Assembly (NCBI GenBank): GCA_024709165.1
Contig: JANJXF010000107.1
Location: 1-58,219 of the forward strand
DNA: 58,219 bases
Source of the DNA: Thiobacillus sp.
GTDB lineage: Bacteria; Pseudomonadota; Gammaproteobacteria; Burkholderiales; Thiobacillaceae
Direction: 5' to 3'
The notes under the pieces are model-generated. The model was not told the DNA's origin and did no database searches. It saw nothing but the letters and a program-made list of their open reading frames with translations. Positions 1-58,219 of this stretch are shown here, piece by piece; the stretch's first letter is position 1, and each line of letters starts with the position of its first letter. The position numbers and the translations under genes were made by a program.

Positions 1-145
1 ACCCGCTGGCACGCCTGCTCACGCGCCAGCCTTTGTCGCGCCTCCTTGCAGGCCCCGGCCTGCGGCGTCGTTGCTTCGCGGCAGGCACGCGATCAGACGC
101 ACCATCGGGCGCGTCCAACTGCGGTTTCTAGGATAATCGCAATCC

Positions 146-778
146 ATGACCCGACTCATCATCGTCGATGACCACGCCATCGTTCGTCATGGCCTGAAGC
201 AGATCCTCGCGCTTGCCCCGGGCATGCAGGTGGTCGGCGAAGCCTCGACGGGCCTGGAGGTTCAGGATGCGCTCGCGCGAACGGCCTGCGATCTCGTTCT
301 GCTCGATATGAACATGCCGGGCCTTGCGGGCGTCGATCTGATCAAGTGGATTCACGACGCGTACCCGTGCGTCTCGATTCTGGTGTTGAGCATGCATGCC
401 GAGGGGCAGATCGCCAGCCGCGCACTCAAGGCGGGTGCACGCGGCTATCTGACCAAGGACAGCGAGCCGGAAATCCTCATCGAAGCCATCCGCAAGGTCG
501 CGCACGGCGGCAGGTTCATCGATTCGGTGCTGGTCGAAACGCTCGTGTTCGATCACGATCCGTCTGGCAGCGCGCCGCACGAAGCCCTGTCCGAACGGGA
601 ACTGCAGGTCTTTCTCCTGTTCGCTTCGGGCAAGACGGTCAGCGAGATCGCGAACGAACTCTACCTCAGCATCAAGACCGTCAGCACCCACAAATTCCGT
701 CTCATGCGGAAGCTCAACTTCCAGACCTCGACCGACCTGGTCCGCTACGCCATCCGTCATCGCCTGATCGACGGCTGA
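146..778 (+). CDS. LuxR/NarL-family DNA-binding response regulator
   Basis: N-terminal receiver (LIIVDDHAIVRHG, LLDMNMPG, YLTKD) and C-terminal LuxR HTH (LSERELQVFLLFASGKTVSEIANELYLSIKTVSTHKFRLMRKL). Confidence 0.92.
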   Translation: MTRLIIVDDHAIVRHGLKQILALAPGMQVVGEASTGLEVQDALARTACDLVLLDMNMPGLAGVDLIKWIHDAYPCVSILVLSMHAEGQIASRALKAGARGYLTKDSEPEILIEAIRKVAHGGRFIDSVLVETLVFDHDPSGSAPHEALSERELQVFLLFASGKTVSEIANELYLSIKTVSTHKFRLMRKLNFQTSTDLVRYAIRHRLIDG

Positions 779-991
779 GCTTCCCATTTCCGCATCGCAC
801 CGGCTACGCCCCCGACCCCGGGGACGGCGGCTCATGCGCGTCGCATAGGACTTATCCTACATTCCTGTCGGCGGATGCCGACACAAAAGAAGATTCAGCC
901 GACTTCAGTTCCAGGCTGCGGTTTTCGATATTCAGTATATAGCTGCGTGCCTGTCTGACGGGCTGCCGGATGCAACGTGGGAGCGCAAGGA

Positions 992-1369
992 ATGAGACTA
1001 CTGCTGATCGAGCCGTCGGTTCTTCTGCGCGAGCGACTGGTGGCGATGCTGGCAGATCTTGGTTGCGCCGAGGTCATCGAGGCCACGTCGATCGAGGAAG
1101 CAAGCCAGTTGATTATGGCGCTACGGCCCGAGATCGTGGTCGCAGATGCCGGGCTGCCGGATCGGCGTTCGCTCGACGCGCTCGCATGGGCGAGGGCGAA
1201 GTGTCCGGCTGCATGGCTGGTGGTGGTGAGCACCCATGCGGCGGAGGCGTATCGGAAACGCTGGCTGCAGGCGGGAGCAGACGAGTTTTTCGATCTTTCC
1301 GCGCAGGTCGATGGTCTGGCGAAGCGGGTGCGGCAGTGTTGTCGGACGCGGTTCTGTTCGCCGCTCTGA
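992..1369 (+). CDS. Atypical stand-alone response regulator receiver-like protein
   Basis: Receiver-like fold pattern (MRLLLIEPSVLLRERL..., IVVADAGLPD, LVVVSTHA). ORF opens at GTG 977; ATG at 992 preferred. Confidence 0.7.
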   Translation: MRLLLIEPSVLLRERLVAMLADLGCAEVIEATSIEEASQLIMALRPEIVVADAGLPDRRSLDALAWARAKCPAAWLVVVSTHAAEAYRKRWLQAGADEFFDLSAQVDGLAKRVRQCCRTRFCSPL

Positions 1370-1396
1370 CATGGGCGCCGACAAGGAGAGGAAGGC

Positions 1397-2542
1397 ATGA
1401 TGTTCAGCGCGGGTGGCGACATGGCAAGAGGCATGGCGGCCGTTTTCTCGGCAACGGAGCTCGCGTTGCTGGGGATGCTGCTGTTTTCCTGCGGCGTTGC
1501 CGCCGGGTGGCTGGCGTACCGGTTCCGGGTATCCCGGCGTTCCGCGACCGGCGTCGTGCCGACTGCGGCAACGGGATTCCAGGAGGGCCATCGCATTCCG
1601 AATCTGGACGACGTGTGTGCCAGCGTGTTGCCGATCTGGGGAAAACAGATCGAGGCAGGGCGCGCGCAGACCGAGGATGCAGTGACGGCGCTCGCGGTAC
1701 GCTTTTCCGGCCTGGTGGAAAAACTCGGGGATGCCGTGTCGGCCTCGCAATCGGCGGCGACCGGAAGCGATGCGGCGCACGGACAGGACGGTGTGGTCGA
1801 GCTGCTCGAGACGAGCCAGCGGGATCTCGGGCGGATCATCGAGTCGCTGCGCGAGTCCACCCTGGGCAAACAGGCGCTGATGCGCGAGATCGACCGGCTG
1901 GCCCTGTTCACCGGCGAACTGAAGAAGATGGCTGCGGAAGTGGGCAGCATCGCCATGCAGACCAACCTGCTCGCGCTCAACGCCGCCATCGAGGCGGCGC
2001 GTGCCGGTGAGGCGGGGCGGGGTTTCGCGGTGGTCGCCGACGAGGTGCGCAGGCTTTCCTCGCTGTCGGCGGAAACGGGCAAGCGGATCAGCCAGGGGGC
2101 AGAAGAGATCGGTGCCGCGATTGCCTCCACCGTGGCCGCCTCCGAGCAGTCCGTCACGCGCGATGCCCAGTCCGTCACGCAGTCCGAGGCGGTCATCGGC
2201 CAGGTGATCGAGCGCTTTCATGGTGCCGCGAGCCGGCTGGCGGATTCGTCGAGCATCCTGAACCAGGCCAGCCTGGGGATCCGTGACGAGATTTCGGACG
2301 TGCTGGTGTCGCTCCAGTTCCAGGATCGCGTAAGCCAGATTCTCGCGCATATCCGCGACGACATCGTGAAGTTCGAAACGCAGGTCAACGCCTGCCTGTC
2401 GGACGGGCAATGCGCGCCCATCGACATGGACGCCTGGCTGGACGATATGGAAAAAACCTACACGACGACGGAGCAGCGGGCGATGCATCACGGCACGAAC
2501 GTCACGCAATTGGCCGCGCCGGCGGAAATCACCTTCTTTTAG
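1397..2542 (+). CDS. Methyl-accepting chemotaxis protein-like signal transducer with one N-terminal TM and a C-terminal FQDRVSQ segment
   Basis: MCP hairpin signature [35 protein letters not shown]; hydrophobic N-terminal segment [22 protein letters not shown]. Confidence 0.9.
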
Positions 2543-2551
2543 GAGCACGCA

Positions 2552-2920
2552 ATGGCAAAGACCATCATGGTTGTCGACGACTCGGCCTCGCTGCGCCAGG
2601 TCGTGGGCATCGCGCTCAAGGGCGCCGGATTTGACGTTCTGGAAGCCTGCGACGGCAGGGACGCGCTGTCCAAGATCACCGGGCAGAAGATCCACCTCAT
2701 CATCAGCGACGTCAACATGCCGAACATGGACGGCATCAGCTTCGTGAAGGAGGTGAAGAAGATGGCGAGCTACAAGTTCACACCCATCATCATGCTCACC
2801 ACCGAATCGCAGGAAGCGAAGAAGCAGGAAGGGCAGGCGGCGGGCGCCAAGGCCTGGGTGGTCAAGCCGTTCCAGCCAGCCCAGATGCTGGCCGCGGTGT
2901 CCAAGCTCATCATGCCCTGA
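2552..2920 (+). CDS. cheY: CheY-like chemotaxis response regulator
   Basis: Single receiver domain: IMVVDDSASLRQVV, IISDVNMPNMDG, MLTTES, WVVKPFQP. Confidence 0.92.
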   Translation: MAKTIMVVDDSASLRQVVGIALKGAGFDVLEACDGRDALSKITGQKIHLIISDVNMPNMDGISFVKEVKKMASYKFTPIIMLTTESQEAKKQEGQAAGAKAWVVKPFQPAQMLAAVSKLIMP

Positions 2921-2930
2921 GCCGTTCGCC

Positions 2931-3263
2931 ATGGAAGCCACCCTGCGCATCGGTGCACGGCACGACAACGGTCTTTGCAAGCTGCGGATCGAAGGCGAGC
3001 TCACCATCTACAACGCCCTGCAGATCAGGGATGGACTGCTGGAACATCTGGCATCCAGCCAGGATGTCGAAGTCGATCTTGGCGGTGTCAGCGAGATGGA
3101 TACCGCCGGGTTCCAGCTCCTGCTGGCGGCAAAGCGGGAAGGCGCCCGTCTGGGCAAGACCGTGCGTTACGTGTCCCACAGCCCGGCCGCGCTGGAAGTC
3201 ATCGACCTCTACAACATGGCGGCGCAATTCGGGGATCCCCTGCTGATCTCCGCGCGCCAATAG
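2931..3263 (+). CDS. STAS-domain protein (anti-sigma factor antagonist-like)
   Basis: STAS pattern LRIEGELTIYNALQIRDGL...VEVDLGGVSEMDTAGFQLLLAAKREG; candidate phosphosite is Thr. Confidence 0.85.
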   Translation: MEATLRIGARHDNGLCKLRIEGELTIYNALQIRDGLLEHLASSQDVEVDLGGVSEMDTAGFQLLLAAKREGARLGKTVRYVSHSPAALEVIDLYNMAAQFGDPLLISARQ

Positions 3264-3290
3264 CCGGCGCGGGATGCCGAGGAGACGGGC

Positions 3291-5471
3291 ATGAGCATGG
3301 ATCAGGCATTGCAGACCTACATCGAGGAAAGCCACGGGCTGCTCGAGGAAATGGAAGCCATCCTGCTGCGGCTGGAGAACGAACCGCAGGACGATGAAAC
3401 CGTCAACGCCATGTTCCGTGCCGCGCACACGATCAAGGGCTCCGCGGGGCTGTTCGGGCTCGATGCGATCGTGGCGTTCACCCATGTCGTGGAAAACGTG
3501 CTCGAGGAAGTGCGCGACGGTGCGCTGTCCGTCGACGGCGAACTCGTCGAACTGCTTCTCGAATGCCGCGACCACATCGGGCTGTTGATCGCCGTCGTGG
3601 CGGAATCCGGTGGAGCGCTCGATGCCGCGCAGACGGCTGCGGGCGAGGCCCTCGCCGGCAGGCTGCGCGCGCGGCGGGGAGGGGCGCCGGCCCACGCCGC
3701 CGGTGTTCCGGCCATTCACGAGAGTCCGGTGGCGGCAAGCGGCGGCGGCCCCGTGGAAGGCGATTGCTGGCATCTGTCGATCGCCTTCGGGCACGAGGTC
3801 CTGAAAAACGGCATGGATCCCATTTCGTTCATCCGCTATCTCTCGACCATCGGCGACATCGTCTCGCTCGCCATCGACGACAGCGAGCTGCCCGGACTGG
3901 AGGAGATGGACCCTGAAGCCTGTTATCTGAGCTATTCGATCGAGTTCAGGAGCGAGGCGGACAAGCAGACCATCGAGGACGTTTTCGAGTTCGTGCGGGA
4001 GGATTGCAGACTGCGCATCTTCCCGCCGCCCAGCCATCTCGCGGCATTCGTCGAGCGGCTCGAACACGCGAGCGGCAATACCGACATGCTGGGCCAGCTG
4101 TTGATCGAGGCCGGCATTCTCACCGGACATGAGCTGGAAACCGCACTGCGGGCCCAGGACAGCATGGCGGCCGGGGACACCGGCACGCGTCCGCCCATCG
4201 GCGAGGTGCTGGTCAGGGACGGTCTGGTGCAGAAAGAGGTGGTCGACGTGGCGCTCGAAAAACAGCGCCAGATCCGCGACCACAAGGCGCAGGAAGCCCG
4301 CTTCGTGCGCGTCAGCGCGGAAAAGCTCGACGAGCTCATCAATCTGGTCGGCGAACTCGTCATTGCCGGCGCCGGCGCCTCGTTGCTTGCCCGGCGTTCC
4401 GGCGACGCGGCCCTGCACGAAGCGAACTCCGCAGTGGCGAACCTGGTCGAGGAAATCCGCGACGGCGCCCTCAAGCTGCGCATGGTGGAGATTGGCGAAA
4501 CTTTCAACCGGTTCCAGCGCGTGGTGCGCGACATGAGCCGGGAGCTCGGCAAGGACATCGGCCTGGAAATCGGCGGGGCCGACACCGAACTGGACAAGAC
4601 GGTGGTCGAGAAAATCGGCGATCCACTCATGCATCTGGTGCGCAATGCCATGGACCACGGCATCGAAGCGGTGGAGGCGCGAGTGGCCGCCGGCAAACCG
4701 GCAAAAGGCACTTTGCGGCTGAACGCCTACCACGATTCGGGCAGCATCGTGATCGAGGTGGCCGACGACGGCGGCGGCCTGAAGAAGGAAAAAATCCTCA
4801 GGAAGGCGATCGAGCGCGGTATCGTCGGGCCCGGCCAGAATCTGTCGGACAGCGAGATCTGCAACCTCGTTTTCGAGGCCGGCTTCTCCACTGCGGAGCA
4901 GGTCAGCAATCTCTCCGGCCGGGGCGTGGGCATGGATGTCGTCAAGCGCAACATCCAGGCGCTGCGCGGCAGCGTGGACATCGAGAGCGCAGAGGGGCGG
5001 GGCACGACAGTGCGCATCCGGCTGCCGCTCACGCTGGCCATCATCGACGGTTTTCTGGTCGGTGTCGGCAAGTCGTCTTTCGTGGTGCCGCTGGACATGG
5101 TGCTGGAATGCATAGAACTGTCCGAAGCGGACCGACAGATCGCAGCCGCGCGCAGCTACGTCAACCTGCGCGGCGAGGTGCTGCCCTTCGTGCGCCTGCG
5201 CGACGAGTTCGAGATCAAGGCACCCCCCGGCAAACGCGAAAACATCGTCGTCGTGCAGTACGGCGGGCAGAAGGCCGGGTTCGTGGTGGATGAACTGCTG
5301 GGCGAGTTCCAGACCGTCATCAAGCCGCTGGGCAGCGTGTTCCGTCATTTGAAGAGCATTTCCGGCTCCACGATCCTGGGGACGGGCGAGGTGGCATTGA
5401 TTCTGGATGTGCCGGCGCTGCTGCAACTGGGCGTCGCGCGTGACGCGCAGAGGCTTGTCCGCGAGACCTGA
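3291..5471 (+). CDS. cheA: Chemotaxis histidine kinase CheA
   Basis: Hpt motif AAHTIKGSAGLFG, dimerisation/HATPase (HLVRNAMDHGIE, GRGVGMDVVKRNIQ), C-terminal CheW-like domain. Confidence 0.95.
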   Translation: MSMDQALQTYIEESHGLLEEMEAILLRLENEPQDDETVNAMFRAAHTIKGSAGLFGLDAIVAFTHVVENVLEEVRDGALSVDGELVELLLECRDHIGLLIAVVAESGGALDAAQTAAGEALAGRLRARRGGAPAHAAGVPAIHESPVAASGGGPVEGDCWHLSIAFGHEVLKNGMDPISFIRYLSTIGDIVSLAIDDSELPGLEEMDPEACYLSYSIEFRSEADKQTIEDVFEFVREDCRLRIFPPPSHLAAFVERLEHASGNTDMLGQLLIEAGILTGHELETALRAQDSMAAGDTGTRPPIGEVLVRDGLVQKEVVDVALEKQRQIRDHKAQEARFVRVSAEKLDELINLVGELVIAGAGASLLARRSGDAALHEANSAVANLVEEIRDGALKLRMVEIGETFNRFQRVVRDMSRELGKDIGLEIGGADTELDKTVVEKIGDPLMHLVRNAMDHGIEAVEARVAAGKPAKGTLRLNAYHDSGSIVIEVADDGGGLKKEKILRKAIERGIVGPGQNLSDSEICNLVFEAGFSTAEQVSNLSGRGVGMDVVKRNIQALRGSVDIESAEGRGTTVRIRLPLTLAIIDGFLVGVGKSSFVVPLDMVLECIELSEADRQIAAARSYVNLRGEVLPFVRLRDEFEIKAPPGKRENIVVVQYGGQKAGFVVDELLGEFQTVIKPLGSVFRHLKSISGSTILGTGEVALILDVPALLQLGVARDAQRLVRET

Positions 5472-5520
5472 GCGGATCGTGCTGGGCGTGTTTTTTTGGT
5501 GAGTTAACGGGAGATCGGCA

Positions 5521-7164
5521 ATGTTCAAAAACATGAAAATCGGGGTGCGCTTGGGGATCGGGTTCGGCCTGGTCGTGGTGCTGATGGTGGCGATCGCCGC
5601 CATCGGCATCACCCGCATGGCCGTGCTCAACGAGTCGCTGGAAAACATCAACAAGGACAAATGGCCGAAGGTGCTGCTGCTGGAGGACGGACTTGCCGGC
5701 GTCAACGCGGTCGGCATCGGTGCGCGCGACCTTCTCATCGCCACGGACAAGGCCGGCATTCAGAGCGCCAGGGATCGCATCCTCGAGGGCCGCAGCAGCA
5801 TCGGTAAGGCGTGGGACAAACTCAAGCCGACGCTGGTCCAGCCCAAGGGTGTCGAGATGTTCCAGGCGATCCTCGAATCGCGCGAAAAATATATCGCCGC
5901 ACAGGACGACATCATCAAGCTGGCAGAGGACGGCAAGACCGAAGAAGCACGGGCCTTCCTCGAAGCCGAGTTCCGTCCGTCGGCCAACGAGTATCGCAAG
6001 CGCGTCAATGAGCTCATCCAGTTCCAGGGGACGCTCATGACGGAGCTGGGCAACGCAGCCGCCGAGCAGTACAACCAGGCGCGCACCCTGATGTTCGGCA
6101 TGAGCGTGGCGGCCTTCCTGTTTGCGGCGGGGATCGCGTTCTGGGTCACCCGTTCCATCACTCGACCGCTCGGCGAGGCGGTCGGGGTGGCCAACAGCCT
6201 CTCCGAGGGCGATTTCAGCGTGAAGATCGAGGTGCAGTCGAAGGATGAAACCGGCATGCTGCTCAACGCCATGAAGAACATGGTGGAAAAGCTCGCCCAG
6301 ATCATCACCGAAGTGCGCAGCGCGGCGGACAACCTCTCCAGCGCCTCGGAGGAGGTGTCGGCCACGGCGCAGTCCCTGAGTCAGGCTTCGAGCGAGCAGG
6401 CGGCGAGCGTGGAAGAGACGTCCGCCTCGATCGAACAGATGTCCGCGTCCATCGGCCAGAACACCGAAAACGCCAAGGTGACCGACGGCATGGCGTCCAA
6501 GGCCGCGAAGGAGGCGACCGAGGGCGGCGAGGCGGTCAAGGAAACCGTCAATGCGATGAAGAGCATTGCCGGCAAGATCGGCATCATCGACGACATTGCC
6601 TATCAGACCAATCTGCTGGCGCTGAACGCCGCCATCGAAGCCGCGCGTGCCGGCGAACACGGCAAGGGTTTCGCGGTGGTGGCGGCCGAAGTGCGCAAGC
6701 TGGCCGAGCGCAGCCAGGTGGCGGCACAGGAGATCGGCGAGCTGGCGAGCGGTTCGGTGGGCATGGCGGAGCGTGCCGGCAAGCTGCTGGACGAGATGGT
6801 GCCGTCGATCAACAAGACTTCCGATCTGGTGCAGGAGATCACCGCCGCCTCCGAGGAGCAATCCGCCGGCGTCGGACAGATCAACACGGCCATGTCGCAG
6901 TTGAACCAGATCACCCAGCAGAACGCGTCGAGCTCGGAAGAGCTGGCTGCCACCGCGGAGGAAATGAGCAGCCAGGCCGAGCAGTTGCAGCAGTCCATGA
7001 GTTTCTTCCGCCTCGAAGGCGGCACCGCCACGGCGATGACGAAAGCCAAGAAATCGGCTGCGCAGAAACTTGTCCAGGCTGCACATGCAAGAGGGGCCGG
7101 GAGCATGACCGCAGTGAAGGCCGCGCCGGCCATGACCGACGAACTCGAGTTCGTCAAATTCTGA
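5521..7164 (+). CDS. Methyl-accepting chemotaxis protein (4-helix-bundle-type sensor, HAMP, signalling domain)
   Basis: Two TMs, HAMP-like [26 protein letters not shown] hairpin [38 protein letters not shown]. Confidence 0.95.
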
Positions 7165-7173
7165 GGAGGCGGC

Positions 7174-7725
7174 ATGAGTGCGCTTGTAAACGTGGCGGAA
7201 CAACCCGCACCGGATGCACCCCAGGACGCGCTGCAATATCTGACTTTCATGCTGGGCGGCGAGATGTTCGCGATCGGCATTCTCGCGATCAAGGAGATCA
7301 TCGAGTACGGCAACCTCACCGAGGTGCCCATGATGCCGGACTACATCCGCGGGGTGATCAACCTGCGCGGCAGCGTGGTGCCGGTGGTGGATCTTTCGTC
7401 GCGCTTCGGCCGCAAGAGCACCCAGATCACGCGCCGCACCTGCATCGTCATCATCGAGGTGGCGGGCGAGCAGGAGAAGCAGGTCGTCGGCGTGGTGGTG
7501 GATGCGGTGAACGAAGTGCTGGAAATTCCGCAGGAGGAGATCGAGGCGCCGCCGGCGTTCGGCGCAAGGATACGCACCGATTTCATTCGCGGCATGGGCA
7601 AGGTGAACGGCAGGTTCGTCATCATTCTGAACGTGGGCAACGTGCTGTCGCTCGACGACCTGGCCTTGCTCGAACAGACGCATGCGCACGTCACGAGCGC
7701 CGCGGACGTGGAGGCGGCGCAATGA
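7174..7725 (+). CDS. cheW: Chemotaxis coupling protein CheW
   Basis: CheW pattern YLTFMLGGEMFAIGILAIKEIIEY...MPDYIRGVINLRGSVVPVVDLSSRFG. Confidence 0.95.
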   Translation: MSALVNVAEQPAPDAPQDALQYLTFMLGGEMFAIGILAIKEIIEYGNLTEVPMMPDYIRGVINLRGSVVPVVDLSSRFGRKSTQITRRTCIVIIEVAGEQEKQVVGVVVDAVNEVLEIPQEEIEAPPAFGARIRTDFIRGMGKVNGRFVIILNVGNVLSLDDLALLEQTHAHVTSAADVEAAQ

Positions 7726-7755
7726 ACGGCGGCACCTGGTGCGCACGCGCGATCC

Positions 7756-8601
7756 ATGCCGGACGTATCCGATAGGGCACGGCGGACCATGCAGGGTTCC
7801 ACGCTCTCCGACCAGGATTTTGGCGAATTCCAGCGCCTGCTGTACCGGCTTGCGGGAATCAGCCTCTCTCCCGCCAAGAAGGCGCTGGTCTGCGGGCGTC
7901 TTGCCAAGCGGCTGAAGCATCATTCGCTCGATTCCTACCGCGATTACCTGCGTCTGCTGACCAGCGGCCGCGAGCCGGAGGAGTTGCAGACCGCGCTGGA
8001 CCTGCTCACCACCAACGAAACCTATTTCTTTCGCGAACCCAGGCATTTCGAGTTTCTGCAGCAGCGCGTGCTTGCCGAGCGCAAGCCCGGCGCGCCGTTC
8101 AGAGTATGGAGCGCGGCCTGTTCGAGCGGCGAAGAACCGTTCAGCCTGGCGATGGTGCTGGCCGACCGGCTGGGCGAGGCGCCGTGGGAAATCCTCGCAT
8201 CCGACATCAGCACGCGCGTGCTGGAACGTGCGCGCAGCGGGCTGTATGCGATCGAGCGTGCACGCCATATTCCAGAGCCTTACCTGAAGGAATATTGCCG
8301 CAGGGGCGTTGGCTCGCAGGAAGGCCGTTTCATCGTCGACCGGCGCCTGCGTGCGCGGGTGAACTTCCAGCAGATCAATCTGAATGAAACCCTGCCGCGG
8401 CTGGGCGAGTTCGACCTGGTTTTTCTGCGCAATGTCATGATCTATTTCGACACCGACACCAAGGCGCGGGTGGTCGAACGCATCGCCGCCGTGCTGAAAC
8501 CCGGCGGCTATCTCGTCATCGGCCACTCGGAAAGCCTCAATGGCGTGACCGATGTTCTGGCCGTGGTGCGCCCTTCGGTGTACCGCAAAGCTGGCGGCTG
8601 A
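7756..8601 (+). CDS. cheR: Chemotaxis protein methyltransferase CheR
   Basis: LTTNETYFFREPRHFEFL; VWSAACSSGEEPFSLAMVLAD; LVFLRNVMIYFD; GGYLVIGHSESL. Confidence 0.95.
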   Translation: MPDVSDRARRTMQGSTLSDQDFGEFQRLLYRLAGISLSPAKKALVCGRLAKRLKHHSLDSYRDYLRLLTSGREPEELQTALDLLTTNETYFFREPRHFEFLQQRVLAERKPGAPFRVWSAACSSGEEPFSLAMVLADRLGEAPWEILASDISTRVLERARSGLYAIERARHIPEPYLKEYCRRGVGSQEGRFIVDRRLRARVNFQQINLNETLPRLGEFDLVFLRNVMIYFDTDTKARVVERIAAVLKPGGYLVIGHSESLNGVTDVLAVVRPSVYRKAGG

Positions 8602-8607
8602 CCGACC

Positions 8608-9144
8608 ATGCGCAAGCCGCCCCACGTCATCGAAATCTTTCTCAACCCCGGCGAATATTATTTCGGGGAGCGAGACACACGCATCCGTACCATCCTCGGT
8701 TCCTGCGTGTCCATCACCCTGTGGCATCCCCGGCTGCTGATCGGCGGCATGTGCCATTACATGTTGCCGAACCGCCAGGGGCGGGACCTTGCGAATGCCG
8801 ACGGCAAGTACGCGGACGAGGCGCTCGGACTCCTGTTCGAAGAGACCCGCCGCAGCGGAACGGTGCTCGAGGACTATCAGGTCAAATTGTTCGGCGGCGG
8901 CAACATGTTCGAGCGCCAGATCGGAGCGTCGAACAGCCATATCGGCATCCGCAACGCCGAGGCCGGACGGGAACTGGTGAAGCATCACGGGTTGCGTCTC
9001 GCGGCGCAGGATCTCGGTGGTGCCGGCCATCGCACGGTGCTGTTCGACATCTGGTCCGGCCACGTGTGGGTGCGCCAGATGACCCCGCAGGGTGCGACTC
9101 GGTGCGGCGACCATGAGCCGGAGGCGCCATGCCGGCACGCATAA
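8608..9144 (+). CDS. cheD: Chemoreceptor glutamine deamidase CheD
   Basis: CheD signature [38 protein letters not shown]. Confidence 0.93.
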
Positions 9145-10205
9145 AGGTTCTGATCGTGGACGATTCGGCGGTCGTGCGGCAGGTGCTGTCCGAGGCGCTG
9201 GCCGGCGACACAGGCGTCGAGGTGATCGCGACGGCCGCCGATCCCATCTTCGCGCAGGAGAAGATGAAGAAGCAGTGGCCGGACGTGCTGGTCCTGGACA
9301 TCGAGATGCCGCGCATGGATGGCCTCACCTTCCTGCGCAAGATCATGGCGGAGCGCCCGACGCCGGTCGTGATCTGCTCATCGATTTCGCAGCGGGGATC
9401 GGAAACCGCCATGCAGGCCCTGGCAGCGGGCGCGGTCGGCGTGGTGCCCAAGCCGGGTATCGGCAACCGGCGCACAGCCATGGAGGACGCGGCGTCCGAC
9501 CTGATTCGCGCGGTGAAAACGGCCGCCCACGCCAATGTGCGGAACCTGAAAACCCAGGCCGCAGCGCCAACCGCGGCGGTGACGCCCAGGCTCAGTGCCG
9601 ATGCGATCCTGCCGGCGACGAGCCAGGCCATGGCGGAAACCACCGAGCGCATCGTCGCCATCGGCACCTCCACCGGCGGCACCCAGGCGCTGGAAACGGT
9701 GCTTGCCGCCCTGCCGCGCGTGTCGCCCGGCATCGTCATCGTGCAGCACATGCCGGAAAAATTCACCGCTTCCTTCGCGGCGCGGCTGGATACGGTATGC
9801 CAGATCGAGGTGCGCGAAGCCCGCAACGGCGACCGCGTGATGCCCGGCCGCGCCTTGATCGCACCCGGCGGGCGACACATGCTGCTCAAGCGCAACGGCG
9901 CCCAGTATCACGTCGAAGTGGTGGACGGTCCGCTGGTCAACCGCCACCGGCCGTCGGTCGACGTGCTGTTCCGCTCGGTGGCGAAATTCGCAGGCAGGAA
10001 TGCGCTCGGCGTCATCATGACCGGCATGGGCGACGACGGCGCGCGCGGCCTCAGGGAAATGCACGATGCGGGCGCTAGCACCGTGGCCCAGGATGAAGCC
10101 ACCTGCGTAGTCTACGGCATGCCCAAGGAGGCCGTCAGGCTGGGCGGCGTCGATCGCAGCGCGCCGCTGCAGGCCATTCCCGCGGAGATCATGAAATATG
10201 CATGA
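9129..10205 (+). CDS. cheB: Chemotaxis response regulator/methylesterase CheB
   Basis: Receiver ([23 protein letters not shown]) plus methylesterase ([42 protein letters not shown]). Overlaps cheD by 16 bp. Confidence 0.95.
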
Positions 10206-10229
10206 ACCTCGCGTGCGGGTTGGACATTC

Positions 10230-13202
10230 ATGAGCGGGCGCCAGAACACGCCACTGCCGGCACACCCGTCCTCCCTTTTCGGCAGCCGGGTTGTTGCCCT
10301 GCGCACCGTCGCCGGCCTGACGATCCTGACCGGCGTGCTGTTCGTGGCGATGCGGGACACCGGCGTGGACGCGCTCGGTCAAACTGCGTTCCATGTCCTG
10401 CTGGACATCGTGGCCGTGGTGCTGGCAGGCATGACCTTCACCGTCGCCTGGCAGGCCGCGAAAGCCCGGGGCGCGGCTCTGCTCGCCACCGTCGCGGTGG
10501 GGCTGCTTGCCGCGGGGCTGCTCAATGTCGGGCATTTGCTGGCGTATCCAGGTATGCCGCCCTCCGTTGTCCTGCCCGGCGCGGAAAGCTCGCTGTATTT
10601 CCAGCTTGCCGCACGCATCACCGTGGGCGTCGCGCTGCTCGCGGCCGTGCTCGCGGCGGGGGCAACCATGACGCCTGGTGTGCGCCGCGCGGTGCTGGGC
10701 GGAGCGTTCGTCTGGGTCGCCGCGGCGTTCTGGGTCGTGGCCCACCCGCCGGACTGGCTGAGCGCAGGCTTTGCGGCGCAGCAGGGCGGGATGCCGCCGG
10801 TGGCTGCCGCCGGTATTCTCGCCGTTGCGCTGCATGCGACGACGGCCCTGATCCTGTTTCCGCGGCTGCGCACCGCGCGGGATGAAGCGGCTCCGGTGCT
10901 GTTTGCCGCGCTCTGCATCCTGCTGCTGGGCGAACTGAATTCCGCGCTGCACGCCAGAGAGAACGACGTATTCGATGTTCTGGCGCACGTCTGCGGCATC
11001 GTGGGTTACGGTTTTCTCTATCACGCGGTGTTCGTCGTCGCCATACAGCGGCCGTACCGCGAACTTCTCGCGTCCCGGGGGGCACTGCAGAAAAGCGAAA
11101 AACGTTTTCGCATGCTGTTCGAATCCGCCCCCGATGCCCTGTTCATGCTCGACGCCAGCGGATGCATCGTGACGCTGAACGCGAGTGCGACGACGATGCT
11201 GGGTTATCGCCACGACGAACTGTTCGGCGTGCCCATGGACCGCATGTTCCGGGAGCTCGCCGAAGACAGCCACATGAGCGGGCAGGGCTGCCATGTCGCG
11301 CGCCCCGCCCCCGATCTCGCCGTGGTCAAGACGGAGTCGCTGGCGCGCTGCAAGGGCGGCAGGGAACTGCCGGTCTCCGTCAGCCTGTCGCGGATCGAAC
11401 TGGATGGCACGTACGGAACGCTCATTGCCATGCGCGACATCAGCGCCACCCGGGAGATGGAGAACCTGCTGCGCAGGCATTCGCAGGAATTCCAGACGCT
11501 GGTGGACCACGCGCCGGACATCATCGTGCGCGTCGACCCGGCGCAGCGTTTCCTGTACGCCAACGCCGCGCTGACGGCCGCAGTCGGGATCGCGTCGGAT
11601 GCCTGCTGGGGCAAGACCTGGGTTGACCTGGGTTTGCCGCCCGATGCCGTCGTATCCTGGATCCATGGCGTGGACGCGGTGTTTGCCTCGGGCGAGCCTG
11701 CGACCCTGGAGTGCGGATTCGAATTGCCGCAGGCAGGGCTGTGCCACTTTCACGTGCGCATGGCCCCCGAACGGGATTTCGACGGTCGGGTGGTGTCCGT
11801 GCTGGTGATTGCGCGCGATATCTCGGAACGCAAACAGCACGAAGAAACCCTGCTGCATCAGGTCAGTCACGACGGCCTCACCGGCCTGCCCAACCGCGCG
11901 CTCATCCTCGACCGGCTGCAGCAGGCGATTGCGCACACGCGGCGCAGCGGACGCCTGCTCGCCGTCGCCTATCTCGATCTGGATCGTTTCAAGGATGTCA
12001 ACGATACACTCGGCCACGGCGCGGGCGATGCGCTGCTGTGCGAAGCCGCGGCGCGTATCGGCGCCGCGCTGCGCGAGGACGACACGATTGGGCGCCAGGG
12101 GGGCGACGAATTCATCCTGCTGTTGCCGGATCTCGTGCAGCTGGGGGATGCGATCGTCGTCGCCGAAAAGATCCTGGCTGCCCTCGCGCAGCCGTTCGCG
12201 ATGAATGGCCGCGAAATCTATGTCACGGCCAGCATCGGCCTGTCGATCTGCCCCCTGGATGCCGACGACGCCGAAACCCTGCTGCGTCATGCCGACGTGG
12301 CCATGTATCGCGCCAAGGAAGAGGGGCGCAACACCTTCCGTTTCTATGTGCCGGAGATGGACGCGCAGATGCACACGCGGATCGAGATCGAGCACGACCT
12401 GCGTCTGGCGCTCAAACGCCGCGAACTGGTGCTGCACTATCAGCCGCGCGTCAGCCTGGCATCGGGAGCGGTGCTGGGTTTCGAGGCGCTGGTGCGCTGG
12501 AATCATCCGCGCGACGGATTGCTCGGACCCGACCGCTTCATCGGCGTGGCCGAGGCGACCGGCCTCATCACGCCGCTCGGCGACTGGGTGTTGGAAGAGG
12601 CATGCCGGCGCACGCGGCAGTGGCAGACGCAGGGCCTGCCGGAAATCCGCGTCGCGGTGAACCTCTCGGCGCGGCAGTTCCGCGATCCCGGGCTGGTGGA
12701 ACGGGTGCAACGGGTGATCGCCGATACCGGGCTCGACCCGGCGCATCTCGAACTGGAAATCACCGAAAGCACCGTGATGCAGGATAGCGAGGCGGCGGCC
12801 GGCACGTTGCGCGCGCTCAAGGCGCTGGGCATCACGCTGTCCGTGGACGATTTCGGCACGGGCTATTCCTCGCTGTCCTATCTGAAGCTGTTTCCGATCG
12901 ACGCGCTCAAGATCGACCGTTCCTTCGTCCGCGACATCGTCACCGATCCCGGTGATGCGTCCATCGTGCGCGCCATCGTCAACCTGTCCCACAGCCTCGG
13001 CCTGAGCGTGGTGGCCGAAGGGGTCGAAGATGCCGAACAGGCCGCTTTCCTGCGCGACGCGGGCTGCGATGAAGTGCAGGGCTACTGGTTCAGTCGCCCG
13101 CTTGCCGAGGCGTCGGCCGAAAACCTGCTGCGCAGCGGGTGCCGTCTGGCGCAGCCCGCAACGGCCGAAGCCGGCCAGGACGATGAAGGGGCGTGTGCTT
13201 GA
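10230..13202 (+). CDS. Membrane (MASE3-like) PAS-PAS-GGDEF-EAL c-di-GMP turnover protein
   Basis: Multiple N-terminal TMs; PAS segments; intact GRQGGDEF with upstream REDD (RxxD I-site spacing); intact FEALVRW EAL domain. Confidence 0.93.
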   Translation: MSGRQNTPLPAHPSSLFGSRVVALRTVAGLTILTGVLFVAMRDTGVDALGQTAFHVLLDIVAVVLAGMTFTVAWQAAKARGAALLATVAVGLLAAGLLNVGHLLAYPGMPPSVVLPGAESSLYFQLAARITVGVALLAAVLAAGATMTPGVRRAVLGGAFVWVAAAFWVVAHPPDWLSAGFAAQQGGMPPVAAAGILAVALHATTALILFPRLRTARDEAAPVLFAALCILLLGELNSALHARENDVFDVLAHVCGIVGYGFLYHAVFVVAIQRPYRELLASRGALQKSEKRFRMLFESAPDALFMLDASGCIVTLNASATTMLGYRHDELFGVPMDRMFRELAEDSHMSGQGCHVARPAPDLAVVKTESLARCKGGRELPVSVSLSRIELDGTYGTLIAMRDISATREMENLLRRHSQEFQTLVDHAPDIIVRVDPAQRFLYANAALTAAVGIASDACWGKTWVDLGLPPDAVVSWIHGVDAVFASGEPATLECGFELPQAGLCHFHVRMAPERDFDGRVVSVLVIARDISERKQHEETLLHQVSHDGLTGLPNRALILDRLQQAIAHTRRSGRLLAVAYLDLDRFKDVNDTLGHGAGDALLCEAAARIGAALREDDTIGRQGGDEFILLLPDLVQLGDAIVVAEKILAALAQPFAMNGREIYVTASIGLSICPLDADDAETLLRHADVAMYRAKEEGRNTFRFYVPEMDAQMHTRIEIEHDLRLALKRRELVLHYQPRVSLASGAVLGFEALVRWNHPRDGLLGPDRFIGVAEATGLITPLGDWVLEEACRRTRQWQTQGLPEIRVAVNLSARQFRDPGLVERVQRVIADTGLDPAHLELEITESTVMQDSEAAAGTLRALKALGITLSVDDFGTGYSSLSYLKLFPIDALKIDRSFVRDIVTDPGDASIVRAIVNLSHSLGLSVVAEGVEDAEQAAFLRDAGCDEVQGYWFSRPLAEASAENLLRSGCRLAQPATAEAGQDDEGACA

Positions 13203-16132
13203 AGCGCGTGTTCAACAGTCTGCGCACGCGTCTGGTCGCGCTGCTGCTGGCAGCCCTGCTGCCGATGCTGGCGGTCACCTGGTATCTCGGCATGCAGATC
13301 CATCGCCACGCCATCGGTGACGTCTACCGCGAAACGCAATCCCTGGTGCAGGACATTTCCCTGCAGCAGACACGCCATATCAATGTCGCCCAACGCGTGC
13401 TGCTCACCCTGGCGGCCAATCCGCAGGTTGCCGGGCGCAAGCCCGGTTTCTGCACGGCGTTCCGGGAAGTGGTCGCGCAGCAGGTATTTTTTGCCAACGC
13501 GGGCATGGTCGATCTCGACGGAAATGCCCTTTGCAGCGGTGCGCGCCAGACCCGCGAGGCCAGTTTTGCGGACCGCCTGTGGTTCCGGAAGCTGCACGAG
13601 GGGCATGACGAAATCGTGGTGGGCGACTACCATCCCGGCGTGCTGGTGGACGAACCGGTGGTGATCGTCGCCATGCCGCTGAAGGGGATCGGAGGCGAGC
13701 ATCTGGCCTATCTTTTCGTGTCGGTCGACCTGTCCTGGTTCGGCCGGAACACACTCGGTAGGACGCTCCCCGAGGGTGCAGAGGTGGTTTTTTACGACCA
13801 TGACCGCATCATTCTCCATAGCGATCCGGCATCTGAAGTCTGGCGCGGACAGTCCGTCGCTTCGGCGATCCGTCCGGCCGGCGCAGCGGATCCGGATACT
13901 GGCGTGATGGAAGCGTATGGCCAGGACGGCAGGCTGCGCCTGTTTTCCACCGCCAGGCTCCGGAGCGGGGCGACGCACGACAACGTGTTCGTCGCCGTCG
14001 GCATCCCGGCGGATGTCGCGCTGGCCCAGGTGCGCCGTATGGGAGCGACCATGGCGCTGCTCGTCGCCGCCGTGTTCCTTGGAATATTCATGGTGGCCTG
14101 GCTGGGAACGCGCCGTCTGGTCGTCGAACCGGTGCGCAGCATGATCCGCCAGGCGCACGCGCACGCGGCAGGCGACCTGACGCAGCGCAGCGGTGTCGCG
14201 GACGGCACCGAGTTGAGCGAACTCGCGCGCGCACTGGACGAGATGGCGCGGAAAATGGCCGACCGCGACCGCGTGCTGGCGCAACACCTGCGGGCCTTCA
14301 ACGCTCACGCCATCGTGAGTGTCGCGGATGCCGACGGGCGTATCGTCTACGCCAACGACAAGTTCTGCGAGATCAGCCAATACCGCCGCGAGGAGATCCT
14401 GGGCGAGAGCCATCGGCTGATCAACTCCGGCTTTCATCCGCCCGAATTCTTTACCGGTCTGTGGGACACGATTTCCCGCGGCGACGTCTGGTGCGGCAAC
14501 ATCCGCAACCGGCGCAAGGACGGCAGCCATTACTGGGTGGCATCGACCATCGTGCCGTTCTTCGACGACACCGGCCGGCTGGAACGGTATTTTGCGATTC
14601 GCACCGACATCACCCGCGCGCTGGAAATCGACGCGGCCCTGCAGCAAAGCGAGGAACATTTCCGCCTGCTGGCAAAAAATGCCCTCGACGTGATTTCCCT
14701 GCATGACGCCGATGGGCGCTTCCTCTATGTCAGCCCCTCGCTGGAGCGTGTACTGGGCCATGAACCGGCTTCCATGATCGGACGCGAAGGCGATGCGCTG
14801 GTGCATCCGGACGACCTCGACCGGGTGCGTGAAGCGCTGCGCACACCGGTTTTACGGGGCGAAACGGGTGAATGCGCGTATGTCCGGCTGCGCCACCGCA
14901 ACGGCAGCTATATCTGGGTCGATGTGACCATGGTTCCAACCCGGGACGAAGCCGGGCGTATCCTGAATATCCAGGCATCGGTGCGCGACGTCACGGCGCG
15001 CAAGCGGATGGAGGACGAATTGCGCCTGCACGACCGGGCGCTTGCCGCGAGCGGAACCGGCATCGTGATTTTCCGGCGCGGCGATCTGGCGATCGAGTAC
15101 GCGAACGCCGCATTTGCGGATATCGCCGAATTTCCAGCGGCCGGCATCGCGGGCCAGTCCTGGCCGGTGCTGGTGCAGGCCGCAGAAAGCGCCGGGGGAT
15201 GGCGGTTCCTGCACGACGCCATGACGATCGGCGCCGAGCGGCACGCCGTGGTTGCGGGAATATCGCAGCGGGGGCGCGATGTGTGGTGCGACATCTTCAT
15301 CTCGCCGGTGCGCGGCGAAACGGGCGAGGTCACCCACTATGTGGCGGCGATCAGCGACGTCAGCGAGCAGATCGGCATGGAGGCCGAACTGGTGCGCGCC
15401 AAGGAAGCGGCGGAACAGGCCAGCCAGGCCAAATCGAACTTTCTCTCCCATGTCAGCCATGAACTGCGCACGCCGCTCAATGCCATCGTCGGTTTCGCCC
15501 AGCTGCTCGAATCCGACCCCGAGGCGCCGCTCAACGACACACAGCAGGACAGCATCAAGCGCATTCTCGGTGCGGGCTGGCTGTTGCGCGAACTGATCGA
15601 CGACGTGCTGGATCTCTCGCGGATCGAAGCCGGCCGGCTGGAGCTCAAGCCGGAGGAAACCGATGTGATCGGACTCATTCGCGAGTGCCTGGAACGCATC
15701 GCGCCGCAGGCGGCGGCCAGCGGCCTGCAACTGCTCGATCTGAGCGCCGGATGCGTCCGGCAGCACATGCGGATCGACGCGAAGCGCTTCCGGCAGATAT
15801 TGCTCAACCTGCTCAGCAACGCGGTGAAATACAACCGCCCCGGCGGCCGCGTGACGGTGACCTGTCATCTGCTGGAGCACGGCGTGCTGCGCATCGCCGT
15901 CAGCGATACCGGGATCGGCATCCCGCAGGCGAAACGCAACGAACTGTTCCAGTACTTCAGCCGGCTGGGCGCCGAACACAGCAGCGTACCCGGTATCGGC
16001 GTGGGGCTGGCGCTGTGCAGACATCTGGTCGGCTTGATGGGAGGCGCCATCAGCGTGGAGAGTGTGGAAGGCGAGGGCAGCAGCTTCGCGATCGAACTGC
16101 CGGCCCTGTGCCACGAGACCGAGACAATGTGA
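13193..16132 (+). CDS. Cache-PAS sensor histidine kinase
   Basis: N-terminal TM and extracellular sensor region, HAMP, PAS repeats, H-box SNFLSHVSHELRTPLNAIVGFAQLLE, HATPase LLNLLSNAVKYN / DTGIGI. GTG start overlaps upstream gene by 10 bp. Confidence 0.9.
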   Translation: MCLKRVFNSLRTRLVALLLAALLPMLAVTWYLGMQIHRHAIGDVYRETQSLVQDISLQQTRHINVAQRVLLTLAANPQVAGRKPGFCTAFREVVAQQVFFANAGMVDLDGNALCSGARQTREASFADRLWFRKLHEGHDEIVVGDYHPGVLVDEPVVIVAMPLKGIGGEHLAYLFVSVDLSWFGRNTLGRTLPEGAEVVFYDHDRIILHSDPASEVWRGQSVASAIRPAGAADPDTGVMEAYGQDGRLRLFSTARLRSGATHDNVFVAVGIPADVALAQVRRMGATMALLVAAVFLGIFMVAWLGTRRLVVEPVRSMIRQAHAHAAGDLTQRSGVADGTELSELARALDEMARKMADRDRVLAQHLRAFNAHAIVSVADADGRIVYANDKFCEISQYRREEILGESHRLINSGFHPPEFFTGLWDTISRGDVWCGNIRNRRKDGSHYWVASTIVPFFDDTGRLERYFAIRTDITRALEIDAALQQSEEHFRLLAKNALDVISLHDADGRFLYVSPSLERVLGHEPASMIGREGDALVHPDDLDRVREALRTPVLRGETGECAYVRLRHRNGSYIWVDVTMVPTRDEAGRILNIQASVRDVTARKRMEDELRLHDRALAASGTGIVIFRRGDLAIEYANAAFADIAEFPAAGIAGQSWPVLVQAAESAGGWRFLHDAMTIGAERHAVVAGISQRGRDVWCDIFISPVRGETGEVTHYVAAISDVSEQIGMEAELVRAKEAAEQASQAKSNFLSHVSHELRTPLNAIVGFAQLLESDPEAPLNDTQQDSIKRILGAGWLLRELIDDVLDLSRIEAGRLELKPEETDVIGLIRECLERIAPQAAASGLQLLDLSAGCVRQHMRIDAKRFRQILLNLLSNAVKYNRPGGRVTVTCHLLEHGVLRIAVSDTGIGIPQAKRNELFQYFSRLGAEHSSVPGIGVGLALCRHLVGLMGGAISVESVEGEGSSFAIELPALCHETETM

Positions 16133-16193
16133 TAGTCCGGCGCGGCGAATGTGCGCGCCAACCCGATTCGCAGCTTATCAAAAGGAGAAAACC

Positions 16194-16499
16194 ATGAACA
16201 TCGACACCCAGAAGGACGGCAACACCGCCCGCATCGTGCTGAACGGCCGCTTCGATTTCAACAGCCACAGAATGTTCAACGATACGACCGACGCGCTCCT
16301 GAGAGAACCGGGCATCAGCGCACTCGAAGTGGACTTCGATGAAGTGAAGTACATCGACAGCTCGGCCATGGGCATGCTGCTGCTGTTCAAGGAGCGCGCG
16401 AAGAGCGCGGCGAAATCCATCACCCTGCTCAATTGCAAGGGAGCCGTGGCACAGGTATTCGAACTTTCGAATTTCCGCCGCCTGTTTACCATCAAGTGA
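16194..16499 (+). CDS. STAS-domain anti-sigma factor antagonist (HsbA-like)
   Basis: STAS with phosphorylatable Ser motif YIDSSAMGMLLLFKERA; RBS AAAGGAG upstream of ATG 16194. Confidence 0.9.
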   Translation: MNIDTQKDGNTARIVLNGRFDFNSHRMFNDTTDALLREPGISALEVDFDEVKYIDSSAMGMLLLFKERAKSAAKSITLLNCKGAVAQVFELSNFRRLFTIK

Positions 16500-18247
16500 T
16501 GCGGGAAGACGGTTACATGAGCCAATCGGGCATGACGGTCCTGGTGGTGGACGACACCGCCAACAATGTTGCCATCGCGGGCCAGGTGGTGAAGAGGATG
16601 GGGCATCGCTTCATCGAGGCGCGGTCGGGTGAGGAAGCGCTGGAGAAATTCCACACTGAATCGCCGGACATGATCCTCATGGACGTGATGATGCCCGGAA
16701 TCGGCGGTCTCGAGGCCACGCGCCGCATCCGCCAGGCGGCGGGCTCGCGCTGGCTGCCGATCCTGATGGTCACCGCGCTGTCGCGCGAGGACGAGGTGCT
16801 CGAGGGGCTGCGCGCCGGGGCGGACGATTATCTGACCAAGCCGCTGTCGCTGCCGGTGTTCCAGGCCAAGATCCAGGTATTCCAGCGGATCGCCGAACTG
16901 CAGCGGGCGCTCTCGTCCTACTCGGACGAGCTCGCCGTGTATTACCGGCAGGCCGAGGACGAACGGCGCCTCGGCGCGAGCCTGATGGAATACATGGTGA
17001 CCCGCGAGGGGCTTCGCGACCCTGCCCTGCGCTATCGCGTCACGCCCGCGTGGCACTTCAGCGGCGACCTCATCGCCGCCGCGCGCACGCCTGGAAAATG
17101 CCACCACATCCTGCTGAGCGACGGCATGGGGCACGGCCTGCCCGCGGCGGTGGGCTCGCTGCCGCAGTTCGATACCTTTTATGCGATGACCGAACTGGGC
17201 TACGGCATCGCACGCATCGTGGAAGTGATGAACGAGCGCATGCACACCATGATGCCGCAGGGGCGGTTTTCCGCGCTCACCCTCATATCGGTCGATCCCG
17301 TGGCGGGGACGATCGAGGTGTGGAACGGCGGCAATCCCGCTGCCTGTCTGCTCGACGCCAGCGGCAGGATCGTCAAGCGCTGGAACTCCCGGCATCTGCC
17401 GCTGGGTGTGTTGCCGCCGGAAGAATTTTCCGCGGAAACCGAGGTGTATTTCTATGAGGGGGACGGCCAGCTCTTCCTGTGGTCGGATGGCCTGACCGAG
17501 GCCGAAAACGCCGAAGGGGTGCAGTTCGGCGCGGAACGCGCCTGCGCGACGCTGGAATCGGCTGCGCCCGGACAACGTTTCGATGCGCTGCTGCAAGCGC
17601 TGGACGCGCATCGGGCGGAGGCGGCGGCGGACGACATCACCGTGGTCGGCGTCGACGTCCCGGCTCCCGGCGCCGTGCCGGCGACGGTTGCGCCGGATGC
17701 GGGCGCCGCGCGCGGGGGCGACCGTCTGCGCATGTCCTTCCATTTCGAGGCGGCGGACCTGAAACACCTCGACGTGGTGCCCACCCTGACCGGTGTGATC
17801 GAGCGTATCGAGGCGCTGAAGGACCACGCCGGGCAGGTGTTCATCATCCTGTCGGAACTGGTGTCCAATGCGCTGGACCATGGGCTGCTGCGCGTGGATT
17901 CCTCGCTCAAGACGAGCGGCGAAGGTTTTGCCGCCTATGCCGTGCAGCGGCAGGAAGCCCTGCACGCGCTACAGGAGGGGTTCATCGAAATCGACATCGA
18001 AATCCTGCGCCGCAACGGCCGCAGGATGGCGAAAATCATCGTGCGCGACAGCGGGCCAGGGTTCGACTGGGCCACGCGAACACAGATGCCGGATAACGGC
18101 CTGCATGGCCGCGGCATTGCCCTGGTGCGCCGCCTGAGCCACGACATGCGCTACACCGGCGCCGGCAACGAGGTGGCGGTGTATTACGAGCTGAGCCCCG
18201 CCGAAGGCGTGGCGGATCGCGCCGCGTCCGGGGCGCTCGTGCAGTGA
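16499..18247 (+). CDS. Response regulator - PP2C (SpoIIE-type) phosphatase - HATPase protein (HsbR-like)
   Basis: Receiver (TVLVVDDTANNVAIAG, ILMDVMMPGIGG, YLTKPL), PP2C (LSDGMGHGLPAA, LWSDGLTEAEN), C-terminal HATPase (ELVSNALDHGLL). Start overlaps the stop of the upstream STAS gene. Confidence 0.9.
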   Translation: MREDGYMSQSGMTVLVVDDTANNVAIAGQVVKRMGHRFIEARSGEEALEKFHTESPDMILMDVMMPGIGGLEATRRIRQAAGSRWLPILMVTALSREDEVLEGLRAGADDYLTKPLSLPVFQAKIQVFQRIAELQRALSSYSDELAVYYRQAEDERRLGASLMEYMVTREGLRDPALRYRVTPAWHFSGDLIAAARTPGKCHHILLSDGMGHGLPAAVGSLPQFDTFYAMTELGYGIARIVEVMNERMHTMMPQGRFSALTLISVDPVAGTIEVWNGGNPAACLLDASGRIVKRWNSRHLPLGVLPPEEFSAETEVYFYEGDGQLFLWSDGLTEAENAEGVQFGAERACATLESAAPGQRFDALLQALDAHRAEAAADDITVVGVDVPAPGAVPATVAPDAGAARGGDRLRMSFHFEAADLKHLDVVPTLTGVIERIEALKDHAGQVFIILSELVSNALDHGLLRVDSSLKTSGEGFAAYAVQRQEALHALQEGFIEIDIEILRRNGRRMAKIIVRDSGPGFDWATRTQMPDNGLHGRGIALVRRLSHDMRYTGAGNEVAVYYELSPAEGVADRAASGALVQ

Positions 18248-18447
18248 GTGGAGCGACACGACCGCAGCGTGCCGCAGGAGGGACGCCCCCGGCCCGATGA
18301 GGTCGCGGGTCGGCCACCCGTTTCGCACCGCACGCGAACCTCCTGCCGGCCAGTGGACAATCCGGGACGGCCATACAAAAAATCGCATGCCCCGGCAAGT
18401 GCGCCTTTGGTGGGGTGTCTTTGCCTCTCGACCGCGTTGCGTAAAAG

Positions 18448-18795
18448 TCACCGGCGCTGTGCGCTCTTATCGCGCAGCGTCCGTGTAGACTGCCGGGTTG
18501 GAGTCTGGGCCTCCACATATGCGTCGATGAGCCGCCGAATCATGCGTTGGTATTGTGTGTGGTGCTTTGTGGCCTCCGATTTGAAGAAGTCGACACTCTT
18601 CTTGCTCAGGGCCAGGGTTACCTTCACACCTTCTTCTCGGAACGCCAATTCGGCTGGGGAAGGGAGGAAGTCGGGGACGACCTGAACCTTGCCAAGGGGT
18701 TCATCGGTGTATTTGATTTTAGTTCCGACGTAATGTTGGCTTGCGCCGGTATTAGCCTGCACTGAAACTCCGCTACGCTTCGTTTTCGCGTTCAT
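18448..18795 (-). CDS. brnA: BrnA-type antitoxin
   Basis: C-terminal KVTLALSKKSVDFFKSEATKHHTQYQRMIRRLIDAYVEAQ; directly downstream of and overlapping a brnT-like gene. ATG at 18795 chosen over the longer ORF. Confidence 0.8.
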   Translation of the reverse strand: MNAKTKRSGVSVQANTGASQHYVGTKIKYTDEPLGKVQVVPDFLPSPAELAFREEGVKVTLALSKKSVDFFKSEATKHHTQYQRMIRRLIDAYVEAQTPTRQSTRTLRDKSAQRR

Positions 18796-19057
18796 AGATG
18801 GCCTTTCCTTTGCGCCAATAACCGGCGCCAATGATTCGAATAACTGAAGCGCGGTAAGTAAACCGCACTGTGAGTACACCGCCATCAACCTCGCCAAAGC
18901 AATAGAACCGATCTTCGGTCTGGCTGTGTGTCGCGTCCTTGGCAATTATGCGCTGCGGGTCCGCAAAGGCGTATTGGGCGCGGGAGAAAGAGACTCCGTG
19001 CTTTCCTTGATTTTCGACGTCCTTGTCGGGATCCCAATCAAAGCTAGTTTTTGCCAT
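18773..19057 (-). CDS. brnT: BrnT-type ribonuclease toxin
   Basis: BrnT pattern FDWDPDKDVENQGKHGVSFSRAQYAFADP...IIGAGYWRKGKAIYE. Confidence 0.85.
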   Translation of the reverse strand: MAKTSFDWDPDKDVENQGKHGVSFSRAQYAFADPQRIIAKDATHSQTEDRFYCFGEVDGGVLTVRFTYRASVIRIIGAGYWRKGKAIYERENEA

Positions 19058-19392
19058 GGGCGCAGCGTAGCACTAATCCATACAAAAAACCATACTTATA
19101 TATGGAAACCGCAACAGGGAGGTCACCGGCCAGGGTGGCTTTTCGCGCCGGTGAAATGATGGGCTGGGCATTCAGTGGATAAACACCATCGGGTATTGCT
19201 GTCATCCAATCAAATTCAGCGCCGATGACGAACATTCATGGCGATTCGCCACCCCGGAACATGAAACAACGGCTCGCCATGAACGTTTCCGTCTCGCCAA
19301 CCGCCGGTGAAGTCTCCGGGCGATCGACCCAGCCCGCAAGCGGCAGGGTTTCGTTTCGCGAGTTTCACGCCAACCGGAGGACAGCCGAAAAA

Positions 19393-20199
19393 TCAAATTT
19401 TTAGCTCAGGCGGCAGGTGCGGCGCGAGAATCTGCAGCATCTGCGCGAACACCTTGGGGTTGCCGGCGACGATGTTGCCGGATTCGAGAAAGCCCTCGTT
19501 GCCGAGGAAGTTGCCGACCAGCGCGCCGGCTTCCTGTGCGATGAGGCTGCCGGCGGCGATGTCCCACGGGCTCAGGCGCATTTCCCAAAAACCGTCGTAG
19601 CGCCCGCAGCCGACCCAGGCGAGATCGAGCGCTGCGGAGCCGGGGCGGCGCAGGCCGGAGGTGGCTTTCATCATGTCGCGGAACATGTTGAGGTAAGCCT
19701 CGGAAAAGCTGAAATCGCGGAACGGGAACCCGGTGCCGATCAGGCATTCGCTCATCCTGCTGCGCTTGCTGGCGCGGATGCGGCGCTCGTTGAGCGTGGC
19801 GCCGCGGCCGCGGCTGGCGGTGAAAAGTTCGTTGCGCGTGGGGTCGTACACCACGGCCTGGGTGATCTGCCCCTTGTGCCTGAGCGCGATGGAAACGGCG
19901 TACTGCGGCACGCCGTGGAGGAAGTTGGTGGTGCCGTCGAGCGGGTCGATGATCCACACGTAATCCTCGCCGTTCTTTGCGTCGGCCGCGCCGGACTCCT
20001 CTGCTAGAATCCCGTGATTTGGATAGGCATCGAGCAGGGTTTCGATGATGGCGCGCTCGGCCATCTGGTCGACTTCGCTGACGTAGTCGCGGTCCTGCTT
20101 GCTGCGCACGGTGAGCTGGTCGAGATCGAGCGAGGCGCGATTGATGATCGCCCCTGCGCGACGAGCGGCTTTCACCGCCGTATTGAGCATGGGATGCAT
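19393..20199 (-). CDS. suhB: Inositol-1-monophosphatase family protein SuhB
   Basis: [23 protein letters not shown]..., [31 protein letters not shown]; start MHPMLN preferred over upstream Met. Confidence 0.92.
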
Positions 20200-20398
20200 G
20201 GGAAGTACACGGGCTTCAAAGAACGAAGCCGCCATTTTACTTGATGTATTGAGTCCGTATGCCTCATAAATTCACGTGCCCTCGCCGGTCTTTTGTTTCG
20301 TATGGAAACTTTGCTCAGTCGGGCGTATGAACAACTACGCCACTCCTTTACAAAATTCCCCTACAAAACAAAATCCTGCGCGATCATCACACGAGTTT

Positions 20399-21154
20399 AT
20401 GAGGCATACCGACTCGCCAGACCCGAAACTTCTCGCCAATATCCGCGTGGTGCTGGCGCGCACCAGCCATCCCGGCAACATTGGCGCTGCGGCGCGGGCG
20501 CTGAAGACGATGGGCCTCGCGCAGCTCTGCCTGGTCGACCCCGGAATCTTCCCCAACAGCCAGGCCGATGCCATGGCCTCCGGCGCGGGCGATGTGCTGG
20601 CGAATGCGCGGGTCTGCGCAACGCTCGCCGAGGCGCTGGACGACACGACGCTGGCGCTCGGTGTGTCGGCGCGGCGGCGCGACATCGTCGCCGAAGTGCT
20701 GACGCCGCCGGAGGCGGCGGCGCGGCTGCTGGGCGAAGCGGGAACGGCGCCGGTGGCGCTGGTGTTCGGCAACGAGACGAACGGGCTCACGAACGAGGAG
20801 TTGAGCCTGTGCCAGGCGCTGGTGACGATCCCCGCCAACCCGCAATACAGCTCGCTCAATCTCGCCGCGGCGGTGCAGGTGCTGGCCTACGAAATCCGCC
20901 AGATGTGGCTCGGCGGCGCAAGCTGGCCACAGCCGGACATCGACGCGGCCAGCGGCGCCGAGCTGGAGAATTTCTACGTGCACCTGGAAACCACCTTGGC
21001 CGAGCTGGATTTTCTCAACCCCGGTTCGCCCGGCAAGCTCATGCTGAAGCTGCGCCGCCTGTTCTCGCGCACCCGACTGGCCCGGGAAGAAGTCAACATC
21101 CTGCGCGGCATTCTGACGGCGGCCCAGACGGGCAGGGAACGCAGACAGGAATAG
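20399..21154 (+). CDS. trmJ: SpoU/TrmH-family tRNA (cytidine/uridine-2'-O-)-methyltransferase TrmJ
   Basis: [58 protein letters not shown]; adjacent to cysE-isc as commonly seen. Confidence 0.9.
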
Positions 21155-21206
21155 CCATGACCGGCAATAGTTTATTAGAATACTCGGAAATGACATTTTC
21201 CCGAGC

Positions 21207-21965
21207 ATGAACCTTCTCAGCCAACTCAAGGAAGATATTGCCGTCGTGTTCGATCGCGACCCCGCGGCACGTTCGACGTTCGAGGTGGCGACCACGTATC
21301 CCGGGTTTCACGCCATGCTGTTCCACCGCATGGCGCACCGGCTGTGGGGCATGGGATGGAAATGGCTGGCGCGCTTCGTCTCGCATGTCGGACGCTGGTT
21401 CACCGGCATCGAGATCCACCCGGGCGCCACCATCGGGCGGCGCGTGTTCATCGACCACGGCATGGGCGTGGTGATCGGCGAAACCGCGGAGATCGGCGAC
21501 GACTGCACGCTGTATCACGGCGTGACGCTGGGCGGCACCTCGTGGAACAAGGGCAAGCGTCATCCCACCCTGCGACCCGGCGTGGTGGTGGGCGCCGGGG
21601 CGAAGATACTCGGGCCGATCACGATCGGGGCCAACGCCCGCATCGGCTCGAATGCCGTGGTGGTGAAGGACGTTCCGGAAGATGCCACCGCAGTGGGCAT
21701 TCCCGCACGGATTCTCGACAGCGAGGCGGAGAAGGAGCGCAACCGGCAGGCGGAAAAACTCGGCTTCTCCGCCTATGCGATTTCGGCCGACATGAACGAT
21801 CCCATGGTGAAAGCGGTGCACTGCCTGGTTGACCACTCGGCGCATACCGACCGGCGCCTCGAGCTGATCATGGCGCAACTGGAAAAACTGGGCGCCGAGG
21901 TGCCGAAGGACGCCGATACGCCGGACGACTTCGATCCGAAGTATCTGAACAAGATCGTCGACTGA
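21207..21965 (+). CDS. cysE: Serine O-acetyltransferase
   Basis: Left-handed beta-helix hexapeptide pattern [45 protein letters not shown]. Confidence 0.93.
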
Positions 21966-21977
21966 AGATCGCTGAAA

Positions 21978-22010
21978 ATAGTTGACTGAAATGCTCAAGT
22001 ATTTTATAGT
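21978..22010 (+). promoter_or_regulatory. iscR promoter with a type-1 IscR-like binding site overlapping the -35
   Basis: ATAGTTGACTGAAATGCTCAAGTAT (21978-22002) matches the remembered type-1 consensus ATASYYGACTRWWWYAGTCRRSTAT at 23 of 25 positions by hand alignment; -35 TTGACT, 17-nt spacer, -10 TATAGT. Confidence 0.75.
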
Positions 22011-22037
22011 CGGGTCACCTCATCAGGAGAACCCATC

Positions 22038-22499
22038 ATGAGACTGACGACAAAAGGACGTTTTGCGGTGACCGCCATGCTCGATCTGGCCATGCGCGGC
22101 GGCAAGCATCCGGTGACGCTGGCGGGCATCAGCGAGCGCCAGGACATTTCCCTGTCCTACCTGGAACAGCTGTTCAGCCGTCTGCGCCGGCACGAGCTCG
22201 TGGAAAGCGTGCGTGGGCCGGGCGGCGGCTACTATCTCGCCAGGCCGACGGACAAGGTGAGCGTCGCCGACATCATTCGTGCCGTCGACGAGCCGATCGA
22301 CGCGACCAAATGCGGCGGCAACGAAAACTGCCACCACGAGCACCGCTGCCTCACCCACGACCTGTGGACGGGACTCAACGCGCACATCTACAGCTACCTC
22401 GACAACGTCTCGCTCGCCTCGCTGGTGGAGAAGTCGGACGAGGGCAAGGGCGCGGTCGTACAGGACCGCCGGCCGGCGAAGATGACGCTGGTGGCCTGA
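22038..22499 (+). CDS. iscR: Rrf2-family [2Fe-2S] transcriptional regulator IscR
   Basis: [19 protein letters not shown]..., cluster ligands [16 protein letters not shown]. Confidence 0.96.
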
Positions 22500-22528
22500 T
22501 TTCCGAATTTGCTGACAAGGGCGACACG

Positions 22529-23737
22529 ATGAAACCTCTGTATTTCGATTATTCCGCCACCACGCCGGTCGATCCGCGCGTGGCGAACACGATGATCCCT
22601 TATCTCACCGAGCAGTTCGGCAATCCGGCCTCGCGCAGCCACGCCTACGGCTGGGACGCGGAAAAGGCGGTGGAGGACGCGCGCGGCCACATTGCCGCTC
22701 TGGTCGGCGCCGATCCCAAGGAAATCGTGTTCACTTCGGGAGCGACCGAATCGAACAACCTCGCCATCAAGGGCGCGGGCCATTTCTATTCCGCGACCAA
22801 GGGCAAGCACATCGTCACGGTGAAAACCGAGCACAAGGCCGTGCTCGACACCGTGCGCGAAATGGAGCGTCAGGGTTTCGAGGCGACCTATCTGGGCGTG
22901 CAGGCGAACGGCCTCGTCGACCTCGACGCGCTGCGTGGCGCGCTGCGTCCCGACACCGTGCTGGTGTCGGTGATGGCGGTCAACAACGAGATCGGCGTGA
23001 TCCAGGACATCGCAGCCATCGGCAAAATCTGCCGCGAGAAGGGCGTACTGTTTCACGTCGACGCGGCGCAAGCCACCGGCAAGATGCCGATCGACCTGAA
23101 GACGCTGCCGGTCGACCTGATGTCGTTCTCCGCGCACAAGACCTACGGCCCCAAGGGCATCGGTGCGCTGTACGTGCGCCGCAAGCCGCGCGTGCGCCTG
23201 GAAGCGCAGATGCACGGCGGCGGCCACGAGCGCGGCATGCGCTCGGGCACGCTGGCGACGCACCAGATCGTCGGCATGGGCGAGGCCTTCCGCATCGCGC
23301 GCGAAGACATGGCGGCGGAAAACGAGCGCATCCGCATGCTGCGCGACCGCCTCTACAACGGCATCAAGGACATCGAGGAAGTGCACGTCAACGGCGACCT
23401 GGAACAGCGCGTGCCGCACAATCTCAACGTCAGCTTCAACTTCGTCGAGGGCGAGTCGCTCATCATGGCGATCAAGGATCTTGCCGTATCGAGCGGTTCC
23501 GCCTGCACCTCGGCCAGCCTGGAGCCGTCCTACGTGCTGCGCGCGCTGGGCCGCTCCGACGAACTCGCGCACAGTTCGATCCGCTTCTCGATCGGCCGCT
23601 TCACCACCGAGGCCGAAGTCGATTACGCGATCAGGTTGCTGCACGAGAAGATCGGCAAGCTGCGCGAACTGTCCCCGTTGTGGGAAATGTTCAAGGAAGG
23701 CGTCGATCTGAACACGGTGCAGTGGGCTGCACATTGA
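22529..23737 (+). CDS. iscS: Cysteine desulfurase IscS
   Basis: [73 protein letters not shown]. Confidence 0.97.
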
Positions 23738-23745
23738 TCATCGTC

Positions 23746-23827
23746 GTGAGGCGTGAGGAGTCAGGGGTGAGGAGTCCATTCGCATACCGCGGTGTCCTCG
23801 CCTCACACCTCACTTCTCACGCCTTAC
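23746..23827. repeat. Imperfect inverted repeat (GTGAGGCGTGAGGAG type) between iscS and iscU
   Basis: Left arm GTGAGGCGTGAGGAGTCAGGGGTGAGGAGTCC (23746-23777), right arm CCTCGCCTCACACCTCACTTCTCACGCCTTAC (23796-23827). Confidence 0.8.
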
Positions 23828-23839
23828 AGGAGAACTGAA

Positions 23840-24226
23840 ATGTCTTACAGTGAAAAGGTCCTCGACCACTACGAAAACCCCCGCAACGTCGGGTCATTCG
23901 ACAAGGAAGACGATGGCGTGGGCACCGGCATGGTCGGTGCGCCCGCCTGCGGCGACGTGATGAAGCTGCAGATCAAGGTGGGGGCGGATGGCCTCATCGA
24001 GGACGCCAAGTTCAAGACCTACGGCTGCGGCTCGGCGATCGCGTCGAGTTCTCTGGTGACCGAATGGGTCAAGGGCAAGACGCTCGACCAGGCGATGGAA
24101 ATCAAGAACACGGCGATCGCCGAGGAACTCGCGCTGCCGCCGGTGAAGATCCACTGCTCGATCCTCGCCGAGGACGCGATCAAGGCGGCGGTGGCCGACT
24201 ACAAACAGAAGAAGGGAATGGAGTAA
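23840..24226 (+). CDS. iscU: Fe-S cluster scaffold IscU
   Basis: [45 protein letters not shown]. Confidence 0.97.
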
Positions 24227-24231
24227 ACATC

Positions 24232-24555
24232 ATGGCAGTCACCCTCTCCGAACGTGCGGCACAGCACATCAGCAGCTTCATCACCAAGCGCGGCAAGGGC
24301 ATCGGCATCCGTCTCGGCGTGCGTACCAGCGGCTGTTCCGGAATGGCTTACAGCCTCGAATTCGCCGACGAGACGACCGCCGGCGACGAGCTCTTCGTCA
24401 GCCACGGCGTCAACGTCTACGTCGACCCGCAAAGCCTCAGCTACCTTGATGGAACCGAACTCGACTATGCGCGCGAGGGCCTGAACGAAGGCTTCAAGTT
24501 CAACAACCCGAACGTGAAGAACTCCTGCGGCTGCGGGGAGTCGTTCAACGTCTGA
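24232..24555 (+). CDS. iscA: Fe-S assembly protein IscA
   Basis: A-type carrier cysteines [12 protein letters not shown] ... NSCGCGESF. Confidence 0.96.
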
Positions 24556-24560
24556 CGGCA

Positions 24561-24612
24561 GTGAGGCGTGAGGCGTGAGGAGCTACCGCGCACGCCTCAC
24601 ACCTCACGCCTC
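24561..24612. repeat. Second copy of GTGAGGCGTGAGG inverted repeat between iscA and hscB
   Basis: GTGAGGCGTGAGGCGTGAGGAG ... CACGCCTCACACCTCACGCCTC. Confidence 0.8.
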
Positions 24613-24625
24613 CGCCTTGCTCTTC

Positions 24626-25153
24626 ATGGATTTCTCCCAGACCCACTTCGAGCTCTTCGGCCTGCCGGCGACCTACGCGCTCGACCGCGAACGGCTCGAC
24701 GCCGCCTACCGGGAGTTGCAGAATACGGTCCATCCGGACCGTTTCGCGGCGCAGCCGGACGCGGAGCAGCGGCTGGCGATGCAGTGGGCGACACGGGTGA
24801 ACGAGGCCTACCAGACGCTGAAACATCCGGTGAGCCGTGGCGTGTACCTGCTGAGCCTGCAGGGCATCGATGCGCTGCATGCCGGCAACACACGCATGGC
24901 GCCGGCTTTCCTGATGCAGCAGATGGAATGGCGCGAGGCGATCGACGACGCACGCGCGCAACGCAGGACGGATGCGCTCGATGCGCTGACGGACGATCTG
25001 CGCGCGACGCACCGCCGCATCGAAGCGCAGCTTGCCGAACTGCTGGACCACGCGCGCGACTACGTGGCGGCGACCGAAGCGGTGCGCCAGTTGCGCTTCA
25101 TGGACAAGCTCATCGCCGAGGTTGGCGAGGTGTACGAAGAACTGGAAAGCTGA
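24626..25153 (+). CDS. hscB: Fe-S co-chaperone HscB
   Basis: J-domain [40 protein letters not shown]; start moved to ATG 24626. Confidence 0.95.
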
Positions 25154-25154
25154 G

Positions 25155-27017
25155 ATGGCCCTGTTGCAGATCGCCGAACCCGGCATGTCTTCCGCGCCGC
25201 ACCAGCACCGGCTGGCGGTGGGAATCGACCTGGGCACGACCAATTCGCTGGTGGCGACGGTGCGCTCGGGGATCGCCGTGGTGCTCGACGACGAAGCGGG
25301 GCGCTCGCTGTTGCCGTCGGTGGTGCGCTACCATGCCGATGGCGGCATCGACGTCGGTCACGCTGCGCAGTCGGCGCAGAACAGGGATCCGCACAACACC
25401 ATCGCCTCCGCGAAGCGCTTCATGGGGCGCGGGCTTGCCGACGTCGAGGACGTCGCCAGCCTGCCGTACCGCTTCGTCGACGCACCCGGCATGTTGCAGC
25501 TGAAAACGGCGGCCGGCGTGAAGAGCCCGGTCGAAGTTTCCGCCGAAATTCTCAAGGCCTTGCGCCAGCGCGCCGAGGCGGTGCTCGGCGGCGAACTGGT
25601 GGGTGCGGTCATCACCGTGCCCGCGTATTTCGACGACGCGCAGCGCCAGGCCACCAAGGATGCGGCGCAGGTGGCCGGCATCAATGTGCTGCGCCTGCTG
25701 AACGAGCCCACCGCCGCGGCGATCGCCTACGGTCTCGACAACGCCGCGGAAGGCATCTACGCGGTGTACGACTTTGGCGGGGGCACCTTCGACATCTCCA
25801 TCCTCAGACTTTCCAGGGGGGTGTTCGAGGTGCTGGCGACCCACGGCGACACGGCGCTCGGCGGCGACGATTTCGACCAGCGCGTGTTCTGCTGGATACT
25901 CGAGCAGGGCCGCTTCGCGCCGCTGTCGGCGAACGACGCGCGCCTGCTGCTGACCAAGGCGCGCGACGCCAAGGAAGCGCTGACCGAACATGCCGAGGTG
26001 CGCGTCACCGCCGTGCTGTCGACCGGCGAGATGATGGACGCCACACTCACGCAGGACGAGTTCAACAGGATGACGGCGGGGCTGGTGAACAAGACGCTGG
26101 TGCCAACGCGCAAGGCCCTGCGCGATGCCGGCCTGTCGGCCGACGAGGTCAAGGGCGTGGTGATGGTTGGCGGTTCGACGCGCATGCCATGCATCCGTCA
26201 GGCGGTCGCCGACTTCTTCAGGCAGACGCCGTTGACCAACCTCGATCCCGACAAGGTCGTCGCGCTCGGTGCCGCCACCCAGGCCGACGTGCTGGCGGGC
26301 AACCGCGCGGGCGACGACTGGCTGCTGCTCGATGTGATTCCGCTCTCCCTCGGTCTCGAGACCATGGGCGGGCTCACGGAAAAAGTCATTCCGCGCAACA
26401 CCACCATTCCCACCGCGCGCGCGCAGGAATTCACCACTTTCAAGGACGGCCAGACCGCAATGAGCGTGCATGTGCTGCAGGGCGAGCGCGAGCTGGCCAC
26501 TGACTGCCGTTCTCTGGCACGCTTCGAACTGCGCGGCATCCCGCCGATGGTGGCGGGCGCGGCGCGCATCCGCGTCACCTTCCAGGTCGATGCCGACGGT
26601 CTCTTGTCGGTGTCGGCGCGCGAGCAGAGCACCGGCGTGGAGGCGAGCGTGCAGGTGAAGCCCTCCTACGGCCTCGCCGACGAGGACATCACGCGCATGC
26701 TGAAGGATGCCTTCACCCACGCGCGGGACGACATGTACGCGCGCGCGTTGACCGAGCAGATCGTCGAGGCGCAGGGGCTCATTGCCGCCACGCGCGCGGC
26801 GCTGGCGGAGGACGGGTCGCTGCTGAATGCCGCAGAGACGGCCGCGGTCGAAGCCGCAATCGCCAGCCTCGAAGTCCTGCTCGGCGGCAACGACCACCAC
26901 GCGCTCAAGCGCGGCGTTGAGACACTCAATGCCGCAACCACCGAGTTCGCCCAGCGCCGCATGGACCGCAACGTGCGCCGCGCCATGACCGGCCAGAAGC
27001 TGGAAAATTTCGGCTGA
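25155..27017 (+). CDS. hscA: Hsp70-family Fe-S chaperone HscA
   Basis: [47 protein letters not shown]. Confidence 0.97.
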
Positions 27018-27039
27018 GCCCCTTCACCGATAGACCGAT

Positions 27040-27378
27040 ATGCCACAACTCATCGTACTGCCCCACGTCGAACTCTGCCCCGAAGGTGCCGTCATCGAGG
27101 CGAAAGCCGGCGAGACCATCTGCGACACCCTGCTCGCCAACGGCGTCGAGATCGAGCACGCCTGCGAGAAATCCTGCGCCTGCACCACCTGCCACGTCAT
27201 CGTCCGCGAAGGCTTCGATTCGCTGGAAGAATCGACCGAGGAGGAAGACGATCTGCTCGACAAGGCCTGGGGGCTGGAGCCGCAATCGCGTCTGTCGTGT
27301 CAGGCGCGCGTCGCCGACGCCGACCTGGTCGTCGAGATTCCCAAATACACCATCAACATGGTGAAGGAAGGACACTGA
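27040..27378 (+). CDS. fdx: ISC-type [2Fe-2S] ferredoxin
   Basis: Cys motif HACEKSCACTTCHVIV...RLSCQARV. Confidence 0.95.
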   Translation: MPQLIVLPHVELCPEGAVIEAKAGETICDTLLANGVEIEHACEKSCACTTCHVIVREGFDSLEESTEEEDDLLDKAWGLEPQSRLSCQARVADADLVVEIPKYTINMVKEGH

Positions 27379-27379
27379 C

Positions 27380-27574
27380 ATGAAGTGGACCGACACCCTC
27401 GACATTGCCATCGAGCTTGCCGAGGGGCACCCCGAAATCGATCCGCGCACCATCCGTTTCACCGACCTGCACCGCTGGGTCATGGAATTGCCGGAGTTCG
27501 ACGACGATCCCGATCACTCCGGCGAGAAGATTCTCGAAGCGATCCAGATGGCGTGGATCGACGAGGTGAACTGA
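27380..27574 (+). CDS. iscX: IscX family protein
   Basis: MKWTDTLDIAIELAEGHPEIDPRTIRFTDLHRWVMELPEFDDDP; terminal gene of isc cluster. Confidence 0.94.
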   Translation: MKWTDTLDIAIELAEGHPEIDPRTIRFTDLHRWVMELPEFDDDPDHSGEKILEAIQMAWIDEVN

Positions 27575-27619
27575 CACACTGTCGGCGCCCTGGCAGGAAC
27601 CGCGGGGCTCGGGTGCCGT

Positions 27620-28822
27620 TCAGCCCATGCGGCCATCGACGCGCGGCCGCACCAGCATCGGCGCATACATCGCGACGAAGATGCCGAACGCGAGGATCCA
27701 TGCGCTGCCGGAGAGCGCCATCGCGACTGCGTGGGTCTGCGGCGCGACGAGCGGCAGGCCGACGCGCAGCAGCGCGGCGAGATTCACCAGGACGAATGCC
27801 AGGATCATGATGCGTGGCGGCTCCATCGGCCGGCCGGTGTGGCCGAGCGACACGCGCGCCATCATGCCCAGCGTGAGCACGCCGATGCCTCCCGAGGTGA
27901 AGGCATGCAGAGCCGGGCCGGTGGCCTGTGCCAGGCCTGCCGCGGACAGTGCCAGCAATGCGAAGCCGAGCACGATCCAGGCGTAGCCGAGGTGGAGAAT
28001 CCACAACAAGGGCACGGTCCAGTATTTCATCGTCACCCAGCCCCCCCATCTCACGCCATGCACGGTCGCGGCGAAGGCCGCGAGCACCGCGGTGACCGGC
28101 GAGACGGGCGCGACGAGCGCGGCCAGCAGCGCCGACAGCGTCGCCACCGGCACCAGGCGTTCGATGGTCACCCAGTGGCGCGCGCGGGTGCGCAGGCGGT
28201 TGTCGGTGAAACTCGGGATCACGCGTCCGCCCATCAGCGCCATCATCATGACAACGATGTAGACGCCGAGGTGGAGTCCCGTCAGGGCCGTGCCCCCGGC
28301 CCAACCGAGATGCTCTGCGTGCATCAGTGCGTTGCCCAGGGCCAGGGCCAGCAGCATTGCCGGGAAAGGGTAGTTGTTGAGCTGCCGCACGCGGTGGATG
28401 GGGCGGCCCAGCGCGAAGGCCAGGGCCGGCAGGAAGGCGAGATCGACCGTGGCCACCAGCCCGTCCGGCAGGCCCGGCACGAGAAAGACGATGCGCCCCG
28501 CGAGCCAGAGCACGAACAGCACGACGAGCGGCCGTCCCGAGGGCATGCGGATGCCCGTCCAGTTCTGTACGGCGGCCAGCAGGAAGCCCGCGATCACCGC
28601 CACGGTGTAGCCGTACACCATTTCGTGGCCGTGCCAGACGATGGGCGGCAGCGCCGTCGGCGTGATGGTGCCGCGCAGCGTCAGCAGCCACAGTCCCATC
28701 ATCAACACCGTGTACACGCTGGCGGAAAGGAAGAAGGGACGAAAGCCGAGGGCGAACAGCGCAAAACCCTGTGTCGGTGCGGATTGTGCGGGAGTCTTGA
28801 GGGTATGCAAGCGAATGGCCAT
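27620..28822 (-). CDS. nnrS: NnrS family protein (multi-TM, NO-response associated)
   Basis: FALFALGFRPFFLSASVYTVLMMGLW, HGHEMVYGYTVAVIAGFLLAAVQNWTG, multiple TMs. Confidence 0.88.
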   Translation of the reverse strand: MAIRLHTLKTPAQSAPTQGFALFALGFRPFFLSASVYTVLMMGLWLLTLRGTITPTALPPIVWHGHEMVYGYTVAVIAGFLLAAVQNWTGIRMPSGRPLVVLFVLWLAGRIVFLVPGLPDGLVATVDLAFLPALAFALGRPIHRVRQLNNYPFPAMLLALALGNALMHAEHLGWAGGTALTGLHLGVYIVVMMMALMGGRVIPSFTDNRLRTRARHWVTIERLVPVATLSALLAALVAPVSPVTAVLAAFAATVHGVRWGGWVTMKYWTVPLLWILHLGYAWIVLGFALLALSAAGLAQATGPALHAFTSGGIGVLTLGMMARVSLGHTGRPMEPPRIMILAFVLVNLAALLRVGLPLVAPQTHAVAMALSGSAWILAFGIFVAMYAPMLVRPRVDGRMG

Positions 28823-28891
28823 GGTCGCGTCTGGAGAAACGGTACGGGCGAATCCCGAAACCGTCCAAGTATAAGCGCGATCGGTACGTTC

Positions 28892-29896
28892 TCAGCAGAT
28901 ACGCGGCAGCGGATCGTCTTCCAGTTCGTCCAGCACGCGCCGACCGCCCAGCGGTGTTTCCAGGATGACGCGCGGCTCTCCGCTCTCGACGCGGCCGATG
29001 CGACAGGCCGCGGCACCCTGCGGCAGCGCCCGCCAGCACGCGAGGACGGCGTCGGCGGCCGCGGCTTCGACCACCGCGACGATGCGCCCCTCGCAGGCGA
29101 GGAAGTAGGGATCGTAGCCCAGCATCTCGCACACCGACACCACTTCCGGACGCAGCGGCACGCGGTCCTGTTCGAGCGTGACGGTGTGGCCGCAGGCGCG
29201 GGAAATTTCGTGGCAGACCGTGGCGAGTCCACCACGCGTGGGGTCGCGCATGAATTTCAGGCCGGGCAGGTCGCGCACCGCGCGCGCGAGCGGCAGCACC
29301 GAGGCGGAATCGGAGCGCAATTCGCCGGACAGGCCGAACTGCTCGCGCGCCAGCATCACCGCGATGCCGTGATCGCCGACCGGGCCGGAGACCAGTACGG
29401 CATCGCCGGGCGCGATCGACTCGATGGCGAGCTTCGTCCGGGCACGCTTCACACCGATGCCGGCGACCATGAGATACAGGCCGCCACCCTCGCCACGGCG
29501 CACGACCTTGGTGTCGCCGGCGACCACCGCGACGCCGTTTTCGCGTGCCGCTGCCGCGAAGCTGCCGATGAGGCGGTCGAGCACCGCGAGTTCAAGACCT
29601 TCCTCGATCAATGCCGACAGCGTGAAATAGCGCGGGTCGGCGCCGGCCACTGCCAGGTCGTTGACGACGCCGTGCACCGCCAGCGAGCCGAGATCGCCGC
29701 CGGGGAACTCCAGCGGCTGCACGGTGAAACCGTCGGTGGTGACCATGGGTTCGCCATCGAATGACGGCAGCGTGACCGCGTCCGCGTCGGTGTCGAGCAG
29801 GGCATTGCCGAGATGACGCGCGAAGACGTCGGTGACGAGTTCGCGCATGAGGCGGCCGCCATTGCCGTGGGCGAGAAGGATGCGGGTGTCGTTCAT
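28892..29896 (-). CDS. hypE: Hydrogenase maturation protein HypE
   Basis: LLAHGNGGRLMRELV...PSFDGEPMVTTDGFTVQPLEFPGGDLGSLAVHGVVNDLAVAGADP...; C-terminus ...LPRIC. Confidence 0.95.
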   Translation of the reverse strand: MNDTRILLAHGNGGRLMRELVTDVFARHLGNALLDTDADAVTLPSFDGEPMVTTDGFTVQPLEFPGGDLGSLAVHGVVNDLAVAGADPRYFTLSALIEEGLELAVLDRLIGSFAAAARENGVAVVAGDTKVVRRGEGGGLYLMVAGIGVKRARTKLAIESIAPGDAVLVSGPVGDHGIAVMLAREQFGLSGELRSDSASVLPLARAVRDLPGLKFMRDPTRGGLATVCHEISRACGHTVTLEQDRVPLRPEVVSVCEMLGYDPYFLACEGRIVAVVEAAAADAVLACWRALPQGAAACRIGRVESGEPRVILETPLGGRRVLDELEDDPLPRIC

Positions 29897-32148
29897 GGGC
29901 TTGCCGGATGGTGGAGAAATTCGATGACCTGGCCAAAGCTTACCCCGGCGTCGTTGACCGGGATACGGACGGGCAGGTGGACGCTGAAGCCGGCGGTGCC
30001 GAGCCGCGTGAGGGCGATCCTGGCGAGCACGCGATTCTGGAACACGCCTCCCGTCAGGCCGACATGGGTGATGCCTGTTTCCTCGCGCAGGCGGATGGCC
30101 TGATCGACGAGCGCCTGCGCCAGGGAACGATGAAAGCACGCTGCACGTTCGGCGAGCGGACGGGCGGCGTCGGTCAGCATGGGCAGGAGCGGCGCCCAAT
30201 CGCTGCGCCACACACCGGCGGCGTCGCGCACGAGCGGCAGCGCTACCGTCCCGGAGTCTGCATCGGCGACGGCTTCCAGACGCATCGGCCCTTCGCCCTC
30301 GAAGCTTGCGTGGCTGCACACGCCGGCGAGTGCGGCGGCAGCATCGAACAGGCGGCCGACGGCGCTGCTGGCCGGTGCGTTGATGCCGCGCGACCAAGCG
30401 GCGTGCAAGGCGTCGGGGGCAAACGGTGCGGCCGCGCCGACTTCCCACAGCAATGCAGCGGCGGCACGCCACGGCTCGCGCCCGGCACGGTCGCCGCCGG
30501 GCAGGTGGAAGGGCCGCATGGAGGCGGCGCGCTGCCAGCGCCCCGGGGCGCCGACAAGCGCTTCGCCGCCCCACATGCTGCCATCGTCGCCGAGTCCGGT
30601 GCCATCCCAGGTGAACACGATCCACTCCGTCACGTCTGGAAATTCCCACGCCAGCGCTGAGGCGTGCGCGCAGTGGTGCCAGGCTTCGAAAACCGGCATC
30701 CCGCTGTCGCGCGCGTAGCGGCGGTAGCCGTAACCGGGGTGGCGGTCGAGCACGAGACGCGTCGCGCGCACCTGGTACAGCCGCTGCAGGTCGTCGGCGA
30801 CCTGCGCCAGGGTGTCGAGACTGCGTGCGCTGTCGAGTTCGCCGATGTGCGGCGAGACGACGGCGCGGCGGCCCCATGCGAGGCAGACGGTGTTCTTCAT
30901 GTGACTGCCGAGCGCGAGCACGGGTTCGCCGAGCGTCTCGGGCAGATCGAGTTCCAGCGGCGCGCTGCCGCGTCCAAGGCGGAGCGGACGCGCTGCGCCG
31001 GCGATGGGGCGATACACCGGATCGTCGGCGGGACGCACGATGGGCCGGTTGTGGTGCAGGAACGCGTCGGCAAGATGGGCAAGACGCGTTTGCGCCTCGG
31101 CGTTGGCGGTCAGCACAGGTTCGCCGGAAAGATTGCCCGAGGTGGCGACGAGCGGCGCGCCGAAGTCCGCGAGCAGCAGCGCGTGCAGCGGCGAGTAAGG
31201 CAGCAGGCAACCCACTTCGGCAAGCCCGGGGGCGATGTGCGCCGACAGCGTGCCGTCGCCGCGCCTGGGCAGCAGCACGATGGGGCGTTCGGGCGAAAGC
31301 AGGAGATGTTCCAGCGCGGGCGTGGTGGCTGCCTCGCGCTGCAGCGCTGCAAGGCTGGGGAACATGACTGCCAGGGGTTTCGCCGGGCGCGGCTTGCGTT
31401 CACGCAGCGCGAGGATGGCATCGTCGTTGCGGGCGTCGCACAGCAGGTGATAGCCGCCGATGCCTTTTACCGCGACGATCTTTCCGGCGTGCAGCGCGGC
31501 GACCGCGGCGGCGAGCGCAGCCTCGTCATCGCCATGTTCGTTCTGCCCTCCGGGGGGAGGGGGTGAAGAGGAGAAAAAACCAAGATGCGGCCCGCACACC
31601 GGACACGCGATCGGCTCGGCGTGAAACCGCCGATCGAGCGGATTTTCGTACTCGGCGCGGCAGTCGGCGCACAGCGCGAAGTCGCGCATGGCGGTGTTGG
31701 GACGGTCATAGGGCAGCGCGGTGATCAGCGTATAGCGCGGGCCGCACTGTGTGCAGTTGATGAAGGGGTAGCGGTAGCGGCGGTTGGCGGGATCGTTAAG
31801 CTCGGCGAGACAGTCGGCGCAGACGAAGCCGTCGGCGGGCAGGTGGATGTCGGCTTCGTCGGCGACTTCGCTGTCGCGAATGGTAAAGCCCGTGCCGCCT
31901 TCGGGTGCACAGGGCGCGATGGCGAGCGCGCCGGGCGCCGACAGCGGCGGCGCGTCGCGCAGCAGGGCGTGAGCGAAGGCGTCGAGGTCGTGCGGTGCCC
32001 CCTCGGCGTGGATCTTCACCGCGCCGTTGACGTTGCGCACCCAGCCGGCGATGCCGTGGGCGAGGGCGATGCGGTAGACGAAGGGGCGGAAACCGACGCC
32101 CTGGACGCGCCCGCGCAGCGTGATGAGCTGCGCGCTGCGCTCAGGCAT
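29893..32148 (-). CDS. hypF: Carbamoyltransferase HypF
   Basis: Acylphosphatase domain GRVQGVGFRPFVYRIA, zinc-finger CADCLAEL / CTQCGPRYT / CPVCGPHL, YrdC-like and Kae1-like regions (GLTGGVFQNRVL). Confidence 0.95.
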   Translation of the reverse strand: MPERSAQLITLRGRVQGVGFRPFVYRIALAHGIAGWVRNVNGAVKIHAEGAPHDLDAFAHALLRDAPPLSAPGALAIAPCAPEGGTGFTIRDSEVADEADIHLPADGFVCADCLAELNDPANRRYRYPFINCTQCGPRYTLITALPYDRPNTAMRDFALCADCRAEYENPLDRRFHAEPIACPVCGPHLGFFSSSPPPPGGQNEHGDDEAALAAAVAALHAGKIVAVKGIGGYHLLCDARNDDAILALRERKPRPAKPLAVMFPSLAALQREAATTPALEHLLLSPERPIVLLPRRGDGTLSAHIAPGLAEVGCLLPYSPLHALLLADFGAPLVATSGNLSGEPVLTANAEAQTRLAHLADAFLHHNRPIVRPADDPVYRPIAGAARPLRLGRGSAPLELDLPETLGEPVLALGSHMKNTVCLAWGRRAVVSPHIGELDSARSLDTLAQVADDLQRLYQVRATRLVLDRHPGYGYRRYARDSGMPVFEAWHHCAHASALAWEFPDVTEWIVFTWDGTGLGDDGSMWGGEALVGAPGRWQRAASMRPFHLPGGDRAGREPWRAAAALLWEVGAAAPFAPDALHAAWSRGINAPASSAVGRLFDAAAALAGVCSHASFEGEGPMRLEAVADADSGTVALPLVRDAAGVWRSDWAPLLPMLTDAARPLAERAACFHRSLAQALVDQAIRLREETGITHVGLTGGVFQNRVLARIALTRLGTAGFSVHLPVRIPVNDAGVSFGQVIEFLHHPASP

Positions 32149-33241
32149 CGGCCGCTACGCGCACACCGCCTGCCCACCAGATGCGGCAGGCGCCCTCGTC
32201 CGACACCATGCACGGGCCGATGGGGTGGCGTGGCGTGCAGGCGCGGCCGTAGATGCGGCACTGGTTGGGATAGATCTTGCCGAGCACCACGTTCGCGCAG
32301 TCGCAGCCGGGCGGCATCTGGCCGGCGCGACGGCGTTCGGGGGCGCTGTGGTCGGCGAAGCGCAGGCGCGCATCGTGTTGCGCGAACGCGGGTTTGAGCG
32401 CGTAGCCGGAACGTGCGATGGTGCCGATGCCGCGCCAGTTGGCGTCGACGACGTCGAGCGTCGCAGCCATCATGCGCAGCGCGGTGGGATTGCCCCCCGG
32501 GTGGGCGACCTCGAGATAACAGTTGTCGAGGAAACGCTCGCCGCTCTTCAGCTGGCGCAGTACCGAGTAGAACGCGGCGAGCAGCGATTCGGTGCCGAAG
32601 CCGGCGACCGCGGCGGGAATGTTGTGCGTTTCGACGACGAAGCTCCATTCCTCCGGCCCCATCACGGTGGAGACGTGGCCCGGCGCCACCAGCGCGTCGA
32701 AACCGGGACTGCCGGAGTCGAGCAGCATCGCCACCGCCGGCCAGGTGAGCCGACCGGAGAGCAGGATGAAAAGATTGTCGGGGATGCCTTCGGCGAGCAG
32801 CGCGGCGACCGGCGCCGTGGTGGTCTCAAAACCGGCGGCGAAGAACACCACCTGACGGCCGGGGTTCGCCTGCGCAATCAGACGCGCTTCCGTCGGACTG
32901 GCGATGGGGCGCACGTCGGCGCCCGCTGCCTGCGCCTCGGCAAGCGTGCGCACGGTGCCCTTGGGCACGTTCACCGGCACACGCAGCATGTCGCCATAGG
33001 CGACCAGGATGACGCGATCCTGCAAGGCGAGCTGGATCGCCTGGTAGATGTCCTCCTCGGGACACACGCATACCGGGCAACCCGGCCCCGGAATCAGCTC
33101 GAGCCACTCGGGCAGCGCACCGCGCAGGCCGGAATGGGTGATCGAGCGTTCATGCCCGCCGCACACGTTCATGATCTTGACGGTGCGGTCGAAATCGAAG
33201 GCGTGGATCCTGTCCAGCCAGGCGTGCGAGGTGTCGGTCAT
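32141..33241 (-). CDS. hypD: Hydrogenase maturation protein HypD
   Basis: KIMNVCGGHERSITHSGLR, GPGCPVCVCPEEDI, FFAAGFETTTAPVAA, HVSTVMG. Confidence 0.95.
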   Translation of the reverse strand: MTDTSHAWLDRIHAFDFDRTVKIMNVCGGHERSITHSGLRGALPEWLELIPGPGCPVCVCPEEDIYQAIQLALQDRVILVAYGDMLRVPVNVPKGTVRTLAEAQAAGADVRPIASPTEARLIAQANPGRQVVFFAAGFETTTAPVAALLAEGIPDNLFILLSGRLTWPAVAMLLDSGSPGFDALVAPGHVSTVMGPEEWSFVVETHNIPAAVAGFGTESLLAAFYSVLRQLKSGERFLDNCYLEVAHPGGNPTALRMMAATLDVVDANWRGIGTIARSGYALKPAFAQHDARLRFADHSAPERRRAGQMPPGCDCANVVLGKIYPNQCRIYGRACTPRHPIGPCMVSDEGACRIWWAGGVRVAADA

Positions 33242-34044
33242 GCCGTGGCCCTGTGCAGTTGCGCGCCGTCGGGCTGGATCGCCGGGCGCCGCGTCTGCCC
33301 GTGCTTCACGCGGGCGCGCTGCGCGGCGAGCTCGTTGCGCAGCCAGGCAAGCCACGCATCCATGCCCAGCGCCCTGCGTGCCGACAGACGCATGACCGGC
33401 GCGGGGTTGGCCAGATTGCGCAAGTGCGCCTCGGCCTTGTCCGGGTCGAAGTCGTCGAGGACGGCGAGCAGGTCCGTTTTGGTCAGCAGCATGGCATCCG
33501 CAGCGCGGAACATCACCGGATACTTTGCCGGCTTGTCGTCGCCCTCGGTGACCGAGAGCAGCGTGACGTTGAGATGCTGGCCGAGATCGAAGCTCGCCGG
33601 ACAGACGAGGTTGCCGACGTTCTCGATGAACAGGATATCGACCCCGTCCAGATTCATCCGGTGCAGCGCGTCGTGCACGAGATGCGCGTCGAGATGACAG
33701 GCTGTGCCAGTGACGATCTGGTGCGCCTGCACGCCCAGCGCGCGGATGCGAAGGGCATCGTTCTCGGTTTCGAGGTCGCCCTCGATCACCGCGCAGGTGA
33801 ATTCGTCCTTCAGTGCGGCGAGTGTGGCTTCGAGCAGCGCCGTCTTGCCGGAACCGGGCGAGGACATGAGGTTGAGCGCGAGTATGCCGCGACGGTCGAA
33901 ATGCTCGCGGTTGTGCGTCGCCTGGTCGTCATTCTTCGCCAGCAGGTTTTTCAGCACCGACACCGCGGTGCTGCCGGGAGCGACCGGCTTGAAGGCGAGA
34001 TGCCGGTTGCCGGGAGTGAGGTTGCAGCCGCAGGTGTCGCACAT
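33238..34044 (-). CDS. hypB: Hydrogenase nickel incorporation GTPase HypB
   Basis: N-terminal CDTCGCN, P-loop NLMSSPGSGKTALLEATL, VEGDLETENDALRI-like, NVGNLVCPASFDLG. Confidence 0.95.
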   Translation of the reverse strand: MCDTCGCNLTPGNRHLAFKPVAPGSTAVSVLKNLLAKNDDQATHNREHFDRRGILALNLMSSPGSGKTALLEATLAALKDEFTCAVIEGDLETENDALRIRALGVQAHQIVTGTACHLDAHLVHDALHRMNLDGVDILFIENVGNLVCPASFDLGQHLNVTLLSVTEGDDKPAKYPVMFRAADAMLLTKTDLLAVLDDFDPDKAEAHLRNLANPAPVMRLSARRALGMDAWLAWLRNELAAQRARVKHGQTRRPAIQPDGAQLHRATA

Positions 34045-34045
34045 G

Positions 34046-34414
34046 TCAGAGGCCAGAGGTCAGGGAAGGTGTCGTTTCGAGTTCGACGCTTTCGAGCAGG
34101 AGTTCGTCGCCTGAAATGATTCGCGTGTGCCAGTCGCCGCAGGCGGCGCAGACGAGGCGGTTCATCGTGGCCTCGGTCTCGGCGTCGCAGGTCTCGCAGC
34201 GCACGGTGATCGGTGCGGCGACGAGGTCGAGCACGGCATGTTCCATGCGGCTGCCGGTCGCGGCGAGTGGAAACGCATTGCCGAGAAGTTCCGGCACGAC
34301 GCCGGCGAGCGGGCCGATACGCACGCGGATGCGGGTGGCACGTTGCGCCCGATGCTGGCGGATCACGTCGCCCACCTGCTCGATGAGCGCCTGCGCCACG
34401 GCCAGTTCATGCAC
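34046..34414 (-). CDS. hypA: Hydrogenase nickel metallochaperone HypA (GTG start)
   Basis: (V/M)HELAVAQALIEQV, zinc motif CETCDAE...LVCAACGDWHTRIISGDELLLESVELE; overlaps hypC by 8 bp. Confidence 0.93.
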   Translation of the reverse strand: MHELAVAQALIEQVGDVIRQHRAQRATRIRVRIGPLAGVVPELLGNAFPLAATGSRMEHAVLDLVAAPITVRCETCDAETEATMNRLVCAACGDWHTRIISGDELLLESVELETTPSLTSGL

Positions 34415-34637
34415 GGGTCTCCTCCAGAATCTGGTCGAACAGTTCCCAGGCGGTGCGTGCGTCGGCCTCGGTGACTTTCTGGATTGCGTAGCCGACGTGC
34501 ACCATGACGAAGTCACCGACTGCGGGGAGTTCGTCCTGCATCATGAACAGGCTGACGTCGCGCCACACCCCCTTCGCCTGGCAACGGGCGGTGAAGCCCT
34601 CGATAGAGTCGATCTGCATCGGTATGGCGAGGCACAT
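34407..34637 (-). CDS. hypC: Hydrogenase assembly chaperone HypC
   Basis: MCLAIPMQIDSIEGFTARCQAKGVWRDVSLFM...VGDFVMVHVGYAIQKV. Confidence 0.95.
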   Translation of the reverse strand: MCLAIPMQIDSIEGFTARCQAKGVWRDVSLFMMQDELPAVGDFVMVHVGYAIQKVTEADARTAWELFDQILEETRA

Positions 34638-34802
34638 GGGCGGCAATCGGTGGCGGCAGTGGGTTCGAGTATAGGTGATTTGATCCGTTTGCGGCCTGGG
34701 TGGATGGCAATATAGCGCATCGATCCGGATTGCCGTGAGCAAGGCAATACCTGAGTGAAACCTGTGGTTGCCATTCTTCTGGACAAAGCTTAGATTGCCC
34801 GT

Positions 34803-35276
34803 ATGAAGACGCTCGTGCTGGGTATCGGCAACACGCTGCTCACCGATGAGGGAATAGGCGTGCATGTGCTGCGCGCGCTGGAGCCGGACCTCGGCCGACG
34901 TGACGATGTCACCCTGCTCGATGGCGGAACGCTCTCGTTCACCCTTGCGGGACCCATCGAGGAGGCGGATGCGCTGATTGTTGTCGATGCCGCCAACATC
35001 CGGAACAAGGCGGGTGAGTGGGCGGTTCTGGAAGGGGACGACATGGATGCCTTTCTCACCGGCAACCGCAAGGCCTCGGTGCACGAGGTGGGACTCGCCG
35101 ATCTGCGCGCGATCGCGCTGCTCGCGGGACACTGGCCCGAGCGGCGCGCGCTCGTCGCGATCCGCCCCGAGTTTGTCGGCTGGGGCGAACTCCCCACACC
35201 GGCTGTTGCCGCCGCCATTGCGCCAGTGTGCGCGGCAATCACGGAACGCATCCGGTCCTGGCAGCATGCCGCCTGA
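34803..35276 (+). CDS. hupD: Hydrogenase maturation endopeptidase (HupD/HyaD family)
   Basis: VLGIGNTLLTDEGIGVHVLRAL...DGGTLSFTL...VVDAANI...HEVGLADL. Confidence 0.92.
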   Translation: MKTLVLGIGNTLLTDEGIGVHVLRALEPDLGRRDDVTLLDGGTLSFTLAGPIEEADALIVVDAANIRNKAGEWAVLEGDDMDAFLTGNRKASVHEVGLADLRAIALLAGHWPERRALVAIRPEFVGWGELPTPAVAAAIAPVCAAITERIRSWQHAA

Positions 35277-35664
35277 GCTCATCCCCATCCAGATCGCCGT
35301 CGAGCCGTCGGGCAATGCCCGGCCGCTGCTGCACGAGGTCGCCGAATTGCTGAAACGCCTGCTGGAAACCGGTGAGCCGTCGACCATCGACCTCAGTGCG
35401 CTGCCGCTCAATCCCGCCGACCTCGACTGGCTGCAAACCCGTCTGGGCGAAGGCGAGGTGAGCTGTCAGGTACAGGCCAACGGCGAATCCACGCTGGACG
35501 AAACCGCCTGCCGGGGCGTGTGGTGGGTGACGCACCGCAACGAGCGTGGCTCGGTCGTGGCTCAATTCATCGAGGTGGCCTTCGTGCCGGAGCTTCTCAA
35601 GGCGCATCCGCAGGACATCGAGGCCGGCCGCGAGCAGCTTGAAGTACTCATCTCCGAACTCTAG
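35266..35664 (+). CDS. hupH: HupH-like hydrogenase expression protein
   Basis: HupH C-terminal-like pattern WLQTRLGEGEVSCQVQANGESTLDETACRGVWWVTHRNERGSVVAQFIEVAFVPELLKAHPQDI. Confidence 0.85.
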   Translation: MPPELIPIQIAVEPSGNARPLLHEVAELLKRLLETGEPSTIDLSALPLNPADLDWLQTRLGEGEVSCQVQANGESTLDETACRGVWWVTHRNERGSVVAQFIEVAFVPELLKAHPQDIEAGREQLEVLISEL

Positions 35665-35712
35665 ACTGGAAGCAGAACCCGTCCATCCACATTGCTCAGG
35701 GAGGCAGGCATC

Positions 35713-36792
35713 ATGCAGGGTCCATTGATCGACACGCTCGTGCGACAGGGTATCGGCCGACGCACCTTTCTCAAGTATTGCGCGACGCTCGCATCGATGA
35801 TGGCGCTGCCGCCGGCGGCCGGGCGCGCGATGGCCGATGCGCTGGCGGCGGCACGGCGGCCATCGGTGATCTGGCTGCCGTTCCAGGAATGCACCGGCTG
35901 CACTGAGTCGATGACGCGATCCCACTCGCCGACCATCGAGGGCATGATCTTCGACATGATCTCGCTCGATTACCACGAGACCTTGATGGCCGCCGCCGGC
36001 CAGCAGGCCGAGGAAGCCCTGCATGCCGCGATGAAGGAGAATTCCGGCAAGTATCTCCTGATCGTCGACGGCTCCATCCCGCTCGGCATTGACGGTGCCT
36101 ATTCCTGCATCGCTGGCCGCACCAACGTCGACCTGCTCAAGGAAGCTGCGGCGGGCGCTGCCGCCATCGTGGCGATGGGCACGTGTGCCGCCTTCGGCGG
36201 CATCCCCAAGGCGAAGCCGAATCCGACCGGCGCGGTAGCCGTTTCCGACATCGTCAAGGACAAGCCCATCGTCAACGTTCCAGGCTGCCCGCCCATTCCG
36301 GTGGTGATGACCGGCGTGCTGGCGCACTATCTCACCTTTGGCAGCCTGCCCGAACTCGACGACAAGCTGCGCCCGACCGCGTTTTACGGCGAAACCATCC
36401 ACGACCGCTGCTACCGGCGACCGTTCTATGACCAGGGCAAGTTCGCCAAGACCTTCGACGACGAGGGCGCACGCAAGGGCTGGTGTCTGTTCGAGCTGGG
36501 CTGCAAGGGGCCGGTGACGCACAACGCCTGCGCCACGACGAAGTGGAACGGCGGCACCTCGTGGCCGGTGGAATCCGGGCATGGCTGCCTGGGCTGCTCC
36601 GAGCCCGATTTCTGGGATGCCGGCGGGTTCTACAAGGCGCTGTCGATGCCGGCCGATCCACTGAAGATGGGGGCCGCGGCGGCCGTTGCCGGTGCGGCGG
36701 CAGGGGTGGCGGTCAGTTTCGCCAATCGCGGCAAGAAGCGTGCGGCGCAGGTCACGCACGAGACGACGACTCTGGCCGATCTGGAGAAATGA
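35713..36792 (+). CDS. hynS: [NiFe] hydrogenase small subunit (Isp/HynS type) with Tat signal
   Basis: Tat motif RRTFLK; Fe-S ligands FQECTGCTESMTRSHSP, GTCAAFGG, CKGPVTHNACATTKWN, GHGCLGCSEPDFW. Confidence 0.93.
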   Translation: MQGPLIDTLVRQGIGRRTFLKYCATLASMMALPPAAGRAMADALAAARRPSVIWLPFQECTGCTESMTRSHSPTIEGMIFDMISLDYHETLMAAAGQQAEEALHAAMKENSGKYLLIVDGSIPLGIDGAYSCIAGRTNVDLLKEAAAGAAAIVAMGTCAAFGGIPKAKPNPTGAVAVSDIVKDKPIVNVPGCPPIPVVMTGVLAHYLTFGSLPELDDKLRPTAFYGETIHDRCYRRPFYDQGKFAKTFDDEGARKGWCLFELGCKGPVTHNACATTKWNGGTSWPVESGHGCLGCSEPDFWDAGGFYKALSMPADPLKMGAAAAVAGAAAGVAVSFANRGKKRAAQVTHETTTLADLEK

Positions 36793-37454
36793 GCATGGAC
36801 GCCTTGGAACTGCTGACCTGGGCGCGTGGCCCGGGGCTCAACATCGCACTGGGTATTTTCGTGCTCGGCGTGGTGTGGCGCCTGATCGAAATCTATTCGC
36901 TGGGGCGCAGGACCGATCTGGCGCCGGCCCGCCAGCACGCTGGCGCATCCGGCCTGCACACCGTGTTGCGCCGCTCGGTTCCGCCACCGGGCATGCTGAG
37001 GAGTTCGCCGGTGAGCTATATCGGCGGATTCGTCTTTCACATCGGGCTGGCGCTGATCGTGTTCCTGTTCGCGCCGCACATCCTGCTGATCCGCGATCTC
37101 ACCGGCCTGTCCTGGCCGGCGTTGCCTTCGCAGTTCATCGACATGGTGACGGTGGTGACGCTGGTGGCGATGGTGGTGGTGCTGGTCGACCGCATCAACA
37201 AGCCGGCCAAACGCTTTCTCAGTACCTTCGGCGACTGGTTCACCTGGGCGGTGACCTTTCTGCCGGTACTGACCGGATGGATGGCCGTGCAGCATCTGTT
37301 GCTGCCGTACACGCTGATGCTCGCGCTGCACATCCTGTCGGTGGAACTGCTGCTGGTGGTGCTGCCATTTACCAAGCTGATCCACGCCTTCACCCTGTTC
37401 GGCTCGCGCTGGTATGCCGGCCGGATCAATGCGCACAAGGGGGTGCCGGTATGA
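36789..37454 (+). CDS. isp1: Isp1-like membrane cytochrome b/NarI-like subunit
   Basis: Multi-TM protein with NarI-like features between small subunit and HdrD-like gene; ATG overlaps upstream stop. Confidence 0.85.
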   Translation: MSMDALELLTWARGPGLNIALGIFVLGVVWRLIEIYSLGRRTDLAPARQHAGASGLHTVLRRSVPPPGMLRSSPVSYIGGFVFHIGLALIVFLFAPHILLIRDLTGLSWPALPSQFIDMVTVVTLVAMVVVLVDRINKPAKRFLSTFGDWFTWAVTFLPVLTGWMAVQHLLLPYTLMLALHILSVELLLVVLPFTKLIHAFTLFGSRWYAGRINAHKGVPV

Positions 37455-38713
37455 CTGCCACGCTGGAAAGAGGGCTGCACGCCCTCAAGGAAGTCATCGA
37501 TGCGCCCATCGCCAGTTATTTCAGCAGTTGCGTGCATTGCGGCCTGTGTGCCGAGGCCTGCCTGTTCTATACGGAAACGGGTGACCCTCGCTATACGCCG
37601 ATCCACAAACTCGAGCCGCTGCGCCGCGTGTACGAGCAGGAATACACTCTGCTGGGGCGCCTGAAGAAGGGGCTGGGGCTGTCGAAGCCCGTGACCGATG
37701 CCGAACTCGATGCCTGGCAGGATCTGGTCTACGACAGTTGCACGATGTGCGGGCGCTGCTCGCTGGTGTGCCCGGTCGGCAACGACATCGTCTACATGGT
37801 ACGCAAGCTGCGCGAGGGCATGGCAGCGTCCGGGCACGTGCCCGACGGCATCCGCAACGCGACCCGACGCACGGTGGAAATCGGCGGGCCGATGGGCCTG
37901 AAGTGGCCGGCGGTCGCCAACGTCATCCGCAAGGTGGAAGAAGCCACCGGCCTGAAGGTTCCGGTGGATCAAGCCGGCGCCGACTATCTCGTCCTGCTGT
38001 CGTCGATGGAGATCGTCAACTACCCCGAATACATCGAGGCGCTGGCGAAAATCTTCCACAAGGCGGGGATCAGCTTCACGGTCGCTTCCGATGCCTTCGA
38101 GGCGACCAATGCCGGCATCCAGATCGGCAACTCGGACCTTGCGAAAGTGATCGTGTCGCGCATCGTCGACGCCGCCGAACGCCTGAAGGTGAAGCGCGTC
38201 CTGTCGCCCGAATGCGGCCACGCCTACATGGCGATCCGTTGGGAAGGACCGAACCTGATCGGCCGCCCGTATGCCTTCGAGGTGGTGCACGTGCTGGAAC
38301 TGCTCGACGAGCTGCGCGGCAAGGGCATGCTGAAGATGAAGAGCAAGATCAAGGATCCGCTCATCCTGCACGACCCCTGCCAGATCGTGCGTCGTGGCGG
38401 CGTGCTGCAAGCGCCGGAGCCACTGATCCAGGAGGTGGCGGAGCGCTACATCCCCATCGCCGACAAGCAGAAATGGAACTGGTGCTGCGGCGGGGGCGGC
38501 GGGGCGTCGGCCATTCACACCGAGGAGGCCGAGGCGTTGCGTGCCAAGGCCTTCCAGGTGAAGAAGCGCCAGATCGAATCGACGGGCGTCAACACCATGG
38601 TGACGTTCTGCGCCAATTGCCGCATCGTGATCGAGGAAGGCTTCGACCACTACCAAATGGATACCCGGCTGCTCGGCCTGACCGAGCTGCTGGCCGAGCA
38701 TCTGGAGGAATGA
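37451..38713 (+). CDS. isp2: Isp2-like HdrD/CCG-domain Fe-S protein
   Basis: Two 4Fe-4S motifs (CVHCGLCAEAC; CTMCGRCSLVCP) and CCG motifs (WNWCCGGGGGASA, FCANCRI). Confidence 0.9.
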   Translation: MTATLERGLHALKEVIDAPIASYFSSCVHCGLCAEACLFYTETGDPRYTPIHKLEPLRRVYEQEYTLLGRLKKGLGLSKPVTDAELDAWQDLVYDSCTMCGRCSLVCPVGNDIVYMVRKLREGMAASGHVPDGIRNATRRTVEIGGPMGLKWPAVANVIRKVEEATGLKVPVDQAGADYLVLLSSMEIVNYPEYIEALAKIFHKAGISFTVASDAFEATNAGIQIGNSDLAKVIVSRIVDAAERLKVKRVLSPECGHAYMAIRWEGPNLIGRPYAFEVVHVLELLDELRGKGMLKMKSKIKDPLILHDPCQIVRRGGVLQAPEPLIQEVAERYIPIADKQKWNWCCGGGGGASAIHTEEAEALRAKAFQVKKRQIESTGVNTMVTFCANCRIVIEEGFDHYQMDTRLLGLTELLAEHLEE

Positions 38714-38717
38714 ACCC

Positions 38718-40511
38718 ATGAGCAGCACTGCAGAACGCGTCGTCGTCGACCCCATTACGCGCATCGAGGGCCATCTGCGCATCGAGGCGCAGACCGACGA
38801 CAGTGGCCGCATCACCGAAGCCTATTCGGCGGGGACCATGGTGCGCGGCATCGAGATCATCTTGCGCGGACGTGACCCGCGCGATGCCTGGGCGTTTGCC
38901 CAGCGCATCTGCGGCGTCTGCACCCTCGTGCACGGCATGGCGTCGGTGCGCGCGGTGGAGGATGCGCTGCACCGTGCCATCCCCGACTACCGCATTCCGC
39001 ACAACGCCGAACTGATCCGCAACCTGATGATCGCGGCGCAGTTCGTGCACGATCACGTCATGCACTTCTATCACCTGCATGCACTCGACTGGGTCGACGT
39101 CGTGTCGGCGCTCAAAGCCGACCCCAAGGCCACCTCGGCGCTGGCGCAAAGCCTGTCGAGTTACCCGAAGTCGTCGCCGGGCTATTTCGCCGACGTGCAG
39201 AAGAAGGTCAAGACCTTCGTCGAGCAGGGCCAGCTCGGCATCTTCTCCAATGCCTACTGGGGCCATCCCGCCTACAAGCTGCCGCCGGAAGCCAACCTGA
39301 TGGCGGTGGCGCACTATCTGGATGCACTGGCGTGGCAGCGCGAAGCGGTCAAGCTGCATGCCATTTTCGGCGGCAAGAACCCGCACCCCAACTTCGTCGT
39401 CGGCGGCGTGCCGTCGGCCATCTCGGTGCACACCGGGGGCGGGCACGGCAAGGGGCCGCACTACCGGGGCGGCCAGGACGCCACCTCGCTCAACATGGTG
39501 GGCTTGCAGACGGTGCAGAACGTCATCCGCCAGATGCGCGATTTCGTCGATCAGGTGTATCTCCCCGACATTCTCGCCATCGCGGGCTTTTACAAGGACT
39601 GGGGATCGCGTGGCGAGGGGCTGGGCAACTTCCTGTCTTTCGGCGATCTGCCGTCGAAAACGTTCTGGGACACCGACAGCTATATGATCCCGCGCGGGGT
39701 GGTGCTCGGACGCGACCTTTCGACGCTGCACCCCATCGATCTCGATGCCGACGCCGAGATCCAGGAGTTCGTCAGCCATTCCTGGTACAAGTACAGCCAG
39801 GGCGATGCGACCGGCCTGCATCCGTTCAAGGGCGAGACCGAGCTCGCCTACAGCGGCCCGAAGCCGCCGTACAAGCACCTCGACGTCGAGAAGAAATACT
39901 CCTGGCTGAAGTCGCCGCGCTGGCAGGGCAAGGCCATGGAGGTCGGGCCGCTCGCACGCGTCCTGGTGATGGTGGCCGCGGGCAACGCGCAGGCCAAGGA
40001 ACTTGTCGATCACACGCTGAAGACACTGGATGTGCCGATCGAGGCGCTGTTCTCCACGCTCGGACGCACCGCGGCGCGTGCGCTGGAATCGAAGATTCTC
40101 GCCGACGCCATGCAGGGCTGGTTCGATGCACTCATGGCCAACATCAAGGCGGGCGATCTCCGAACGTTCAACGATCAGTACTGGGATCCCTCGACCTGGC
40201 CAAAGCACATGCAGGGCGTCGGTCTGCAGGAAGCATCGCGTGGGGGCCTTTCGCACTGGCTCGTGGTCGACGACGGCAGGATCACCAACTATCAGGCGGT
40301 GGTGCCGACCACCTGGAACGCCGGCCCGCGTGACGCCAACGGACAGCCCGGTGCCTACGAGGCGGCGCTGCAGCACAACCATGTGCTGCACGACCCCAAA
40401 CAGCCCATCGAGATCCTGCGCACCGTGCATTCCTTCGATCCCTGTCTTGCGTGCGCGGTGCACGTAACCGACCCGGATGGTGAGGAACTGATCGAGGTCA
40501 AGGTTCGTTGA
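38718..40511 (+). CDS. hynL: [NiFe] hydrogenase large subunit (HynL type)
   Basis: RICGVCTLVHGMASVRAVEDAL (L1) and FDPCLACAVH (L5) with a 15-residue C-terminal propeptide VTDPDGEELIEVKVR. Confidence 0.95.
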   Translation: MSSTAERVVVDPITRIEGHLRIEAQTDDSGRITEAYSAGTMVRGIEIILRGRDPRDAWAFAQRICGVCTLVHGMASVRAVEDALHRAIPDYRIPHNAELIRNLMIAAQFVHDHVMHFYHLHALDWVDVVSALKADPKATSALAQSLSSYPKSSPGYFADVQKKVKTFVEQGQLGIFSNAYWGHPAYKLPPEANLMAVAHYLDALAWQREAVKLHAIFGGKNPHPNFVVGGVPSAISVHTGGGHGKGPHYRGGQDATSLNMVGLQTVQNVIRQMRDFVDQVYLPDILAIAGFYKDWGSRGEGLGNFLSFGDLPSKTFWDTDSYMIPRGVVLGRDLSTLHPIDLDADAEIQEFVSHSWYKYSQGDATGLHPFKGETELAYSGPKPPYKHLDVEKKYSWLKSPRWQGKAMEVGPLARVLVMVAAGNAQAKELVDHTLKTLDVPIEALFSTLGRTAARALESKILADAMQGWFDALMANIKAGDLRTFNDQYWDPSTWPKHMQGVGLQEASRGGLSHWLVVDDGRITNYQAVVPTTWNAGPRDANGQPGAYEAALQHNHVLHDPKQPIEILRTVHSFDPCLACAVHVTDPDGEELIEVKVR

Positions 40512-41122
40512 ATATCATGTCTTACTCTTTCGGAGCCCATGTCATGCCCATGATCCGCCGTCTTCGCCCCGCTGTGGCAGCGGGCCTTGCCCTCGCTGCC
40601 GGCAGTGCCGCGGCACACACCGGCGAGCACTCGATTTCCGGTTTCGCCAGCGGGTTCACCCATCCTTTCGCCGGCCTCGACCATCTGCTTGCCATGGTGG
40701 CGGTCGGCCTGTGGGCCGTAAAACAGGGCGGTCGCGCGCTGTGGGCCGTGCCCACAGCTTTCGTTCTTGCCATGGTTGCGGGCGGCGTGCTTGCAGGATG
40801 GGGCGGGGCGCCGCTGCCCCATCTCGAGACCGGCATCGCGGCGTCCGTGCTCGTGCTCGGCCTCGCCGTCCTGATGCGGCGGCAGATTCCGGTCACGCTG
40901 GGTGCCGCGGTGGCGGCGGGCTTTGCATTGTTTCATGGCTATGCCCACGGTTTGGAGATGCCGCAAGCTGCGGCACCCGCGCTGTACGGCCTCGGTTTCG
41001 TGACGGCCACCGCCACGCTGCACGCGGCTGGCATCGCCGGCGCGCTGTTCGGGAGGCAGGCGATCCACTTCGCCGGCGCAGTCATTGCCGCGAGCGGCGC
41101 GGCGCTGCTCTGGCTGGCCTGA
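40508..41122 (+). CDS. hupE: HupE/UreJ family metal permease
   Basis: Signal-like N-terminus, HPFAGLDHLLAMVAVG motif, multi-TM. Confidence 0.92.
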   Translation: MNIMSYSFGAHVMPMIRRLRPAVAAGLALAAGSAAAHTGEHSISGFASGFTHPFAGLDHLLAMVAVGLWAVKQGGRALWAVPTAFVLAMVAGGVLAGWGGAPLPHLETGIAASVLVLGLAVLMRRQIPVTLGAAVAAGFALFHGYAHGLEMPQAAAPALYGLGFVTATATLHAAGIAGALFGRQAIHFAGAVIAASGAALLWLA

Positions 41123-41131
41123 CTCACCCCG

Positions 41132-41449
41132 ATGGACGAACCTCTGCGGCGGCTCCTGGAGGCCGAGACGCGCGCACAGGCGGTGGTCGACGCCGCCCGC
41201 CACGAGCGCGAAGCCATCGTCGAGGCGGCGCTGGCGGCGGCACACGATGCAGAGGCGCGCTTCGAAACGGGCCGCGCAGCGCTGCGCGTGCCCTTCATCG
41301 ACGATGCGCGCGCGCGCGCCGAGCAGGCGATCGGCGAACTCGCGCGCAAGTACGGCGAGCGCCAACGCATGCTGCGCGAACTGGCCGCCCGCCACGAACG
41401 CGAAGCGGCCGACGCAGCACTGGCCCTGTTGCTCGATCCCGCTGCATGA
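41132..41449 (+). CDS. V-type ATPase peripheral stalk subunit (G/H-like)
   Basis: Ala/Glu-rich coiled coil; first gene of the V-ATPase cluster, overlapping subunit C. Confidence 0.7.
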   Translation: MDEPLRRLLEAETRAQAVVDAARHEREAIVEAALAAAHDAEARFETGRAALRVPFIDDARARAEQAIGELARKYGERQRMLRELAARHEREAADAALALLLDPAA

Positions 41450-42486
41450 GGTCTGCATCCGCCGACGCCTATCTCAATACCCGCGTCAGTCTGTTCGCCG
41501 GACGTCTGTGGCCGGACGCCGCGCTCGACGCGCTGATTGCCGCCGATGAGAGCGTGGTCACCGGCGAACTCGCGCACAAGGGACTGACGACGCTCGCGCC
41601 GCAGGGCGAACAGGCCGGTGGTTCGCTGGAGCAGCGCATCGTCGCGCAGGTTCTCGACGAGACGCGCGTGCTCATCCGCCCGCTCGCCGGCGGCGCGCGC
41701 GATTTTCTCTCCTTCTGGACCGCGCGCTTCGAGATGTCCAACGTGAAGACGCTGCTGCGCAGCAAGATGAACGGCGAGCGCGCCGCCGTGGCGCTCGCGC
41801 GCCTCACGCCGATGGGGGCGTTCGGCCGCCTCGACGGGGAGGCGCTCGCGCACGCCGAGGATACCGGCGAACTGCTGCGACGCCTGGAAGCGGGGCCGTA
41901 TGCCGCCATCGTGCGGCACGCGAGACGTGCTTTCGAGCAGAGCCGCGACCCCTTCGTCCTCGATGCCGCGCTCGACAAGGGCTACTACGAAGGGCTGGTG
42001 GCACGCGCACAGCCACTGGAAACGCGCCTCGGGGCACCGCTGCGCGGCCTCATGGCGGCACTCGTCGATCGCATCAATCTGGTGTGGCTGCTGCGCTACC
42101 GCTTCAACTACAGCCTGCCGCCGGCGCAGGTGTATTACCTGCTGATCGGTGCGCGCTACGACCTTCCCGCCGCCCGTCTGCGCGAACTCGCGCAACTTGG
42201 CAGCCTGCCGGCGGTGCTCGACGCGCTGCCGGCACCCTGGCGCGCGCGGCTGGCCGGCGCCCTCGACATTCCCGCGGTGTTTGCACGCATGGAGCGGGCG
42301 GGGGCCGAATACGCGCTGCACGTGCTGCGCTCCGATGCCCCCCCCCTTGCGCGCGCCTTCGCCTACCTGATCCTGCGCGAACGCGATCTGCGTGCGCTGC
42401 GCGCCGTGTTGCGCGGCCGCCGTCTTGGCCTTGGCGCCGCGGCTGTTCGTCTCGCGCTGCAGCGGTCGCCGGAGAGTCTGCACTGA
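41446..42486 (+). CDS. V-type ATPase subunit C/AC39
   Basis: Position in operon and AC39 pattern (AYLNTRVSLFAGRL, FEMSNVKTLLRSK, DRINLVWLLRYRFNYSLPPAQVYYLLI). Confidence 0.85.
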   Translation: MRSASADAYLNTRVSLFAGRLWPDAALDALIAADESVVTGELAHKGLTTLAPQGEQAGGSLEQRIVAQVLDETRVLIRPLAGGARDFLSFWTARFEMSNVKTLLRSKMNGERAAVALARLTPMGAFGRLDGEALAHAEDTGELLRRLEAGPYAAIVRHARRAFEQSRDPFVLDAALDKGYYEGLVARAQPLETRLGAPLRGLMAALVDRINLVWLLRYRFNYSLPPAQVYYLLIGARYDLPAARLRELAQLGSLPAVLDALPAPWRARLAGALDIPAVFARMERAGAEYALHVLRSDAPPLARAFAYLILRERDLRALRAVLRGRRLGLGAAAVRLALQRSPESLH

Positions 42487-42487
42487 C

Positions 42488-44380
42488 ATGCTGCGCCCCG
42501 AGCCTCTCTATCGCATCCAGCTCGTGCTGCTCGCGTCCGAGGCGCAGGACGCCGCACTCGCGCTGGCCCGCTTCGGTGCTTTCAGCCCTGCGCCCGGCGG
42601 CGCTGATGCACTGGCGCAGACCCCGGCCGCGGCCTATCGCGAAGCCTGGCTGGAAGCCGAGGCTCGCCTGGCGAAGCTCCTCGCGCAGTGCGGCGACACC
42701 GGCGCGCTCGAATTGCCGGCCGACGCGGAAGCGCCCTCGCTGGCGGATCTGGAGGAACTCAACGCCTGGCTGCAGGGCGTGTGGACCGCCTGTCTCGATT
42801 GCCATGACGCGACCCAGCGCCTCGATGAGACACATATCCGTCTCGCCGCGCTGGAGGATACGCTCGCCCGCCTGGAGCGCCTCGACCTCGATCTCGGACG
42901 TCTGCTGCGTCCCGACAGTCTGCTCGCGGTTCGGCTCGGCAGCCTGCCTGCGGACAACGTGCGGCGTCTGAACGAAGCGCTGGCGCTGAGCGGCCATGTG
43001 CTGTCGCGCTTCGACCAGTCGGGCGACCAGGTTTACGCGGTGATCGCCGGGCCGCGCGTACGTCATGGCGAAGTGCGCGGCCTGCTTGCGCAGGCGGGCT
43101 GGCGCGAACTGGAACTCCCCGACGAATTGCGCACCCATCCGCGGGCCGCACGCGACTGGCTGGAGCGCACGCGTCGGCAGGTGGAGACGCAAAGTGGCGC
43201 GCAGTGCGAGGTGCTCGACGGACTGCGGGGACGTTTCGGCCCGCGGCTGCACGAAGCGCGGCAGCGTCTGGCGCTGGCGCGTCCGCTCGCCGAGGCCGCA
43301 CGCGCGGGCGTAAGGGGTCAGGGCGGCCTTGCCGCGCTGACCGGCTGGGTGCCGCAACGCCGCCTCGCGGCACTGCGCGCGACGCTCGACGCACGCTTCC
43401 ATGGCCGTTACTGGCTCGATCTGCGCGAACCGGGCCCGCACGACGTCGCCGCCGTCCCGTCGCTGGTGCGCTACCCGCCCTGGCTTGCGCCTTTCGTCCC
43501 GCTGGTCAAGAGTTATGGCGTGCCGCGTTATGGCGAATTCGATCCGGCCTTGCCCTTCGCCTTCGCCTGGCTGCTGCTGTTCGGCGCCATGTTCGGCGAT
43601 GTCGGGCACGGCGCCGTGATCGTTGTTTTGGCGGCCGGACTCGCGCGCCGCCTCGGCCGGATCGCCTGGGTCGGGGCGGCGGCGGGCGCCGCGTCGATGG
43701 TTTTCGGCGTGCTGTATGGCAGCGTGTTCGGTTACGAGACGCTGATCGAGCCGCTGTGGCTGTCTCCGCTGCACGATCCGATCCGCATGCTCACACTCGC
43801 CGTCGGTTTTGGCGTCGGCTTCATCGTCTGCACGCTGCTCGTCAACGCCTGGAACAAGGCGGCCGCCGGGCACGCCGGCGAAGCGTTGTTCGATTCCGGC
43901 GGGCTTGCCGGACTCGCGTTCTATCTGGGCGCGGTTGGCATTGTCGCCAGCCTCGTCGGCGCCGCCGACCTGCTGCCGCAGGCGGCGTGGCTGGCCGTCG
44001 GCGGACTGGCCGTGGTTGCCGCTTTCAAGTGGGCTGAAACACGCACCGCACCCGGCGAACGGATCCTGGTCACCGCCATCGAAACCCTGGAAACCGGCAT
44101 TGGCCTGTTTTCGAATACCCTCTCGTTCATGCGCGTGGCGGCTTTCAGCCTCAACCACGTTGCGCTGGCGCTGGCGGTGTTCACCCTGGCCGGCGGACTC
44201 GGTGCCACGGGACACTGGATCGCTGTTGTGCTGGGCAACGTCGTGATCATTGCCCTCGAAGGCGCCATCGTCGCCATCCAGGCCATGCGCCTGATGTATT
44301 ACGAGGGTTTTTCGCGCTTTTTCAACGGCGACGGGACGGAATTTGTGCCATTGCGGGTGGCGGTGAACGGTGAGCAGTGA
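42488..44380 (+). CDS. V-type ATPase membrane subunit I (a subunit)
   Basis: Soluble N-terminal half then multi-TM half with FPFAFAWLLLFGAMFGDVGHGAVI-like and LSFMRVAAFSLNHVALALAVFTL motifs. Confidence 0.92.
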   Translation: MLRPEPLYRIQLVLLASEAQDAALALARFGAFSPAPGGADALAQTPAAAYREAWLEAEARLAKLLAQCGDTGALELPADAEAPSLADLEELNAWLQGVWTACLDCHDATQRLDETHIRLAALEDTLARLERLDLDLGRLLRPDSLLAVRLGSLPADNVRRLNEALALSGHVLSRFDQSGDQVYAVIAGPRVRHGEVRGLLAQAGWRELELPDELRTHPRAARDWLERTRRQVETQSGAQCEVLDGLRGRFGPRLHEARQRLALARPLAEAARAGVRGQGGLAALTGWVPQRRLAALRATLDARFHGRYWLDLREPGPHDVAAVPSLVRYPPWLAPFVPLVKSYGVPRYGEFDPALPFAFAWLLLFGAMFGDVGHGAVIVVLAAGLARRLGRIAWVGAAAGAASMVFGVLYGSVFGYETLIEPLWLSPLHDPIRMLTLAVGFGVGFIVCTLLVNAWNKAAAGHAGEALFDSGGLAGLAFYLGAVGIVASLVGAADLLPQAAWLAVGGLAVVAAFKWAETRTAPGERILVTAIETLETGIGLFSNTLSFMRVAAFSLNHVALALAVFTLAGGLGATGHWIAVVLGNVVIIALEGAIVAIQAMRLMYYEGFSRFFNGDGTEFVPLRVAVNGEQ

Positions 44381-44440
44381 ACGGTGGGAATGGGGACGCG
44401 CATTGGCCGCTGCCCGTTCTTCAATACAAGGGAGAAAATC

Positions 44441-44872
44441 ATGATGGGGCTGGTCGGAGTGTTGGCGCTGCCGGTGGTGGCGACGCTGGGTGTCGGAGTG
44501 TGGATGGAGCTCAAGCCGCGGCCGTCGACGGCGCGCTGGCTGCGTGGCGGCCTGCTGGCCAACCTGCTGCTGTTCGCCGTGACGCTCGCAACGGTGATGG
44601 GACTGGGCGTGCAGGAAGTCCTGGCCGCGGAACCGGTGGCGGCGGCGGACATTTCGCTGGGCCGCGGGCTCGCCCTGCTCGGCATCGGCCTGCCGACGGG
44701 GCTCGCCGCCATCGCCGCGGCGCTGGCGCTGGGGCCGATCGGTTCGGCTTCGCTTGCCGTCATCGCCGAGAAGCCCGAGATGTTCGGCCGTACACTCATT
44801 TACCTGGGCCTCGCGGAAGGGGTGGCGATCTACGGCCTGGTGATGTCCATTCTCCTGCTGGACAAGATTTGA
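44441..44872 (+). CDS. V-type ATPase rotor subunit K (c subunit)
   Basis: GLALLGIGLPTGLAAIAAALALGPIGSASLAVIAEKPEMFGRTLIYLGLAEGVAIYGLVMSILLL; ATG 44441 preferred. Confidence 0.9.
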   Translation: MMGLVGVLALPVVATLGVGVWMELKPRPSTARWLRGGLLANLLLFAVTLATVMGLGVQEVLAAEPVAAADISLGRGLALLGIGLPTGLAAIAAALALGPIGSASLAVIAEKPEMFGRTLIYLGLAEGVAIYGLVMSILLLDKI

Positions 44873-45222
44873 TGCCGTCGCGCGTGGATTTTGCCCCGGA
44901 CCTGGCGCGCCTGGTCGTGTTGGGCAGCGCCGGACTGGCGGAGGGCTTTCGCCTCGTCGGTGCCGAGGTTCATGCCGACGCCGATGCCGCCGCACTCGAC
45001 CGCGTGCTCGAAGACCTCACACGCAGCGGGGACGCCGCACTCGTTCTGCTGGAATCCACGCTTGCGCGCGTCGGCAGCCCTTGGCTCGAACGCCTGCGCA
45101 ACGAGGGCGGACGAATCGTCATCACCGAACTGCCGCCATTACCGTCGCCCGAGGCCTACGCGCCGGCCGTCGACGAGGTGGTGCAGACGGTGTTGGGGCC
45201 GGATGCGTTGCGCGCGGATTGA
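44872..45222 (+). CDS. V-type ATPase subunit F
   Basis: LARLVVLGSAGLAEGFRLVGAEVHA...; C-terminal RIVITELPPLPS; operon position. Confidence 0.82.
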   Translation: MPSRVDFAPDLARLVVLGSAGLAEGFRLVGAEVHADADAAALDRVLEDLTRSGDAALVLLESTLARVGSPWLERLRNEGGRIVITELPPLPSPEAYAPAVDEVVQTVLGPDALRAD

Positions 45223-45298
45223 GCGGCATGGGTCGAGGGTGTTCTTGAGGTGTCCGACTTGACGATTGTGTTCCAACGAATTGAGGAAATGGCAAACA

Positions 45299-45949
45299 AT
45301 GGATGATGTCTCGCAGGTTGCGCAACTCGAGGAGGCCCTGCTGCAGCAGGCCGGATCGCTTGCCCGCGAACATCTGAAGAATGCCGAAGCGTCGCGCGCG
45401 CGCATCCTCGCCGACTCGGCGGAGAAGCTGAAATCGGAGGAGGCCCGCGAAGTGCTCGCAGCCAAGGTCGAGGCGGAGCGTCTCGTGCGGCGGAAAACGC
45501 AGGCGGCCGAAACGCGGCTCGCGGCCGAACTCGACCGCCTGCGCTGGGCACTCACCGAGGCTGCGCTCGCGGAGGTGAAACGCGCCTTCCACGAACTGGT
45601 GCAGGACGACACGCGCTATCCCGGCGTCATCGAAGCCTGGCTTGCCGCCGCGGCGCAGGCGCTGCCGCCCGGGGATCTCGTCGTCGAAATGCGGGGCGAG
45701 GACGAACATCGCCTCGCGCCACGGTGGCCCGATCTCGCCGCGCGTGCCGCGCCGGATCGTTGCGCGACGCTGGCTGTGCACCGCCAGCCAAGCGAGGGGG
45801 GACTTCGCGTGCGGCTGGCTGATGGCCGCGCCCAGGTCGACCAGACCTTCGAAGCGCGCCAGGCGCGACTCGCCGACGAACTCGCACGCGTGGCGATGGA
45901 ACGCCTGTTTGCCAGCGCGCCGGATCTGGGGACACTGGTTCATGGGTGA
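45299..45949 (+). CDS. V-type ATPase subunit E
   Basis: Long N-terminal helix rich in A/E/R, C-terminal domain; operon position between F and A. Confidence 0.8.
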   Translation: MDDVSQVAQLEEALLQQAGSLAREHLKNAEASRARILADSAEKLKSEEAREVLAAKVEAERLVRRKTQAAETRLAAELDRLRWALTEAALAEVKRAFHELVQDDTRYPGVIEAWLAAAAQALPPGDLVVEMRGEDEHRLAPRWPDLAARAAPDRCATLAVHRQPSEGGLRVRLADGRAQVDQTFEARQARLADELARVAMERLFASAPDLGTLVHG

Positions 45950-45950
45950 G

Positions 45951-46036
45951 GAGGAAGCGGTGAGCAGTGAGCAGTGAGCGGTGGTGGTGACGGTGTTCGA
46001 CCGCTCACCGCTCCCCGTTCACCGCCTTCCGCTCCC
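45951..46036. repeat. Imperfect inverted repeat (GTGAGCAGTGAGCGGT type) between V-ATPase E and A genes
   Basis: GAGGAAGCGGTGAGCAGTGAGCAGTGAGCGGT ... ACCGCTCACCGCTCCCCGTTCACCGCCTTCCGCTCCC. Confidence 0.8.
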
Positions 46037-46052
46037 ACATTCATAAAAGACG

Positions 46053-47825
46053 ATGGGCAAGATTCTCGAAATCAACGGACCGCTGGTCAAGCTCGAACTG
46101 CCGCAGACGCTGATCGGCGAGCAGGTGCGCGTGGGACGCATGGGGCTGGTCGGCGAGGTGATCGGCCGCGACGGCGACACGGCACTGGCACAGCTTTACG
46201 AGGACACCGCGGGACTGCGACCCGGCGAAGCCGCCGAGGGACTTGGCTGGCCGCTGTCGGTGGAACTCGGACCGGGGCTCCTCGGTGCCATCTTCGACGG
46301 CGTGCAGCGACCCTTGCACGCCGTGCGGGCACACAGCGGCGACCGCATCGCACGCGGCGTCTCCGTGCCGGCCCTGTCGCGTGAGGCACGCTGGCGGTTC
46401 GTGCCCGAGGCGCAGGCTGGCCGCACGCTTGCCGGTGGCGACGTGCTCGGCACGGTGCAGGAAACCGCATCGATCCGCCACCGCATCCTGGTGCCGCCGT
46501 TGCTGCGTGGCGAACTGCTGGAACTCGCGCCGGAAGGCGACTATACGGTGGACGAAACCATAGGCCGGGTGAAGCTCGCCGACGGCCGCATCGAGAAACT
46601 CGCGCTGTTCCATCGCTGGCCGGTGCGCACGCCGCGCCCGTTCCGCGAGCGCGACCATGCCGTGGCGCCGCTCATCACCGGACAGCGCATCCTCGACACC
46701 TTCTATCCGCTGCTGAAGGGCGGCAAGGCAGCGATTCCCGGCCCCTTCGGCGCCGGCAAGACCATGCTGCAGCAGCAGATCGCACGCTGGTGCAACGCCG
46801 AGATCGTCGTCTACGTCGGCTGCGGCGAGCGCGGCAACGAGCTGACCGACGTGCTCGAGTTCATGCCCCAACTCACCGATCCGCACACTGGCCGGCCGCT
46901 GATGGAGCGCACCCTGCTGGTCGCCAACACCTCCAACATGCCGGTGGTCGCGCGCGAGGCCTCGGTCTATGTCGGCATCACGCTCGCCGAGTATTTCCGC
47001 GACCAGGGCTATGACGTGGTCATGGTCGCCGACTCCACCAGCCGCTGGGCCGAAGCGCTGCGCGAGGTGTCCGGCCGGCTCGGCCAGATGCCGGTGGAGG
47101 AGGGCTATCCTGCCTATCTCGGTTCGCGCCTCGCGGCCTTCTACGAACGCGCGGGACGCGTCGAGACGCTTGCCGGCGATCACGGTTCGGTGACCCTGAT
47201 CGGTGCGGTGAGCCCGCCCGGCGGCGACTTTTCCGAACCCGTCACCAGCCATACGAAAGAGATCATCCAGACGTTCTGGGCCCTGTCGAAGGAGCTTGCC
47301 GACGCGCGCCATTACCCCGCAGTCGACTGGCTGGAAAGCTTTTCCGGCTACGTGAAGTCGGCCGCGAAATGGTGGACCGAGGAAGTTGATCCCCAATGGG
47401 AACGCGCGCGCGCCGCAGCGCTGGATCTGCTCGCCGCTTCGGAGGAATTGCAGCGCATCGTCAATCTCGTCGGCGTCGAGGCTTTGTCGTCCGAACAGCG
47501 CTGGACGCTGGAATCCGCGAGTCTGCTCAAGGAAGGCCTGCTGCAGCAGGCCGCCACCGACGAGATCGACAGCTTCGCCTCGCCGCAGAAGCAGTTCGCG
47601 CTGCTCGCCGCGCTGCTGGAAATCCACCGGCAGGGGCTGAAACTCGTAAAGCGCGGCGTGCCCGCCCGCCGCCTCATCGAGTTGCCGCTGCTGGCGCAGG
47701 CGCGACGCTGGAAGAGCCAGCACGGTTCGGACGACATCGAGGCGCTGAAAGCGAAGATTGCCAAAATTCCGCAGGCGTTCGAGCCGCTGCTGGAAGAATA
47801 CGTGACGGAATCGGAGGGGGGATGA
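46053..47825 (+). CDS. V-type ATP synthase catalytic subunit A
   Basis: GPFGAGKTMLQQQIARW P-loop, VYVGCGERGNELTDVLEFMPQL, VVMVADSTSRWAEALREVSGRLGQMPVEEGYPAYLGSRLAAFYERAG. Confidence 0.97.
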   Translation: MGKILEINGPLVKLELPQTLIGEQVRVGRMGLVGEVIGRDGDTALAQLYEDTAGLRPGEAAEGLGWPLSVELGPGLLGAIFDGVQRPLHAVRAHSGDRIARGVSVPALSREARWRFVPEAQAGRTLAGGDVLGTVQETASIRHRILVPPLLRGELLELAPEGDYTVDETIGRVKLADGRIEKLALFHRWPVRTPRPFRERDHAVAPLITGQRILDTFYPLLKGGKAAIPGPFGAGKTMLQQQIARWCNAEIVVYVGCGERGNELTDVLEFMPQLTDPHTGRPLMERTLLVANTSNMPVVAREASVYVGITLAEYFRDQGYDVVMVADSTSRWAEALREVSGRLGQMPVEEGYPAYLGSRLAAFYERAGRVETLAGDHGSVTLIGAVSPPGGDFSEPVTSHTKEIIQTFWALSKELADARHYPAVDWLESFSGYVKSAAKWWTEEVDPQWERARAAALDLLAASEELQRIVNLVGVEALSSEQRWTLESASLLKEGLLQQAATDEIDSFASPQKQFALLAALLEIHRQGLKLVKRGVPARRLIELPLLAQARRWKSQHGSDDIEALKAKIAKIPQAFEPLLEEYVTESEGG

Positions 47826-47958
47826 ACAGGGCGGCGAGCTTGCGGAGCAGGACGAGGTTTGGCGGATGGTCCGGCGCGGACGATGCGCTGGCCTCATTCT
47901 CTCTCTCGACCGCTCGCCCGCGAGGGGAGAGGGGTTGGCAAAAACTCGGAGCCATGCC

Positions 47959-49341
47959 ATGAAGCACGTCGAATTCCGCACCGCCGCATCCGCTCAGGGC
48001 GGACTCGTCGTCATGGACGGCGTGCCGGGCGTCGCGGCGGGGTCGCGCGTGCAACTGCGCGATCATGCCGGACGCCTGCGCTCGGGGCTGGTCATCCGCA
48101 GCGCCGATGACGCTGTGCTCGTTGAGGTCTTCGAAGGCACCGACGAACTCGATCTCGAACGCACCTGGGTGCGTTTCCTCGACGAGCCTTTCCGCCTGCC
48201 GCTGTCGCGCGATATTCTCGGTCGCGTGTTCAACGGCGCCGGCCTGCCGCGTGACGGGCGCCCGCCTATCGTTTCCGCCGATCGCCGCGACATCAACGGT
48301 GAGCCGCTCAATCCCGCAGCGCGCGCCTATCCACGCGAATTCATCCAGACCGGCATCTCCGCCATCGACGGCATGAATTCGCTCACCCGCGGGCAGAAAC
48401 TGCCGATCTTTTCCGGAAGCGGGCTGCCGCACAACCGGGTGGCGGCGCAGATCGTGCGCCAGGCGCGGCTCCTGGGCGAAGCGTCGGCCGAGTTCGTCGT
48501 CGTGTTCGCCGCGTTTGGTGCCTCGCATGCCGATGCGCGCTTCTTCCAGGAGAGCTTCGAGGAATCCGGCGTGCTCAACAAGGTGGTGATGTTCCTCAAC
48601 CTTGCCGACGAGCCTGTGATCGAACGCCTGCTGACGCCGCGTGCTGCGCTTACCGCCGCCGAGTATCTCGCCTTCGACCTCGACTATCACGTGCTGGTGG
48701 TGATGACCGACATGACCGCCTACGCCGAGGCGCTGCGCGAAGTCGCGGTGCTGCGCGGCGACGTGCCGGCACGCAAGGGCTATCCGGGTTACCTCTATTC
48801 CGATCTCGCCGAGATCTACGAGCGGGCCGGACGCATCAAGAACCGGCGCGGCTCCATCACCATGATCCCCGTGTTGTCCATGCCGTCCGACGACATCACC
48901 CATCCGATTCCCGACCTCACCGGCTACATCACGGAGGGCCAGATCGTGCTCGGGCGCGAGCTCGCCAACCAGGGCGTGTACCCGCCGGTCACCGTGCTGC
49001 CGTCCCTTTCAAGATTGATGAAGGACGGCATCGGCAAGAACTTCACCCGCGAGGACCACCCGCACGTCGCCAGTCAGCTCTTCGCCAGCTACGCCCGCGC
49101 GCTGGAAGTACGTGGCCTGGCCGCCATCATCGGCGCGGAGGAATTGAGCGACACCGACCGCCGCGCGCTCGATTTCGCCGAAGCCTTCGAGCGCCGTTTC
49201 ATCGGCCAGGGCGAGGACGAAGACCGCAGCATCCACGAAACCCTCAACCTCGCCTGGGACCTGTTGTCCATGCTGCCGCCCGAATCGCTCATCCGCGTCA
49301 CCGAGGAGGAACTGGCGAAGTATCACAGGGGGGCGGCATGA
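47959..49341 (+). CDS. V-type ATP synthase subunit B
   Basis: NPAARAYPREFIQTGISAIDGMNSLTRGQKLPIFSGSGLPHN, VLVVMTDMTAYAEALREV; start ATG 47959. Confidence 0.96.
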   Translation: MKHVEFRTAASAQGGLVVMDGVPGVAAGSRVQLRDHAGRLRSGLVIRSADDAVLVEVFEGTDELDLERTWVRFLDEPFRLPLSRDILGRVFNGAGLPRDGRPPIVSADRRDINGEPLNPAARAYPREFIQTGISAIDGMNSLTRGQKLPIFSGSGLPHNRVAAQIVRQARLLGEASAEFVVVFAAFGASHADARFFQESFEESGVLNKVVMFLNLADEPVIERLLTPRAALTAAEYLAFDLDYHVLVVMTDMTAYAEALREVAVLRGDVPARKGYPGYLYSDLAEIYERAGRIKNRRGSITMIPVLSMPSDDITHPIPDLTGYITEGQIVLGRELANQGVYPPVTVLPSLSRLMKDGIGKNFTREDHPHVASQLFASYARALEVRGLAAIIGAEELSDTDRRALDFAEAFERRFIGQGEDEDRSIHETLNLAWDLLSMLPPESLIRVTEEELAKYHRGAA

Positions 49342-49411
49342 AACGGGTGAGCGGTCAGCGGTAAGCGGACAACTCCGCCGCGCTGCCACCCGTGCCACTC
49401 GCCACTCACCA

Positions 49412-50032
49412 ATGAAAAAACGCCTCTCCGTTCCCCCGACCAAGAGCGCGCTGCTGCAGGTCAGCCGTCAAACCCGCTTTCTCGAACAGGGTCGGCAGAT
49501 GCTGGAAAAGAAGCGCGATCTGTTGACCCGCCTGGTCTACGAACGTCTCGCACAGTACCGCACACTGCGCGCTCAGGCGCAGGGCGAACTCGCCGAGGCC
49601 TACCGCTGGCTCGGCATCGTGCAGATGCGCATGGGCGCGCAGATGCTGCAACAGGCATCCACGGGGATGGGGCCGGCGGTGGCGATCCGCGTCGTCGCGC
49701 GCTCCAGCGTCGGCGTCGAGTATCCCAGCGTCAGCGCCGAGCCGTTGCCGTTGCAGCCGGTCGGCCTGATGTGGACCGACGTCAGTTTTGACGAAGCGCG
49801 CCAGCGCCTGCGCGAGCTGACGGTGACGCTGGCACACCTGGGCGAGGCGGAGAACGCCCTGTGGCGCCTGCTCGCCGCCAGCCGCAAGACGCAAAAGCGC
49901 GTCAATGCACTAAAGTACAACATCATCCCGCGCTACCGGGCGACGGTGCAGCACATCCGCGCCGCGCTGGAAGAGGACGAGCGCAACACGCTGTTCCAGA
50001 TCAAGGTACTGCGCGCCCGTCCAATTGTCTGA
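49412..50032 (+). CDS. V-type ATP synthase subunit D
   Basis: Subunit D coiled-coil pattern PPTKSALLQVSRQTRFLEQGRQMLEKKRDLL ... TQKRVNALKYNIIPRYRATVQHIRAALEEDERNTLFQIKVLRA. Confidence 0.94.
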   Translation: MKKRLSVPPTKSALLQVSRQTRFLEQGRQMLEKKRDLLTRLVYERLAQYRTLRAQAQGELAEAYRWLGIVQMRMGAQMLQQASTGMGPAVAIRVVARSSVGVEYPSVSAEPLPLQPVGLMWTDVSFDEARQRLRELTVTLAHLGEAENALWRLLAASRKTQKRVNALKYNIIPRYRATVQHIRAALEEDERNTLFQIKVLRARPIV

Positions 50033-50045
50033 TAGACCTCGACGG

Positions 50046-52586
50046 ATGCACGCCGCCATGAAAGCACAGCCACATCCATTCCTGCGACCGCTTCCCGAGG
50101 GGCTGGAGGCGCTGGTCGAGCTTGCCCTCGATCTGCGCTGGACCTGGAGCCATGCGGCCGACACACTGTGGCAGGAGATCGATCCTGCGGTGTGGGCGCG
50201 CACCGGCAATCCCTGGCTGATCCTGCAGAGCGTGTCGCAGCGGCGTCTTGACCTGCTGGCGAAGGATCCCGCATTTCGTGCCGAACTGGCACGCCTCGAC
50301 CAGTCGCGGTGCGACTATCTCACGGGAGCGGAGTGGTTCGGCGCAAACCATGCGGAGCAGGATATCCTCATTGCCTACTTCAGCATGGAATACGGCCTGG
50401 CGGAGGCGCTGCCGCTGTATTCGGGCGGCCTGGGCGTGCTGGCCGGCGATCACCTGAAGACGGCGAGCGATCTGGGCGTGCCGCTGGTCGCCGTCGGCCT
50501 GCTCTACCAGGAAGGCTACTTCCGCCAGATGCTCGACGCACGTGGCAGGCAGCTTGAAATCTATCCCTACAACACGCCGACCAGCCTGCCCATCACGCCG
50601 GTGCGCAATGACAGCGGCGGCTGGCTGGGGGTGCCGATCCAGTTGTCGGGAAGGGTGCTGGTGTTGCGCGTATGGCAGGCGCAGGCCGGACGCGTCACGC
50701 TGCTTCTCCTCGACAGCAACGACCCGATGAACAGCCCGGCCGACCGCGGCATCACCGGCAAGCTGTACGGCGGCGGCGTGGAAATGCGGCTGATGCAGGA
50801 GATCGTGCTCGGCATCGGGGGCTGGCGGGTGCTGGAAGCGCTCGATCTGCACCCGGACGTCTGCCATCTGAACGAGGGACACGCCGCGCTGGTAACGCTC
50901 GAGCGCGCGCGCGACTATATGCACCAGCACCAGGTGGATCTGGCTGAAGCGATCTGGGCGACGCGCGCCGGCAACGTGTTCACCACCCACACTCCCGTTG
51001 CCGCGGCCTTCGACACCTTTCCCATGGCGCTATTGAAGGAGTACGGCGGCCAGTTCGCACGCGAGATCGGCGTTGCCCCCGACGAACTGCTGGCACTGGG
51101 GCGTCTCGACCCGCGCAACGGCAACGAGGCGTTCAACATGGCGTTTCTCGCTGCGCGCACCTGCGGCTGGATCAACGGCGTCAGCCGGCTGCACGGCGAG
51201 GTGAGCCGGCGCATATTCCAGCCGCTCTACCCGCAGTGGCCGGAACGCGAGGTACCCGTGTGCCACATCACCAACGGCGTGCACGTACCGTCGTGGGATT
51301 CGCCCTGGGCGGACGAGATATGGACCGAAGCAAGCGGCAAGGAGCGCTGGCGCGGATCCCTGGAAGCGCTTGCCGGCGCGATCCATGCGCTCGACGACGA
51401 TACCCTGTGGTCGCTGTGCGGTCGCGAGCGCCATGACCTGGTGCGTTACGCCCGCCTGCGTCTGGCTCGTCAGATGGGACAGCGTGGCGCCACCGCCGAG
51501 GCGCTCAGGCAGGCCGACCATGTGCTCGATCCGAACGCACTGACCCTGGGCTTCGCCCGGCGCTTCGCCGAATACAAGCGTCCCAATCTGCTGCTCACCG
51601 ACCCCGATCGTCTGGCCCGCCTGCTGGTCGATCCCGCGCGCCCGGTGCAGATCATCGTCGCCGGCAAGGCTCATCCGCAGGATGAAAATGGCAAGCGCTT
51701 CATCCAGGCCTGGTCCGAATTCGTGAACCGGCCGGATATCCGCACGCGAGCTGTGTTTCTGGAGGACTACGACATGGCGCTGGCTCAGGAACTGGTGCAG
51801 GGTATCGACGTGTGGATCAATACGCCGCGTCGCCCGTGGGAGGCGAGCGGCACCTCGGGCATGAAGGTGCTGGTCAATGGCGGCCTCAATCTCTCCGAGC
51901 GCGACGGCTGGTGGGCGGAAGTGTGCAACGGGTCGTCGGAAGTGGGCTGGTCGCTCGGCGACGGTCAGGAACATCCGGAGCCGGGCTGGGACGCGGTGGA
52001 AGCCGAACAGCTGTATCGCCTGCTGGAAAGCGAAATCGTCCCGCTCTTTTATCAGCGCGACGCGCAGGGCATTCCGCGCGCGTGGGTGGCGCGCATGCGC
52101 GAGAGCATGTCGCAGCTCGCACCGCAATTCAGCAGCAACCGCATGCTGCAGGAATACGTGCGCGATGCGTATCTGCCCGCCGCTGCGGCGTTCCGGCGAC
52201 GCGCCGCCGACAAGGGACGGCTGGCCACGGAACTTGCCGAATGGGAGATGTTCCTCAGGCAGCACTGGGACGCGATTCGCCTGAGCCAGCTCGAGATCCA
52301 GGCGCGTCCCGGTGGCTGGCATTTCACCCTGCACGTCTACCTGGGCGAGATCCTGCCGGAGCAAGTCCAGGTTCAGCTGTACGCCGATCCGCTTGATGGC
52401 GATGCGAGCGCTCCATGGATCATGCGGCCCACAAGCGCCATTCCAGGGGCCGCACACGGCTTCGCCTATGCTTGCGAAATCGACACCGTACGCCCGGCGG
52501 AGCACTTTACCCCACGCATCGTCGCGTGGCATGCACAGGCACGCGTTCCTGCCGAACTGAACCTGATCCGCTGGTACCACCCCTGA
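50046..52586 (+). CDS. glgP: Alpha-glucan (glycogen/maltodextrin-type) phosphorylase
   Basis: IAYFSMEYGLAEALPLYSGGLGVLAGDHLKTASDLGVPLVAVGLLYQEGYF; PLP-site region GTSGMKVLVNGGLNLSERDGWW. Alternative TTG start at 50025. Confidence 0.94.
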   Translation: MHAAMKAQPHPFLRPLPEGLEALVELALDLRWTWSHAADTLWQEIDPAVWARTGNPWLILQSVSQRRLDLLAKDPAFRAELARLDQSRCDYLTGAEWFGANHAEQDILIAYFSMEYGLAEALPLYSGGLGVLAGDHLKTASDLGVPLVAVGLLYQEGYFRQMLDARGRQLEIYPYNTPTSLPITPVRNDSGGWLGVPIQLSGRVLVLRVWQAQAGRVTLLLLDSNDPMNSPADRGITGKLYGGGVEMRLMQEIVLGIGGWRVLEALDLHPDVCHLNEGHAALVTLERARDYMHQHQVDLAEAIWATRAGNVFTTHTPVAAAFDTFPMALLKEYGGQFAREIGVAPDELLALGRLDPRNGNEAFNMAFLAARTCGWINGVSRLHGEVSRRIFQPLYPQWPEREVPVCHITNGVHVPSWDSPWADEIWTEASGKERWRGSLEALAGAIHALDDDTLWSLCGRERHDLVRYARLRLARQMGQRGATAEALRQADHVLDPNALTLGFARRFAEYKRPNLLLTDPDRLARLLVDPARPVQIIVAGKAHPQDENGKRFIQAWSEFVNRPDIRTRAVFLEDYDMALAQELVQGIDVWINTPRRPWEASGTSGMKVLVNGGLNLSERDGWWAEVCNGSSEVGWSLGDGQEHPEPGWDAVEAEQLYRLLESEIVPLFYQRDAQGIPRAWVARMRESMSQLAPQFSSNRMLQEYVRDAYLPAAAAFRRRAADKGRLATELAEWEMFLRQHWDAIRLSQLEIQARPGGWHFTLHVYLGEILPEQVQVQLYADPLDGDASAPWIMRPTSAIPGAAHGFAYACEIDTVRPAEHFTPRIVAWHAQARVPAELNLIRWYHP

Positions 52587-52650
52587 TTACGGCGTCGTTC
52601 AGTGCAGACCATTCCGCATTGCAAACCAAAGAGACACGGAGACGCCGGGA

Positions 52651-52669
52651 AACCCACAAAACGTGGGTT
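52651..52669. terminator. Perfect 7-bp hairpin between convergent glgP and DUF488 gene, possible bidirectional transcription end
   Basis: AACCCAC-AAAAC-GTGGGTT; no strong T tract, so function is uncertain. Confidence 0.35.
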
Positions 52670-52722
52670 CGTCACGCCGTTTCCCCCTTGCTCTCGGGGC
52701 GATGGATTGCGCGGTGTCTGCC

Positions 52723-53289
52723 TCACGAACCCTGCTTCGCCGGATAGCTCAGCCGCGTGCCTTCGACCTCGGCGAAAGACGTGAGCGTGTGCATCCGGTA
52801 ACTGCTTCCCGAAAAAATTTCCACCACCGGCACGCCGTGCACGCCTAGGGCATCGGCCACCAGCGAGCGGTGACAGCGCCACGGCACCGCCTCCGCGCAC
52901 ATGATGGCGATGCGTTTCTCATGGCTCATGCGGATCAGTTCATCCAGCGCGGCGTCGAAGGCCGGTGTCTGCATGTAATCCGCATACCCGCGAAAGCTCT
53001 CGTTGCGCCAGCCTGTGTTGACCGAGTCCTTGTGTGGGTGACGCAAACCGCCCAAGGCCGGCATGGGCACGTAGTCGATTCCTGACGTCGGAAGGCTGGC
53101 AGCCAGCGCATCGGCGTTGAACTGCGGGTTGTGCCGCGAGCGCGGGATGCTGCGGATGTCGGCGAGCTGTTCGATGCCGTAGGTGCGTAGCACGGCAATG
53201 AACTCCGCGATCGTCCGCGACGAATGTCCGACGGTGAACACGCAGCCCTCGGGCCAGTGCGCGTCCCGTGGCGGAGAAAGTTTGCCCAT
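52723..53289 (-). CDS. DUF488 domain-containing protein
   Basis: VFTVGHSSRTIAEFIAVLRTYGIEQLADIRSIPRSRHNPQF ... CAEAVPWRCHRSLVADAL. Confidence 0.9.
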   Translation of the reverse strand: MGKLSPPRDAHWPEGCVFTVGHSSRTIAEFIAVLRTYGIEQLADIRSIPRSRHNPQFNADALAASLPTSGIDYVPMPALGGLRHPHKDSVNTGWRNESFRGYADYMQTPAFDAALDELIRMSHEKRIAIMCAEAVPWRCHRSLVADALGVHGVPVVEIFSGSSYRMHTLTSFAEVEGTRLSYPAKQGS

Positions 53290-53428
53290 CGTTCACGCTC
53301 CTGATGCATCGTGCGCCTGCACCAGCAAGACCGAGCCTGCAGGATCGTCAGCAAAAACTTCAGCGCATCCTATCATGTGCAGGAGGCGGACGCCGTCAAC
53401 GCCGTCCTGCACAGTTACGGAGGCAATC

Positions 53429-54616
53429 ATGAAACATACATCCGACTATCTGATCGTTGGTGCGGGCATGGCGGGCGAGGCCGCGGCGCAGGCCATCCGC
53501 AGCGCAGACGGCCGTGCGTCGATTGTGATGCTGGGCGCCGAGGCGCATCCGCCCTATGATCGCCCGCCGTTGAGCAAGGCACTGTGGAAGGGCGGCAAGG
53601 TGGAGGACATCTGGCGTCCGATCGACAAGGCCCGCGCCACGGTGCAGCTCGCCCGGCGCGCAACCCGGATCGATCGCGCCGCGCGCATCGTGCATGACGA
53701 TGCCGGGAACGGCTGGCAATACGGCAAGCTGCTGCTCGCCACCGGCGGCGCGCCGCGCACGCTGCCCTTCGGTGAAGGCTTCATCCATTACCGCACCTAT
53801 GACGATTACCTGCGCTTGCGCAAGAACGTCAGACCCGGTGCACGGATCGCCGTGATTGGCGGCGGGTTCATCGGCAGCGAAATTGCGGCGGCGATGGCGA
53901 TGAACGGTTGCCAGACCACCATGCTGTTTCCGGGAGAAGCGATCGGGGGGCATGTCTATCCGACCGGGCTTGCCAGGTCGGTGACCGACTATTACCGCGA
54001 GCACGGCGTGGACGTGCGCAGCGGCGTCACAGTGAGTGGCGGCCGGGCCGATGCGGCCGGCGCCACGCTCGAGCTGTCCGACGGCAGCGCGCTGCAGGCC
54101 GACGCCGTGGTGGCGGGACTGGGCATCACGCCGAATGTGCAGCTCGCCCAGGAAGCGGGCCTGCAACTTGAGCTGGGCGGTGTGCGGGTCGACGCGCATC
54201 TGCGTACCTCCGATCCGCACATTTACGCTGCGGGGGATGTCGCGGCGTTTTCCGCACCTGCGCTGGGGCGAACCCTGCGCGTCGAGCACGAGAATGCCGC
54301 GCTCACCATGGGCCAGCGGGCCGGACTGTGCATGACCGGGCAGGACGCGCCCTACGACGAATTGCCTTTCTTCTATTCAGACTTGTTCGACCTCGGTTAC
54401 GAGGCTGTCGGTGTACTCGATGCGCGCCTTGAAACCGTCGAGCAGTGGGTGACCCCGTTCCGTGAAGGCGTGGTGTATTACCTCGAAGCCGGACGTGTGC
54501 GCGGCGTGCTGCTGTGGAACGTGTGGGACCAGATCGATGCCGCCCGTGCGCTCATCGCAGACCCGGGTCCGTTCGACGCCGCGAACGTCCGCGGCCGGCT
54601 GCCCGTGGCGGGCTGA
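53429..54616 (+). CDS. FAD-dependent NAD(P)H oxidoreductase (ferredoxin reductase/AIF-like)
   Basis: YLIVGAGMAGEAAAQAI FAD motif, IAVIGGGFIGSEIAAAMAMNG NAD motif, HIYAAGDVAAF. Confidence 0.9.
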   Translation: MKHTSDYLIVGAGMAGEAAAQAIRSADGRASIVMLGAEAHPPYDRPPLSKALWKGGKVEDIWRPIDKARATVQLARRATRIDRAARIVHDDAGNGWQYGKLLLATGGAPRTLPFGEGFIHYRTYDDYLRLRKNVRPGARIAVIGGGFIGSEIAAAMAMNGCQTTMLFPGEAIGGHVYPTGLARSVTDYYREHGVDVRSGVTVSGGRADAAGATLELSDGSALQADAVVAGLGITPNVQLAQEAGLQLELGGVRVDAHLRTSDPHIYAAGDVAAFSAPALGRTLRVEHENAALTMGQRAGLCMTGQDAPYDELPFFYSDLFDLGYEAVGVLDARLETVEQWVTPFREGVVYYLEAGRVRGVLLWNVWDQIDAARALIADPGPFDAANVRGRLPVAG

Positions 54617-54644
54617 CGCGGTCGAATCGCGATCCCGCGTCGTG

Positions 54645-56744
54645 TTACATGCCGAGCCTGGCAGCCAGTTCCAGCGGCCAGCGCACCGCTGCGGCAATTG
54701 CCAGGGCGACGCCGATGGAGAGCATGACCGAGTAGAACGCGTCGCGGCGGCCGAGCAGTTTGAGCATCATCGCGAACGTCGAGACGCACGGCACGTAAAA
54801 CGTGAGGAACACGAGGAAGGTGGCAATCTGCGTGGTGTCCATCACGCGGTCCAGTTCCTGCGTGCCGAGCGCGGCGAATATCATCAGCAACGACAGTTCC
54901 TTGCGCAGCACGCCGAACAGAATGGGCACACCGAGCACCACGGGAAGCCCCAGCCACCACCCCGTCACCGGAGTGAGCACGAGATTGATCCAGGCATCGG
55001 CACCGAAATGCGCAAGCAGCGCCAGCACGATGCTGCCCGCCACCAGCAGCGGCAGCACAATGGTGACGATGTCGCGGCTGCGCTCCCAGGTGTTGGCCAG
55101 TACGGCGCGCAGCGTGGGAACGGCGTAGGGGGGGATGTCCTGAATCATGCCGGGCGTCGTCTCCGGGTAACGCCGCTTGAGCAGCTTGCCGACCAGGCTG
55201 ACCACGACCGGGGCGAGCATGAACAGCCCAAACACGCCGAGGCCACCCAGATACTTGCCACCCACTGCAAGGATGATCGCCGAACGCGCGGAGCAGGGCA
55301 GGAAGGTAATCAGCAGTGCGGCGACGGTGCGGTCGCGGCCGTGCGTGACCGCTGCGGTCGCGGCCAGCGCCGGCACGTTGCAGCCCAGCCCCATGAGAAA
55401 GGGCAGGGCGACGCCGCCGTGCAGCCCGAGGCGATGGAAACCGCGGTCCACCACAAAGGCAACGCGATGCATGATGCCGGTTTCTTCGAGCAGGACCAGC
55501 AGCAACACCAGCGGAATCATGTAGGGGATGACGATGCCCGTCAGGCCGATGAAGCCGTCCAGAATGGCGCGTCCCACGACGCCTGTCAGGTCGGTCGGCT
55601 GCCAGGGTTCGGCCCACTCGATGATGCGTGCCACGGTGAGCGCATCGAGCATCGCGCTCACCTCGAACACGAAGAACAGCACCAGCGCGAACACCGCCAG
55701 GGTTCCGACGAACCCCCAGCGCGGGTGTAGGAACAGATCGTCTGCCCAACGTTGCCAGCGTGGCTGTTCGCCCTCCTGGCCGGGCCGGCTGGCGTCCTCG
55801 TGGCAGACCGCGGCGCGGTGGTGGCGGTCGGCATGGATTTCGTCGGCCAGCGCACGCGGCAGCGCCGCATCGGCGACGGCGCGCGCGGCGAGCAGTTCGG
55901 CATGGCGTGCCGGAAAATGTTCCAGCAGTTCCTGCGCGAAATAGCCATCGTTTTCCGCGAGCTGCAAGGTCAGCAGCGATTCGGGGACGGCGAAGGCCGC
56001 AGCCACGTCGGCATCGCGCGCGATGGCGGCGATGCCCGACAGCTGCGCCTGGATGTGCGGGCTGGGTAGACAGGGAGCCCGTTGCGCGTGCGCGGCGCCC
56101 GCGTTGCGCGCGGCACGCACCACCGCACTGAACAGATCGGCCAGCCCGATGCCCATGTGCGCCACGGTGGGCACGACCGGTGCGCCGAGTTTGGTGGACA
56201 GGCTGCGCACATTGAGGAATTGCCGGCGCGCGCGCGCCTCGTCCATGCGGTTCAGCGCGTACACCATCGGCTTGCCAAGCAGCATGAGTTCCTGCGCAAG
56301 TTCGAGATCGCGCGCCAGCGTGGTGGCATCCAGAACCACCAGCAAGACATCCGGCGCGGCGAAACTGTGTTCCGGCTGATACGTCTCGTGGCGCGCGATG
56401 GACGGCCAGCGGTCGCCCCACAACAGGTATTTCAGGACCACCGAGGCATCGTCGTCCGGGTGATGGAACCCATCGACCGAAGGCAGGGCCACCAGGGATA
56501 TCTGGTCGATCCCCACCTCGACGATGCACTCCTCGTACGCCGGGCCGATGCCGGCGAGGCGCTCGTAGCGGGTTGCGGTGCTCGACGCGGCGCGAAAAAT
56601 GCTGTGCTTGCCCGCCCCGGCATGGCCGACGATGGCGACCCGCGGGCGGCGGCTGCCACGCAGACTCGGCCCGACGAGAGGGGAAACGGTGACGGGCGTG
56701 GCCATGTCGAATATATCGCGATCGGTTTGTCCCGGATAGTCCAT
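54645..56744 (-). CDS. feoB: FeoB-like ferrous iron transporter with degenerate GTPase motifs
   Basis: Membrane region LPFLMGLGCNVPALAATAAV, LPCSARSAIILAV, GVLRKELSLLMIFAALG; N-terminal P-loop-like VAIVGHAGAGKHSIF. Met at 56705 is an alternative start. Confidence 0.85.
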   Translation of the reverse strand: MDYPGQTDRDIFDMATPVTVSPLVGPSLRGSRRPRVAIVGHAGAGKHSIFRAASSTATRYERLAGIGPAYEECIVEVGIDQISLVALPSVDGFHHPDDDASVVLKYLLWGDRWPSIARHETYQPEHSFAAPDVLLVVLDATTLARDLELAQELMLLGKPMVYALNRMDEARARRQFLNVRSLSTKLGAPVVPTVAHMGIGLADLFSAVVRAARNAGAAHAQRAPCLPSPHIQAQLSGIAAIARDADVAAAFAVPESLLTLQLAENDGYFAQELLEHFPARHAELLAARAVADAALPRALADEIHADRHHRAAVCHEDASRPGQEGEQPRWQRWADDLFLHPRWGFVGTLAVFALVLFFVFEVSAMLDALTVARIIEWAEPWQPTDLTGVVGRAILDGFIGLTGIVIPYMIPLVLLLVLLEETGIMHRVAFVVDRGFHRLGLHGGVALPFLMGLGCNVPALAATAAVTHGRDRTVAALLITFLPCSARSAIILAVGGKYLGGLGVFGLFMLAPVVVSLVGKLLKRRYPETTPGMIQDIPPYAVPTLRAVLANTWERSRDIVTIVLPLLVAGSIVLALLAHFGADAWINLVLTPVTGWWLGLPVVLGVPILFGVLRKELSLLMIFAALGTQELDRVMDTTQIATFLVFLTFYVPCVSTFAMMLKLLGRRDAFYSVMLSIGVALAIAAAVRWPLELAARLGM

Positions 56745-57277
56745 CGGGCACCCACGCGCCCCGGCGCTGGCGGCGTATGCAGTGCAAAACGGGAGTCGGA
56801 TGCAAGACGCCCGAAGGCGTTTCTGTCTTTGCCAGATGGCAATCCGGGCACATATGAGAATGTCTCTCGTTTATAAATGTTTGACGTGCGGCTGTCAATT
56901 AAAATGGCGACAACCAAGGCATTCCACTGAAGAGCCGCGCGTGCTGCCAGCGAGGTCGTGCGCCAAGTTGACCGAATGGATGGGACAGATGAGTTCGCCA
57001 AGCAAATTGGCCCGGATTCACGTCCGGCATGTCGATTGCGCGAGCGGCGAAGCAGTTGTCGATGCCGAGAAGCATCGACAAAATCTTGTCACGTCTGGCT
57101 CAGGAAGGGATGCTGCTGGGTGTGAGCCGCGCGGCCAGAAGGGTGAACGGCTCGCCAGCCATCCCCGCTCCGCCGCCAGGGGGCGGCATACCGCCACCGA
57201 TGCGCATCTGGCGCCGGCCCATCGACGTGTGGCCGGCTGGAACAGCCAGCGTTTCCTCGGCTGGGCGGTCAGGATCG

Positions 57278-57424
57278 AACGAAGCCAAGGTAGTTACCGA
57301 AACGTGGAGGCGTCACTACAATGACGTCCGACCGCATTCAAGCCTGGGTCAGCCGAGTAGGCCCCCGGCAGCATTCAGGCAATCATGCGGCAATGCCGCG
57401 AAACCCGAGGCCACCTTCCAGTGA
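57278..57424 (+). pseudogene. IS3-family transposase C-terminal remnant
   Basis: EAKVVTETWRRHYNDVRPHSSLGQPSRPPAAFRQ resembles the rve-type transposase C-terminus; no full-length ORF upstream. Confidence 0.75.
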
Positions 57425-57486
57425 TCGAGTGGCCCGAAGAAATCCGGCAGGTCATTGCCCCGTGCGGGCGGCGCGGCTTTCGGGGT

Positions 57487-57843
57487 TCAACCCTGGCCGA
57501 TCAGGAACGCATCGCGGTTTTTGGCGTCCTTTATCCAGTTCGGCGGCTTTCCGCGGCCCGTCCAAGTCGCACCGGTTTCCGGATTGCGGTACTTGGGTTT
57601 CCCGACGGTTCGCCTGACCGCGGCCCTGGACTTCCGGCTTCCGGTCGCCACGCCCTTGGCAGCCGCCTTGGTAACGCGCGCGCGAGGTGTTTTCGGTTGC
57701 AGATCGTCGACGGTCAGATCGTACGCCGCCATCATTGCGCAGATTTTCGCAATGATTGAGCGCACTTCCTTTTTCCGGATTTTCTCCGCCTGCTTCAGGA
57801 TTTCTCCGGCTTTCGATTTCAGTTCTTGATATGTAGACATCAA
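57487..57843 (-). CDS. H-NS family nucleoid-associated protein
   Basis: MSTYQELKSKAGEILKQAEKIRKKEVRSIIAKICAMMAAYDLTVDDL, C-terminal VGKPKYRNPETGATWTGRGKPPNWIKDA. Confidence 0.93.
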   Translation of the reverse strand: MMSTYQELKSKAGEILKQAEKIRKKEVRSIIAKICAMMAAYDLTVDDLQPKTPRARVTKAAAKGVATGSRKSRAAVRRTVGKPKYRNPETGATWTGRGKPPNWIKDAKNRDAFLIGQG

Positions 57844-58111
57844 TGCTCCTTGGTTAGTCCATCCCTATGGATGGTCGTGATCCTACGCCACATAAATTTT
57901 ATTGTACATCGCGATCCATGCAAAATTCGTCTAAGAGACGCTGGTTTAATCAGGTTTTTGTGATTGGTGCGCATGTAATCCACTGTTCTGTATGGAGGTG
58001 CGTTTCGATGTGTCGAATTAATCAGCGGTTCCCAAACTAACTCGTATTAGAGACAGCGTTACTCAGCAGTCACAAGTATGAGGTCGGCTGCAAATCGTAG
58101 AGTCCAATGGA

Positions 58112-58219
58112 TTAAGCGGCTACCTGCATTGCATTGTATTGCCGGGTGAAAGCGGCGGGCGACAGATGGCCGAGTCGCGCCTGTTTTCTGATACGGTTGT
58201 AGAAGATCTCGATGTACTC
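58112..58219 (-). CDS. IS3-family transposase, C-terminal part, cut by window edge
   Basis: Reverse-strand translation EYIEIFYNRIRKQARLGHLSPAAFTRQYNAMQVAA* (own translation; not in the ORF track). Confidence 0.85.
   Translation of the reverse strand, partial: EYIEIFYNRIRKQARLGHLSPAAFTRQYNAMQVAA

Follow-up and report, generated by a model that had tools for sequence, protein, structure and literature searches.

A distinct FeoB subfamily with degenerate G motifs in Thiobacillus and related bacteria

We found that a Thiobacillus MAG encodes a FeoB-like protein that is probably a Fur-regulated, FeoA-independent Fe(II) permease of the inner membrane, belonging to a distinct FeoB subfamily whose N-terminal G domain would now be a pseudo-GTPase. 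The gene, an intact ORF of 699 amino acids, occupies 56744-54645 on the minus strand of the window, that is, of the whole 58,219-nucleotide stretch of DNA that was analyzed. Its orthologues begin at Met14 (ATG at 56705), which is probably the likelier family start compared with the first ATG. The features of the gene and its upstream region were as follows.

54645..56744, minus strand: feoB-like gene, 699 amino acids from the first ATG (ORF and orthologue alignment)
54648..55748, minus strand: membrane permease, residues 333-699, with two Gate stretches and FeoB_C (Pfam, AlphaFold, alignment)
55749..56096, minus strand: helical linker (GDI-like), residues 217-332 (AlphaFold helices; the NFeoB matches include the linker)
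56097..56645, minus strand: NFeoB-like G domain, residues 34-216 (Pfam FeoB_N at residues 35-207; AlphaFold and Foldseek against NFeoB structures)
56145..56168, minus strand: G5 region TVAHMGIG, residues 193-200 (alignment)
56241..56252, minus strand: intact G4 NRMD, residues 165-168 (N and D invariant in all members)
56352..56414, minus strand: subfamily-specific insert after switch II, residues 111-131 (DRWPSIARHETYQPEHSFAAP), absent from canonical FeoB (alignments)
56478..56489, minus strand: degenerate G3, ALPS where DxxG is expected, residues 86-89 (alignment)
56526..56564, minus strand: switch I / G2, ERLAGIGPAYEEC, residues 61-73, with Gly67 as the Thr35 equivalent (alignment)
56604..56627, minus strand: degenerate G1 / P-loop GHAGAGKH, residues 40-47, with Gly43 as the Asn11 equivalent and His47 as the Ser/Thr15 equivalent (alignment)
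56854..56869, minus strand: Fur-box-like palindrome CGAGAGACATTCTCAT, orthologue consensus TGAGAAnnnTTCTCA (motif comparison with orthologues)

The assignment to FeoB was supported by three Pfam families scoring above their gathering cut-offs: FeoB_N (69.5 bits; cut-off 27), Gate (88.5; 29.6), and FeoB_C (35.5; 26.6). The FeoB equivalog TIGR00437 was the best NCBIfam match, with a score below its cut-off (256.8 vs. 315.65). The hallmarks that an earlier sequence-only reading had recognized in the C-terminal half (GCNVPAL, LPCSAR, and RKELSLLM) were all present, and the permease residues C455 (GCNVPA), C484 (PCSAR), E616 (RKE), and C653 (PCVST) were kept in every full-length member of the subfamily. 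The region that the same reading had singled out as abnormal, 56240-56645, corresponds to the G domain of this ORF from beta1 to G4.

The motif positions below follow the numbering of S. thermophilus NFeoB (PMC3153494). The window protein has Gly at Asn11, His at Ser/Thr15, Gly at Thr35 (the switch I alignment tolerates a one-residue shift), Ala at Asp53, and Ser at Gly56, while Lys14 is kept and the G5 stretch VAHMGIGL shares its Ala with canonical FeoBs. The P-loop GHAGAGKH(S), as against a canonical GxxNxGK[ST], and VALPSVDGF in place of DxPG at G3 were both confirmed, and the altered G2 region indeed reads ERLAGIGPAYEEC. The loss of canonical G motifs described earlier stands for G1, G2, and G3, and fails for G4, the guanine-recognition motif: NRMD had been counted as a departure from NxxD, but it fits that pattern, and its N and D were invariant in 49 of 49 orthologues from betaproteobacteria and in every further member. 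The G1-G3 losses are real; a better alignment with intact G1-G3 elsewhere was ruled out, as independent alignments and the predicted fold agreed. In S. thermophilus NFeoB, basal GTPase activity is essentially lost in the T35A and T35S mutants, and mutation of the K+-binding N11 abolishes K+ activation (PMC3153494).

These changes were not peculiar to one genome. Orthologues with 64-92% identity were collected at 51 named loci from Thiobacillus, Rhodocyclaceae-labelled, and related genomes; the nearest named genomes were Thiobacillus MAGs, and the copy at locus L002 was 92% identical to the window protein. A profile of these orthologues retrieved the same protein, 47-59% identical, from 12 additional families of the class and also from another family of the phylum (inferred Mariprofundaceae), where 38 of the 74 genomes carried it, among them 22 of the 23 genomes of genus g133. 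Thr35 was found in none of 57 aligned subfamily members and in all of 33 canonical FeoBs from related genomes; in this canonical set, which included the sister Thiobacillus copies, every tested G-motif residue was intact save one G4 Asn. Among the 49 betaproteobacterial rows, position 35 was always Gly. Position 15 was His (22), Ser (16), Arg (5), Ala (2), Glu (2), Thr (1), or Gln (1), leaving Ser/Thr in 17 rows as against 33 of 33 canonical proteins. Position 53 was Ala (30), Asp (11), Asn (3), Glu (2), Ser (2), or His (1), with Asp kept in 11 of 49 vs. 33 of 33. Position 56 was Ala (35), Ser (7), Pro (4), Asp (2), or Gly (1), so that Gly56 remained in 1 of 49 betaproteobacterial, 0 of 12 gammaproteobacterial, 8 of 28 inferred Mariprofundaceae, and 33 of 33 canonical sequences. 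The P-loop Lys46 was present in 46 of 49 betaproteobacterial rows (Arg in the other 3), and the P-loop Gly45 and the G4 N and D were present in all 49. The loss is not due to chance: His follows the P-loop Lys in 22 of the 49 orthologues, and the remaining losses are likewise seen repeatedly.

A tree was built from the linker and permease with the G domain left out, by a quick search without bootstrap and with long canonical branches. The subfamily formed one side of a starred branch (SH-aLRT 99), and the betaproteobacterial members were likewise set apart (SH-aLRT 97). Read in the order 11-14-15-35-53-56, the canonical residues are N-K-S/T-T-D-G; the inferred Mariprofundaceae have N-K-S/T-(H, D, Q...)-D-(D, A, S or G), and the gammaproteobacterial members mostly N-K-S/T-(H, R, Q...)-D-S. 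Asn11 was mostly lost in the betaproteobacterial branch, and Ser/Thr15 and Asp53 were further lost in Thiobacillus and its relatives. On these alignments, the residues are eroded stepwise along the tree, and Gly56 is labile throughout the subfamily. The TIGR00437 score fell in parallel, from 379-557 in canonical FeoBs through 334.7 (an inferred Mariprofundus member) and 312.8 (a gammaproteobacterial member) to 257-260, including 259.5 in a Rhodocyclaceae-labelled member. The deep members have a normal P-loop, keep the G3 Asp, and carry a Thr immediately ahead of the Thr35 position (GT-H). Judging from these residues, their switch I may still reach Mg2+ and they may still be GTPases. Our firm claim of a broken site is limited to the betaproteobacterial branch, above all to the Thiobacillus branch. 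Independent P-loop erosion was also observed outside the betaproteobacterial branch, at L150 and L152 (SSGRD and NSGTR).

Pairwise dN/dS (Nei-Gojobori) was 0.06-0.19 for the G domain, 0.07-0.32 for the linker, and 0.05-0.11 for the permease, so that the three parts are of similar magnitude. The switch I sequence ERLAG[IV]GxAYEEC, counted over the betaproteobacterial members, and the G4-G5 stretch were nearly invariant. By these measures, the G domain is under purifying selection while the residues for Mg2+ and the gamma-phosphate are free to vary, and the low dN/dS and near-invariant stretches imply that the domain is conserved for some role. An AlphaFold model of the window protein (62-row alignment) had a pLDDT of 87.6 and a pTM of 0.62, and its top 50 PDB matches in Foldseek were all NFeoB structures (TM 0.81-0.91 on the target). 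According to the model, the NFeoB fold is kept; this agreement was expected and says nothing on nucleotide binding, because the alignment given to AlphaFold contains canonical FeoBs.

The same conservation could be read as that of a slow but working NTPase, which would bind and hydrolyse guanine nucleotide by non-canonical contacts and leave transport nucleotide-driven. The retention of Lys46, Gly45, and NxxD and the strong constraint on the G domain point that way, and some pseudoGTPases of the RGK type hydrolyse, retaining activity despite divergent motifs (PMC5593906). However, Asn11, Ser/Thr15, Thr35, Asp53, and Gly56 were lost together, Lys was replaced by Arg in 3 of 49 rows, and the next residue may be H, S, R, A, E, Q, or T, a freedom that does not suit a catalytic site. 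We therefore regard this alternative as unlikely. That Lys14, the P-loop glycines, and G4 are largely retained nevertheless counts against the pseudo-GTPase reading that we prefer, and from these residues nucleotide binding by the variant G domain is plausible and weak hydrolysis possible. PseudoGTPases have been divided into classes including nucleotide-binding and nucleotide-free ones (PMC5593906), and the retained G4 and P-loop glycines favour the nucleotide-binding, non-hydrolysing class over the nucleotide-free one.

The distribution of FeoA was investigated with the profile PF04023, which a very divergent FeoA could escape, and some of the genomes searched were incomplete MAGs; as a positive control, FeoA was found in 12 of 14 control genomes. 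The absence of an adjacent feoA, remarked on earlier, was borne out and extended, as no match was found anywhere in the 87%-complete genome of the window. In this genome of 2.6 Mb, the feoB-like gene also gave the sole FeoB_C match. FeoA was likewise undetected by this profile in all 30 distant carrier genomes, many of them from the inferred Mariprofundaceae, and in all 74 genomes of that family. Exactly one FeoB_C match above cut-off, the variant itself, was present in 28 of the 30 distant carriers, and in the other 2 the contig ends inside the gene. Among the searched Thiobacillus genomes, 26 carried the variant gene (one split and one a fragment): 10 together with FeoA and a canonical FeoB, and 16 with neither. 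Five of these 16 (G006, G010, G015, G036, and G043) were 97-99% complete, and all five had GKH in the P-loop and a single FeoB_C match above cut-off. As far as these searches indicate, whole bacterial groups carry the variant as their only FeoB and lack the FeoA helper, and in the ten Thiobacillus carriers with canonical feoAB it may do something additional. A previous survey of Feo systems chose its genomes by FeoA or FeoC matches (PMC8749426) and thus would have missed the subfamily by design.

Several further copies and lineages were noted during these searches. Loci L080-L082 (genomes G003, G007, G012, G021, G029, G032, G034, G050, and G054) encode, beside FeoA, another type of Thiobacillus FeoB whose G motifs are intact; it shares about 30% identity with the window protein and is distinct from the commoner canonical FeoAB of the genus. 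One Thiobacillus-group genome with canonical feoAB has its variant feoB split into two ORFs by an apparent frameshift (G050:C59:47058-48616; L050 and L078). In the inferred Mariprofundaceae genera g130 and g143, most genomes had neither the variant FeoB nor FeoA, and their ferrous iron uptake is unexplained.

Upstream of the betaproteobacterial copies, the palindrome TGAGAAnnnTTCTCA was found with at most two mismatches and within 200 bp at 27 of 47 loci, compared with 4 of 3,133 control segments of equal length, and most of these sites lay 25-35 bp before the Met14 position. The box of the window itself, CGAGAGACATTCTCAT, has two mismatches, lies further upstream than in most orthologues, and is weak when taken alone; the region between it and the start (window 56706-56853) is longer by about 100 bases than at L002 and L003. 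The sole site of the pattern with at most one mismatch in the 2.6-Mb genome directly precedes bfd-bfr, which is a typical Fur-controlled locus; this box (L175, G000:C107:17302-17317) reads TGACAATCATTCTCAT. A Fur-type box points to induction under iron shortage. The pattern was absent at 20 of the 47 betaproteobacterial loci and appeared in 1 of 40 distant members (with two mismatches), and matching of E. coli-type Fur boxes in distant members gave weak matches and nothing firm.

No gene neighbourhood was conserved across families, and gene order differed both between families and between Thiobacillus clades. The FAD oxidoreductase that had been named as a neighbour is real (Pyr_redox_2 / AIF_C), but it is convergent, and only L002 and L003 have it too; it was considered incidental, and a functional link to it was rejected. 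Other neighbours included a small H-NS-type protein (Histone_HNS, PF00816) at 57490-57843 on the minus strand, upstream of the feoB-like gene, and the last 100 bases of the window (58120-58219) resemble, by eye only, the end of an IS3-type transposase gene.

These results also bear on whether the protein imports iron at all. A FeoB paralogue could act as a regulator or sensor of iron or nucleotide, or could export Fe(II) or another metal, and the ten Thiobacillus carriers with canonical feoAB and the TIGR00437 score below cut-off are in keeping with such roles. This is improbable, however, for the variant is the only FeoB in many genomes without FeoA, its permease residues are invariant, and a Fur-type box, by the general logic of Fur, suggests a gene that is switched on when iron is short, as suits an importer better than an exporter. 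A different substrate, also suggested by the sequence-only reading, found no support, with C455, C484, E616, and C653 kept and about half of the betaproteobacterial copies preceded by a Fur-type box like that of bfd-bfr. Finally, a decaying gene under relaxed constraint and heading for loss, as the split copy alongside feoAB and the drift of motif residues within Thiobacillus might suggest, is already largely refuted and most improbable, given the G-domain dN/dS, ORFs intact in nearly all members, and the nearly invariant betaproteobacterial switch I; a pseudogene was rejected on the same dN/dS.

The proposal that the protein transports without normal GTP hydrolysis, or is differently regulated, is thus supported at the sequence level by the loss of N11, T35, and other Mg2+ and gamma-phosphate residues, by changes common to the orthologues, by purifying selection on the domain, and by genes without FeoA. 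In the permease with a pseudo-GTPase domain that we favour, GTP would be hydrolysed hardly or not at all, and the protein would behave like a channel or a facilitator, letting Fe(II) run down its gradient through the conserved Cys-containing gates. The G domain would act as a fixed or nucleotide-bound gate rather than a GTP-driven switch, either holding the pore or sensing guanine nucleotide without turnover. On ecological grounds, plentiful Fe(II) in the habitat would relax the need for GTP-driven uptake. The GTP-gated-channel model of P. aeruginosa FeoB (PMC4847171) is a natural frame by analogy, in which the gate of the variant lineage would have stopped cycling. More tentatively, and with rather more doubt than confidence, we suggest that transport is fully uncoupled from nucleotide hydrolysis and that the G domain is a ligand sensor (e.g., of GDP or guanine nucleotide via the intact G4) gating a passive Fe(II) channel without FeoA.

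This FeoB lineage appears to be without GTPase chemistry and FeoA but retains its permease, and its members grade from an intact P-loop to GKH, so that what GTP contributes to Fe(II) transport can be tested by comparing them. The lineage also points to a ferrous iron uptake route for some chemolithotrophs of iron- and sulfide-rich settings, namely Thiobacillus and, as inferred here, Mariprofundus, a marine iron oxidiser. Annotators should be warned that "FeoB" in this lineage need not mean a GTPase. Among open-licence PMC papers, a search for degenerate-G-domain FeoB, Thiobacillus FeoB, and FeoA in Zetaproteobacteria returned no report of the subfamily, although "FeOB" as the term for iron-oxidising bacteria obscures matches.

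Compared with canonical FeoB (TIGR00437; E. coli, V. cholerae, and S. thermophilus NFeoB structures), the window protein has the same G domain of NFeoB fold, helical linker, and two Gate stretches with FeoB_C, and shares the GCNVPA, PC[GS]AR, RKE, and PCV motifs as well as G4 and G5. It differs in lacking Asn11, Ser/Thr15, Thr35, Asp53, and Gly56, in the roughly 20-residue insert that follows switch II, in the absence of FeoA, and in its TIGR00437 score (256.8 vs. 379-557). The FeoBs of V. cholerae and H. pylori that use both ATP and GTP also depart from strict GTP use in the G domain (PMC11406355); theirs is a G5 variation with working G1-G3 chemistry, whereas the present variant has lost G1-G3 and kept G4. 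According to PMC10353542, FeoB is reported to suffice by itself in some species, and the present subfamily resembles these FeoA-independent systems, but in its case entire genomes of a clade lack FeoA. The eukaryotic pseudoGTPases (p190RhoGAP pG1/pG2, CENP-M, Rnd, and RGK) similarly combine a selected G-protein fold with degraded G motifs (PMC5593906). However, these are signalling or scaffold proteins, while the G domain described here is fused to a metal permease.
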